From: Hymenobacter sp.
Lineage (GTDB): Bacteria; Bacteroidota; Bacteroidia; Cytophagales; Hymenobacteraceae
Length of the DNA: 38,980 bases
Direction of reading: 5' to 3'
Assembly (NCBI GenBank): GCA_025354605.1
Contig: JANXMN010000137.1
Span: 1 to 38,980, forward strand
Each line of letters starts with the position of its first letter. Position 1 is the stretch's first letter. This document shows, piece by piece, positions 1 to 38,980 of this stretch. Below the pieces are notes generated by a model. The model was not told the origin of the DNA, searched no databases, and worked only from the letters and a program-made list of their open reading frames with translations. A program made the translations under genes and the position numbers.

Positions 1-501
1 GATGAGGCCGTGCTGAGCCACCCCGTTCACCACGGCGTGCTCGAAGGGTGAGTGGCATAAATTATACGGGATACTGGTCCCGAACACCTCCAGCAGCTTG
101 TTCAGGTACTCGCTCCAGGCAATGCTCACGGTGGCCGCGCCCAGGGCGTACTCCATTATCAGCGCCCAGCCAATGACCCAGGCCACGAACTCGCCCATGG
201 TGGTGTAGGCGTAGGTGTAGGCCGAGCCGGCGAAGGGAATCATGGCCGCGAACTCGGCGTAGCACAACCCGGCGAACACGCAGCCGATGGCCGCCACGAT
301 GAAGGCCAGCGTGACGCCCGGCCCGGAAGCCTGCGCGGCGGCCGCGGCCGTGCGCACAAACAGGCCCGCCCCGATGATGGCGCCCACGCCCAGGGCGACG
401 AGGTTGCCCGCGCCCAGCGTCCGCTGCAGCGTGCCGTGCCCGGTCGAGTTGGCCTCGCCCAGCAGCACGGCCAGGGGTTTTTTGGCGAAAATACTTGCCA
501 T
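1..501 (-). CDS. Amino-acid permease, APC superfamily (N-terminal part; runs off the window)
   Basis: The minus-strand frame opens with ATG at 501 and stays open to base 1, giving the first 167 residues. After a short basic start (MASIFAKKPL) there is the hallmark first transmembrane segment of APC-type cationic or neutral amino-acid transporters, with GVGAIIGAGLFVRT around residues 38-51. A second hydrophobic segment follows (GVTLAFIVAAIGCVFAGLCY) with the conserved YAEFAAMIPFAGSAYTYAY stretch after it, then a third around WVIGWALIMEYALGAA. That order fits the YfnA/CAT-like subfamily of secondary transporters in the inner membrane. Substrate cannot be told from this part. It is transcribed away from the secreted-protein gene at 738; the shared 236-bp upstream region shows no clear TAnnTTTG box on either strand. 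Confidence 0.88.
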   Translation of the reverse strand, partial: MASIFAKKPLAVLLGEANSTGHGTLQRTLGAGNLVALGVGAIIGAGLFVRTAAAAAQASGPGVTLAFIVAAIGCVFAGLCYAEFAAMIPFAGSAYTYAYTTMGEFVAWVIGWALIMEYALGAATVSIAWSEYLNKLLEVFGTSIPYNLCHSPFEHAVVNGVAQHGLI

Positions 502-737
502 GTGTAGTGGTGTGAAGGAAAAAGAAAATGAAATGAATGGGGAGTTAAAAACCGCTTCTGGCGGGCCGCAGGGCATTGCCCACAGCCCCGGCCATGCCGG
601 CGGGGCCGAAATATAGGCAGCAAATTCCCGTCGTTTAGCAGTCGGGCTGGCCCGCTCCTTGCCAGGTGCCGCCGATATTGCCGCCCGGCCCGCTCCGGGG
701 CTGGTCGAAACTCCGCTATAATCCCTTCTTTGCTTTC

Positions 738-1214
738 ATGAAAAAGCTGCTGCTACTCCTCGCCGTGGGCGGGGCCGCTACCACCACGGCCCGCGCCCAG
801 TCGCCCGCTCAACAGGCCGGCTCCGCGCCCACTACCATCATTCGCACCGTGCCGCCGGCCGGGGGCCTCCAGCAAACGCCCGAGGGCATGGTGGCCCGCC
901 GCATCGAGTACCTCACCGCCGAGCTCGCCCTCAACGCCGACCAGCAAACCCAGCTCAAGCCCATTCTGCTGGCCCAGCGCGAGCAGCTGCAGGCACTGAA
1001 GGCCGGCCGCACCACTGGCGGCCGCCGCTACGGCTCGCCCCAGGATATGAAAGCCGCCGAAGTGAAGTTCGACGAGCAGCTCAAGACGGTTTTCACGCCC
1101 GAGCAGTTTAATAAGTACACCCAGATGAAAGTAGACCAGGTGGGCAAGCTGCCCGGCGGCCGCCGCCCCGGGCGCCCCGGGGCCCGCCCCGCCGCCCCGG
1201 CTCCGACGGAATAA
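738..1214 (+). CDS. Secreted Spy/CpxP-like helical protein
   Basis: The open frame begins at 666, but the ATG at 738 gives a clean signal peptide (MKKLLLLLAVGG, then cleavage near ARAQ), so that start was chosen; the mature protein is about 140 aa. The middle is charged and helical with LNADQQTQLKPILLAQ and, about 45 residues later, VFTPEQFNKYTQMK. This pairing of an LTxDQ-like segment with a TPEQ-like segment is the LTxxQ signature of Spy/CpxP periplasmic proteins and their Bacteroidota relatives. The C-terminal tail is low-complexity Pro/Arg/Ala. Role is inferred as periplasmic, perhaps chaperone-like or metal/envelope-stress related. The next gene is a paralogue in the same orientation. 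Confidence 0.75.
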   Translation: MKKLLLLLAVGGAATTTARAQSPAQQAGSAPTTIIRTVPPAGGLQQTPEGMVARRIEYLTAELALNADQQTQLKPILLAQREQLQALKAGRTTGGRRYGSPQDMKAAEVKFDEQLKTVFTPEQFNKYTQMKVDQVGKLPGGRRPGRPGARPAAPAPTE

Positions 1215-1357
1215 TGCGCCGGCTGGCCGGTAAAGCGGCCCGCTCCGTCGATTCGCACATTGGAGCGGCCCACCCGCTCCGTAGCTGGCCCGGTGCTTGC
1301 CAATACCTGAACAGGCTATACGCCATTTCCCCCTTCACCCCTCACCAACCTTATTCC

Positions 1358-1849
1358 ATGAAAAAGTCCCTGCTGCTCGCCGCCCTGGCCATTGCCACCG
1401 CCAGCTTCGCCCACGCCCAAACCACGCCCACCACCACGGCCCCGGTTAAAGTAACCGGCTCCGATGCCAAGCAAACGGCCGTGCACCAAGAAATGATGAC
1501 CAAAGGCCAGCCCGCTCCCAAAGGCGGCCACAAGCCCGGCAAAACGCCCGCCCAGAAAGCTGACCACAAGGCCGCCAAAATGGCCAAGGAGCTGGGCCTG
1601 AATGCCGACCAGGAAAACAAAGTCGAGCAGATTCTGCTGGCCGAAAACACCGAGATGAAGACCCTGCACGACCAGGCCGCCGGCTCGCACGGCATGTCGC
1701 CGGCCATGAAAACGGCCCGCGCCAAGTACGACGGCCAGCTCAAGGCCGTGCTCACGCCCGAGCAGTTTGCCAAGCTGCAGGCTAAGCGCGCCGAGCACAG
1801 CGACGACAAGATGAAAGAGCACGGCGGCAAAATGAAAATGAAGAGCTAG
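1358..1849 (+). CDS. Secreted Spy/CpxP-like helical protein, paralogue of the preceding gene
   Basis: Start taken at ATG 1358 because it begins a signal peptide (MKKSLLLAALAIATASFAHAQ); the frame is open back to 1214 but that part is not signal-like. The protein is 163 aa. After a Lys/Pro/Gly-rich linker it repeats the pattern of the gene at 738: LGLNADQENKVEQILLAEN, then VLTPEQFAKLQAKR. The tail is rich in Lys, Met and His (DDKMKEHGGKMKMKS), which could bind metal but may be only low complexity. The two genes likely arose by tandem duplication; this one is followed by a strong terminator at 1876. Function is inferred from the family pattern only. Confidence 0.75.
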   Translation: MKKSLLLAALAIATASFAHAQTTPTTTAPVKVTGSDAKQTAVHQEMMTKGQPAPKGGHKPGKTPAQKADHKAAKMAKELGLNADQENKVEQILLAENTEMKTLHDQAAGSHGMSPAMKTARAKYDGQLKAVLTPEQFAKLQAKRAEHSDDKMKEHGGKMKMKS

Positions 1850-1875
1850 TCGCCGCCTTTATCAACCGCTTACTG

Positions 1876-1912
1876 AGCAGCCTCACCCGTTTCGGGTGGG
1901 GCTGCTTTGTTT
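1876..1912 (+). terminator. Rho-independent terminator after the Spy-like pair
   Basis: AGCAGCCTCACCCG (1876-1889) pairs with CGGGTGGGGCTGCT (1893-1906), with one mismatch, across a three-base loop, and is followed by TTGTTT. It begins 26 bp past the stop of the gene at 1358. Confidence 0.85.
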
Positions 1913-2039
1913 ATTGGTGCAAGCGCTGCTGCCTCTCGGCCCTGGCCACGGCGCAACAGCCCAGCATGGTTGCAAGACAAGTCCGACTGGAGTATTGCCG
2001 GCCTTGAAACCGCTGGCGCGGCATCAGCAGCGACTTCGC

Positions 2040-2047
2040 TATTTTTG
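2040..2047 (+). promoter_or_regulatory. Bacteroidota -7 box (TATTTTTG)
   Basis: Exact match to TAnnTTTG, 27 nt before the ATG at 2075. No TTTG -33 box at the expected spacing is visible. It supports 2075 rather than 1907 as the start of the following gene. Confidence 0.5.
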
Positions 2048-2074
2048 TCGATTGCCTTTCCCCTCATTGCTTTC

Positions 2075-3460
2075 ATGCTGCGCCAGTATATCTACTTAAA
2101 CAACCGGCAGCTAGCGAGCCTGCTGCTGCTACTGACCAGCTTTTCGCTCTGTGCCCAGCCCTCGGCCGATAGCAGCCGCGTGGTGAGCAACAACGTCCAA
2201 ACCATTCGGGAAGGTGAATTCCGGCTGGAGCAATGCGTGCTGGCGGCCGACGGCAGCAGCCAGCAAGTGCGCCTAACGCTGCCGAAACTGTATGCCTTGG
2301 TCGCCTCGGCCCAAAGTGGCCCGCGCAACCTGTACGTCATGCGCAAGTACGCGTCAGATTCTACCGCGCTGCTGCTCACCGACTCGCTGGGCCGGGTGGT
2401 GCAATTGGCGCGCATGGTGGTAGCTGGTTCGCACTCGGCGTTGTCGCCGCTGCCCCCGCCGCAGGTGCTGGGCTTGGCAGCCGGCCGGGGCTTTGTGCTG
2501 CTGCTGCCCACCAAAAAAGCCTGCCGGGTGCGCTGCCTGGCCCCCAACCTGGCGACGCGCTGGGCCCGAGAGCTGCCTGCCGAACCGATTATCCAGGCGC
2601 TGGCCAGCGAATCGCATGTGTGGGTATTGCAGCAAAAGCTGCTCGCGCAAGGCACGCCGTTGCCGCTCATCCATACGCTCGCCCTCACTACTGGCGAACT
2701 GAGCTATGATGGCTCGCTTCAACTCAAAGACGCGCTTGAAGCTGCTACCCTGGTGCCCGAGGGCCTGCTGCTGCTCGGCCACTCCGACGACCAGCACGTT
2801 CGTCAGCTGCCCATTGGGCAAGCACTGCCGCATAGCAAGCGGGTCGATTTCATGCTGGTTATTAAGCCCAATGGCCAACGCCAACTCGCCCAGGCTTTAG
2901 TGTGGCCGGACGGCATCCGTCCGGCGTTTCACTGGCAGGGAGCCTACCCCCTTAGTGGTGGCTACCAGCTAATCGGCCAGGCGATACGCCGCACGCCGAA
3001 CGTTGCGTCCTATCTGCTCTCCGCCATAAGCGTGGCTACGTTCTTTTGGGAAGGCCCTTTTTACCTGATTGCCTTTGGCGGCTATACTAACGAACACCCC
3101 GCTGGCCTGCTGATGGCCCAGCTTCGGCCTGATGGCCTGCTTGCCGATGTGCATACGCTGGCAACCGTGCCTGAATCCCTGACTACTAATCAACTGCTGG
3201 CCGACAGCACGGTGGTCGGCTCAGCCCGCTCGGCCGCAGTTCGGGCGGTGGGCCTCAGCCCTGACCACTGGTACCTGATTCTGAACACCGACCGGCAGGT
3301 GCTGCTGTATGAGCCGGCCAGCCGAGTGTTCCGGCCCTTGGTGGCCGCGCGCCCGGCCCGGCCCACGGTGCTGGCCATCGAGCCGGGCCGGGCGCTGGTG
3401 GGCTGGGCCTGGCAGCCCGACCGCACGCTGCCCGATTTCGAGTGGGTAGCCTGGCCCTGA
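2075..3460 (+). CDS. Secreted protein of unknown function, 461 aa
   Basis: The frame is open from 1907, but a start there would lie inside the upstream terminator. ATG 2075 follows a TAnnTTTG box and begins a signal-like stretch (LASLLLLLTSFSLCAQ), so it was chosen. The mature part shows no motif I recognise. It is rich in short hydrophobic strands alternating with turns (for example EGLLLLGHSDDQ, YPLSGGYQLIGQAIRR, LLMAQLRPDGLLAD), a texture that suggests a beta-propeller or other repeated-strand fold like those of secreted Bacteroidota proteins; this is inference. There is no lipobox and no C-terminal sorting domain that I can identify. It stands alone between a terminator and a separate promoter. 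Confidence 0.7.
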   Translation: MLRQYIYLNNRQLASLLLLLTSFSLCAQPSADSSRVVSNNVQTIREGEFRLEQCVLAADGSSQQVRLTLPKLYALVASAQSGPRNLYVMRKYASDSTALLLTDSLGRVVQLARMVVAGSHSALSPLPPPQVLGLAAGRGFVLLLPTKKACRVRCLAPNLATRWARELPAEPIIQALASESHVWVLQQKLLAQGTPLPLIHTLALTTGELSYDGSLQLKDALEAATLVPEGLLLLGHSDDQHVRQLPIGQALPHSKRVDFMLVIKPNGQRQLAQALVWPDGIRPAFHWQGAYPLSGGYQLIGQAIRRTPNVASYLLSAISVATFFWEGPFYLIAFGGYTNEHPAGLLMAQLRPDGLLADVHTLATVPESLTTNQLLADSTVVGSARSAAVRAVGLSPDHWYLILNTDRQVLLYEPASRVFRPLVAARPARPTVLAIEPGRALVGWAWQPDRTLPDFEWVAWP

Positions 3461-3496
3461 ACTACCGGACCACGGCGAAACTCCTCATCCGGCGTT

Positions 3497-3504
3497 TATA
3501 TTTG
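3497..3504 (+). promoter_or_regulatory. Bacteroidota -7 box (TATATTTG)
   Basis: Exact TAnnTTTG match in the 106-bp gap before the MBL/rhodanese gene, 62 nt ahead of its ATG at 3567. No clear -33 element. Confidence 0.45.
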
Positions 3505-3566
3505 AATTCTTCACCCAACCAATTTGGGGCACCGCCGCTGTGACGGCTCCCTAAGCGCATTTCCCT

Positions 3567-4946
3567 ATGCCTCCTCTCCCCAGTAGCACGGCTTCGGCCG
3601 TGCAGATTCAGCAGTTTTACGACAAGGGCCTGGCCCACGCCAGCTACGCCGTGCGCTGCGGCCGCGTGGTCGCCATCATCGACCCCGGCCGCGACCCCCA
3701 GCCCTACTACGACTTTGCCGACGAGCACGAAGCCCGCATCGTGGCCGTGATTGAGACGCACCCGCACGCCGACTTTGTGTCGTCGCACCTGGAAATTGCC
3801 CGGGAAACCGAGGCGACCATCTATTGCAGCAAGCTGGTGGAAGCCAAATACCCGCACCACGGCTTCGATGACGGCGACCGCATCAAGCTCGGCACCGTCG
3901 AGCTGCACGCCCTCAATACCCCCGGGCACTCGCCCGATTCCATCAGTATTCTGCTGCTCGATGAGTTGGCCCAGAGCCGGGCCGTATTTACCGGCGACAC
4001 GCTGTTTGTGGGCGACGTGGGCCGGCCCGACCTGCGCGAAGACGCCGCCGGGGGCGGCCACCAGCGCGAGGCCCTGGCCGCCCAGCTCTACCACAGCACC
4101 CGCACCAAGCTGATGACCCTGCCCGGCAGCACCAAGGTGTACCCGGCCCACGGCCCCGGCAGCCTCTGCGGCAAAACCACCAGCCCCGACCTCGACTCGA
4201 CCATTGCCCGGGAGTTGAAAACCAATTACGCCCTGCAACCCATGTCGCAGGACGAGTTTATCCGGGTGCTGCTCGAAGACCAGCCCTTCGTGCCCAAGTA
4301 CTTCGGCCACGACGTGCAGCTCAACAAGCAGGGTGCCCCCAGCCTGGAAGACAGTATCCGGGCGGTGCCGCACCCCGCCAGCACCGCCCCCCTCCCCCCC
4401 GGCGTGCTCATCATCGACACGCGCCCGGCCGCCCGGTTCCGCACCGGCCACCTGCCGGGCGCCATCAACCTGCAGGATGGCGGCAAGTTCGAAACCTGGC
4501 TGGGCTCGGTGGTTGGCCCGCGGGAAAAGTTTTACCTGCTGGCCGACACCAACATTGCCCTCGATGCGGTGGTGCGCAAAACTGCTAAAATTGGCTACGA
4601 GGGCAACATCGCGGGCGCGCTGCTGGCCCCGGCCGAGCTGCCTGCCACCTCGCCAGCCGTGGAGGTGGCCGCCGTGCGCGAGCACCCCGAGCAGTTTACC
4701 ATCGTCGACATCCGCAACCGCGCCGAGGCCAAAACCCCGGTTTTCCCGAACGCCTTGTTGATTCCGCTGCCCGAGCTGCGCGAGCGGGCCCACGAAATCC
4801 CCACCGATAAGCCGGTGCTGGTGCATTGCGCCGGCGGCTACCGCTCGGCGGCCGGGGCCAGCATCGTGCAGGCGGCATTGCCAGATGCGGAAGTGCTGGA
4901 TTTAGGCGAGGCCGTGACGGAGTTTCAGAAGGCGGCGGTGCATTAA
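3567..4946 (+). CDS. MBL-fold hydrolase fused to two rhodanese domains (persulfide dioxygenase/CstB-like)
   Basis: 459 aa, cytoplasmic. The N-terminal metallo-beta-lactamase domain (about 12-255) carries THPHADFVSSH (H65, H67, D69, H74), then NTPGHSPDS, FTGDTLFVGDVGRPDL and YPAHGPGSLCG, the metal-ligand order of persulfide-dioxygenase-type enzymes (ETHE1/CstB/BaeB-like). Phe replaces the second His of HxHxDH, which as far as I recall is normal for this fused subfamily. A first rhodanese domain (about 265-360) has IIDTRPAARFRTGHLPGAIN but no catalytic Cys. A second (about 370-457) has the active loop VHCAGGYRSAAG with Cys421. Likely role: oxidation or transfer of sulfane sulfur in sulfide detoxification. 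Start ATG 3567 lies after a promoter box. Confidence 0.88.
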   Translation: MPPLPSSTASAVQIQQFYDKGLAHASYAVRCGRVVAIIDPGRDPQPYYDFADEHEARIVAVIETHPHADFVSSHLEIARETEATIYCSKLVEAKYPHHGFDDGDRIKLGTVELHALNTPGHSPDSISILLLDELAQSRAVFTGDTLFVGDVGRPDLREDAAGGGHQREALAAQLYHSTRTKLMTLPGSTKVYPAHGPGSLCGKTTSPDLDSTIARELKTNYALQPMSQDEFIRVLLEDQPFVPKYFGHDVQLNKQGAPSLEDSIRAVPHPASTAPLPPGVLIIDTRPAARFRTGHLPGAINLQDGGKFETWLGSVVGPREKFYLLADTNIALDAVVRKTAKIGYEGNIAGALLAPAELPATSPAVEVAAVREHPEQFTIVDIRNRAEAKTPVFPNALLIPLPELRERAHEIPTDKPVLVHCAGGYRSAAGASIVQAALPDAEVLDLGEAVTEFQKAAVH

Positions 4947-4988
4947 AGTGGTTGCGGCAATTCTATTCATTTGAAGCAAGGCAAGCAA

Positions 4989-5348
4989 ATGGCACTACCG
5001 AAAAAAGGGCTCCGGAAAATCACAGTTGATAATTTTCGCTATGCCTGGAGTGCTACCGGAAATGATGGAGACATCAATGTATCGGTAGCTCCCCTGGATA
5101 ATGTGGGGCAGTTACTTTCCACAGCTTTTGGCTACCATAGCAGCGTAGTGGCACCATTAGTAAGAGAGGACGGACTGGTGATAGGATACTCGCTAAAACA
5201 ACAGCTGACCATTACGCCCTATATCATTCGGCAGGTTATCCAGTACGCGTTAGGCCTGGGCTGGAATCCCAAGGAAAAAGGCGCCCAATTCAATGTGCCC
5301 GGCATTGAGGAAAAAATCGATTTAAGGCTACCTGGTGAGAATCGATAA
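4989..5348 (+). CDS. Unknown small protein, first gene of a three-gene cassette
   Basis: 119 aa from ATG 4989 (the frame also opens at a TTG at 4971). It begins with a basic patch (MALPKKGLRKITVDNFRY) and continues as a compact alpha/beta-looking protein with no signal peptide, membrane segment or catalytic motif I recognise. The last third contains ITPYIIRQVIQYALGLGW and ends EEKIDLRLPGENR. Its stop overlaps the GTG start of the next gene by 14 bp, so translation is probably coupled. Base composition is visibly less GC-rich than the surrounding housekeeping genes, which together with the compact layout suggests a mobile or accessory module. Function unknown; a toxin-antitoxin or defence role is possible but unsupported. 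Confidence 0.7.
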   Translation: MALPKKGLRKITVDNFRYAWSATGNDGDINVSVAPLDNVGQLLSTAFGYHSSVVAPLVREDGLVIGYSLKQQLTITPYIIRQVIQYALGLGWNPKEKGAQFNVPGIEEKIDLRLPGENR

Positions 5349-5781
5349 ATATGCGCTGAAAGCAGAAAGTAGCCTTACCATTTTCGAATTTATCAGCGAA
5401 GGCCCCAACGGAAACATTCGGAAGCTGATTCACTTTCAGGAAACGAATGAGCCCGGCGTTTACAATCTGGCTTTTGGTGATAAGAAGGCTGGCTCGGCTG
5501 AAATTGATGATTTAGCCATCTCAAATAATGGCGATAGCGAGAAGGTGTTGGCAACGGTAATCTCCGCCTTGTATGCTTTTTTTGATAGATACCCGGACGC
5601 CTTCGTTTACGCGACTGGCAGCACCCGGGCCCGAACGCGCTTGTATCGAATGAGCATCAGCCGCTTCTATGATGAAATGAAAACCGACTTTTATCTGTTC
5701 GGGCAAACAACCAATGCTTTTCACGAATTTGAAGTGGGCCAGGAATACAGTGGCTTCCTGGCCCAGCGAAAGTTTGCCTAA
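5335..5781 (+). CDS. DUF6934-like protein
   Basis: 148 aa starting at GTG 5335, inside the end of the upstream gene; the nearby ATG at 5350 is in another frame. The sequence has the layout I associate with the DUF6934 family of about 150 aa: an N-terminal strand region (YALKAESSLTIFEFISEGP), a mid part with YNLAFGDKKAG and IDDLAISNNGDSEKVLATV, then YPDAFVYATGSTRARTRLYRM and the aromatic stretch FYDEMKTDFYLFG. TGSTxARTRLYR looks like the conserved core. No known enzymatic motif. It is the middle of three tightly packed genes (overlap of 14 bp before, 15-bp gap after). Family assignment is from memory and moderately sure; function is unknown. Confidence 0.7.
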   Translation: MRIDKYALKAESSLTIFEFISEGPNGNIRKLIHFQETNEPGVYNLAFGDKKAGSAEIDDLAISNNGDSEKVLATVISALYAFFDRYPDAFVYATGSTRARTRLYRMSISRFYDEMKTDFYLFGQTTNAFHEFEVGQEYSGFLAQRKFA

Positions 5782-5796
5782 CTAAACTGTACGTGC

Positions 5797-5961
5797 ATGA
5801 TGAAAACGATAGCCGACCTCAATGCCCGCAAAGCCCCCATCGTGCGCATCGATGCTTCCCTTGACCAGTACCGCGACCAAACGCCTTTTCCGGCCAAGCT
5901 CGCCAAGGCAAATGAGCTGCTGAAAACGGCAACGCTTCCCGCCAGGCGGCAACGCGGCTAA
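5797..5961 (+). CDS. Small unknown protein (54 aa), third gene of the cassette
   Basis: ATG 5797 (a second ATG follows directly at 5800) to TAA 5961. The product begins MMKTIADLNARKAPIVRIDA and continues with SLDQYRDQTPFPAKLAKANE before a basic tail (PARRQRG). It is charged, without signal or membrane segment. It is supported by its position 15 bp after the DUF6934-like gene, its own termination just before a strong terminator at 5989, and protein-like composition; its size keeps it below many annotation cut-offs. It may be a partner or regulator of the two preceding products. Confidence 0.6.
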   Translation: MMKTIADLNARKAPIVRIDASLDQYRDQTPFPAKLAKANELLKTATLPARRQRG

Positions 5962-5988
5962 CATAAAAATGAAACCCTTACCCCACCT

Positions 5989-6019
5989 GCCCCGGCACCT
6001 CCCCGTGCCGGGGCTTTTT
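5989..6019 (+). terminator. Strong Rho-independent terminator ending the cassette
   Basis: GCCCCGGCAC (5989-5998) pairs perfectly with GTGCCGGGGC (6005-6014) around a six-base loop, followed by TTTTT (6015-6019). It lies 27 bp past the stop of the 54-aa gene and so defines the 3' end of the three-gene unit. Confidence 0.9.
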
Positions 6020-6190
6020 GCTGCTCCGTCGCTCCGGTGTCGTTAAGGTTCATCCTGCCCGTTGGTGCCAGCCGGGGCCAGCCACCGCCCACCGCCCCGA
6101 AACGACGGCAGCCCAAGGTTCTGCCAGAACCCAACGTTTCTTGCTTAAACACTAAAAACAGGCTCCAAAGTAGGATTTTTATCTAAGGAT

Positions 6191-6316
6191 GGAGCTTTGG
6201 AGAGGGTTTTTGAGGCTTTGGAGATACGTGCCGGGGCTTGGGGTGGCGCGGCGGAGGCTTGGGGTGGCCGGGGCCGAACCTGGGAGGGAGCGGCGGCCGC
6301 TTTGAGTGGGGCGGCG
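6191..6316 (+). repeat. Degenerate 21-bp tandem repeat, about six units
   Basis: Units begin at 6191, 6212, 6233, 6254, 6275 and 6296. The shared core is roughly GRGGCTTKGGGKGG. GGCTTGGGGTGGC is identical in the third and fourth units (6235-6247 and 6256-6268), and CTTTGGAG in the first two (6195-6202, 6216-6223). A partial inverse match (CTCCAAAG, 6163-6170) sits just upstream. The run is very G-rich on this strand. It fills part of the 513-bp gap 5962-6474; the rest of that gap holds the terminator at 5989 and nothing else I recognise. Confidence 0.65.
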
Positions 6317-6474
6317 GGGGGTTGGCAGCGCCTTTTTATCGCAATAGCGAAATAATGTGGGGAAAAGGGCGGCCGGGTGGCGGCGGAAACGGGGCGGCCG
6401 CCTACCTTCGGCGGCGCGCACGGCCGGAATGGGCGGCGCGGCTTTCCATTTTTTCACCCCTACCATTTACCTGT

Positions 6475-7170
6475 ATGCTACACCAACGACCGGTTGCCAA
6501 CTACCCCTTTTCGCAGGCTGCGCTGTGGCAGCGCTGCCTCGATTTGTTTCCGTCGCTGGACCGCGACGCGACCCGCCTGCTCCCGCTGGGGGTGACGGCG
6601 GCGCGGATAGCGAAATTCAAGGCCGACACCGACCTGTTTGGCCAGATGGACCCCGACACGGTGCTCGTGCAGGAAGGCGCGGTGGCCACCGACCAGAAAA
6701 CCGCCGAGCACGACGCGCTGGAAACCAGCATCCAGCGGGTGATGGCCCACGTGGGCCTGCAAGACGGCCCGCGCACGGCGGGCTACAAGCGCTTTGGCGC
6801 GACCAACGTGAACAACGCCACCGAGGCCGAGCTGCACCTGGCCGGCGTGATGGTGGTGAAGCAGGGCCGCAAGTACCTGACCGACTACGCCGGCGTGGGC
6901 CTGACCAAGGAGCTGCTGGACGCGGTGGAAACCGCCAACGACAAATTCGTGGACGAGCTGACCACCGGCAAGGAAACCAACAACAACCGGCTGGCCGCCA
7001 CCGATGCCCGCATCGTGGCCGCCAACGCCTTGTTCGCGGAGCTGACCGGGATTTGCGGGGCCGGCAACACCTTGTGGCGCTTCGAGGACCAGACCAAGGC
7101 CGACGAGTACGTGGTAGACCGTGCGCCGGCCACCGGCACCGCGCCGCCGACGCCCAAGCCGGCGGCCTAG
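6475..7170 (+). CDS. Unknown 231-aa cytoplasmic protein
   Basis: Start chosen at ATG 6475 (MLHQRPVANYPFSQAALWQR). The frame is open further up, through the tandem repeat, but without an ATG and with Gly/Trp-rich low-complexity sequence. The product is soluble and mostly helical, with even heptad-like spacing in TAEHDALETSIQRVMAHVG and ELLDAVETANDKFVDELT and a Pro/Ala tail (ATGTAPPTPKPAA). There is no signal peptide, membrane segment or catalytic motif; a helical bundle is the most I can infer. No promoter box was found. It is followed at once by the palindrome at 7176. Confidence 0.65.
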   Translation: MLHQRPVANYPFSQAALWQRCLDLFPSLDRDATRLLPLGVTAARIAKFKADTDLFGQMDPDTVLVQEGAVATDQKTAEHDALETSIQRVMAHVGLQDGPRTAGYKRFGATNVNNATEAELHLAGVMVVKQGRKYLTDYAGVGLTKELLDAVETANDKFVDELTTGKETNNNRLAATDARIVAANALFAELTGICGAGNTLWRFEDQTKADEYVVDRAPATGTAPPTPKPAA

Positions 7171-7175
7171 CCCGC

Positions 7176-7317
7176 GGCTATCCGAATAGGCCGGCGCGGT
7201 CGGGCGGCTTTTTCAGTCGCCCGACCGCTAATCGTGTGCAAACCCACAACGAGTAGCGGGCGGGTGGCTGAAAAAGCCGCCCGCCCGCGCCGGCCCGTAT
7301 GCCCTATTTGGATAGGC
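7176..7317. repeat. 142-bp compound palindrome
   Basis: Bases 7191-7216 are the reverse complement of 7268-7293 with one mismatch in 26. Outside these, CTATCCGAATAG (7178-7189) corresponds to CTATTTGGATAG (7304-7315) after an 8-base offset. Each half can also fold alone: CGGTCGGGCG (7198-7207) with CGCCCGACCG (7218-7227), and GCGGGCGGGTGGCT (7256-7269) with AGCCGCCCGCCCGC (7275-7288, one G-T pair). A T5 tract (7209-7213) and an A5 tract (7271-7275) lie at the inner loops. It may terminate the 6475 gene or be a small mobile palindrome. Confidence 0.75.
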
Positions 7318-7358
7318 TCTAAGCACTGGGCCTAAAAACCGCTGCGCATTGCTCCCTC

Positions 7359-7558
7359 ATGCCTTTACTTATCGATAAGCAGTTCCTGCTGCGGCTGGCT
7401 GTAGCCTTCAACATTGGGGGGGCATTGCCACGGTGCACTGGCCGGAAGGCTGGTTGGTGGTAGGTGGCGGCCGCAACGGCAGGGAGTTCCGCTTTCTGCT
7501 GATTGCCGGCCTGCTCGCCATCGCCCCGTTGCTGCCCACGAATAGCCCGGCCTTGTGA
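7359..7558 (+). pseudogene. Broken DoxX-family membrane protein remnant
   Basis: ATG 7359 begins MPLLIDKQFLLRLAVAFNI, then runs into a tract of seven G (7416-7422), after which the reading continues sensibly only in another frame: ATVHWPEGWLVVGGGRNGRE, FRFLLIAGLLAIAPLLPTNS, ending at TGA 7556-7558. A TVH..GW....GG.NG.EF stretch followed by a hydrophobic LLLAALLAL-type helix is typical of the end of DoxX-like membrane proteins. Those are usually 120-150 aa; only about 66 codons remain, so an internal part is missing as well as the frame being shifted. A sequencing slip in the G tract could explain the shift but not the missing part. Confidence 0.55.
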
Positions 7559-8016
7559 TTACGCTCAAAAAATTCGCCCCCCCCCATCAGCCCTTTCTCG
7601 ACGCGCTGTACCGCAGCAGCCGCGAGCCGGAGCTGCGGCTCACCAACTGGAGCGAGGAGCTGAAAACGGCTTTTTGCCGCATGCAGCAGTTGGCCCAGCT
7701 GGCCGACTACGGCCGCCAGCCCGGGGCCAGCCACCAGGTCATCTTCCTCAAAAAAAACCCAGTCGGCCGGCTCTTCAGCTGGGAATCAGCCGTCGAAATT
7801 CGCCTGGCCGACATCACCGTGCTGCCCAGGTTTCGGGGCAAAGGCATCGGCCGCGCGGCCCTAACGGAGCTGATTGCCACGGCCCGCGTCAAAAAGAAGC
7901 CCCTGACCCTGCACGTCGCGCCCGGCAACCCAGCCCAGCGGCTTTACGCCAGCCTCGGTTTTCAGCCAGTGCGGGAGGCCAGTGGCACGCTGCTCATGGA
8001 GCTGCTGCCCGGCTGA
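7555..8016 (+). CDS. GNAT-family N-acetyltransferase
   Basis: 153 aa, start GTG 7555 overlapping the stop of the DoxX-like remnant (TTGTGATT), a layout suggesting former translational coupling. The acetyl-CoA-binding motif A is clear: ADITVLPRFRGKGIGRAALT (about 86-105) with the R-G-K-G-I-G pyrophosphate loop. Motif B follows in LHVAPGNPAQRLYASLGFQP, with the YASLGF turn typical of GNATs, and the C-terminal strand ends LLMELLPG. The substrate (small molecule or protein N-terminus) cannot be told. No ATG is available near the 5' end, so GTG is inferred. Confidence 0.85.
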   Translation: MITLKKFAPPHQPFLDALYRSSREPELRLTNWSEELKTAFCRMQQLAQLADYGRQPGASHQVIFLKKNPVGRLFSWESAVEIRLADITVLPRFRGKGIGRAALTELIATARVKKKPLTLHVAPGNPAQRLYASLGFQPVREASGTLLMELLPG

Positions 8017-8041
8017 GGAAGTGCAACCGGGGCCGCCAAAG

Positions 8042-8049
8042 TATCTTTG
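8042..8049 (+). promoter_or_regulatory. Bacteroidota -7 box (TATCTTTG) for sbcD
   Basis: Exact TAnnTTTG match 16 nt before the sbcD ATG at 8066, giving a very short leader. It supports 8066 over the longer open frame from 7982, which would overlap the GNAT gene. Confidence 0.55.
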
Positions 8050-8065
8050 GGATTCACTCTACCTC

Positions 8066-9319
8066 ATGCGCGTTCTTCATACCGCCGACTGGCACCTCGG
8101 CCAGCACTTCCTCACCGGCCAGGAGCGCACCACCGAGCAGCAGGCGTTTCTCGACTGGCTGCTGCGCCTGGTGCAGGAGCAGGCCATTGATGCGCTGGTG
8201 ATTGCCGGCGACGTGTTCGACTCCCAGACGCCCTCTTACACGGCGCAGGAGCTGTACTACACCTTCCTGGTGAAGATGCAGGCCACCGGCTGCCGCGACA
8301 TCGTGGTGGTGGGCGGCAACCACGACTCGCCCACCATGCTCAACGCCTCGCGCCAGCTGCTGCGGCAGCTGCGCATCCACGTGGTGGGTGGCGTGCCCAC
8401 CGACCCCACCGAGCAGATTATCAGCCTGCGCTACGCCGATGGCCGGCCCGGCCTGCTGGTGTGCGCCGTGCCCTTTTTGCGCGACCGCGACATCCGCCTG
8501 GCCCGCGCCGGCGAAACGCCCGACGAGCGCCAGCTGCGCATCCGCCAGAGCATTGCCGACCACTACGCCGCCCTGGCCGACCACGACCTCGTGCGCGGGC
8601 AGCGCGCGCTCGATGTGCCGGTGCTGGCCACCGGTCACCTCTACGCGGCCGGCGGCGAGGCCCGCGAAGGGGCCGAGCGCGACGTGCACATCGGCGGGCT
8701 GGGGCTGGTGGGGGCCGAGCATTTCCCGGCGGCCTTCGACTACGTGGCCCTGGGCCACCTGCACCGCCCGCAGGTGGTGGGCGGCCGGGCCCACATCCGC
8801 TACTCGGGCTCGCCGGTGCCGCTGTCCTTCACCGAAGCCGACGACAAGCAGCAAGTGCTGCTATTGGAGTTCAAGGGGGCCGGGGTGCCCGCCATTACGG
8901 CGCTGCCGGTGCCGGTTTCGCGCCGGCTACAGCGCTTCCACGGCACGCTCGACGAGGTGGAGGCCGACCTGCTGGCCTACGACAATTCGGCTTTCGCGCT
9001 GGTGGCCTGGGCCGATGTGCTGGTGCGCTCCGACGAAACCCCGGCCGAGGTGCAGCGCCGCGTGCAGGCGGTGCTGCGGCTGCAACAGCTACAGGTGGTG
9101 GCCCCGCGCGGCGTGCGCCACCAGCGCGCCACCGAAGTGCCCGACCTGGCCACCGATGCCACCCCGCTGGCCCTGCTGCACGAGCTAACGGTGGACGAGG
9201 TGTTTGCCCGGCGCGTGGCTGGCCTGCCGCCCGAGCGCGCCGCCCAGCTCACGGCCACTTTTGGCGAGCTGCGCCAGCTGCTGAACGAAGCCGACCCACT
9301 GGCCTGGAGCGGCGAGTAG
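8066..9319 (+). CDS. sbcD: Exonuclease subunit SbcD (Mre11-type nuclease)
   Basis: 417 aa, close to the family size. All phosphodiesterase motifs are present in order: MRVLHTADWHLGQHF (D8, H10), IAGDVFDSQ (D49), VVGGNHDSPT (N85, H86, D87), ATGHLYAAGG, then VALGHLHRPQ and YSGSPVPLSFTE, the last two highly characteristic of SbcD. The C-terminal part ends with the conserved ELTVDEVFARRVAG. With SbcC it forms the Mn-dependent ATP-driven double-strand nuclease that trims hairpins and blocked DNA ends. sbcC lies downstream but is separated by another gene, so the pair may not be one transcription unit here. Confidence 0.97.
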   Translation: MRVLHTADWHLGQHFLTGQERTTEQQAFLDWLLRLVQEQAIDALVIAGDVFDSQTPSYTAQELYYTFLVKMQATGCRDIVVVGGNHDSPTMLNASRQLLRQLRIHVVGGVPTDPTEQIISLRYADGRPGLLVCAVPFLRDRDIRLARAGETPDERQLRIRQSIADHYAALADHDLVRGQRALDVPVLATGHLYAAGGEAREGAERDVHIGGLGLVGAEHFPAAFDYVALGHLHRPQVVGGRAHIRYSGSPVPLSFTEADDKQQVLLLEFKGAGVPAITALPVPVSRRLQRFHGTLDEVEADLLAYDNSAFALVAWADVLVRSDETPAEVQRRVQAVLRLQQLQVVAPRGVRHQRATEVPDLATDATPLALLHELTVDEVFARRVAGLPPERAAQLTATFGELRQLLNEADPLAWSGE

Positions 9320-9344
9320 CCGGGCGGTTACCCGTGCGCCCGGC
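9319..9344 (+). terminator. Stem-loop directly after sbcD
   Basis: GCCGGGCG (9319-9326) pairs perfectly with CGCCCGGC (9337-9344) around a 10-base loop and starts within the sbcD stop codon. There is no T tract after it (GGAAAG), so termination or mRNA-end protection is a guess. Confidence 0.35.
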
Positions 9345-9431
9345 GGAAAGTACCCTTGCCTGCTACCTTTACTTGTCCGGCCCAGTGCTGGGTAATTATT
9401 TTTCCTTTTTCATCATTCCCTCTCTCTTGTT

Positions 9432-9902
9432 ATGAACAAGAAATTATCTGCATTGAGCTTGTTTTTGCTGCTGGTCGTTGCCGACCAGGCGCAGGCCCAG
9501 GCTTCTCTAATTGCCAACGGCCTGGTGGCCGCGTTCAACCTGGGCCGCATGGCCGCGCGCAAGAATGCCGCGGCGGCCAGCTTGCCCACGGCAACGACTG
9601 AACAATACCGCAGCCATTCGTTTCCGATGCTGCGGACCCCGGCCGAGCTGCTACCCAAAAAGGGGGCGGCCGAAGTAACGGCCGTGGAAACCCAACTCGA
9701 CCACTTTCACACCGCCCTGCGCGCCGATTCGACCAGCACGCTGTGTACGCCCGAGCAGCTCAAGACTTTTCAGGCATCCATTGCCAGCCTGGCCCGCGCA
9801 CAGTCGAAGTGGGACTTGCAGACTTACCAGCAGGAGGCCACCTTTTACCTGGCTGAAGATGTGCGGCGGCAGCATACGGCTGCTCCGGCACCCGCCAAAT
9901 AG
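9432..9902 (+). CDS. Small secreted protein of unknown function
   Basis: 156 aa from ATG 9432 with a clear signal peptide (LSALSLFLLLVVADQAQAQA). The mature part is Ala-rich, charged and probably helical; it contains TLCTPEQLKTFQASIASLAR, faintly recalling the TPEQ segment of the Spy-like proteins at 738 and 1358, and ends in Ala/Pro (HTAAPAPAK). No other motif. A possible weak -7 box (TACCTTTA) lies at 9364-9371. The gene sits in the same orientation between sbcD and sbcC, with structured gaps on both sides, so it is probably an independent insertion rather than part of the nuclease system. Confidence 0.7.
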   Translation: MNKKLSALSLFLLLVVADQAQAQASLIANGLVAAFNLGRMAARKNAAAASLPTATTEQYRSHSFPMLRTPAELLPKKGAAEVTAVETQLDHFHTALRADSTSTLCTPEQLKTFQASIASLARAQSKWDLQTYQQEATFYLAEDVRRQHTAAPAPAK

Positions 9903-9933
9903 GTTATTTTCAACCGAATTATAGTTGACTCCG

Positions 9934-9970
9934 CGCCCGCCTGGCCAGCTACCCGCTGGCGGGGCGGGCG
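9934..9970 (+). other. GC-rich stem-loop just upstream of sbcC
   Basis: CGCCCGCCTGGCCAGC (9934-9949) pairs with GCTGGCGGGGCGGGCG (9955-9970), with two mismatches, around a five-base loop. It ends 12 nt before the sbcC ATG and is followed by TACTTTC. It may terminate the small secreted-protein gene or be a 5'-leader structure of sbcC. Confidence 0.5.
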
Positions 9971-9982
9971 TACTTTCAGGCC

Positions 9983-12900
9983 ATGAAAATTATCAGCGTC
10001 CGTTTCGCTAACCTGAATTCGCTGCCCGGGCCGTTTCTGATTCGCTTCGACGAAACGCCCTTGGCCGATACGGGCCTGTTTGCCATCACCGGCCCCACCG
10101 GCGCGGGCAAAAGCACCCTGCTCGACGCCATTTCGGTGGGCCTCTACGGCCGGGTTCCGCGCCACGACCGGCAGGTGGGCGAGATGGTGAGCCGCCACGC
10201 GCCGCACGCGTTTTCGGAAGTGGAGTTTGAAGTGCACGAAACCAACCCCGACACCGGCGTGGTGGCCCGGGTGCGCTACCGCTCGCGCTGGGAGGTGAAG
10301 CGCAAAACCCGCGGCGACGACAAGGGCGGCCTGGGCCAGGATGCCATGACGCTGGTTTTGAGCCCGTCGGAGGTGGCCGTGGTGAGCGGCAAGGAGTTGG
10401 TGCCGACGCGGGTGAGCGAGCTGTCGGGGCTCGATTTCGGGCAGTTCGAGCAGGCCGTGCTGCTGAGCCAGGGCAAGTTTGCCCGTTTCCTGCACGCCCC
10501 CGAAAAAGAGCGCAGCGCCCTGCTCGAAAAGATGACCAACGTGGGCATCTACTCGCGCCTGTCGGTGGCGGCGTTTGAGAAAGCCCGCGCCGAGCAGCAG
10601 CTCACCCGCGAGCTGCAGATTCGCCTGGAAGCCACCCGCCTGCTGGCCGACGAGGAGCGGGCCGCCCTCGAAGCCCAGCTCGACGAGCTGCACCAGCAAA
10701 CCGAGCAGCACTACGAAGAGCAGCAGGAGCTGACCCTGGGCCTGACCTGGCGCACCATTCTCGACCAGCTCGACCGCCAACTGGCCGATACCGGCCGCGA
10801 AGCCGAGCGCCTGCGCCGCGACGATGACACCCTGCAGCCTGCTTTCGCCCGCCTCGACGGCCACCTGCGGGCCGCCGCCGTAGCCGCGCCGCTGGGCCTG
10901 GCCGATGCGGCCGCCACCGAAGTACGCCGCGACGAAAACCAGCTGGCTGAGCTGGCCGCCGCCCTGCCCGCGCTCGGCCTGGCCGCCGACAATGCCGCTA
11001 CCGCCCACGCCCAGGCCACCGCCGCCCACGCCGCCGCCCAGGCCGAGGAAGACCGCCTGCGCCCCATCCTCGGCCTGGCCCAGCAGCACGATGCCGCCCT
11101 GGCCGCCGCCCGCCACCAGTTGGAACTCAGGCAGGAGGACCACGCCCAAACCCGCCAGCAGCACGAGCGCGCCGAAGCCGAGCTGGGCCGCGAAGCCCGG
11201 GAAATTGAGCAGCTGCAAAGCCAGGATGCCACCCTGAACAACTGGCTGATTGCCCACAGCGCCGAAAACGACCTCAAAAACCAGGTACTGGCCCTCGACC
11301 GCGAAATCATCGACCTGCTGGCTGCCCAGAAGGAAACCGCGGCCCGCGAAGCCACCCGCGCCGAGCTGGCCAAAGCGCAGACCCAGGTAGCCGCCGATTT
11401 GCGCCGCCAGCAGGGCCTCGAAACCGAAGCCCTGGCCCGCCAGCAGGCCATTAAGGACGAAGGCCAGCCCTGCCGCACCGAGCGCGACGCCCTGCTGCTG
11501 GGCACCACCCCCGCCGCCCTGGCCCAGCGCGCCGACGACCTGAGCGCCCACCGCCAGGGCTTGCAGCAGCTCCTGCCCAAAGCCGAGGCAGCCCACGAGC
11601 AGCACACCCGCGCCGAGGCCCTGGCCGGCCAAATCGAGCAGGCCGCCCCGGCGCTGGTGGCCGCCCAAACCAGCGTCACTCACCTCGAAACGCGCCGCGC
11701 CGATGTGCAGGCCCTGCTCGACAGCTACCGCCGCGAGCTGCGCACCCAGCAGGCCCTGGCCGACCTCAACCAGCACCGCCAGCAGCTTCGGCCCGGTGAG
11801 CCCTGCCCCCTCTGCGGGGCGCTCGAGCACGCCTTCGCCGCCGACTTTGCCGCCGAGGCCGACGAGCAGGAGCGGCGCGTGCAGCAGCAGGAGCTGGCCC
11901 TGAATGGCCTCGACGACGAGCTGCGCCGGGCCGCCACCGCCCTGGCCCGCGCCCAGGCCGAGCAGCAGCAGCGCCAGCAGCAGCAGCAGCAGGCTGCCGA
12001 GGCCGCCGCCACTGCCCGCCAGCAAGCCGCCAGCCTGGCCGCCGCCCTCGCTCCTGCGCCCACCCGGCCCGATGATGCCGCCGCCGTGCGCGCCCTGCTC
12101 GAAACTGCCAGCCGGGAGCAGGCCGCCGCCGCGACGGCCCGCCGCCGGCTGGCCGAACTGGATGAGCTGCTGGAAAAGCTGCGCGACCAGTACGTGCAGG
12201 AAGGCGAAGCCGCCGCGGCCGCCCAGCGCGAGCTGCCGCGCCTGCTGGAGCGGCAGGAGGCCACCGAAAAAGACCTGGCCCGGCTGGCCGACGAGCTGGC
12301 CTACTGGCAGGAGCAGGCGGGGATTTTCCAGCAGTCGGTGCGTGATATTCTGGCCCCGCACCAGCTAGTGCTGCCCCTGCGGCCGCCCTACGACGGCCTG
12401 CTGGCCACCCTGCGCGAGCGCGCCGACCACTACGAGGCCCAGGTGCAGGCCCTGAACGAGCTGGGCAAGGCCCTGGTGGCCAAAACCAGCCAGCACCAGG
12501 CCCGGGCCGGCGCGCTGGCCGAGCGCGCCGCCCAGCTGGCCGCCGCCACCGCCCAGCTGCAGGCCGACCAGCGCGCCATCGACGAGCAGCAGGCGGCCCG
12601 CCAGGCCCACTACGCCGGCCCCGACCCGGCCGCCGCCACCGGGCAGCTGCGCCAGGCTACCCAGCGGCTGGCCGATGCTGCCCAGCGCAGCCAGGCGCAG
12701 GCCGCCGCCGAGCGGCAGGTCCTGGCCATCCGTCAAAACGCCCAAACCGCCCTGCAGGCCCAGCTCGCCACCCACCGCGCGGCCCTGGAAACCTGCCTAA
12801 CCCAGCTGGCTGAAGCCCTGGCCGCCGCCGGCCTGGCCTCGGTAGCGGAGGCCCGCGCCCTGCTGCTGCCCGCGGCCGAAGCCGAGTTGCTGGCCCAGCG

Positions 12901-13696
12901 CCGCCAGCAGCACCTCACGGCCACTACGGCCGCCGCCCAGCGCCTGGCCAGCCTCGCCCACGAGCTCAACAGCCACGCCGAGGCGGCCGTTACGGCCCTG
13001 AATTCGGCGCAGCTGGCCGCCCAGCTCCACGCCCTTTCGCTGGCCGATGACCTATTGCAGCAGAAGCTGGGGGCCGTAGCCAACCAGCTGAAGCAGGACG
13101 ACGATGCCCGCCAGCAGCTGGCCGCCGGCCTGGCCGAGCTGCAGCTGCGCCGACAGGAAGAGCAGCGCTGGCAGGATTTGAGCGAGCAGATTGGCTCGGC
13201 CCGGGGCGACAAGTTCAGCCAGTTTGCCCAAGGGCTCACCCTCAGCCACCTGGCCCGGCTGGCCAACCTGCGCCTGCGCCAGCTCACGGGCCGCTACACT
13301 ATTCTGAAAACCCCCAACCGCAACCTGGAGCTGCAAATCGTCGACCACGACCAGGCCGACACCGTGCGCCCGATGGCTTCGCTTTCGGGCGGCGAAAGCT
13401 TTCTGGTGAGCCTAGCCCTGGCCCTGGGGCTGAGCGAGCTGGCTGGCCATCAGGCCCGCATCGAGTCGCTGTTCATCGATGAGGGCTTCGGCACGCTCGA
13501 CCCCGACGCCCTCACCACCGCCCTCGATGCGTTGGAGCGCCTGCAGCACTCGGGTAAAATGATTGGCATCATTTCACACGTATCCGACCTGAAGGAGCGC
13601 ATTGGCACCCAGATTCGGGTGCGGCCCGGAGCCGGCGGCAACAGCACGGTACACTTGGTTGATGCGCGCGGCACCGAAACCGACTGCGCCACGTAA
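9983..13696 (+). CDS. sbcC: Exonuclease subunit SbcC (Rad50-type SMC-like ATPase)
   Basis: 1237 aa. The N-terminal half-ATPase starts MKIISVRFANLNSLPG and holds the Walker A loop GPTGAGKST (37-45), with the Q-loop region LSQGKFARFLHAPEKERSAL further on. Two very long Ala/Gln/Glu-rich coiled-coil arms flank the zinc hook CPLC (Cys608, Cys611). The C-terminal half has the ABC signature LSGGESF (about 1134-1140) and Walker B LFIDEGFGTLD (D1166, E1167), then the His-switch region IGIISHVSDLKERI. It partners SbcD in ATP-dependent DNA-end and hairpin processing. The arms are longer than in E. coli SbcC (about 1050 aa), within the range of Bacteroidota versions as far as I recall. Confidence 0.97.
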   Translation: MKIISVRFANLNSLPGPFLIRFDETPLADTGLFAITGPTGAGKSTLLDAISVGLYGRVPRHDRQVGEMVSRHAPHAFSEVEFEVHETNPDTGVVARVRYRSRWEVKRKTRGDDKGGLGQDAMTLVLSPSEVAVVSGKELVPTRVSELSGLDFGQFEQAVLLSQGKFARFLHAPEKERSALLEKMTNVGIYSRLSVAAFEKARAEQQLTRELQIRLEATRLLADEERAALEAQLDELHQQTEQHYEEQQELTLGLTWRTILDQLDRQLADTGREAERLRRDDDTLQPAFARLDGHLRAAAVAAPLGLADAAATEVRRDENQLAELAAALPALGLAADNAATAHAQATAAHAAAQAEEDRLRPILGLAQQHDAALAAARHQLELRQEDHAQTRQQHERAEAELGREAREIEQLQSQDATLNNWLIAHSAENDLKNQVLALDREIIDLLAAQKETAAREATRAELAKAQTQVAADLRRQQGLETEALARQQAIKDEGQPCRTERDALLLGTTPAALAQRADDLSAHRQGLQQLLPKAEAAHEQHTRAEALAGQIEQAAPALVAAQTSVTHLETRRADVQALLDSYRRELRTQQALADLNQHRQQLRPGEPCPLCGALEHAFAADFAAEADEQERRVQQQELALNGLDDELRRAATALARAQAEQQQRQQQQQQAAEAAATARQQAASLAAALAPAPTRPDDAAAVRALLETASREQAAAATARRRLAELDELLEKLRDQYVQEGEAAAAAQRELPRLLERQEATEKDLARLADELAYWQEQAGIFQQSVRDILAPHQLVLPLRPPYDGLLATLRERADHYEAQVQALNELGKALVAKTSQHQARAGALAERAAQLAAATAQLQADQRAIDEQQAARQAHYAGPDPAAATGQLRQATQRLADAAQRSQAQAAAERQVLAIRQNAQTALQAQLATHRAALETCLTQLAEALAAAGLASVAEARALLLPAAEAELLAQRRQQHLTATTAAAQRLASLAHELNSHAEAAVTALNSAQLAAQLHALSLADDLLQQKLGAVANQLKQDDDARQQLAAGLAELQLRRQEEQRWQDLSEQIGSARGDKFSQFAQGLTLSHLARLANLRLRQLTGRYTILKTPNRNLELQIVDHDQADTVRPMASLSGGESFLVSLALALGLSELAGHQARIESLFIDEGFGTLDPDALTTALDALERLQHSGKMIGIISHVSDLKERIGTQIRVRPGAGGNSTVHLVDARGTETDCAT

Positions 13697-14005
13697 TGCC
13701 CCCCCGCGGCACTAGTTGAATTCAACCATTTAACATTCAATTAATATAAATTAGCTGCCCGCAGCCAATGCTGGGCAAGGATTAATTTGTCCAACGCCGT
13801 AAATCCGTGGCCGAGTTTTTTGGCGCGTTCGCCGAGCAAAACCCTGTTTCTGGTACCAAGGCGAGGAATATTTACACCTATTTTGGTGAATCTCATTTGC
13901 TTTGCGTTTGAGTTGCTAGTATCTTGGCAGGCAAACCACTGACTCGATGCATTTTCAACTACTCTGATATTCCCCTTTCTTCTCATCTTTTTTCGTTTTT
14001 TAATT
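13697..14005 (+). other. AT-richer intergenic region after sbcC
   Basis: 309 bp markedly richer in A/T than both neighbours. I see no RNA gene. A minus-strand frame of 51 codons (13896 to 13741) exists but has no recognisable homology. A possible promoter for the next gene is listed at 13896-13927. The end of the region is T-rich (TTTTTTCGTTTTTTAATTATG). Confidence 0.5.
13896..13927 (+). promoter_or_regulatory. Possible Bacteroidota promoter for the gene at 14006
   Basis: TTTG at 13896-13899, a 20-bp spacer, then TATCTTGG (13920-13927), one base away from TAnnTTTG. The leader would be about 75 nt. Confidence 0.3.
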
Positions 14006-14443
14006 ATGAAGTCTCGCCTGACACTTCCATTGCTTCGTAAACTACCGCTCGCGGTGCTGTTCGTGGGCTTGCTGCTGCTGGGTGTCGCGCCCACCGCCCA
14101 GGCCCAGACCTGGATGGTCAGCACCACCGCCCAAATCAAGCTGGGCGTGCTTGACAAATACGGGCAACTGGGTACCTACGAGGCCACTTTCGTCGTGCAC
14201 AACGAGCGCAACGGCAAAGACTATTACCTCGTGAAGCAGCTCGCCAAAGGCCAAAGCGGCGTCGATGTGCTGTTCCCAACCGACCCTTCCGACCCCGAGT
14301 ACTTCAAGTCGGAAAAAGGCGAAGCGGCCGTTCCCGCACCCGGCCGCTATACCTGGGAGTGCCGCGTGAAAGGCGTACGGGCCGTAGGCGGCCACTTCAC
14401 TTTCCCCGAGGTCGGCAACGATGTTTCAGTGGTGCAGCGCTAA
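14006..14443 (+). CDS. Secreted protein of unknown function, 145 aa
   Basis: Begins with a strong signal peptide (LPLAVLFVGLLLLGVAPTAQ, cleavage near AQAQ). The mature part of about 110 residues looks all-beta: TYEATFVVHNERNGKDYYLV, then GVDVLFPTDPSDPEYFKSEK, and a final strand pair around GRYTWECRVKGVRAVGGHFT and FPEVGNDVSVV. The spacing suggests a small beta-sandwich, but I recognise no family. It is monocistronic: an AT-rich leader lies before it and a strong terminator at 14490 after it. Confidence 0.75.
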   Translation: MKSRLTLPLLRKLPLAVLFVGLLLLGVAPTAQAQTWMVSTTAQIKLGVLDKYGQLGTYEATFVVHNERNGKDYYLVKQLAKGQSGVDVLFPTDPSDPEYFKSEKGEAAVPAPGRYTWECRVKGVRAVGGHFTFPEVGNDVSVVQR

Positions 14444-14489
14444 GCCTGGTTTGCTTATTCCTTGAAGATTTCGCTGAAATTACTTTGAA

Positions 14490-14514
14490 AGCCCGGCCGT
14501 TGGCCGGGCTTTTT
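14490..14514 (+). terminator. Rho-independent terminator
   Basis: AGCCCGGCC (14490-14498) pairs perfectly with GGCCGGGCT (14502-14510) around a three-base loop, followed by TTTTC. It separates the secreted-protein gene from the thioredoxin gene. Confidence 0.9.
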
Positions 14515-14549
14515 CGTTTCATCAATTTCCCTTACCAAACGCTTTTCCG

Positions 14550-14861
14550 GTGCCCCGCAAGTCCTTTTCCGAGCTCATCAACAGCCCCGGCATGCCCGTG
14601 CTGGTTGATTTTTTTGCTACCTGGTGCGGCCCCTGCAAAACCATGGCCCCTATTCTGGAGCAGGTGGCAGCCCAGCACGGCGGCAAGCTGCGCATCATCA
14701 AAATTGATGTGGACCGCAACCAGGCCGTGGCCCAGCAATACCGCGTACAGAGCATCCCCACGCTGATTCTGTTTCATAAAGGCCAGCCGGTGTGGCGGCA
14801 GGCCGGGGTGGTGCCTGCCCCGCAGCTCGCGCAGGCCCTGCGGCCCTTTATGGACCAGTAG
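14550..14861 (+). CDS. trxA: Thioredoxin
   Basis: 103 aa, the classic size. The active site is VDFFATWCGPCKTMAPILEQ with Cys26 and Cys29; the buried Asp that assists catalysis is D20 and the cis-Pro loop is QSIPTLILF. Helix alpha-4 and the C-terminus (PAPQLAQALRPFM) complete the fold. The start is GTG at 14550; the first in-frame ATG is at residue 15, inside the fold, so GTG is required. It reduces protein disulfides in the cytoplasm using thioredoxin reductase, which is not in this window. No promoter box was seen in the 35 bp after the upstream terminator. Confidence 0.95.
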   Translation: MPRKSFSELINSPGMPVLVDFFATWCGPCKTMAPILEQVAAQHGGKLRIIKIDVDRNQAVAQQYRVQSIPTLILFHKGQPVWRQAGVVPAPQLAQALRPFMDQ

Positions 14862-14904
14862 GGCGGCCGCGACAAACTATCCGACCGACGGTGGCGTTGG
14901 GGGG

Positions 14905-14912
14905 TACCTTTG
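14905..14912 (+). promoter_or_regulatory. Bacteroidota -7 box (TACCTTTG)
   Basis: Exact TAnnTTTG match, 23 nt before the ATG of the TonB receptor at 14936. It supports that start rather than the frame's earlier opening at 14792, inside trxA. Confidence 0.55.
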
Positions 14913-14935
14913 TGCTTCGCCCTGATTACTGCTGT

Positions 14936-17296
14936 ATGGATTTTAGTTCGACGACGCGCTGCTACTGGCTATTGATTGGGGAAATGCTGTTGCTGCTGGC
15001 GGGCCCGGCCCGGGCGCAGGACGCCGGGCGTGTGGTGCTGAGTGGCATTGTGCACGGTGCGCACGGCGAGGCCCTGCCGGGAGCCAGCGTGGCCGTGCCC
15101 GCCCTGAAAACCGGCACCGCGGCCGACTCGCTCGGCCACTACCGCCTGAGCCTGCCGGCCGGCCGCGTGCAGCTGCTGGTGGCCTCCATCGGCTACCGCA
15201 GCATCAGCCGCGACCTGAACCTGACCAAGAGCCAGCGTCTGAGCTTCGACCTGGAAGAGAGCAACCAGGAGTTGGGCGAGGTGGTGGTAGAAGGCACCGT
15301 GACCCTGGAGCAGAAGCTGAAAACCACCCAGATGGGCGTCGAGCACTTGAGCGTGCGCGAGGCCAAGCTGCTGCCGGCCCTGTTCGGTGAGGTCGACATT
15401 ATCAAGACCCTGCAGCTGAAGCCCGGCGTGCAAAGCGGCGGCGAAGGCACCACCGGCTTGTTCGTGCGCGGGGGCTCGGCCGACCAAAACCTGTTTCTGC
15501 TCGACAATACGGTGGTGTATAATCCCAACCACTTATTCGGGCTTTTCTCGGTGTTCAACTCCGATGCCGTGCAGGGCGTGGACTTGTACAAGTCGGGCTT
15601 TCCGGCGCAGTTTGGGGGGCGGCTCTCGTCGGTGGTGGATGTGAAGCTGCGCGAGGGCGACCGGCAGCATTTTGTGGCCACCGGCGGCGTGGGGCTGATT
15701 TCATCGCGCCTGACGGTGGAAGGGCCGATTGTGAAGAACAAGGGCTCGTTCATCCTGTCGGGCCGGCGCACCTACTTTGATGTTTTCACGCGGGCCATCA
15801 ACAAGCGCAACGAGGGCAAGGAGGACTACAGCCCGATTCCGGACTACTACTTCTACGACCTAAGCGGCAAGGCCAACTACACGCTCGGGGCCAAGGACCA
15901 GCTGTTTCTGACTGGTTACCTCGGGCGCGACGTGTTCGGCTTCAGCAGCACGGGCAGCTTCAATTTCAACTTCGTGTGGGGCAACACGCTGGGCTCGCTG
16001 CGCTGGAACCACACGTTTTCGCCCCGGCTATTCGTGAATACCACGGCCTCCGTTTCTGATTATAAGTACGACCTGACCAACAAATTCGACCAGTTCAGTT
16101 TCACGCTGGGCTCGCGCATTACCGACTACACCGGCCGCACCGATTTCGAATACACGCCCTCCGACCGGCACCAGGTGAAGTTCGGGGCCATGCTCACTCA
16201 GCATAAGTTCGGCGTGGGCCGGGCCGATGCCAATTCCGGCGACGGCCGCATCAACTTCGGCTCCGACATCAGCTACTACGGCCTCGACGGGGCGCTCTAC
16301 GCCGGCGACAACTTCAAGGCCAGCGACAAGCTACAGCTCGAAGGCGGCCTGCGCCTGACCGGCTTCCGCAGCGGCGACCAGCAATACGGCGGCCTGGAGC
16401 CCCGCGCGGCGGCCCGCTACTCGCTGAGCGACAACACCTCGCTGAAGCTGAACTACGCCATGATGTACCAGTACGTGCACCTCGTCACGAACTCGGGGGC
16501 CACGCTGCCCACCGACATCTGGTACCCCTCGCGCCTGCGCGTGAAGCCGCAGCGCTCGCAGCAGGTGAGCGGCGGGGCCAGCTTCTTGTTGGGCGGCGGC
16601 AAGTATTTACTCACTAATGAGGTGTACTACAAATGGGCCCAGAACCAGGTCGATTTTCGCGACGGCGCGCAACTGTTCGTGAATCCGGAGCTGGATGCCG
16701 AATTCATTTTTGGCAAGAGCTGGGCCTACGGCAACGAGCTGTACCTGGAAAAGAAAACCGGCCGCACCACCGGCTGGATTGGCTACACCCTGGCCTGGAG
16801 CTGGCGCAACTTCCAGCCCCAGAACGGCACCAATGGCGTGAACGGCGGCCGCGATTTCCACCCCAACTATGACCGTCGCCACAACCTCACGGTAGTGGTG
16901 CTGCACCAACTGAGCCCGCGCATCAGCCTCACGGCCAGCTTTATTTATACCTCGGGCAACCTGACCACGCTGCCCTTGGGCCGCTTCGGGGTGCAGGATA
17001 TCCCGGGTTCCAGCGTGGGCATCGACCCGCGCCCGGTGCCCATTTACCCCGACCGCAACTCGTTCCGCCTCATCCCCTACCACCGCCTCGACCTGGGCAT
17101 GGTCTATAAAATCGGCGCGCGGCGCGACCAGGACCTCACTTTGAGCATTTATAACGCCTACAACCGCCGCAACGCCTACTTCGTGTTCTTCGATACCGTG
17201 CGCGACAAGGCTACCGACCGCGTCACCGGCTTCCAGGCCAAGCAGGTGTCGCTGTTCCCCATTATTCCGTCGCTAACTTACAATTTCCGTTTTTAA
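14936..17296 (+). CDS. TonB-dependent outer-membrane receptor with carboxypeptidase-regulatory-like domain
   Basis: 786 aa. Signal peptide to about residue 27 (LLIGEMLLLLAGPARAQ). A CarboxypepD_reg-like domain follows (about 30-115: GIVHGAHGEALPGASVAVPA, DSLGHYRLSLPAG, VASIGYRS), then ELGEVVVEG and the plug domain (about 120-235) with IIKTLQLKPGVQSGGEGTTG, LFVRGGSADQNLFLLDNTVV and YKSGFPAQFGGRLSSVVDVK. The remainder is a 22-strand-type barrel ending in aromatic PSLTYNFRF, the usual outer-membrane C-terminus. The pairing with a DUF4249 lipoprotein downstream is a common Bacteroidota arrangement, probably for uptake of an unidentified ligand. It lacks the C-terminal features of SusC, so FecA/CirA-like rather than SusC-like is the better reading. 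Confidence 0.93.
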   Translation: MDFSSTTRCYWLLIGEMLLLLAGPARAQDAGRVVLSGIVHGAHGEALPGASVAVPALKTGTAADSLGHYRLSLPAGRVQLLVASIGYRSISRDLNLTKSQRLSFDLEESNQELGEVVVEGTVTLEQKLKTTQMGVEHLSVREAKLLPALFGEVDIIKTLQLKPGVQSGGEGTTGLFVRGGSADQNLFLLDNTVVYNPNHLFGLFSVFNSDAVQGVDLYKSGFPAQFGGRLSSVVDVKLREGDRQHFVATGGVGLISSRLTVEGPIVKNKGSFILSGRRTYFDVFTRAINKRNEGKEDYSPIPDYYFYDLSGKANYTLGAKDQLFLTGYLGRDVFGFSSTGSFNFNFVWGNTLGSLRWNHTFSPRLFVNTTASVSDYKYDLTNKFDQFSFTLGSRITDYTGRTDFEYTPSDRHQVKFGAMLTQHKFGVGRADANSGDGRINFGSDISYYGLDGALYAGDNFKASDKLQLEGGLRLTGFRSGDQQYGGLEPRAAARYSLSDNTSLKLNYAMMYQYVHLVTNSGATLPTDIWYPSRLRVKPQRSQQVSGGASFLLGGGKYLLTNEVYYKWAQNQVDFRDGAQLFVNPELDAEFIFGKSWAYGNELYLEKKTGRTTGWIGYTLAWSWRNFQPQNGTNGVNGGRDFHPNYDRRHNLTVVVLHQLSPRISLTASFIYTSGNLTTLPLGRFGVQDIPGSSVGIDPRPVPIYPDRNSFRLIPYHRLDLGMVYKIGARRDQDLTLSIYNAYNRRNAYFVFFDTVRDKATDRVTGFQAKQVSLFPIIPSLTYNFRF

Positions 17297-17317
17297 GGCC
17301 GTTGACCAATTGTAATT

Positions 17318-17450
17318 AGAACGTCATGCAGAGCGCAGCGAAGCATCTCGCGTGCCACCACTAATCAGCACCTCCTTCACGATTGAGTTACTATCACACG
17401 CGAGATGCTTCGTCTCTGCTTGATTCGCAGAATGCTCTGCATGACGTTCT
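17318..17450. repeat. 133-bp palindromic element, copy A of the AACGTCATGCAGAGC family
   Basis: The outer arms AGAACGTCATGCAGAGC (17318-17334) and GCTCTGCATGACGTTCT (17434-17450) are perfect reverse complements. The inner arms CGAAGCATCTCGCGTG (17339-17354) and CACGCGAGATGCTTCG (17397-17412) are also perfect. The right half carries an extra ~21 bases between its two arm parts. The element fills the gap between the TonB receptor and the DUF4249 gene and ends 8 nt before the latter's ATG. Related copies: 36647-36907 and 38831-38865. Confidence 0.9.
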
Positions 17451-17458
17451 GAAATATT

Positions 17459-18316
17459 ATGCCCGCCATCTCCAAATCCGTTGCCTCCCTGCTGCTGCTG
17501 GCCCTCGCCCTGGCCGGCTGCGGCAAGCTGCAAAACAACATTGATGTGCCGCTGCCCGCCTATTCGGCCGAGCTGGTGGTGGAGTGCTACCTCGAAACCG
17601 GCAAGGTGCCCAGCCTGGCCGTGACGACCTCGGTGCCCTACCTGGGCGCGGTGCTGCCCCAGGTGCCCACCGATGTGACCGTGACCCTGACGCTGGCCAA
17701 TGGCACCCCCGTGCCCCTGTACTTCAACCCCAACTACCGCGCCCTTGTGGATACCACGGGTGAGAAATTTCATTCCCACATTGGTCGCGACCCGCTAACG
17801 CTGCGCGCCGGCGACGTGCTCAAGCTCGACGTGGCCGATACCAAGGGCCGCCACATCACCGGAACGACCACCGTGATGGCCCCCATTGCCATTGATTCGG
17901 TCGAGTACAAGTTCAATAGCCTGACCGGCACCAACCGCAAGGCCTACTTCCTCACCAATTTCCGCGACCCGGCCTCGCTTGACGACTGCTACCGCCTGCT
18001 GCTGCACAAGGGCAACCCCGCCAAGGGCGCGCTATTGAAACGCCCGGAAATGGATATGTCGGTGGAAGACCGGCTGCTGAACGGCAAGCCCTTCGTGCTG
18101 GGCACCAACTACCGCTTCAGCGCCGGCGACACCATTACCGCCACCCTCTACCACACCGACCGCGCCTACTACCGCTTCCGGCAGTCGGTGCGCGACGCGC
18201 GCCAGGCCAACGGCAACCCGTTCGCGCAGCCCTCAGCTATATTTAGCAACGTGCAGGGCGGCGTGGGCATCTTCACGGTGCTCAGCGGTGCGCTGGCGAC
18301 CCGAATTCTGCGCTGA
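17459..18316 (+). CDS. DUF4249 lipoprotein, partner of the TonB receptor
   Basis: 285 aa with a lipoprotein signal: SVASLLLLALALAGCGK, lipobox LAGC. After Cys comes the DUF4249 opening (IDVPLPAYSAELVVECYLET, then VPSLAVTTSVPYLG), a beta-rich middle with DVTVTLTLANGTPVPLYF and LRAGDVLKLDVADTKGRHIT, and the characteristic end NPFAQPSAIFSNVQGGVGIF. In Bacteroidota this family is found beside TonB receptors; it is probably a surface or periplasmic accessory lipoprotein. Start ATG 17459 is only 8 nt after the palindromic element, so its leader must be read from within or through that element. Confidence 0.9.
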   Translation: MPAISKSVASLLLLALALAGCGKLQNNIDVPLPAYSAELVVECYLETGKVPSLAVTTSVPYLGAVLPQVPTDVTVTLTLANGTPVPLYFNPNYRALVDTTGEKFHSHIGRDPLTLRAGDVLKLDVADTKGRHITGTTTVMAPIAIDSVEYKFNSLTGTNRKAYFLTNFRDPASLDDCYRLLLHKGNPAKGALLKRPEMDMSVEDRLLNGKPFVLGTNYRFSAGDTITATLYHTDRAYYRFRQSVRDARQANGNPFAQPSAIFSNVQGGVGIFTVLSGALATRILR

Positions 18317-18375
18317 GCCGCTGCAACCGTCTTGATGAGTTGCTGTCGTTATGGTCGAGAACCAGAAAGCATTTA

Positions 18376-18825
18376 ATGTTCCTTCAGCTCCTCTTCCGCC
18401 GCTTGCAGCCTGCGCTGATGCCACTTGCCGCTGCACTGCTTTTGCCGCTGATGGCCCCGGCCCAACAGCCAAAATCTGTGTGGGCCGTCGATTTTGTTCG
18501 CACCAAGCCCGGCCAAGCTGCCAAGTACTTGGCTTCGGTACGCGACAACTGGGCGGCAGCTCGTTACTACGCCCAGCGAGCGGGCTACATTACATCGTAC
18601 CGCGCTTACACGACTCAAGCGGATTCAAGTGCCGACTTCGACGTGGTGCTGATGACGGAATATGCCGACTCGGCTGTGTACCGCCAGGCGGAGGCCAACT
18701 TCGACAAAATATTTCAACAATACTTTCCAGTGCGCACCAGCACACGAGATTTGCGCGACATCCGCTTTTCCAAAAATCTGCGCGAACTACCACTCGAACG
18801 CAAACGCTTGCCGGCTAGGAAATAG
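18376..18825 (+). CDS. Small exported protein with dimeric alpha/beta-barrel look
   Basis: 149 aa from ATG 18376 (the frame opens at a TTG at 18340). The hydrophobic leader LMPLAAALLLPLMAPAQQ reads as a signal peptide. The mature part, VWAVDFVRTKPGQAAKYLAS followed by VRDNWAAARYYAQRAGYITS, then DFDVVLMTEYADSAVYRQAE and the end DLRDIRFSKNL, has the beta-alpha-beta order of dimeric alpha-beta barrels (NIPSNAP/ABM-like). Function is unknown. Its stop lies 2 bp from the stop of the convergent punA gene, so the two transcripts must overlap or terminate inside each other. Confidence 0.7.
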   Translation: MFLQLLFRRLQPALMPLAAALLLPLMAPAQQPKSVWAVDFVRTKPGQAAKYLASVRDNWAAARYYAQRAGYITSYRAYTTQADSSADFDVVLMTEYADSAVYRQAEANFDKIFQQYFPVRTSTRDLRDIRFSKNLRELPLERKRLPARK

Positions 18826-18827
18826 CA

Positions 18828-19649
18828 TCAAATCCCCGCCACTACCTTCTTAATTATTGCGGTCAGGCGGGGCTCGGCAGCTCCGGCGGCGGCGAAGATG
18901 TCGGCTAGCACCACGGGCTTGAGGTGGCCGGGCGCGCACAGGTCGGTGATGACCGACACGGCCAGCACGGGCAGGCCCAGATGACGGGCCGCAATGACTT
19001 CGGGCACCGTGCTCATGCCCACGGCATCGGCCCCGATGGTGCGCAGGAAGCGGTACTCGGCCGGAGTTTCGAGCATGGGGCCGGGCACGCTGGCGTACAC
19101 GCCACGCCGGGTGGTGGCGGCCTGGCCCAGCGCGGCGGCAGCGGCTTCGGCGGCGGCCAGCAGGCCGGCATCGTAGGGCGCGAACATGTCGGGGAAGCGC
19201 GGGCCGAGCTCGTCGAGGTTGGGGCCGATGAGCGGGTTGCCGGGCTGCAGGTTGATGTGGTCGTCAATGAGCATCAAATCGGCAATGCGGAATTCGGGGT
19301 TGAGGCCGCCGGCGGCATTGCTCACCAGCAGGTGCCCGATGCCCAGGAGCTTGAGGACCCGCACGGGCATGGCCACCTGCTGCATGGTGTAGCCCTCGTA
19401 GTAGTGAAAGCGCCCTTGTAGCACGGCTACCTTTTTGCCGCCCAGGCGGCCCAGCAGCAGCCGCCCGGCGTGGCTCTCGACGGTGCTCAGCGGGAAGTGC
19501 GGAATGTCGGCGTAATTGAGCTCAAATTCCACCTCGACCTCCCGGGCCAGCGCGCCGAGGCCGGTGCCGAGGATGATGCCAATGGCGGGCTGAAAGTTGG
19601 CGGAGTGCGCCTGGATGTAGGCGGCGGCTTCCTGGAGTTGGGCGAGCAT
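18828..19649 (-). CDS. punA: Purine-nucleoside phosphorylase (trimeric PNP type)
   Basis: 273 aa. Motifs of the trimeric PNP/MTAP family are in order: IILGTGLGALA (phosphate loop, about 26-36), SHAGRLLLGRLGGKKVAVLQ, GRFHYYEGYTMQQVAMPVRV, LLVSNAAGGLNPEFRIADLM, PGPMLETPAEYRFLR and GADAVGMSTVPEVIAARHLG, ending with ITDLCAPGH. It splits inosine and guanosine (and their deoxy forms) with phosphate for purine salvage in the cytoplasm. It is the last gene of the minus-strand run rarA - barrel - sppA - punA, but the 88-bp palindrome at 19666 lies between sppA and its start, so it may be expressed separately. Confidence 0.95.
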   Translation of the reverse strand: MLAQLQEAAAYIQAHSANFQPAIGIILGTGLGALAREVEVEFELNYADIPHFPLSTVESHAGRLLLGRLGGKKVAVLQGRFHYYEGYTMQQVAMPVRVLKLLGIGHLLVSNAAGGLNPEFRIADLMLIDDHINLQPGNPLIGPNLDELGPRFPDMFAPYDAGLLAAAEAAAAALGQAATTRRGVYASVPGPMLETPAEYRFLRTIGADAVGMSTVPEVIAARHLGLPVLAVSVITDLCAPGHLKPVVLADIFAAAGAAEPRLTAIIKKVVAGI

Positions 19650-19665
19650 AAGGCGAAGATGAAAA

Positions 19666-19753
19666 TTCGCACAGAGTTAAAAGAGGGAAAAGAGTTTCAC
19701 AGTGCAATTACCCACTCTGTGAAACTCTTTTCCCTCTTCTAACTCTGTGCGAA
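19666..19753. repeat. 88-bp near-perfect palindrome between sppA and punA
   Basis: Bases 19666-19702 are the reverse complement of 19717-19753 with one mismatch in 37; the loop is 14 bases. The arms start TTCGCACAGAGTTA and include AAGAGGGAAAAGAGTTTCAC. It is A/T-richer than its surroundings and shares no obvious sequence with the other palindromes. It begins 16 bp upstream of the punA start and ends 5 bp from the sppA stop, so as RNA it would be a very long hairpin at the sppA-punA boundary. Confidence 0.9.
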
Positions 19754-19758
19754 ATAGA

Positions 19759-21528
19759 CTACTTGATATCCAGCAGATACGGCATGCGGGCCTGCACGCC
19801 GTGCAGATGGAGCAGCTGCTGATACTGAGCGTAGGCGGGGTACAGGGGGCCGAGCTCGGCTTTGATGACGCGGACCTTGGCCTCGTCGTCGCCCCCGCCG
19901 AAGCGGGCCATCAGGGCCTCGAAGGCGGAGCGCTGGCGGGGCAGGCGCTGCACGCGGTAGTCGTCGGCCTTGAGGTGGGCGCGGGCGGCGGCAATATTCA
20001 ACGCATCCTGGTAGTCGCCGAGCACGTCGACCAGGCCGTTGCCTTTGGCTTCGAGGCCGCTCCAGACGCGGCCAGAGGCGATGCGGCGCAGGCGCTCCAC
20101 GGGCATGTGCCGGCCCAGGGCAGCTTTGCTGGTGAAGTCGGCGTAGATGCTGTTCACCTCGCCTTGCAGCACGTTTTTCTCGAAGTCCGACAGCGGGCGG
20201 GTGATGGTGGGCAGGTCGGAAAACTTGCCGGTCGTCACGCGGTCGACGGTGATGCCGAGCTTGTCGGCCAGCAGGGGCTGAATGTTGGGCAGCACCCCAA
20301 ACACCCCGATGGAGCCGGTGATGGTGTTGGGGTGGGCCACGATGGTATCGCAGGCCATGGCGATGTAGTAGCCGCCCGAGGCCGCCACGTCGCTCATGCT
20401 GGCAATGATGGGCTTCACTTTTTTGGTGAGCAGCACTTCGCGGTAGATGACATCGGAAGCCAGCGACGAGCCACCGGGCGAGTTGATGCGCAGCACCACG
20501 GCCTTCACCTTGTCGTCGAGCCGGGCTTTGCGAATGGCCTCGGCAAACTTGGTGCTGCCGATGTTGTCGTCGGAGCCCTTACCGGTCACGATGTCGCCCT
20601 CGGCGTAAATCACGGCAATGCGGTTGCCGCTGGTGCTGCCTTCCTTTTCGTCGGCCTTGTCGTCGTCGGCGTAGTCGCTCAAACTCACCAGACTGGGCTT
20701 TTTGTCGTTGGCCAGGCCCAGCTTTTTGCGCATGTAGTCTTGCACCTCATCGAAGTAGCCGAGCTTGGTTACCAGGTGCAGGCGCAGGGCATCGGGGGCG
20801 TTGTGCACCAGCATCGAGTCGGAAATCACCTTCAGGCGGGCCGGGGCAATGCCGCGGGCTTTGGCCACCTGGCCCAGCATGTGCCCGTTGATGGAGTTGA
20901 GGAACGACACGGTCTGGAAGCGGGCCGAGTCGGAGAAGTTTTCGCGGAAGAACGGCTCGACGGCGCTCTTGAACGAGCCGACGCGGAAGATGTAGGGCTC
21001 GATGCCGGCCTTGGCAAACAGGCGCTTATAAAACATCACCTCCGAGCTCAGGCCGTTGAATTCGAGGGTGCCCTGCGGGTGCAGGTAAATCTCATCGGCA
21101 ACGGACGACAGGTAGAAGCTTTTCTCGGAACAAATTTCGTGGTAGGCCACCACGAACTTGCCCGACTTCTTGAAGTCGAGCAGGGCATCACGCACTTCCT
21201 CCAGCGAGGCCATGCCGCCCTGCACCAGCTCCAGGTTGAGCAGGATGCCCTTGATGTCGCCGTCGGTTTTGGCCCGATGGATGGCGGCTTTCAGCTCGAT
21301 GAGTCCGGTGGAGCCTTTGCTGCCGAAGGGGCCGAAGTCATTGTCGCGGCCGCGCTCGCTCAGCGGCTCGTTCAGCTTGAGCTCCAGCACCGAGTTGGCG
21401 GCCACTTCCTTGTGCTCGCCGGCACTTTTGGCCGCGCCAATGATACCGGCCAGAATCAGGAAGCCGATGAAAGAAAAAGCCAGCAGCCCCACGATGGTAG
21501 CCAGCACAAATTTGAGAAATTGACGCAT
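19759..21528 (-). CDS. sppA: Signal peptide peptidase SppA, 67-kDa type
   Basis: 589 aa, the size of the duplicated (long) SppA. An N-terminal membrane anchor spans about residues 7-32. The first half carries the catalytic Lys motif FRVGSFKSAVEPFFRE; the second half carries VVLRINSPGGSSLASDVIYR and the nucleophile motif SDVAASGGYYIAMACD, with ITGSIGVFGVLPNIQPLL after it. The Lys-Ser dyad is thus complete. It degrades cleaved signal peptides and membrane-protein fragments from the periplasmic face of the inner membrane. It follows the barrel gene by 22 bp, suggesting a common transcript. Confidence 0.96.
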   Translation of the reverse strand: MRQFLKFVLATIVGLLAFSFIGFLILAGIIGAAKSAGEHKEVAANSVLELKLNEPLSERGRDNDFGPFGSKGSTGLIELKAAIHRAKTDGDIKGILLNLELVQGGMASLEEVRDALLDFKKSGKFVVAYHEICSEKSFYLSSVADEIYLHPQGTLEFNGLSSEVMFYKRLFAKAGIEPYIFRVGSFKSAVEPFFRENFSDSARFQTVSFLNSINGHMLGQVAKARGIAPARLKVISDSMLVHNAPDALRLHLVTKLGYFDEVQDYMRKKLGLANDKKPSLVSLSDYADDDKADEKEGSTSGNRIAVIYAEGDIVTGKGSDDNIGSTKFAEAIRKARLDDKVKAVVLRINSPGGSSLASDVIYREVLLTKKVKPIIASMSDVAASGGYYIAMACDTIVAHPNTITGSIGVFGVLPNIQPLLADKLGITVDRVTTGKFSDLPTITRPLSDFEKNVLQGEVNSIYADFTSKAALGRHMPVERLRRIASGRVWSGLEAKGNGLVDVLGDYQDALNIAAARAHLKADDYRVQRLPRQRSAFEALMARFGGGDDEAKVRVIKAELGPLYPAYAQYQQLLHLHGVQARMPYLLDIK

Positions 21529-21550
21529 CAGCGGCTAGTTAAGGTGAACG

Positions 21551-22222
21551 TTAGTACTTGACGGCCCCGAACAGGTAGCCCACCGACAGCTCGAAGCTGC
21601 GGTTGTGCAGGCCCCCCAGGCCAAAATGGTCGCGAAATTTGGACTCGTCGCCGTCGGTATTGAGGTTGGTGAAGCCGTAGGCAAACCGAGTTCCCAACAC
21701 CAGGCCATTGGCCAAGTCGACCCCCACGCCGCTGGTAACGGCGAAGTCGGTGCCGCCGTATTCGCTGGCCACGTCCTGGTCGGGGGCAGTGTTGTTGGCT
21801 CCAACCCGGCGCCCCGAAAGCAGGAAGCCCACCTGCGGCCCAGCCTGCAGGTAAACCCGGTCGCCGAAGTAGAACTTGAACAGCAGCGGCACGGTCAGAT
21901 AGTTCAGCCGCACTTCGTAGTCGGGATTTTTGCTGGCCGGCGACGCGCCGCCCCCGGCGCCCAGCTGCGAATATAGAAGCTCGGGCTGCACCGCGAAGCC
22001 CCGGCTGGGCCGCACCCGCATCACGATTCCGCCACTGAATCCGGTTTTATAGAAGGTCTTGGTGTTAATCTGGCCGTCCAGCACCGAGCGGTTCAGCCCG
22101 ACTTTCGCACCGAAATGGGTACCCAGCCCCAAGGCCGGTGCCGCATTGGTCGCCTGCCCCACCGCCTGGGTGGCCGTCAGCGCAGCCATCGTGAGCAGCG
22201 CACTTATAACTCGAAGTTGCAT
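21551..22222 (-). CDS. PorT-family outer-membrane beta-barrel protein
   Basis: 223 aa with a signal peptide (VISALLTMAALTATQAVGQ). The mature protein opens with FGAKVGLNRSVL, the usual GxKxGxN start of PorT/OMP_b-brl_2 barrels, and continues as alternating amphipathic strands: GFSGGIVMRVRPSRGFAVQP ELLYSQ, then LNYLTVPLLFKFYFGDRVYL and QAGPQVGFLL. It ends SFELSVGYLFGAVKY with an aromatic C-terminal strand. A small 8-10-strand barrel in the outer membrane is likely. Ligand or role unknown; similarity to the T9SS component PorT is only at family level. It is co-oriented with sppA (22-bp gap). Confidence 0.85.
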   Translation of the reverse strand: MQLRVISALLTMAALTATQAVGQATNAAPALGLGTHFGAKVGLNRSVLDGQINTKTFYKTGFSGGIVMRVRPSRGFAVQPELLYSQLGAGGGASPASKNPDYEVRLNYLTVPLLFKFYFGDRVYLQAGPQVGFLLSGRRVGANNTAPDQDVASEYGGTDFAVTSGVGVDLANGLVLGTRFAYGFTNLNTDGDESKFRDHFGLGGLHNRSFELSVGYLFGAVKY

Positions 22223-22310
22223 CAGAAAAGAAAGGTGGGTGATATATTTCAGGCAAGTTACTCACGGTTGCATTCTGACAAAGCCCCGCACCGCTTTCGC
22301 TCCTGCCACC

Positions 22311-23639
22311 TCAGTAGCCGTATTTCTCGCCCCACCAGCCGCGCAGGCGCTCCTGTAGCTTTGCTTCGCTGGCATTGCGGCCGGGCTCGTAAAAGCGGGT
22401 GCCGCTCAGGGCCTCGGGCAAAAACTCCTGCTCCTCAAAATTGCCCTCGCCATTGTGCGAGTAGGCGTATTCCTTCCCGTAGCCGAGCTGCTTCAGCAGG
22501 CGGGTGGGGGCATTGCGCAGGGGCACCGGCACGGGGTGCACGCCGTTGGTTTTCACCTCGGCCTGGGCGGCGCGAATGGCCAGGTAGGCCGCGTTGCTCT
22601 TTACCGAAGTAGCCAGGTAAATAACGGTTTGCGAGAGGATGAGGTCCGACTCGGGCAGGCCGATAACGGTGCAGGCCTGAAAGCAGCTGGTGGCCAGCAT
22701 CAGGGCATTGGGGTTGGCATTGCCAATGTCCTCGGAAGCCAGAATGAGCAGGCGGCGAGCAATGAACTTCACGTCCTCGCCGCCTTCAAGCATCACGGCC
22801 AGGTAGTAGAGCGCCGCGTTGGGGTCGGAGCCGCGAATGGATTTGATGAAGGCCGAAATCACGTCGTAGTGCATCTCGCCGCCCTTGTCGTAGCGGGCCA
22901 GCGGGCGCTGGGCCACCTGCTGCACCAGCGCATCGGTTAGTTGAATGGTGCCTTTTTTATCGGGCGGCGTGCTCTGCACCACGATTTCGAGCAGGTTGAG
23001 CAGCTTGCGCGCATCCCCACCGCTCAAAGCCAGCAGGGCGTGGTCTTCCTTCACCACCACCTTCTTCTGCTTCAGCACGGCATCTTCGGTCAGGGCCTTT
23101 TGCACCAGGCCGCGCAGGGTATCCGCGCCCAGCGCCTCCAGCACGTACACCTGGCAGCGCGAGAGCAGCGCGGGAATCACTTCGAACGAGGGATTTTCGG
23201 TGGTGGCCCCAATGAGCGTGATAGTGCCGTGCTCCACCGCGCCCAGCAGCGCGTCCTGCTGGGCCTTGCTGAAGCGGTGGATTTCGTCGATAAACAGCAC
23301 CGTGCCGCGCTGCCGTCGGGCCTTCTCAATCACGTCACGCACGTCCTTCACGCCCGCGTTGATGGCCGAGAGGGCCGCGAAGGGCTGTTTCAGCTCCGCC
23401 GCCAGCAGGTGGGCCAGGGTGGTTTTGCCCACGCCGGGCGGCCCCCACAGTATCAGGCTGGGCAGGCGGCCGGCGGCCAGGTAGCGGCGCAGCACGCCGG
23501 CCTCGCCCACCAGGTGCTGCTGGCCGGCGTAGTCGGCCAAGCGGCGGGGGCGCTGGCGCTCGGCCAGCGGGGCATCGGGCCCGGTGCCAGGCGGCGGCGT
23601 AAAGGCCGCGGGTTCGTCGTCGGGGAAGAGGGAAGTCAT
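22311..23639 (-). CDS. rarA: Replication-associated recombination protein A (RarA/MgsA AAA+ ATPase)
   Basis: 442 aa from ATG 23639; an upstream in-frame ATG at 23669 would add 10 residues. The clamp-loader-like ATPase opens PLAERQRPRRLADYAGQQHL, then Walker A LWGPPGVGKTTLAHLLAAEL, Walker B TVLFIDEIHRFSKAQQDALL, sensor 1 ITLIGATTENPSFEV and the Arg finger region ALLSRCQVYVLEAL. The C-terminal half has ISAFIKSIRGSDPNAALYYL and ILASEDIGNANPNALMLATS, diagnostic of the MgsA C-terminal domain. It acts at stalled replication forks with SSB. It is divergent from the EamA gene at 23786. Confidence 0.96.
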   Translation of the reverse strand: MTSLFPDDEPAAFTPPPGTGPDAPLAERQRPRRLADYAGQQHLVGEAGVLRRYLAAGRLPSLILWGPPGVGKTTLAHLLAAELKQPFAALSAINAGVKDVRDVIEKARRQRGTVLFIDEIHRFSKAQQDALLGAVEHGTITLIGATTENPSFEVIPALLSRCQVYVLEALGADTLRGLVQKALTEDAVLKQKKVVVKEDHALLALSGGDARKLLNLLEIVVQSTPPDKKGTIQLTDALVQQVAQRPLARYDKGGEMHYDVISAFIKSIRGSDPNAALYYLAVMLEGGEDVKFIARRLLILASEDIGNANPNALMLATSCFQACTVIGLPESDLILSQTVIYLATSVKSNAAYLAIRAAQAEVKTNGVHPVPVPLRNAPTRLLKQLGYGKEYAYSHNGEGNFEEQEFLPEALSGTRFYEPGRNASEAKLQERLRGWWGEKYGY

Positions 23640-23785
23640 GGGAAGTAGCGCGAGCTTTGTAGTTGGCATTCCCCGAACGATTCTTACCTACACTGGTTCT
23701 GACGGCGCGGGGACGCGAACTGCAAAGTTGGCACCCGCTGACCTTATGCTTCGCGCCAGTTCGCGCTTCGCCCTTTCTCAATACT

Positions 23786-24721
23786 ATGCGCAATTCCCTC
23801 CGCGTGCACGCGGCTCTTTTTCTCGTCGCCCTCATCTACGCGGCCAACTACTCGCTCTCCAAGGATGTAATGCCGCACTACATGGGGCCGTTTGGCATCG
23901 TCACGCTGCGCATTCTGGGGGCGGCACTGTTCTTCGCCGTCATCAAGGCCTTCGTGGCCCCGCAGGATAAAATCATCGGCCGGGCCGACAACCTGCGCTC
24001 CATCGCCTGCGGGGTGCTCGGTATCGGCGTCAACCAGCTGCTGTTTTTTTCGGGGCTGAACCTGACCTCGCCCATCAGCGCCTCGTTGCTGCAAACCATC
24101 GCACCCATCGTGGTGGTCATCGCCTCTGCGGTTCTGCTTAAGGAGAAAATCACCCTGCCGCGCGTACTGGGCATTGCCGTGGGTATGGTGGGCGCGGGCC
24201 TGCTCATTCTGGGGCGCAACGCGCAGGCGGCCGTGTACCCGCACGCCACCCTGGGCAACCTCTACATTCTGGCCAACGCCACGGTGTTCGGGCTCTACCT
24301 GGTGCTGTCGGCTCCACTCATGCGCAAGTATCACGCCTTCACGGTGCTGGCGCGGGTGTTTCTGGTGGGCGCGTTTATCGCGGTGCCGTTTGGCTGGCGC
24401 GATGCCCTGACGGCCGACTACGCCCATTTCCCTCTGAAAATCTGGCTGGAAATCGGCTACATGGTCATCTTCCTCACCATCCTGGCCTACCTCCTGAACA
24501 ACTGGGCGCTGAAGTACGCCTCCCCCGCCCTGCTGGGTGTGTACATCTACCCGCAGCCGGTGCTGGCCGTGCTCATCGCCGTGGCCCTGGGCAAAGACCA
24601 CCTCACCTGGGGCAAGGCCGGGCAGGCAGCGCTCATCTTCCTGGGCGTGTGGCTGGTGAGCTGGAAGCGCCCGGCGGCGGCAGCGGCAGCGCTATGGCCG
24701 GACGAAGCTGCTCAATCCTAA
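23786..24721 (+). CDS. EamA/DMT-family transporter
   Basis: 311 aa from ATG 23786; the frame opens earlier (23663) but that stretch overlaps the rarA leader and is not membrane-like. Ten hydrophobic segments in two repeated EamA halves are visible: HAALFLVALIYAANYSLSKD at the start, LRILGAALFFAVIKA, GVLGIGVNQLLFFSGLNLTS, SLLQTIAPIVVVIASAVLLK and VLGIAVGMVGAGLLILG in the first half. LGNLYILANATVFGLYLVLS, IWLEIGYMVIFLTILAYLLN, YIYPQPVLAVLIAVALG and AALIFLGVWLVSW are in the second. It is an inner-membrane exporter of metabolites, perhaps amino acids; substrate cannot be told. The tail is Ala-rich and cytoplasmic. Confidence 0.93.
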   Translation: MRNSLRVHAALFLVALIYAANYSLSKDVMPHYMGPFGIVTLRILGAALFFAVIKAFVAPQDKIIGRADNLRSIACGVLGIGVNQLLFFSGLNLTSPISASLLQTIAPIVVVIASAVLLKEKITLPRVLGIAVGMVGAGLLILGRNAQAAVYPHATLGNLYILANATVFGLYLVLSAPLMRKYHAFTVLARVFLVGAFIAVPFGWRDALTADYAHFPLKIWLEIGYMVIFLTILAYLLNNWALKYASPALLGVYIYPQPVLAVLIAVALGKDHLTWGKAGQAALIFLGVWLVSWKRPAAAAAALWPDEAAQS

Positions 24722-24745
24722 CCAGCGAGTAATTTCACGGGTACT

Positions 24746-25747
24746 ATGCGCCTTTCCCTTTTCCTGACCAGCCTGTTCCTACTGCTCGCCCACCTGGGCC
24801 ACGGCCAAACCCCGGCCGCGCCCGCCGATACGGCCCGCCGCCCCCAGTACACCTACGTAGAAAAGATGCCTGTTTTTCCGGGAGGACGGCCGGGCGAAAC
24901 CAGCGCGGAAGCCCGGGGGCGTTTCATCCGGTTTGTGCAGGACAGCCTGCGGCCGCTGCCCGCCCTGGTGCGCGACGGCGTGACGGGCCGGGTGTCTTTC
25001 GCGTTCACCGTCAACGCCCAGGGCCGCACCGAAAACATCCGACTGGTCGAAACGTTGCGGGCCGATGCCGATGCCGAAGTGTTGCGCAACGCCCACCGGC
25101 TCGACAACATCCAGTGGCAGCCCGGCACCCAGAACGGCCGCCCGGTGAGCGTGGTTTTCACGCTGCCTATCAACTTCAACCGGCACCTGCAACCGGCCCT
25201 GGCCGATTCGCTGGACGGCCCCGCCGGGCGCAAGGGTGCCTTGCCACTGCAAACCTGGGGCACCGACCACCGGATATTTCCGCCCGACCGCGGCGTGGTG
25301 TACGGCAGCTGCATTCAGCGCCTGGGCTTCGAAAGCGGCGGGCTAAGCCAGTACGTCCGGCTGGTAAACCTAAGCACAGGCAAAGCCGTGACGCTCGAAG
25401 TGAAGCCGCCCATGCGCAGCCGCCGGCAGAATGCCTTTTGCTACGCCCTGTCCCCGGGCCGCTACGCGCTCTACCATTACCAGTACAGCATCAGCAAGTG
25501 GTACGGAGCCGAAATGCACGAGGAAAACCTCCGCAAGGCCCGGCCGGCGGCGGCAACGGCCCCTTTACGCGAAACCCGATACCTGTTCACCGTGGTGCCC
25601 GGCCAGCTGTACTACGTCGGCACCTGGGACCTCAAAAGCGAAAACGCCCCGGCTTTTCGCAACGAAAAAGCCGTACTCGACGCGCAGTTAGTTCCACTTT
25701 TTAAGTACCTGGATTTCAGCAAGGCAGTGGTGGCCGTGCCGCAGTAG
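24746..25747 (+). CDS. Secreted protein with TonB C-terminal-like domain and an extra C-terminal domain
   Basis: 333 aa with a signal peptide (LFLTSLFLLLAHLGHGQ). Residues about 38-148 look like a TonB_C domain as found in Bacteroidota energy-transducer relatives: KMPVFPGGRPGETSAEARGR, VTGRVSFAFTVNAQGRTENI, AEVLRNAHRLDNIQWQPGTQ and RPVSVVFTLPINF. There is no transmembrane anchor or Pro-rich spacer, so it is not a working TonB. The remaining ~180 residues form a second domain with VYGSCIQRLGFESGGLSQYV, FCYALSPGRYALYHYQYS and a final LFTVVPGQLYYVGTWDLKS, which I do not recognise as a named family; the strand pattern suggests a beta-sandwich. It is convergent with the RhuM-Fic gene, 7 bp away. 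Confidence 0.75.
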   Translation: MRLSLFLTSLFLLLAHLGHGQTPAAPADTARRPQYTYVEKMPVFPGGRPGETSAEARGRFIRFVQDSLRPLPALVRDGVTGRVSFAFTVNAQGRTENIRLVETLRADADAEVLRNAHRLDNIQWQPGTQNGRPVSVVFTLPINFNRHLQPALADSLDGPAGRKGALPLQTWGTDHRIFPPDRGVVYGSCIQRLGFESGGLSQYVRLVNLSTGKAVTLEVKPPMRSRRQNAFCYALSPGRYALYHYQYSISKWYGAEMHEENLRKARPAAATAPLRETRYLFTVVPGQLYYVGTWDLKSENAPAFRNEKAVLDAQLVPLFKYLDFSKAVVAVPQ

Positions 25748-25754
25748 CCGGCCC

Positions 25755-26732
25755 TTAGTTGTCCTGATTAATCAGGTTCACCACCAGCGTTACCATTGTG
25801 TCTTTGTCCTCCGGCTTGCTTTCGGCGATGAGCAGCGTGAGGGCCACCAGCGCATTATCGGCTAGCCGGCGAGTGCCGTCGGAGTGGTACAGGCAGCGGT
25901 TGCGGTCGAGAAACCACACGAACAGGAAGGCCGCAATGCGCTTGTTACCGTCCGAAAACGAGTGGTTTTTCACCACGAAATAAAGCAGGTTGGCTGCCTT
26001 TTCCTCCACGCTCGGGTACAGGTCTTCCCCGTCGAAGCTCTGGTAAATCGAGCGCACCGAGCTTTGAAACGAGGCGTCCTTTTCGCGCCCGAACAGGGCG
26101 CTGCCGCCGAATTGAATACGCAGGCTATCCACCGCTTCCAGCCCTGCTTCATAGGTCAGCTCGAACGGCTCTTCGCTGGCCGTGCCGCGCACGCGCAGGC
26201 GCTGGTGGTCATATTGGTCGAGCACGTCGAGGGCGCGGGCGTAGTCGCCCAGCACCCGCAGCAGAGCGTTCGACTCATCGGAAGTCAGCTCCTGGTTGGC
26301 CGCCACTTCGCTTTGCAACTGCACCAGCCGCTTCAGGTCGGCCAACTGGCGGGTGCTTTCACGTAGGCGCTGCTCATTCAGTGCAAACCCCCGCACGAGG
26401 TATTGCCGCAGCACGTTGGTGGCCCATTGGCGGAATTGCGTACCTTTTATTGAATTAACCCGGTAACCTACCGAGATGATAACATCCAGGTTATAAACCC
26501 TTACCGGCTTATCCGAAAAAGCAATGGGCATTTTTTGCACATTGCTTTCTTCAGGAAGCTCACCTGTTTGAAAAATAGTACGCAGGTGTTTCCCAATCAC
26601 ACTCCGCTCACGGCCAAACAGCTCCGCCATCTGCGCCTGCGTCAACCAAACGGTTTCATGGTCCAGATGTACATTAAGTTGGGTTTGCCCATCGGGGGCC
26701 TGGTAGAGCAGGATGCTTTCAGAAGGACTCAT
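25755..26732 (-). CDS. RhuM-family protein fused to a Fic/Doc domain
   Basis: 325 aa from ATG 26732 (a TTG at 26783 is in frame but less likely). The N-terminal half is RhuM-like: LYQAPDGQTQLNVHLDHETV, then WLTQAQMAELFGRERSVIGK HL (a DNA-binding-like helix pair) and VRVYNLDVIISVGYRVNSIK GTQFRQWA. The C-terminal half (about 195-325) is a Fic/Doc fold with the motif HSFSDGNKR at 257-265, matching HxFx(D/G)GN(K/R)R, so the AMP-transfer or phosphotransfer loop is intact. Family knowledge: Fic/Doc enzymes modify proteins and often act as toxins. No separate antitoxin gene is adjacent; the RhuM part may supply regulation or targeting. It likely shares no transcript with lpdA, which is upstream on the same strand beyond a strong terminator. 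Confidence 0.88.
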   Translation of the reverse strand: MSPSESILLYQAPDGQTQLNVHLDHETVWLTQAQMAELFGRERSVIGKHLRTIFQTGELPEESNVQKMPIAFSDKPVRVYNLDVIISVGYRVNSIKGTQFRQWATNVLRQYLVRGFALNEQRLRESTRQLADLKRLVQLQSEVAANQELTSDESNALLRVLGDYARALDVLDQYDHQRLRVRGTASEEPFELTYEAGLEAVDSLRIQFGGSALFGREKDASFQSSVRSIYQSFDGEDLYPSVEEKAANLLYFVVKNHSFSDGNKRIAAFLFVWFLDRNRCLYHSDGTRRLADNALVALTLLIAESKPEDKDTMVTLVVNLINQDN

Positions 26733-26790
26733 GATAGAGGGAGGAATCTTTCCGGCAAGATAATCACGTTCAGCCGCCCCCAAAACACCA

Positions 26791-26819
26791 CGAGGCCCGG
26801 CTGAATCAGCCGGGCCTCG
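26791..26819 (-). terminator. Terminator after lpdA
   Basis: CGAGGCCCGGCTGA (26791-26804) and TCAGCCGGGCCTCG (26806-26819) are perfect reverse complements. Read on the minus strand the hairpin starts 22 bp after the lpdA stop and is followed by TGGTGTTTT. It separates lpdA from the RhuM-Fic gene. Confidence 0.75.
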
Positions 26820-26841
26820 TTGGTTCTCAAGCGCCTGAAAA

Positions 26842-28236
26842 CTACAGGTGAATCACCTCGCCATACGCCGCTGCCGCCGCTTCCATCACGGCCTCGCTCA
26901 TCGTCGGGTGCGGGTGCACGGCCTTGATGATTTCGTGGCCGGTGGTTTCGAGCTTGCGGGCTACCACTACCTCGGCAATCAGCTCGGTCACGTTGGCGCC
27001 AATCATGTGGGCACCGAGCCACTCGCCGTATTTCTTGTCGAAAATGACTTTCACAAAGCCGTCTTTTACGCCGGCGGCGCTGGCTTTGCCCGAGGCTGAG
27101 AACGGGAATTTGCCCACCAGTACGTCGTAGCCTTTGGCTTTGGCTTCGGCTTCGGTGTAGCCCACGCTGGCGATTTCGGGCGAGGCGTAGGTGCAGCCGG
27201 GGATGTTCTGGTAGTTGAGCGGCTCGGGGTGGTGGCCGGCAATTTTCTCGACGCAGATAATGCCCTCGGCCGAAGCCACATGGGCCAGCGCGGGGCCGGG
27301 CACGATATCGCCGATGGCGTAGACGCCGGGCACGCTGGTCTGGTAGAAATCGTCCACGATGACGCGGCCGCGCTCTACCTTGATACCCAGCTCTTCGATG
27401 CCGATGTTTTCGAGGTTGGTGGTCACGCCCACGGCGCTCAGCACCACGTCGCACTCAATCAGTTGCTCGCCTTTCGCGGTTTTGACGGTCACTTTGCAGC
27501 CGTCGCCGCTGGTATCGACCTTGGTTACTTCGGCGCTGGTGAGCACGTTCACGCCGATTTTGCGGAACGACTTCTCCATCTGGCGCGAAACTTCCTCGTC
27601 TTCCACGGGCACGATACGGGGCAGGAACTCTACCACCGTTACTTCCGAGCCCATTGTGCGGTAGAAGTAGGCGAACTCGACCCCGATAGCGCCCGAGCCC
27701 ACCACCACGAGACGTTTGGGCAGCTGCTCCATCGTCATGGCCTTGCGGTAGCCGATGATTTTTACGTTATCAACCGGCATGGTGGGCAGCTCGCGTGAGC
27801 GGGTGCCGGTGGCCAGAATGATGGACTTGGCCTCCACCGTTTCTTTGCTGCCATCGGCCTTGGTGACCTCTACTTTGCCGGGAGCCAGCAGCTTGCCGGT
27901 GCCCATGATGGCTTCAATCTTATTCTTTTTGAACAGGAAGTTGATGCCCTTGCTCATGCCGTCGGCCACGCCTCGGCTGCGGCCAATCACGGCCCCGAAG
28001 TCATAGCCCACGCCCTCGGCCTTGAGGCCGTAGTCGGCAGCGTGGTTGAGGTATTCGAACACCTGCGCGCTTTTGAGCAGGGCTTTGGTGGGGATGCAGC
28101 CCCAGTTGAGGCAGATACCGCCGAGCGCCTCGCGCTCAATCACGCCCACTTTCAGGCCCAGCTGCGAGGCCCGGATGGCGGCCACGTACCCGCCGGGGCC
28201 ACTGCCGACCACGACCAAATCAAATTGCAATGCCAT
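26842..28236 (-). CDS. lpdA: Dihydrolipoyl dehydrogenase
   Basis: 464 aa from ATG 28236 (MALQFDLVVVGSGPGGYVAA); the frame runs on upstream without coding character. FAD-binding GSGPGGY (12-18), redox-active disulfide GGICLNWGCIPTKAL (Cys42, Cys47), NAD-binding VVVGSGAIGVEFAYFY, second FAD motif GVYAIGDIVPGPALAHVAS, and the dimer-interface catalytic pair in VHPHPTMSEAVMEA are all present. It is the E3 subunit that re-oxidises lipoamide in pyruvate and 2-oxoglutarate dehydrogenases and the glycine cleavage system; the partner subunits are not in this window. A possible -7 box TATCTTTA lies at 28299-28306 on the minus strand. Confidence 0.97.
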   Translation of the reverse strand: MALQFDLVVVGSGPGGYVAAIRASQLGLKVGVIEREALGGICLNWGCIPTKALLKSAQVFEYLNHAADYGLKAEGVGYDFGAVIGRSRGVADGMSKGINFLFKKNKIEAIMGTGKLLAPGKVEVTKADGSKETVEAKSIILATGTRSRELPTMPVDNVKIIGYRKAMTMEQLPKRLVVVGSGAIGVEFAYFYRTMGSEVTVVEFLPRIVPVEDEEVSRQMEKSFRKIGVNVLTSAEVTKVDTSGDGCKVTVKTAKGEQLIECDVVLSAVGVTTNLENIGIEELGIKVERGRVIVDDFYQTSVPGVYAIGDIVPGPALAHVASAEGIICVEKIAGHHPEPLNYQNIPGCTYASPEIASVGYTEAEAKAKGYDVLVGKFPFSASGKASAAGVKDGFVKVIFDKKYGEWLGAHMIGANVTELIAEVVVARKLETTGHEIIKAVHPHPTMSEAVMEAAAAAYGEVIHL

Positions 28237-28298
28237 AGAATGCGATAGGAGAAAAAAAGTAAACCGGGCCCGGCTGGGGGGCCCACCCATTTGCGGGC

Positions 28299-28306
28299 GT
28301 AAAGAT
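28299..28306 (-). promoter_or_regulatory. Possible -7 box for lpdA (TATCTTTA)
   Basis: On the minus strand this differs from TAnnTTTG only in the last base and lies 62 nt before the lpdA ATG. No -33 element is evident. Confidence 0.3.
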
Positions 28307-28465
28307 AGCCGCAGCCCCGGCTCTGCGCCGCCGGAACCGGGTGCATTCCCTAACTTGTAGCCAACCCCGCCGCGCCGCACGGAGCCAGTAGCCAAACTGC
28401 CAGCTTTCCCGTACAAGCAACCCGTACGGCGCAGCTTGCCGTCGCCCAAGCCAATTCTGCAATCC

Positions 28466-29389
28466 ATGAAATCACTGTTTCGCACTTCCACGGCTTCCCT
28501 CGGGGTGCTGCTATTATTAAGCAACTGTGCTACTTCCGTGAAGGAGACCGATACGCCCACGAAGATGAGCCAGCCCATGAGCACGCCGGCGGCTTCAACT
28601 ACCGGCCGGCCCGACTCGACCGGGGCGGCCAGCACGGCGACTGATACGCGCACCACCGAGGCCGTCAATGCCATTAAGGCCACGCCCGCCACGGCGGTGG
28701 CTTCGGATGCTGCCTCGGCGGCTGCGCTGGCCGCCGACCGCGCCGACCCGAATGCCCTGTCGGCCACGGCCGCTTCGGCCGAACGGGCGAAGGAGAAAAG
28801 CCTAACCACCGCCGATTATCGGAACATGCTGGCCAACGCGGACGCCATTCTGAAGGCAGACCCCAAAAATCCCAAAGCTTATTTGCAGCGAGCCAAAGCC
28901 AAAAGCTACCTGAGAGACTACGCCGCCGCGCTGGTTGATTATTCTACCGCCATCAAACTGCAAAGAAACAGCCCGGATGCCTATTACAACCGCGGCGTGA
29001 ACCACCTGATGATGAAGCAGTACAAAGCAGCATCGACCGACTTTGCCCTGGCGCTCAAGTACCGGCCCGACGACAAGGAATCGTTCTTCGGCCGGGGCGT
29101 GGCCAAGATGCAGATGTACCAGTACAAGCCCGCTGTGGTCGATTTCACCAAAGCCATTCAGCTCGACTCGGCTTACGCCGACGCCTGGGAATATCGCGGC
29201 ATCAGCTACTCATCGTTCGACAAGCTTGCCGAAGCCCGCCGTGACCTGGAAAAAGCCTCCAAGCTCAATCCCGAAGCCGCAAAGAGCCTGCGCCGCTACG
29301 TAGGCAACGCCGACGGCCACGAACCCCTCAAGCCCGCGAAAGTAGCAACCCCCAATGCCGGCTACCACCCCAAACCGGGCCAGCACTAA
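28466..29389 (+). CDS. TPR-repeat lipoprotein
   Basis: 307 aa from ATG 28466, which begins a lipoprotein signal (TASLGVLLLLSNCATS, lipobox LSNC). Residues about 30-110 are a Thr/Ala/Ser-rich linker. From about 120 there are four tetratricopeptide repeats: ADAILKADPKNPKAYLQRAK, AALVDYSTAIKLQRNSPDAY YNRG, AASTDFALALKYRPDDKESF FGRG, and PAVVDFTKAIQLDSAYADAW EYRG, with a capping helix after them. The product is probably a periplasm- or outer-membrane-facing scaffold. It converges on the flavoprotein gene at 29479. Confidence 0.88.
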   Translation: MKSLFRTSTASLGVLLLLSNCATSVKETDTPTKMSQPMSTPAASTTGRPDSTGAASTATDTRTTEAVNAIKATPATAVASDAASAAALAADRADPNALSATAASAERAKEKSLTTADYRNMLANADAILKADPKNPKAYLQRAKAKSYLRDYAAALVDYSTAIKLQRNSPDAYYNRGVNHLMMKQYKAASTDFALALKYRPDDKESFFGRGVAKMQMYQYKPAVVDFTKAIQLDSAYADAWEYRGISYSSFDKLAEARRDLEKASKLNPEAAKSLRRYVGNADGHEPLKPAKVATPNAGYHPKPGQH

Positions 29390-29415
29390 CCGGCCGGCTC
29401 TCCACTGACGAGCAA

Positions 29416-29465
29416 TAGCACGTCAACCTTCATATGGCGTCCGCTTGTCGAAGCTTGACGTACTA
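29416..29465. repeat. Short inverted repeat related to the element at 30729
   Basis: TAGCACGTCAACCTTC (29416-29431) pairs with GAAGCTTGACGTACTA (29450-29465), with two mismatches, across 18 bases. The outer bases resemble the ends of the 30729-30847 palindrome: TAGCACG at the left, and CGTACTACTTTC here against CGTGCTACTTTC there. It lies between the convergent TPR and flavoprotein genes. Confidence 0.45.
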
Positions 29466-29478
29466 CTTTCACTTGAAG

Positions 29479-30720
29479 CTACTTCCCGCCAAAAATTAGT
29501 TTGAAATAAAACCCCGGCTTGCGCAGCTGCTCGCGCAGGTCCAGGTCCATGAACATCATGGACAGCGTGGCGGCCAGCGTGGGGTTGCCGGCGGCGCGGT
29601 TGGCCACCACGTTGAACAGGCTGGGGAAGTTGAGCAGGCGCTGCATCACGCGACTGATGCGCAGCTCCTGGCCCAGGCGGTTGTACACGGCCTTGTCGTA
29701 GTTTTTCAGGAATCCGGGGCTGAAGTCGTTCTGCTTTACCGCTTCAGCGGCCCAGATGGCGGCGTGGCGGCCGCTCACCATGGCGTGCGAAATACCCTCG
29801 CCCGAAAACGGGTCGATGAGCGAGCCGGCATCGCCGAGCAGGCAGTAGCCCGCGCCCGACAGCGCCCGGCGCTTCGAGCCCAGCGGCAGACCGAAGCCTT
29901 TGACCGGCCCCAGCCGGGTGGCCCCGGCAAAGCGCGGAGCCAGCGTGGGGTGGGTGGCCAGAATCTCGTCGAGGCGCTGGCGCAGGTTCACCTTTTTATC
30001 GGCCACGGCCTTCGAGAGCATGCCCACCCCCACGTTGGCCTGCCCGTTGGGCAGCGGAAACACCCAGAGGTAACCGGGCAGAAAATCCTTGATGAAGTGC
30101 AGCTCGATGAAGTTGTCGGGGCTCATGCCGGCCACTCCCTGGTAGTAGGTGCGCAGGCCGGCGCAGTGGTGGTCGGGTTCGAGGGCATGGCCGGCTACTT
30201 TGCGGGCAAATTCCGACTGCGCACCATTGGCCACCAGCAGCAGGCGACAGGTAGCCATTTCGTGGCCGGCCTTGTCGAAGAGCTGCCAGCCGGTGGACGT
30301 GCGCTCGGTGCGGGCCACGTCGGCGTTTTCGCGGAAGTCGATTTCGGGCCGCTGGCGCACTTCCTCTACCAGGAAGTTGTCGAAATCGAGGCGCTTGGCC
30401 ACGTGGCCGGCGGTGGCATCGGCGGCCTTGTCGAACTGGGGCTTGAAGGGGATGCTGAGCTTGCGGCCGTTGGGCGCGATGAAGTCGATGCCCCAGCTCG
30501 GAATCTGCAGGGGCGAGGCGGCCAGCTTGGCGTGCAGGCCAGGGGCTATGCGCTTGAGCTCGTTGATGACCTTGCCGCTGAGGGCATCGCCGCACACTTT
30601 GTCGCGTGGGAAAGCGGCGCGGTCGAGCAGCAGGCTGCGGTGGCCGGCGTTGGCCAGGTGCAGAGCGGCGGTGGCGCCGCCGGGGCCGGCGCCCAGAATA
30701 CAGATGTCGTGGTGGGGCAT
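29479..30720 (-). CDS. FAD-dependent oxidoreductase, geranylgeranyl-reductase-like
   Basis: 413 aa from ATG 30720 (MPHHDICILGAGPGGATAAL). The frame opens further upstream, but that part lies inside the palindromic element. The Rossmann FAD loop GAGPGGATA (about 10-18) is followed by LLLDRAAFPRDKVCGDALSG, the conserved PRxKxCGDALS stretch of geranylgeranyl reductase/FixC flavoproteins. Later come LWVFPLPNGQANVGVGML and CLLGDAGSLIDPFSGEGISH AM, the second FAD-binding motif. It probably reduces isoprenoid chains or a quinone-like lipid; the substrate is not known. It is divergent from fabG, with the 119-bp palindrome between them. Confidence 0.88.
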   Translation of the reverse strand: MPHHDICILGAGPGGATAALHLANAGHRSLLLDRAAFPRDKVCGDALSGKVINELKRIAPGLHAKLAASPLQIPSWGIDFIAPNGRKLSIPFKPQFDKAADATAGHVAKRLDFDNFLVEEVRQRPEIDFRENADVARTERTSTGWQLFDKAGHEMATCRLLLVANGAQSEFARKVAGHALEPDHHCAGLRTYYQGVAGMSPDNFIELHFIKDFLPGYLWVFPLPNGQANVGVGMLSKAVADKKVNLRQRLDEILATHPTLAPRFAGATRLGPVKGFGLPLGSKRRALSGAGYCLLGDAGSLIDPFSGEGISHAMVSGRHAAIWAAEAVKQNDFSPGFLKNYDKAVYNRLGQELRISRVMQRLLNFPSLFNVVANRAAGNPTLAATLSMMFMDLDLREQLRKPGFYFKLIFGGK

Positions 30721-30728
30721 GTTGGCCA

Positions 30729-30847
30729 CGAAAGTAGCACGCAGCCTTTGCCGCGTCCACGAGCGCAGCGAGTAGCATCGCACGAACGGCACGGCCCCAC
30801 CTCCTCGCTGCGCTCGTGGACGCAGCAAAGGCTGCGTGCTACTTTCG
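30729..30847. repeat. 119-bp palindrome with 44-bp arms between divergent genes
   Basis: Bases 30729-30772 are the reverse complement of 30804-30847 with one mismatch in 44; the spacer is 31 bases. The arms run from CGAAAGTAGCACGCAGCC at the outside to CCACGAGCGCAGCGAG at the inside. Read outward, each arm ends in TGCTACTTTCG, which contains TACTTTCG, one base from the -7 consensus TAnnTTTG. The left end is 8 nt from the flavoprotein ATG; the right end is 30 nt from the fabG ATG. It shares GAGCGCAGCGA with copy A at 17318. Confidence 0.92.
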
Positions 30848-30865
30848 CGCGGCCGGACCCGGCCT

Positions 30866-30873
30866 TACCTTCG
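30866..30873 (+). promoter_or_regulatory. Possible -7 box for fabG (TACCTTCG)
   Basis: One mismatch to TAnnTTTG, 4 nt before the fabG ATG, so transcripts would be nearly leaderless. The outward box of the palindrome (30840-30847) is an alternative. Confidence 0.3.
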
Positions 30874-30877
30874 CCCC

Positions 30878-31627
30878 ATGACCAACACGCTCACCGGAAA
30901 AGTGGCCCTCATCACGGGCGCTTCCAAAGGAATTGGCCGCGCTATCGCGGCGCATTTTGCCCAGCTCGGCGCCGATGTCGCCTTCACCTACCTTTCCTCG
31001 GTCGAGAAAGGTCAGGCCCTTGAAACCGAGCTGGCCGCCCACGGCTCGAAGGTGAAAGGCTACCGCTCCGACGCCTCCGACTACGCCCAGGCCGAAAAGC
31101 TCGTCGAGGACGTACTGGCTGACTTTGGCAAGCTCGACATCCTCGTCAACAACGCCGGCATCACCCAGGACGGCCTCCTTATGCGCATGAGCGAGCAGCA
31201 GTGGGACCAAGTGATGAACGTCAACCTCAAGTCAGTGTTCAACCTCACCAAGGCCGCTACCAAGCCCATGATGCGCGCCAAGGCCGGCTCCATCATCAAC
31301 ATGACCAGCGTGGTGGGCATCAAGGGCAACGCCGGGCAGGCCAACTACGCCGCCAGCAAGGCCGGCATCATCGGCTTCACCAAGTCGGTGGCCCTGGAGC
31401 TGGGCTCGCGCAACATCCGCTGCAACGCCATTGCCCCCGGCTTCATCGAAACCGAAATGACCGACGCCCTCGACCCCAAGCAAGTCGACGAATGGCGCAA
31501 GGCCATCCCGCTCAAGCGCGGCGGCCGCCCAGAGGACGTGGCCAAGGCCACGGCGTTTCTGGCTTCGAATGATTCGGCCTACATCACCGGCCAGGTGCTG
31601 CAGGTGGATGGTGGAATGCTGACGTAG
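30878..31627 (+). CDS. fabG: 3-oxoacyl-[acyl-carrier-protein] reductase
   Basis: 249 aa from ATG 30878. Classical short-chain dehydrogenase: TGASKGIG cofactor loop (13-20), LDILVNNAG (86-94), catalytic Ser144 in INMTSVVG, and Tyr157-x-x-x-Lys161 in ANYAASKAG. IRCNAIAPGFIETEMTDAL and the end GQVLQVDGGMLT are typical of FabG rather than other SDRs. It carries out the NADPH-dependent reduction step of fatty-acid elongation in the cytoplasm. Other fab genes are not adjacent, so a different SDR substrate cannot be fully excluded. It starts 30 bp after the palindromic element. Confidence 0.92.
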   Translation: MTNTLTGKVALITGASKGIGRAIAAHFAQLGADVAFTYLSSVEKGQALETELAAHGSKVKGYRSDASDYAQAEKLVEDVLADFGKLDILVNNAGITQDGLLMRMSEQQWDQVMNVNLKSVFNLTKAATKPMMRAKAGSIINMTSVVGIKGNAGQANYAASKAGIIGFTKSVALELGSRNIRCNAIAPGFIETEMTDALDPKQVDEWRKAIPLKRGGRPEDVAKATAFLASNDSAYITGQVLQVDGGMLT

Positions 31628-31632
31628 GGACG

Positions 31633-32415
31633 ATGGCCACGCCGAAAGAACACGCCGCACATAATGCCGAAGCAGAGAAGCGGATTCTCAGCGACGTAGA
31701 GGAGCATGGGTTTCACATTGCTTTATTCAACGGTGATGGCTACTCGCCCAGCTTTGCTTATACAATCGGGCTATATAAAACGTATGGCTACCCAGAGCTT
31801 ATTTGCTTTGGATTTGGTCTGGATTTACTTCATTCGGTGCTATGGGAGGGCAAAGGGCTTCTGGATAAGCAGCCCAAGCCTGCCCCTGGTGTTGGATACC
31901 CTGATTTCCTAGAAGGCTTCGATGTTCGGTTTATAACCGTTGATGAAGCTCGTTATCAGGACTATTTCGGCTATGCCGCATGGTTTTATGAAAGCTGGGA
32001 TTTTCCGGCTTTGCAACTCGTGTGGCCGGATAAACAGGCGCTATATCCTTGGGACGAAGGCTTCAATCCCGATTGGAAAGCTGCTCAACCGCTCCTAGAC
32101 CGGGACAATGATTTCAAGTTTCGGGAAGAGCGAAATTTAGGTGTCTATACAACCCGCCAAGTTTTAGAAGGCTCCCCTATCTTACGTGTCGCCCATAACA
32201 GCGACGGCGACTGGCAGTTTCTATGCGACACAACGACCGATGTAGCAGACCTTAAAGTTGTTTGTCTGGAGCACATCGTAAAGAGGGACAGTTTAGTCAA
32301 TGAGCTTTTTCAACTTAAATACGGTTGGACCGCATGGCGGGAAACACCAGAGGCTGATTGGGAAACATGGGAAGACGCTGACGAAGAGGAAGACTCGGAG
32401 GAAGCTGACACATGA
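31633..32415 (+). CDS. DUF4262 domain protein
   Basis: 260 aa, start ATG 31633, five bases after fabG. The N-terminal half matches the DUF4262 pattern: ILSDVEEHGFHIALFNGDGY SPSFAYTIGLYKTYGYPELI CFGF. The second half includes WDFPALQLVWPDKQALYPWD and a very acidic tail (EDADEEEDSEEADT). No membrane or signal segment. Its DNA is clearly less GC-rich than fabG before it and yiiX after it and uses rarer codons for this window, suggesting separate acquisition. The stop overlaps the start of the next gene in ATGA. Function of DUF4262 is unknown to me. Confidence 0.85.
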   Translation: MATPKEHAAHNAEAEKRILSDVEEHGFHIALFNGDGYSPSFAYTIGLYKTYGYPELICFGFGLDLLHSVLWEGKGLLDKQPKPAPGVGYPDFLEGFDVRFITVDEARYQDYFGYAAWFYESWDFPALQLVWPDKQALYPWDEGFNPDWKAAQPLLDRDNDFKFREERNLGVYTTRQVLEGSPILRVAHNSDGDWQFLCDTTTDVADLKVVCLEHIVKRDSLVNELFQLKYGWTAWRETPEADWETWEDADEEEDSEEADT

Positions 32416-33089
32416 AACGCCGGCAGTTCCTCCCCTTCCTCCTACTCGCTAGCCTAGCCCTGACCGCCTACCCGCGCCTGCACCGCCGCCTGCTCCGCTA
32501 CCAAAGCCACCGCGCCGCTGCCACCACCACAGCCCAAATTGAGCCCCAACTCCACGAGGGCGACCTGATTTTCCACACCTCCCAATCGGCGCAGAGCCAA
32601 GCCATTCAGCTGGCCACCCACTCGCACTGGAGCCATTGCGGCATCGTGTACCAGCAAGGTGGTCAATGGCAGGTGTTCGAAGCGGTGCAGCCGGTGAAGC
32701 TGACGCCGCTGGTAGACTGGGTGGCGCGGGGGCAGGGCGGCCACTTCGTAACCAAGCGACTGCGCGATGCGGCCACGGCCCTCACGCCCGCCGCCCTGGC
32801 CCGCCTGAAAGCGGCCGGCCAGCCCATGCTGGGGCATCACTACGACCTGTACTTCGGCTGGAGTGACGACCGGATTTACTGCTCCGAGCTCATCTGGAAA
32901 GTGTATGCGCGCGGGCTGGGCCGACGGCTGGGGCAGCTCCAGCAGCTACGCGATTTCGACCTGAGCCATCCCGCCGTGCAGGCCAAGCTGCGCGAGCGCT
33001 ACGGCGCGCACCTGCCGCTGGCCGATACGGTCATTTCGCCGGTGAGCATCTTCGAGAGTCCCGAACTGGTGACGGTGCTTAATCGTTGA
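32412..33089 (+). CDS. YiiX-family permuted papain-like cysteine hydrolase
   Basis: 225 aa starting at ATG 32412 in an ATGA overlap with DUF4262. The N-terminus MKRRQFLPFLLLASLALTAY is a signal peptide or membrane anchor. The YiiX/NlpC-P60-related core has GDLIFHTSQSAQSQAIQLAT, the His motif HSHWSHCGIVY (His75), QVFEAVQPVKLTPL, and the Cys motif DDRIYCSELIWKVY (Cys157), the permuted order (His before Cys) expected for this family. The end DTVISPVSIFESPELVTVL is also family-like. It is probably a cell-envelope amidase or peptidase. A diverged copy of its last 62 bp lies at 33746-33807, beyond hicBA. Confidence 0.88.
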   Translation: MKRRQFLPFLLLASLALTAYPRLHRRLLRYQSHRAAATTTAQIEPQLHEGDLIFHTSQSAQSQAIQLATHSHWSHCGIVYQQGGQWQVFEAVQPVKLTPLVDWVARGQGGHFVTKRLRDAATALTPAALARLKAAGQPMLGHHYDLYFGWSDDRIYCSELIWKVYARGLGRRLGQLQQLRDFDLSHPAVQAKLRERYGAHLPLADTVISPVSIFESPELVTVLNR

Positions 33090-33094
33090 CGTCC

Positions 33095-33424
33095 CTACAC
33101 GAAGTGCTGCACGGCTTCCACGACTAATTGGTTCAGGCTCATGTTGCGCTCACGGGAGGCCAGCGCGGCGCGGCGGTGCAGTTCCGGCTGCATCCGCACG
33201 TTGAAGCTGCCTTTGAAGGGCTTTTCGGGTTGCTTGCCAGTGGTGGCGCAGAGGGTCAGGTAGTCCTCTACGGCTTCCACGAAGGCATTTTCTAACTCCT
33301 CGACGGTATTGCCTTCAAAAGAAATCAAGTCGGTGATGTCGTCCAGCTTGCCGAAAAACACCCTGTCTTCGGCGCTGAATTCGACGCGGGCGGTATAGCC
33401 GCCGTGTTTCAAAACGCTGCTCAT
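33095..33424 (-). CDS. hicB: HicB-family antitoxin
   Basis: 109 aa. The N-terminal partial RNase-H-like HicB fold is seen in GYTARVEFSAEDRVFFGKLD, then DLISFEGNTVEELENAFVEA VEDYL. The C-terminal part is an Arc/ribbon-helix-helix-like DNA-binding segment: GSFNVRMQPELHRRAALASR, NMSLNQLVVEAVQHFV. It overlaps the end of hicA by 4 bp (ATGA), so the order is toxin first, antitoxin second, usual for hicAB. It neutralises HicA and represses its own operon by family knowledge. The stop is only 5 bp from the convergent yiiX stop. Confidence 0.9.
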   Translation of the reverse strand: MSSVLKHGGYTARVEFSAEDRVFFGKLDDITDLISFEGNTVEELENAFVEAVEDYLTLCATTGKQPEKPFKGSFNVRMQPELHRRAALASRERNMSLNQLVVEAVQHFV

Positions 33425-33675
33425 GTGGTGGCGATGTTAAGTTGCTGAATCAGCTGTTTGAGCTGGTATTGCTTGAGAGTGTTGCCGGGATGCGGCTTGT
33501 GCAAACGAATAATAACGCCGGTTTCAGCTTTCACGAAGGCGCGGCGGCTACCGCCGGTTTTGCCGGCGGCCTGTTCTACGTAGCCCAACTGCCGAAGCAC
33601 CCGCAACAGCTCGTCCCAGGTAAAGTCGGCGGGCTGGCTCAGCAGCCGGGCCAGGAGTTTATCATTTTTGCTCAT
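33421..33675 (-). CDS. hicA: HicA-family mRNA interferase toxin
   Basis: 84 aa from ATG 33675 (MSKNDKLLARLLSQPADFTW); an in-frame start at 33705 is possible. The dsRBD-like HicA fold has DELLRVLRQLGYVEQAAGKT, then GGSRRAFVKAETGVIIRLHK and PHPGNTLKQYQLKQLIQQL. In classical HicA the catalytic His follows GS (GSH); here the position is Arg and the conserved His lie in LHKPHPG, as I recall for the GSRxRF...HRPHP subfamily. It should cleave mRNA when freed from HicB. It is transcribed away from the second toxin-antitoxin pair at 33852. Confidence 0.88.
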   Translation of the reverse strand: MSKNDKLLARLLSQPADFTWDELLRVLRQLGYVEQAAGKTGGSRRAFVKAETGVIIRLHKPHPGNTLKQYQLKQLIQQLNIATT

Positions 33676-33745
33676 GCAACGCTGGCGACTGTTTTCCAGT
33701 TGCACGAAGTTACATTGACTAGCTGGTACTGCTGGCTCGTCCGAA

Positions 33746-33807
33746 ACGGTTATTTCGCCGGTGAGCCTCTTCAGGAGTCCCGAACTGGTGATGGTGCTTA
33801 GTCGTTA
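33746..33807 (+). pseudogene. Diverged duplicate of the yiiX 3' end
   Basis: These 62 bases match 33027-33088, the last codons of yiiX, at about 55 of 62 positions without gaps. Shared runs include ATTTCGCCGGTGAGC and GAGTCCCGAACTGGTGA. The upstream bases (CTGCTGGCTCGTCCGAA) also resemble the matching part of yiiX. No start codon or full frame is present. The hicBA module lies exactly between the two copies. Confidence 0.85.
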
Positions 33808-33851
33808 GCAATAGCCGGCCTGCGTAACTTGCCGGACCTAACCGGTTGCTT

Positions 33852-34094
33852 ATGTCCATGCTCACGCTCACCTTCGACGACAAATTAGCCAGCCAGGCCC
33901 AGGAGTACGCCCGGCGCACGGGCACCGACATGTCGGTGCTGGTAGCTGAGCTGCTGCGGCCGGTAGTAGCCACGCCTGTTAGTACTAAATCCCTGCCCCT
34001 CGAACTAGCGGCTTTGTACGGTTGCATCAGCCTGCCGCCTGGCTTCGACTATAAGGAGGAATTGGGCAAGGCACTTACCGAAAAGTATCAATGA
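33852..34094 (+). CDS. Antitoxin-like ribbon-helix-helix protein (DUF6364 type)
   Basis: 80 aa from ATG 33852 (a second ATG at 33858 would remove two residues). The opening MLTLTFDDKLASQAQEYARR TGTDMSVLVAELLRPV is the beta-strand plus two-helix DNA-binding pattern of small antitoxins that pair with PIN toxins. The tail (LPPGFDYKEELGKALTEKYQ) would be the toxin-wrapping part. It overlaps the PIN gene by 4 bp (ATGA). By family knowledge it should repress its own promoter and inactivate the PIN ribonuclease. Confidence 0.82.
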   Translation: MSMLTLTFDDKLASQAQEYARRTGTDMSVLVAELLRPVVATPVSTKSLPLELAALYGCISLPPGFDYKEELGKALTEKYQ

Positions 34095-34516
34095 GGCAAT
34101 ACTTGCTTGATACCAATGTCCTCATTGATTACCTGGCACGGCGGGCACCCTTTGGCGAAGACGCGACCGAGTTGCTGCAGGCGGGTGTATCGGACGAGGC
34201 CCGTTTTCACGTGGCCAGCTTGTCTTTTGCCAACATCGAATCCATTATGCGGCGGCAAACATCAGCCACGCAGGCCCGGCAGTTGCTGGTGTGGCTGGAG
34301 CAACTAGTGGAAATTCTGCCCGTCGATGCGGCAGTTATTCGCCAGGCCCTGGCCAGTAGCTTCACCGACTTTGAAAATGCGATTCAGCATTTTGTCGCGT
34401 TGGCCCACCCTGCCGTTAATGCCATCATCACCTACGGCCCGAAAGGCTTTCGTGGCAGCGTGCTACCTGTTCTCTCCGCGGCCCAGGCCCTTACCGAACT
34501 CGACAATCCTGCCTGA
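34091..34516 (+). CDS. PIN-domain ribonuclease toxin (VapC-like)
   Basis: 141 aa from ATG 34091, coupled to the antitoxin by ATGA. PIN acidic residues are in place: LLDTNVLIDYLARR (D7), FANIESIMRR (E50) and SFTDFENAIQHF (D93, E95). The last part ITYGPKGFRGSVLPVLSAAQ corresponds to the usual ITRNxKDF segment, with the final Asp of the quartet not conserved (K-G-F). It likely cleaves tRNA or other RNA. Together with hicBA this gives two toxin-antitoxin modules within 1.4 kb, transcribed away from each other. Confidence 0.88.
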   Translation: MRQYLLDTNVLIDYLARRAPFGEDATELLQAGVSDEARFHVASLSFANIESIMRRQTSATQARQLLVWLEQLVEILPVDAAVIRQALASSFTDFENAIQHFVALAHPAVNAIITYGPKGFRGSVLPVLSAAQALTELDNPA

Positions 34517-34552
34517 CCCACGGCGAGCCTCCCGTTGCTATTTTACTGACTT

Positions 34553-36634
34553 TTGCTGACCACTTCCTACTCTCCCTGGTTTATCCTGCTTTGCCTGGCC
34601 GTGGGCGCGGGCTACGCGGCCCTGCAATACTCGGCCAAAGCGCCTTGGGGCCACCGGCTGAACTACGCGCTGGCGGCTTTGCGCTTCGCCGTGGTGAGCT
34701 TCCTGTGCTACCTGCTGCTCGCCCCGGTCATCAAAACCACCACCACGCACACCGAAGCCCCCACCGTGGTGCTGGCCGTCGATAACTCGCAGTCGGTGGA
34801 GCTGTTTACGCCTAAAAACGTACTCAGCCAGGCCAATAATGGCCTCGCCAAGCTGGCCGAAACCCTGCGCGGCCGGGGCTTCACCGTCGACACCCGGACC
34901 CTTACGGCCACACCCAGCCGCCCGGCCCGGCTCGACTCGCTGCGCTTCACGGCCCCCGGCACCGACCTCGACCAGCTGCTGGCCGGCACCGGCGACGCCT
35001 ACGATGGCCGCAACCTAGCCGGGGTAGTGCTCGTGAGCGACGGCCTCGTGAACCAGGGCCGCAGCCCGGCCTACTCCGAATTCAGCTTCCCGATTTACAG
35101 CGTGGCCCTGGGCGACACCATCCCCAAAAAAGACCTGCGCCTGACCGGTCTGAGCTACAACCGCGTCGCCTTCAGCGGCAATAAATTTCCCATCGAGGCC
35201 GAGCTGGGCTTCGAGGGCTACGCGGGCGGCGCGGCCACCGTGGAGCTGCGCGAGGGCGGCCGGGTGCTCGATAGCCGCCGCGTGGCCCTGCCCGCCGGCC
35301 GCCGCCGGGTACGCACCACCTTCCAAATCACCGCGCCCGCGCCGGGCAAACGCCGCTACGAGGTGCGCATCGCGGCCCAGCCCGGCGAGTTCACGGCCCT
35401 CAACAACCAGCGGACGGCCTTCGTCGACATCGTGAAGGGCAAGCTGCGGGTGCTGCTGGCCGGGGCCGCCCCCCACCCCGACCTTAAGGCCCTGCGCGCC
35501 GCCATCCGGGCCAACGACAACTTCGACCTGACCCTGGCCCTGCCCGGGGTGGAGCCGCTCAAGGCCGGCACCGATTTCGACGTGGCCATTCTGCACCAGC
35601 TGCCGGCCCAGGGCGGGCTGGGCAACGACCTGCTGGCCCAGGTGCAGGCCCGCAAAACACCGACCTTCTACATTCTGGGGGCGCAGTCGGACCTGGCAGC
35701 CTACAACCAGCTCGGCGCCGGCCTCATTATCCAACCGCGCGGGGCACAAACCGACGAGGTGACGCCGCTGCCCAACCCCGGCTTCGCCCGCTTCGCGACC
35801 GACGAGGAATCGACCCGCCGCTTCGCGCAGTACCCGCCCGCGCCGGTGCCCTTCGGCGACTACCGTCTGGGGCCCGGGGCCGAGGCCGCCCTCTGGCAGC
35901 AGGTGGACCGGGTGCCCACCCAGAAGCCCCTGCTGGTGTTTGGCGGCCCGGCCGAGCGCCGGCAGGCCACGCTGCTCACCGATGGCAGCTGGCAGTGGCG
36001 CCTGACCGAGGCCGTGGCCCACGACGACCAGCCCGAAGCCTACGACCGCCTCATCATCCGCACGCTTCAGCTGCTCACCCAGAACGCCAACAAGAAGCGC
36101 CTCGACGTGTACCCCACCCAGGACGCCTTCGGTACCCAGGACGACGTGATGCTGGGGGCCGAAGCCTACAACGCCGTGTTCGAGCGCCTCTACAACCAGA
36201 AAATCGACCTGGTGCTGACCGACGAAAAGCAGCAGGCCCGCCGCTTCTCGTTTGCCAACGCCGAGGACGGCTCGCCCCTGCACCTGGGGCCGCTGCCGGC
36301 CGGCCTGTATAAGTATCAGGCCCGCGCCACCCTCGGCGGCCAGGCCCAGCAGGATACCGGCGAGCTGCTGGTGCAATCGCAACCCCTTGAAGCTTTGGAG
36401 TCGAAGGCCGACCACAACCTGTTGGCCCAGCTGTCGCGCCGCAGCGGCTCGCGGCTGTACTACCCCGCGCAGCTCGATAAGCTGGCCCAGGATATTCTCA
36501 AAGCCAATTACAAACCGGTGATTTCGCAGGAAGAAGACCTGAAGGACCTAATTAATCAGAAGTGGCTGTTCTTCGTGCTGCTGGCTTTTCTGACGGTGGA
36601 ATGGGCCGTGCGGAAGTATGCGGGCAGCGTGTGA
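34553..36634 (+). CDS. Membrane protein with von Willebrand factor A domain
   Basis: 693 aa. No ATG is available; the start is taken at TTG 34553 (MLTTSYSPWFILLCLAVGAG). Two N-terminal membrane helices (about 8-28 and 42-60) are followed by a periplasmic vWA-like domain with VVLAVDNSQSVEL (D77-x-S79-x-S81, the MIDAS motif) and GVVLVSDGLVNQGRSPA. The middle and C-terminal parts hold strand-rich repeats (for example KFPIEAELGFEGYAGGAATV) and a class-I glutamine-amidotransferase-like region around LRVLLAGAAPHPDLKALRAA. A C-terminal membrane helix (WLFFVLLAFLTVEWAVRKY) anchors the end. The layout is like the large vWA proteins that accompany MoxR/BatA-type systems, but no such partners are adjacent. 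Confidence 0.82.
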   Translation: MLTTSYSPWFILLCLAVGAGYAALQYSAKAPWGHRLNYALAALRFAVVSFLCYLLLAPVIKTTTTHTEAPTVVLAVDNSQSVELFTPKNVLSQANNGLAKLAETLRGRGFTVDTRTLTATPSRPARLDSLRFTAPGTDLDQLLAGTGDAYDGRNLAGVVLVSDGLVNQGRSPAYSEFSFPIYSVALGDTIPKKDLRLTGLSYNRVAFSGNKFPIEAELGFEGYAGGAATVELREGGRVLDSRRVALPAGRRRVRTTFQITAPAPGKRRYEVRIAAQPGEFTALNNQRTAFVDIVKGKLRVLLAGAAPHPDLKALRAAIRANDNFDLTLALPGVEPLKAGTDFDVAILHQLPAQGGLGNDLLAQVQARKTPTFYILGAQSDLAAYNQLGAGLIIQPRGAQTDEVTPLPNPGFARFATDEESTRRFAQYPPAPVPFGDYRLGPGAEAALWQQVDRVPTQKPLLVFGGPAERRQATLLTDGSWQWRLTEAVAHDDQPEAYDRLIIRTLQLLTQNANKKRLDVYPTQDAFGTQDDVMLGAEAYNAVFERLYNQKIDLVLTDEKQQARRFSFANAEDGSPLHLGPLPAGLYKYQARATLGGQAQQDTGELLVQSQPLEALESKADHNLLAQLSRRSGSRLYYPAQLDKLAQDILKANYKPVISQEEDLKDLINQKWLFFVLLAFLTVEWAVRKYAGSV

Positions 36635-36646
36635 GTGGAAACATCA

Positions 36647-36907
36647 AGAACGTCATACAGAGCGTTGCGAAGCATCTTTACCGCAATAGTAACTGCTGTT
36701 CCGCAGGCGGTTGCTGGCGCACGTCTCGGACGCGCTGCCAGTTGGTTTGGGGGCTCGGACGCGGCCGTTGCCCGCTACCCGAACGGCGCGCATCGGGCGG
36801 CGGCAGACGCCAACCCAGTCGGCACGCGTCGCTGACGCGCGCCAGCAGTAACTCAATAGATTGGATTACTGCTGCACGCAAGATGCTTCGCTACGCTCTG
36901 CCTGACG
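36647..36907. repeat. 261-bp imperfect palindrome, copy B of the AACGTCATGCAGAGC family
   Basis: The outer parts correspond to copy A at 17318: AGAACGTCATACAGAGCG and GCGAAGCATCTTTACC at the left (36647-36682), AAGATGCTTCGC and ACGCTCTGCCTGACG at the right (36880-36907). Pairing continues inward (TAACTGCTG against CAGCAGTAA, GCTGGCGC against GCGCCAGC) to a centre near 36777, between CCGTT and AACGG. It fills most of the 340-bp gap 36635-36974; the remaining 67 bp before the next start show nothing else. Confidence 0.8.
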
Positions 36908-36974
36908 GGCTGGAGGCGCGCCGTAAAGCAGAACCACTTCCAAACCGTCCTCCCCCCTACTTCACCGATACCAT

Positions 36975-37670
36975 ATGAAATTACGCGTCATTTTAACCGG
37001 GGCTACCGGCATGGTGGGCGAGGGCGTCCTGCTCGAATGCCTGCAAAACCCCGCCGTCGAGCACGTGCTGGTGCTCACCCGCCGGCCCACGGGCCGCACG
37101 CACGCCAAAATGAGCGAGCTGCTGGTACCCGATTTACATCAGCTGAGTGCCTTCGAGCAGCAGCTGACGGGCTACAACGCCTGTTTTTTCTGCGCCGGTA
37201 TTTCCTCGGTGGGCGTGTCGAAAGAAGAGTATGAGCGCATCACCCACGATTTAACCTTGACCGTGGGCCAGACCCTGGCCCGCCTCAACCCGGAGCTGAC
37301 GTTCATCTACGTGTCGGGCGCGAGCACCGACAGCACCGGCACCAGCCGCCAGCACTGGGCGCGGGTGAAGGGGCGTACCGAAAACGACTTGCTGGCCCTG
37401 CCCTTCCGGGCAGCCTACATGTTCCGGCCGGGCTTCATGCAGATTACGCCCGGCCAGCGCAACGTGCTGAAGTGGTACGGGAGCATTGCCTGGCTGTACC
37501 CGCTGGCCCGCCGGCTGGCCCCCAACTTCGTGTGCACCATGCAGGAAGTGGGCCGCGCCATGATTAAGGCCGCTGATTTCGGCTACTCCAAACCCGTGCT
37601 CGAAGTGCGCGACATCGTGGCCCTGGCCCGCGCCACCTCAGTACCAAGCCCGAATCAGCCGGCGCGATAA
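36975..37670 (+). CDS. NAD(P)-binding Rossmann-fold protein (atypical SDR, epimerase-like)
   Basis: 231 aa from ATG 36975. The dinucleotide loop is VILTGATGMVGEGVLLECLQ (GATGMVGEG), followed by VLVLTRRPTG. Then come CFFCAGISSVGVSKEEYERI, FIYVSGASTDSTG and the putative active-site stretch HWARVKGRTENDLLALPFRA with RVKGRTE in place of the Tyr-x-x-x-Lys of classical SDRs. This matches HTATIP2/YbjT-like atypical SDRs; probably a soluble reductase or regulator with unknown substrate. It follows copy B of the palindromic family. Confidence 0.85.
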   Translation: MKLRVILTGATGMVGEGVLLECLQNPAVEHVLVLTRRPTGRTHAKMSELLVPDLHQLSAFEQQLTGYNACFFCAGISSVGVSKEEYERITHDLTLTVGQTLARLNPELTFIYVSGASTDSTGTSRQHWARVKGRTENDLLALPFRAAYMFRPGFMQITPGQRNVLKWYGSIAWLYPLARRLAPNFVCTMQEVGRAMIKAADFGYSKPVLEVRDIVALARATSVPSPNQPAR

Positions 37671-37705
37671 GCTGGCCCGGAACCGCCGTTCTTTGCGGTT
37701 AACTT

Positions 37706-38827
37706 ATGCGTGAATCAATCAGGAAATTTCTCGTGACAACCGGCGGCATTCTCGGCACTTTGCTCGTGGCAGTGGTGGCTTTCACCAACCTCAGCCCGCA
37801 GCTGGGCGGCACGCCCACCCGCTACGAAAAAGAGGCTTTCGCCAAATCGGGCCATTACAAAGACGGTGAATTCGTGAACCTGCTGCCCACCGAGGTGATG
37901 ACGGGCGGCAGCACGGTGGGCGTGATGTGGAATTTCATTTTCCACAAGGCTCCCGATGTCGCGCCGCCAGGCCCCCTGCCCCAGCAGCCGCTCGATTCGC
38001 TGGCCATCACCCAGAAAACGCCCGAAATGGTGCGCGTCACCTGGTTCGGCCACTCGGCCAGCCTGCTCGAAATCGCGGGCCAGAATATTCTCCTCGACCC
38101 CATGCTCAGCGTGAAGATGGGGCCGGTGGGCTGGGCTACCCCCCGGCGCTACAACCGCGAGGTGGCCATCACGCCCGAAAAGCTGCCCTACATCGCGGCC
38201 GTACTTATTTCGCACGACCACTACGACCACCTCGACTACGAAACCATCGAGAAAATTAAGGACCGGGTGGGGCAGTTTTACGTGCCGTTGGGCATTGGGC
38301 CGCACCTGCGGGCCTGGGGCGTGCCCCGCGCCCACATCACCGAAATGAGCTGGGGCGACAGCGTGCACCTACCCAACCTCATGCTGCACTGCACGCCCAG
38401 CCGCCACTTTTCGGGGCGGGGCCTCACCAACCGCAACTCCACGCTGTGGTGCTCGTGGGTGATTAAAGGGGCGGCGAAGCGCGTATTCTACACCGGCGAC
38501 GGGGGCTACGGGCCGCACTTCGCCGCCATCGGCCGGCAGCATGGCCCGTTCGATTTGGCGCTGGTGGAGTGCGGGCAATACAACGCGGGCTGGGCCAACA
38601 TTCACATGCGGCCCGAGCAGAGCGTGCAGGCCGCCCGCGACGTGCGTGCCGCCCTGATGCTGCCCGTGCACTGGGGCGCGTTCAGCGAGTCGCTGCACCC
38701 CTGGAACGAGCCGGTGAAGCGCGTCACCGCCGAAGCCGTGCGCCTGGGCCAGCCCATTGTGACGCCGCAGCTGGGCCAGCCGGTCACGTTGGGGGCAGCG
38801 CTGCCCCAGGCGCGCTGGTGGGAGTAG
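37706..38827 (+). CDS. MBL-fold metallohydrolase, UlaG/NAPE-PLD-like, membrane-anchored
   Basis: 373 aa from ATG 37706. An N-terminal hydrophobic segment (FLVTTGGILGTLLVAVVAF) is a signal anchor. The metallo-beta-lactamase core opens VRVTWFGHSASLLEIAGQNI LLDPM, then VLISHDHYDHLDYETIEKI with HxHxDH complete (His170, His172, Asp174, His175), TPSRHFSGRGLTNRNSTLWC SW, and FYTGDGGYGPHFAAIG, ending with LMLPVHWGAFSESLHPWNEP. The combination of WFGHS, PSRHFSGR and HWGAF marks the UlaG/NAPE-hydrolysing phospholipase-D-like branch, so a phosphodiester or lactone substrate at the envelope is plausible. It is 35 bp after the NAD-binding gene. Confidence 0.9.
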   Translation: MRESIRKFLVTTGGILGTLLVAVVAFTNLSPQLGGTPTRYEKEAFAKSGHYKDGEFVNLLPTEVMTGGSTVGVMWNFIFHKAPDVAPPGPLPQQPLDSLAITQKTPEMVRVTWFGHSASLLEIAGQNILLDPMLSVKMGPVGWATPRRYNREVAITPEKLPYIAAVLISHDHYDHLDYETIEKIKDRVGQFYVPLGIGPHLRAWGVPRAHITEMSWGDSVHLPNLMLHCTPSRHFSGRGLTNRNSTLWCSWVIKGAAKRVFYTGDGGYGPHFAAIGRQHGPFDLALVECGQYNAGWANIHMRPEQSVQAARDVRAALMLPVHWGAFSESLHPWNEPVKRVTAEAVRLGQPIVTPQLGQPVTLGAALPQARWWE

Positions 38828-38830
38828 CTT

Positions 38831-38865
38831 GAACGTCATGCAGAGCGCAGCGAAGCATCTTTACC
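38831..38865 (+). repeat. Half-copy C of the AACGTCATGCAGAGC family
   Basis: GAACGTCATGCAGAGCGCAG followed by CGAAGCATCT matches the left arm of copy A over 30 bases (38831-38860), and the next bases TTTACC match copy B. No right arm follows; the sequence switches at about 38866 to protein-coding DNA. It begins 3 bp after the MBL gene stop. Confidence 0.85.
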
Positions 38866-38866
38866 A

Positions 38867-38980
38867 ATCCTCGACATCCGCATGCCCGGCATGAGCGGCG
38901 TCGAGGCGGCCCGCGCGATCGCCCAGCTGCCCACCGATGACGACACGGCCGACGCCTGGCGCGGCTGCGAGATCGTCTTC
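38867..38980 (+). pseudogene. Response-regulator receiver fragment lacking its 5' end
   Basis: From 38867 one frame reads ILDIRMPGMSGVEAARAIAQ, then LPTDDDTADAWRGCEIVF to the window edge. D-I-R-M-P-G-M-S-G with the phosphate-accepting Asp is the heart of a CheY-like receiver domain, which normally follows about 50 upstream residues. Those are missing: upstream lies repeat half-copy C, and the frame meets a stop at 38825 with no ATG before the receiver core. Either the gene was cut by the repeat or the join is artificial. The remainder lies outside the window. Confidence 0.7.

Follow-up and report, generated by a model that had tools for sequence, protein, structure and literature searches.

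Behind the yiiX gene of the window (the entire 38,980-nt stretch of Hymenobacter DNA analyzed here) lie the predicted toxin-antitoxin genes hicBA and then a second copy of the yiiX 3' end. This raises the question of how the end of a gene came to stand on both sides of a module while the gene itself remained whole. The initial annotation proposed either that an ancestral tandem duplication of yiiX lost most of its second copy when hicBA came in or that hicBA arrived with a piece of another yiiX and integrated by homologous recombination at the gene end, leaving yiiX intact.

Two copies of the yiiX 3' end bracket hicBA

The last 62 bases of yiiX (33027 to 33088) recur at 33746 to 33807 with 55 of 62 positions identical, confirming the identity of about 89% reported initially. 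The bracketing of hicBA by the two ends, which are 719 bases apart, was also confirmed, as was the 5-bp interval between the yiiX stop, ending at 33089, and the hicB stop, beginning at 33095. The yiiX, hicB, and hicA gene calls were upheld by family matches (NF007458/PF05708, PF05534, and PF07927, respectively). The best ungapped block pairs 33022 to 33087 with 33741 to 33806 (59/66 identical), and alignment to Hymenobacter arizonensis (G102) extends the downstream copy leftward to 33735. Comparison of the 68-nt yiiX tail with both strands of the whole window gave a best other ungapped match of 35/68. In a search of the whole genome with the yiiX tail, the downstream copy was recovered with an E value of 8.5e-19, and the next match was 17 nt long (E value of 0.1). 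The upstream and downstream ends are designated copies A and B, respectively, in the following list of features.

30878 to 31627, plus strand: fabG, left flank (TIGR01830, E value of 1.2e-102).
31633 to 32415, plus strand: DUF4262 gene, variable cargo (PF14081, E value of 1.8e-33); matched in 14 of 97 loci, always between fabG and yiiX.
32412 to 33089, plus strand: yiiX, permuted papain-like amidase (C92), intact anchor gene (NF007458, E value of 4e-79, above cut-off; PF05708, E value of 2e-27).
33022 to 33089, plus strand: copy A, functional yiiX 3' end with a TGA stop, colinear with G036 through hicBA (window 32955 to 33712, 75%).
33095 to 33424, minus strand: predicted hicB antitoxin gene, cargo X (PF05534, E value of 8.6e-19; amino acid identity of 87% with G148 and 81% with G036).
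33421 to 33672, minus strand: predicted hicA toxin gene, cargo X (PF07927, E value of 8.8e-12); an alternative, longer form with a GTG start at 33705 is possible.
33713 to 33734, no strand: junction zone; blastn homology to hicBA ends at 33708 (G148) or 33712 (G036), and yiiX homology to G102 begins at 33735.
33735 to 33808, plus strand: copy B, putative displaced original yiiX 3' end with an in-frame TAG, delimited by alignment to G102 and by comparison with copy A.
33809 to 33851, plus strand: native yiiX-vapB spacer, common to G102 and, in part, to G038.
33852 to 34094, plus strand: VapB-like antitoxin gene (DUF6364), putatively older cargo Y (PF19891, E value of 9.6e-12).
34091 to 34516, plus strand: VapC-like PIN-domain toxin gene, putatively older cargo Y (PF13470, E value of 3.1e-13).
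34553 to 36634, plus strand: vwa, conserved right flank, behind yiiX in 84 of 97 loci, with no Pfam or NCBIfam match.

The HicA and HicB domains scored above the Pfam cut-offs and are encoded by adjacent, overlapping genes on one strand; from these domains and this gene arrangement, hicBA is predicted to be a type II toxin-antitoxin pair. Copy B keeps its in-frame TAG stop and is followed by the VapBC-like pair (33852 to 34516), two features that the initial annotation did not mention. The name vwa is only a working label for the gene at 34553 to 36634. The DUF4262 gene overlaps the yiiX start by 4 nt, and a second variable site lies between fabG and yiiX. The source assembly is fragmented (601 contigs), with 5.75% contamination.

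The yiiX-vwa interval has a variable content

Matches to yiiX, some of them partial, were found in 95 of 120 genomes of the genus. The 97 loci analyzed comprised these 95 and two from the order; the order-level genomes G071, G074, G080, G087, G092, and G095 were left out. Besides H. arizonensis, the relatives mentioned below include Hymenobacter sp. BT18 (G114), H. citatus (G060), H. fodinae (G018), H. sediminis (G056), and H. latericoloratus (G112). The usual gene order is fabG, the DUF4262 gene where present, yiiX, variable content, and vwa. The distance between yiiX and vwa was <100 nt in 20 of the 97 loci (empty sites) and 181 to 8,768 nt in 64 (cargo-bearing sites), vwa being out of reach in the remaining 13. 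Mechanical calling of open reading frames (ORFs) of at least 70 residues in the cargo of the 64 loci gave 129 ORFs in 59 families, including 38 singletons. Of 20 cargo proteins scanned against Pfam, 12 were assigned to a family and 8 were not; 19 of the 20 had no match to a mobile-element family, the exception being a tyrosine recombinase of G142. That recombinase gene (PF00589; locus L111, 3953 to 5038) shares its interval with pta and ackA, homologues of which also occur as ORFs in the yiiX-vwa intervals of G002 and G137. The interval of G116 (L135) contains an ORF of the same length as the recombinase ORF.

RNA genes were considered as an insertion target and rejected, since no RNA family was found in positions 31000 to 36000 and no tRNA in the window. 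Six proteins compared with the PADLOC defense library gave no match. The yiiX gene is split over two frames in L044 (G044), L047 (G005), L142 (G112), L143 (G126), and L144 (G156), which suggests decay or sequencing errors. An inverted repeat is found at the truncated yiiX end of L049 (G012; reverse-strand self-match score of 32.8).

The window combines two arrangements that occur separately in relatives

Positions 33735 to 34613 of the window matched G102 in a single colinear blastn alignment (883 nt, 76% identity) that runs from the yiiX tail with its TAG stop through the spacer, vapB, and vapC into the start of vwa. The matching tail is the genuine end of yiiX in G102, where the order is yiiX-vapBC-vwa without hicBA; yiiX is likewise followed by vapBC in G038 and G117. 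On the other side, positions 32955 to 33712, from the yiiX tail into hicBA, matched G036 in one colinear alignment (770 nt, 75% identity). The order in G036 is yiiX-hicBA-vwa without a second yiiX tail. The window, with the order yiiX-hicBA-[old yiiX tail]-vapBC-vwa, is thus, according to these alignments, a composite of two arrangements joined at about 33713 to 33734. Since both arrangements exist separately in relatives and copy B lies in the native vapBC context, copy B is taken to be the displaced original end of yiiX.

These results support one part of the initial proposal, in which hicBA brought along part of another yiiX and recombined at the gene end without disrupting yiiX, because both parental arrangements occur separately and copy B lies in the native yiiX-vapBC context. 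They correct it in another part, since the original end is the downstream copy rather than the upstream one. Homologous recombination can be inferred at one end of the insert, whereas the other join showed no extended homology. A second yiiX tail without a hicBA insertion would have spoken against the proposal; a hidden Markov model (HMM) of the yiiX 3' end found none in the testable empty sites, the empty site G108 having failed the HMM criterion and falling outside that check.

Copies A and B are closer to each other than to any sampled locus

Of 63 coding positions, 56 are shared by copies A and B and 7 differ. Only 2 of the 7 differences are at third codon positions, and 5 of the 6 codons affected carry nonsynonymous changes. 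In the set of 22 loci nearest by vwa (of 96), third positions accounted for 1,500 of 2,100 differences (2/7 versus 1,500/2,100, Fisher P = 0.024, with nonindependent pairs), and copy A had at least 7 third-position differences from each of the 22. The closest tail among the 96 other loci shared 54/63 positions with copy A and 52/63 with copy B, below the 56/63 of the A-B pair. The comparison of divergence advocated in the initial annotation was thus carried out and showed that the two copies are closer to each other than to any sampled locus. This closeness, together with the third-position pattern, suggests that the pair is younger than the splits of the sampled species. The third-position pattern and the nonsynonymous codons further suggest that copy B is not under coding selection and that its changes resemble those of noncoding DNA.

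Against hicBA-bearing G036, copies A and B matched at 42/64 and 37/64 positions, respectively, and against G102 the values were 52 and 50. Copy B was no closer than copy A to vapBC-bearing G102, G038, and G117. A distant species is not supported as the donor of the tail, because copies A and B are mutually closest and the A/B score gaps against G036 and G102 are small. No donor of copy A and of the hicBA allele was found among the analyzed relatives, and a foreign origin of copy A is unproven; the donor of the allele would be an unsampled close relative, or the tail would have been copied within the lineage. When trees were compared for discordance, neither the yiiX tree (25 loci) nor the vwa tree (26 loci) placed the window, and no left exchange point was located. 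The hicBA DNA was matched in 17 of 120 genomes of the genus, that of the window included, and the only near-full-length matches besides the window were in G036 and G148 (76 to 78%). The closest relative of hicBA (78% nucleotide identity) lies at a different site in G148, at the end of contig C675 (41 to 652), beside a gene that we read by eye as acyl-CoA-ligase-like. Searches for a mobile source among plasmids (1,106 records) and phages (13 records) gave HicB matches that were all <60% identical.

Displaced yiiX tails recur in other genomes

The search for other cargo at yiiX 3' ends, as initially recommended, revealed bracketed modules in three relatives. The yiiX 3'-end HMM detected displaced tails, here called scars, in 4 of 93 testable loci, G154 (E value of 4e-17), the window (3e-10), G060 (1e-5), and G035 (2.5e-5); four of the 97 loci failed the HMM criterion (G054, G012, G107, and G108). 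All four scars are direct and downstream, and those of G154 and G060 are eroded. They begin at positions -73 (window), -60, -148, and -114 relative to the yiiX stop and are thus all different. The initial annotation linked the process to toxin-antitoxin modules, to which it is not specific, because bracketing of this kind also surrounds other cargo. No scar was detected in 60 of the 64 cargo-bearing sites, 3 of the 60 having failed the HMM criterion.

Control HMMs for vwa 5' (0/83), vwa 3' (0/78), and GGR 3' (0/71) detected no displaced copy, nor did the smaller controls for yiiX 5' (0/20), lact 3' (0/25), NADe 3' (0/18), and GGR 5' (0/3). The fabG 3' control was positive in 1 of 83 loci (G107). 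The single fabG 5' match (1/16) was taken to be a paralogue, since it lies about 4.9 kb away on the other strand, at the position of another SDR gene. The contrast between yiiX 3' (4/93) and the combined fabG 3', vwa 5', vwa 3', and GGR 3' controls (1/315) gave a P value of 0.011, or 0.038 without the window (3/92); like the other P values given here, these were computed post hoc, once the pattern had been noticed. The contrast with vwa 5' alone was not significant (4/93 versus 0/83, P = 0.12). Weak self-matches from a pairwise scan of L112 (G152), L141 (G151), and L144 (G156) were not recovered by the HMM and were discarded for this reason; L112 is an empty site with its self-match inside vwa. 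An upstream match to yiiX in G007 was weak (E value of 0.009) and was left uncounted.

At all four scars, the gene family that comes next is found directly behind yiiX in some relatives. The scar of the window precedes vapBC, which directly follows yiiX in G102, G038, and G117. The scar of G035 precedes an ORF of 160 residues, located directly behind yiiX in G057 and G114 (2 of 6 other loci). The scar of G154 precedes an ORF labeled CGE in this analysis, located directly behind yiiX in G026, G056, G045, and G153 (4 of 10 others), and the scar of G060 is also followed by an ORF of the CGE family. Because gene families that can stand immediately behind yiiX are frequent at this site, the pattern of neighbors in G060 and G154 could partly be coincidental. 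The downstream neighbor is retained according to nucleotide alignment for the window and G102 and, with a caveat, for G035 and G114, and according to gene family only in G154 and G060. In the G035 case, the scar and the following 2.6 kb matched G114 from 52 nt ahead of its yiiX stop (83%). The caveat is that G114 retains, behind its yiiX spacer, a short sequence that matches the terminal part of the gene inserted in G035; this points to an additional exchange or deletion in G114, so that the right-hand context of G035 is not cleanly explained.

The inserted module itself occurs directly behind yiiX elsewhere for three of the four scarred loci. This is the case of hicBA in G036, of the bracketed 250-residue ORF of G035 in G018, G140, G124, and G112 (4 of 4 others, no scar detected), and of the bracketed DUF6624-TonB ORF of G154 in G157, G054, and G156 (3 of 6 others). 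The bracketed module of G060 was found behind no other yiiX among the compared loci. G124 has the same gene order as G035, with the 250-residue ORF followed by the 160-residue ORF, and no detected scar.

Proposed model for cargo stacking at yiiX

These sequence comparisons indicate that the yiiX-vwa interval is probably a site at which alternative cargo is exchanged between Hymenobacter lineages and stacked, with yiiX as the homologous anchor and an illegitimate second join. For the window, a yiiX-hicBA allele would have recombined into a chromosome carrying yiiX-vapBC-vwa. The left exchange would have occurred inside or upstream of yiiX, and the right end would have been joined without extended homology about 73 bases ahead of the recipient yiiX stop. 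The final yiiX codons of the recipient would thereby have been swapped for an equivalent end, keeping the enzyme whole, and the original tail would have been stranded between hicBA and vapBC, where it would now be drifting. The stretch lost by the recipient would be the part of yiiX replaced by the incoming copy. We infer the direction, the donor, and the route; the last would be homology-facilitated illegitimate recombination acting on linear DNA or, with an identical product, one crossover with a circular molecule.

A homologous exchange on the left combined with an illegitimate join on the right accounts for the intact enzyme, the stranded tail, the variable tail length, and the position of the new cargo beside yiiX. 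The four different scar starts are those expected of random joins and argue against one fixed crossover site. At the right join of the window, located somewhere in 33713 to 33734, no extended homology was found in comparisons with the sampled relatives. The genome encodes ComEC and DprA domains; the same searches are also positive in E. coli and are therefore weak evidence of competence.

Alternative explanations

The succession of a functional end, cargo, and a displaced end is the geometry left by integrative elements, and a tyrosine recombinase (PF00589) is encoded in the yiiX-vwa interval of G142, with an ORF of the same length in G116. An element with a site-specific recombinase could accordingly have integrated at an attachment site in the yiiX 3' end and brought a replacement end with it, hicBA being a remnant after loss of the integrase. 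We consider this unlikely, because no integrase was recognized in the 650-bp insert or in the five scanned cargo proteins of G035, G154, and G060, and because hicBA are the only recognized genes in 33090 to 33740. Moreover, the scars start at different positions rather than at a single core site, and the yiiX-hicBA arrangement of G036 and the arrangement of yiiX with the 250-residue ORF in G018, G140, and G112 have no detected second tail, unlike an integrated element. G142 and G116 themselves have no detected yiiX scar. The tandem duplication of yiiX or of its end, with later replacement of most of the second copy by hicBA, would agree with the closeness of copies A and B, which resemble each other more than they do any of the 96 other loci and whose separation seems to postdate the species splits. 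This half of the initial proposal nevertheless appears quite unlikely: it needs two events and does not predict the separate occurrence of the two arrangements. No tandem yiiX was found in the 95 yiiX-positive genomes of the 120, the double matches in G112, G044, G126, G005, and G156 being adjoining parts of one gene.

An assembly artefact, in which a mixed assembly fused contigs of two strains (yiiX-hicBA and yiiX tail-vapBC), would fit a fragmented genome with 5.75% contamination and a window that is exactly a composite of two arrangements. Such a false join is very improbable, since copies A and B, with 7 differences in 66 positions, would be a poor bridge, and since the same architecture is found within single long contigs of G035 (757 kb) and G154 (4.9 Mb). 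Exchange anchored in yiiX remains the preferred explanation, and it includes, as a rather doubtful variant within its own probability, a circle carrying a yiiX fragment and hicBA that entered by one homologous crossover in yiiX. According to the model set out in part of PMC2935791, a circle yields exactly this product without an illegitimate join. It requires a small circle, of which there is no trace here, the plasmid and phage HicB matches all falling below the 60% identity mentioned above; the sequence alone cannot tell the circular from the linear route.

Relation to known systems

Displaced gene ends have precedents in polymorphic toxins. Parts of the report of Jackson and colleagues on rhs genes (PMC2935791) describe displaced C-terminal tips to which core fragments of differing lengths remain attached and put forward a route through circles. 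As at the window, the new module lies at the 3' region of the anchor gene, and the old one lies downstream with an anchor fragment of variable length. Unlike rhs genes as portrayed there, in which the C terminus of the anchor is exchanged, YiiX has a nearly unchanged C terminus (89% between copies A and B, NF007458 equivalog), and the modules are separate genes, toxin-antitoxin pairs among them. For type VI secretion system (T6SS) effector-immunity modules of Vibrio cholerae, sections of the study of Kirchberger and colleagues (PMC5361080) propose homology-facilitated illegitimate recombination and describe a displaced effector 3' end. Upstream anchoring and the persistence of older cargo with a displaced gene 3' end are shared with these immunity arrays as described there; unlike in these arrays, no secretion effector or immunity array is shown here, and the anchor is not a known toxin. 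A route by homology-facilitated illegitimate recombination is also reported, in a portion of PMC11751169, for effectors of P. aeruginosa. Three features of displacement arrays are found at yiiX, namely, a direct anchor 3' fragment behind the newer module, a downstream neighbor retained by this fragment as detailed above, and fragments of variable length; a fourth, a polymorphic-toxin anchor with a changing C terminus, is not found. Displacement arrays are thus known for polymorphic toxins, and what is new here is an ordinary, nearly unchanged anchor enzyme combined with unrelated cargo.

Hotspots without mobile elements recombine at flanking core genes, according to parts of the work of Oliveira and colleagues (PMC5635113). 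The yiiX-vwa interval shares with them its location at one site between two conserved genes and its fast-varying content. The model outlined in those parts involves two homologous crossovers, whereas here one of the joins is nonhomologous, with a gene-end tag left behind. Sections of PMC3240628 document homology-facilitated illegitimate recombination for S. pneumoniae, A. baylyi, and P. stutzeri and indicate that it mostly involves microhomologies of 3 to 10 bp and generally a deletion of similar size. A narrow literature search returned nothing naming both homology-facilitated illegitimate recombination and toxin-antitoxin systems, or both Hymenobacter and yiiX.

Prophage e14, inserted in icd, is an integrative element that regenerates the 3' end of its target gene. 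In e14-type elements, as here, a duplicated gene end brackets the insert and the gene stays whole; unlike for these elements, no integrase was recognized and there is no fixed crossover point at yiiX.

Gene-end copies at other genes

Self-comparison of the 97 loci (1.39 Mb, 1,095 ORFs of at least 150 residues) gave 41 repeat pairs, 4 of which were examined; the other 37 were noncoding (n = 19), coding (n = 14), or other (n = 4). Copies of gene 3' ends outside genes were found for yiiX (the window and G035) and for lpxB (G099). For 5' ends, the one case (G152) was a 75% match located in and next to a single gene. The scars of G154 and G060 both went untagged as gene ends in this survey, which without the window did not prove an enrichment at yiiX (1/96 versus 1 of about 998, P = 0.17).

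In G099 (L120), the 3' end of the gene that we took to be lpxB from a reading of its protein (2614 to 2714) recurs at 5180 to 5265 (86 nt, 92% identity, 2.5 kb apart). The gene between the two copies was read by eye as presumably O-antigen-ligase-like. The displaced copy matched the near relative L232 to 15 nt beyond the stop, into native downstream sequence, whereas the match of the functional end to L232 ceased 5 nt before the stop. Among 29 loci searched, the displaced copy was more identical than the functional end in 6 of the 7 relatives matching both, over somewhat different match lengths (for example, 89% versus 85% with L232); the exception was L229 (83.8% versus 84.1%). In G107 (L145), the fabG 3' end (825 to 899) is followed by a DUF4262 gene (922 to 1653) and by a fabG fragment (1755 to 1832).

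Ordinary core genes of Hymenobacter, yiiX and at least fabG and lpxB, may tentatively be viewed as acquisition platforms that operate without a recombinase. Modules would arrive with a spare gene end, displace older ones, and leave tags recording the order of events. Gene-tail scars provide evidence that chromosomes can acquire small cargo, toxin-antitoxin pairs for instance, by recombination at a neighboring conserved gene and without a transposase or integrase belonging to the cargo, and they record the order of cargo entry. Because this geometry is found behind an ordinary enzyme gene, it could be a general outcome of hotspot recombination, and the scars offer a simple handle for finding such events in other genomes.

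In G107, yiiX itself is truncated, and the geometry of the scar at the neighboring fabG junction resembles that of the window.
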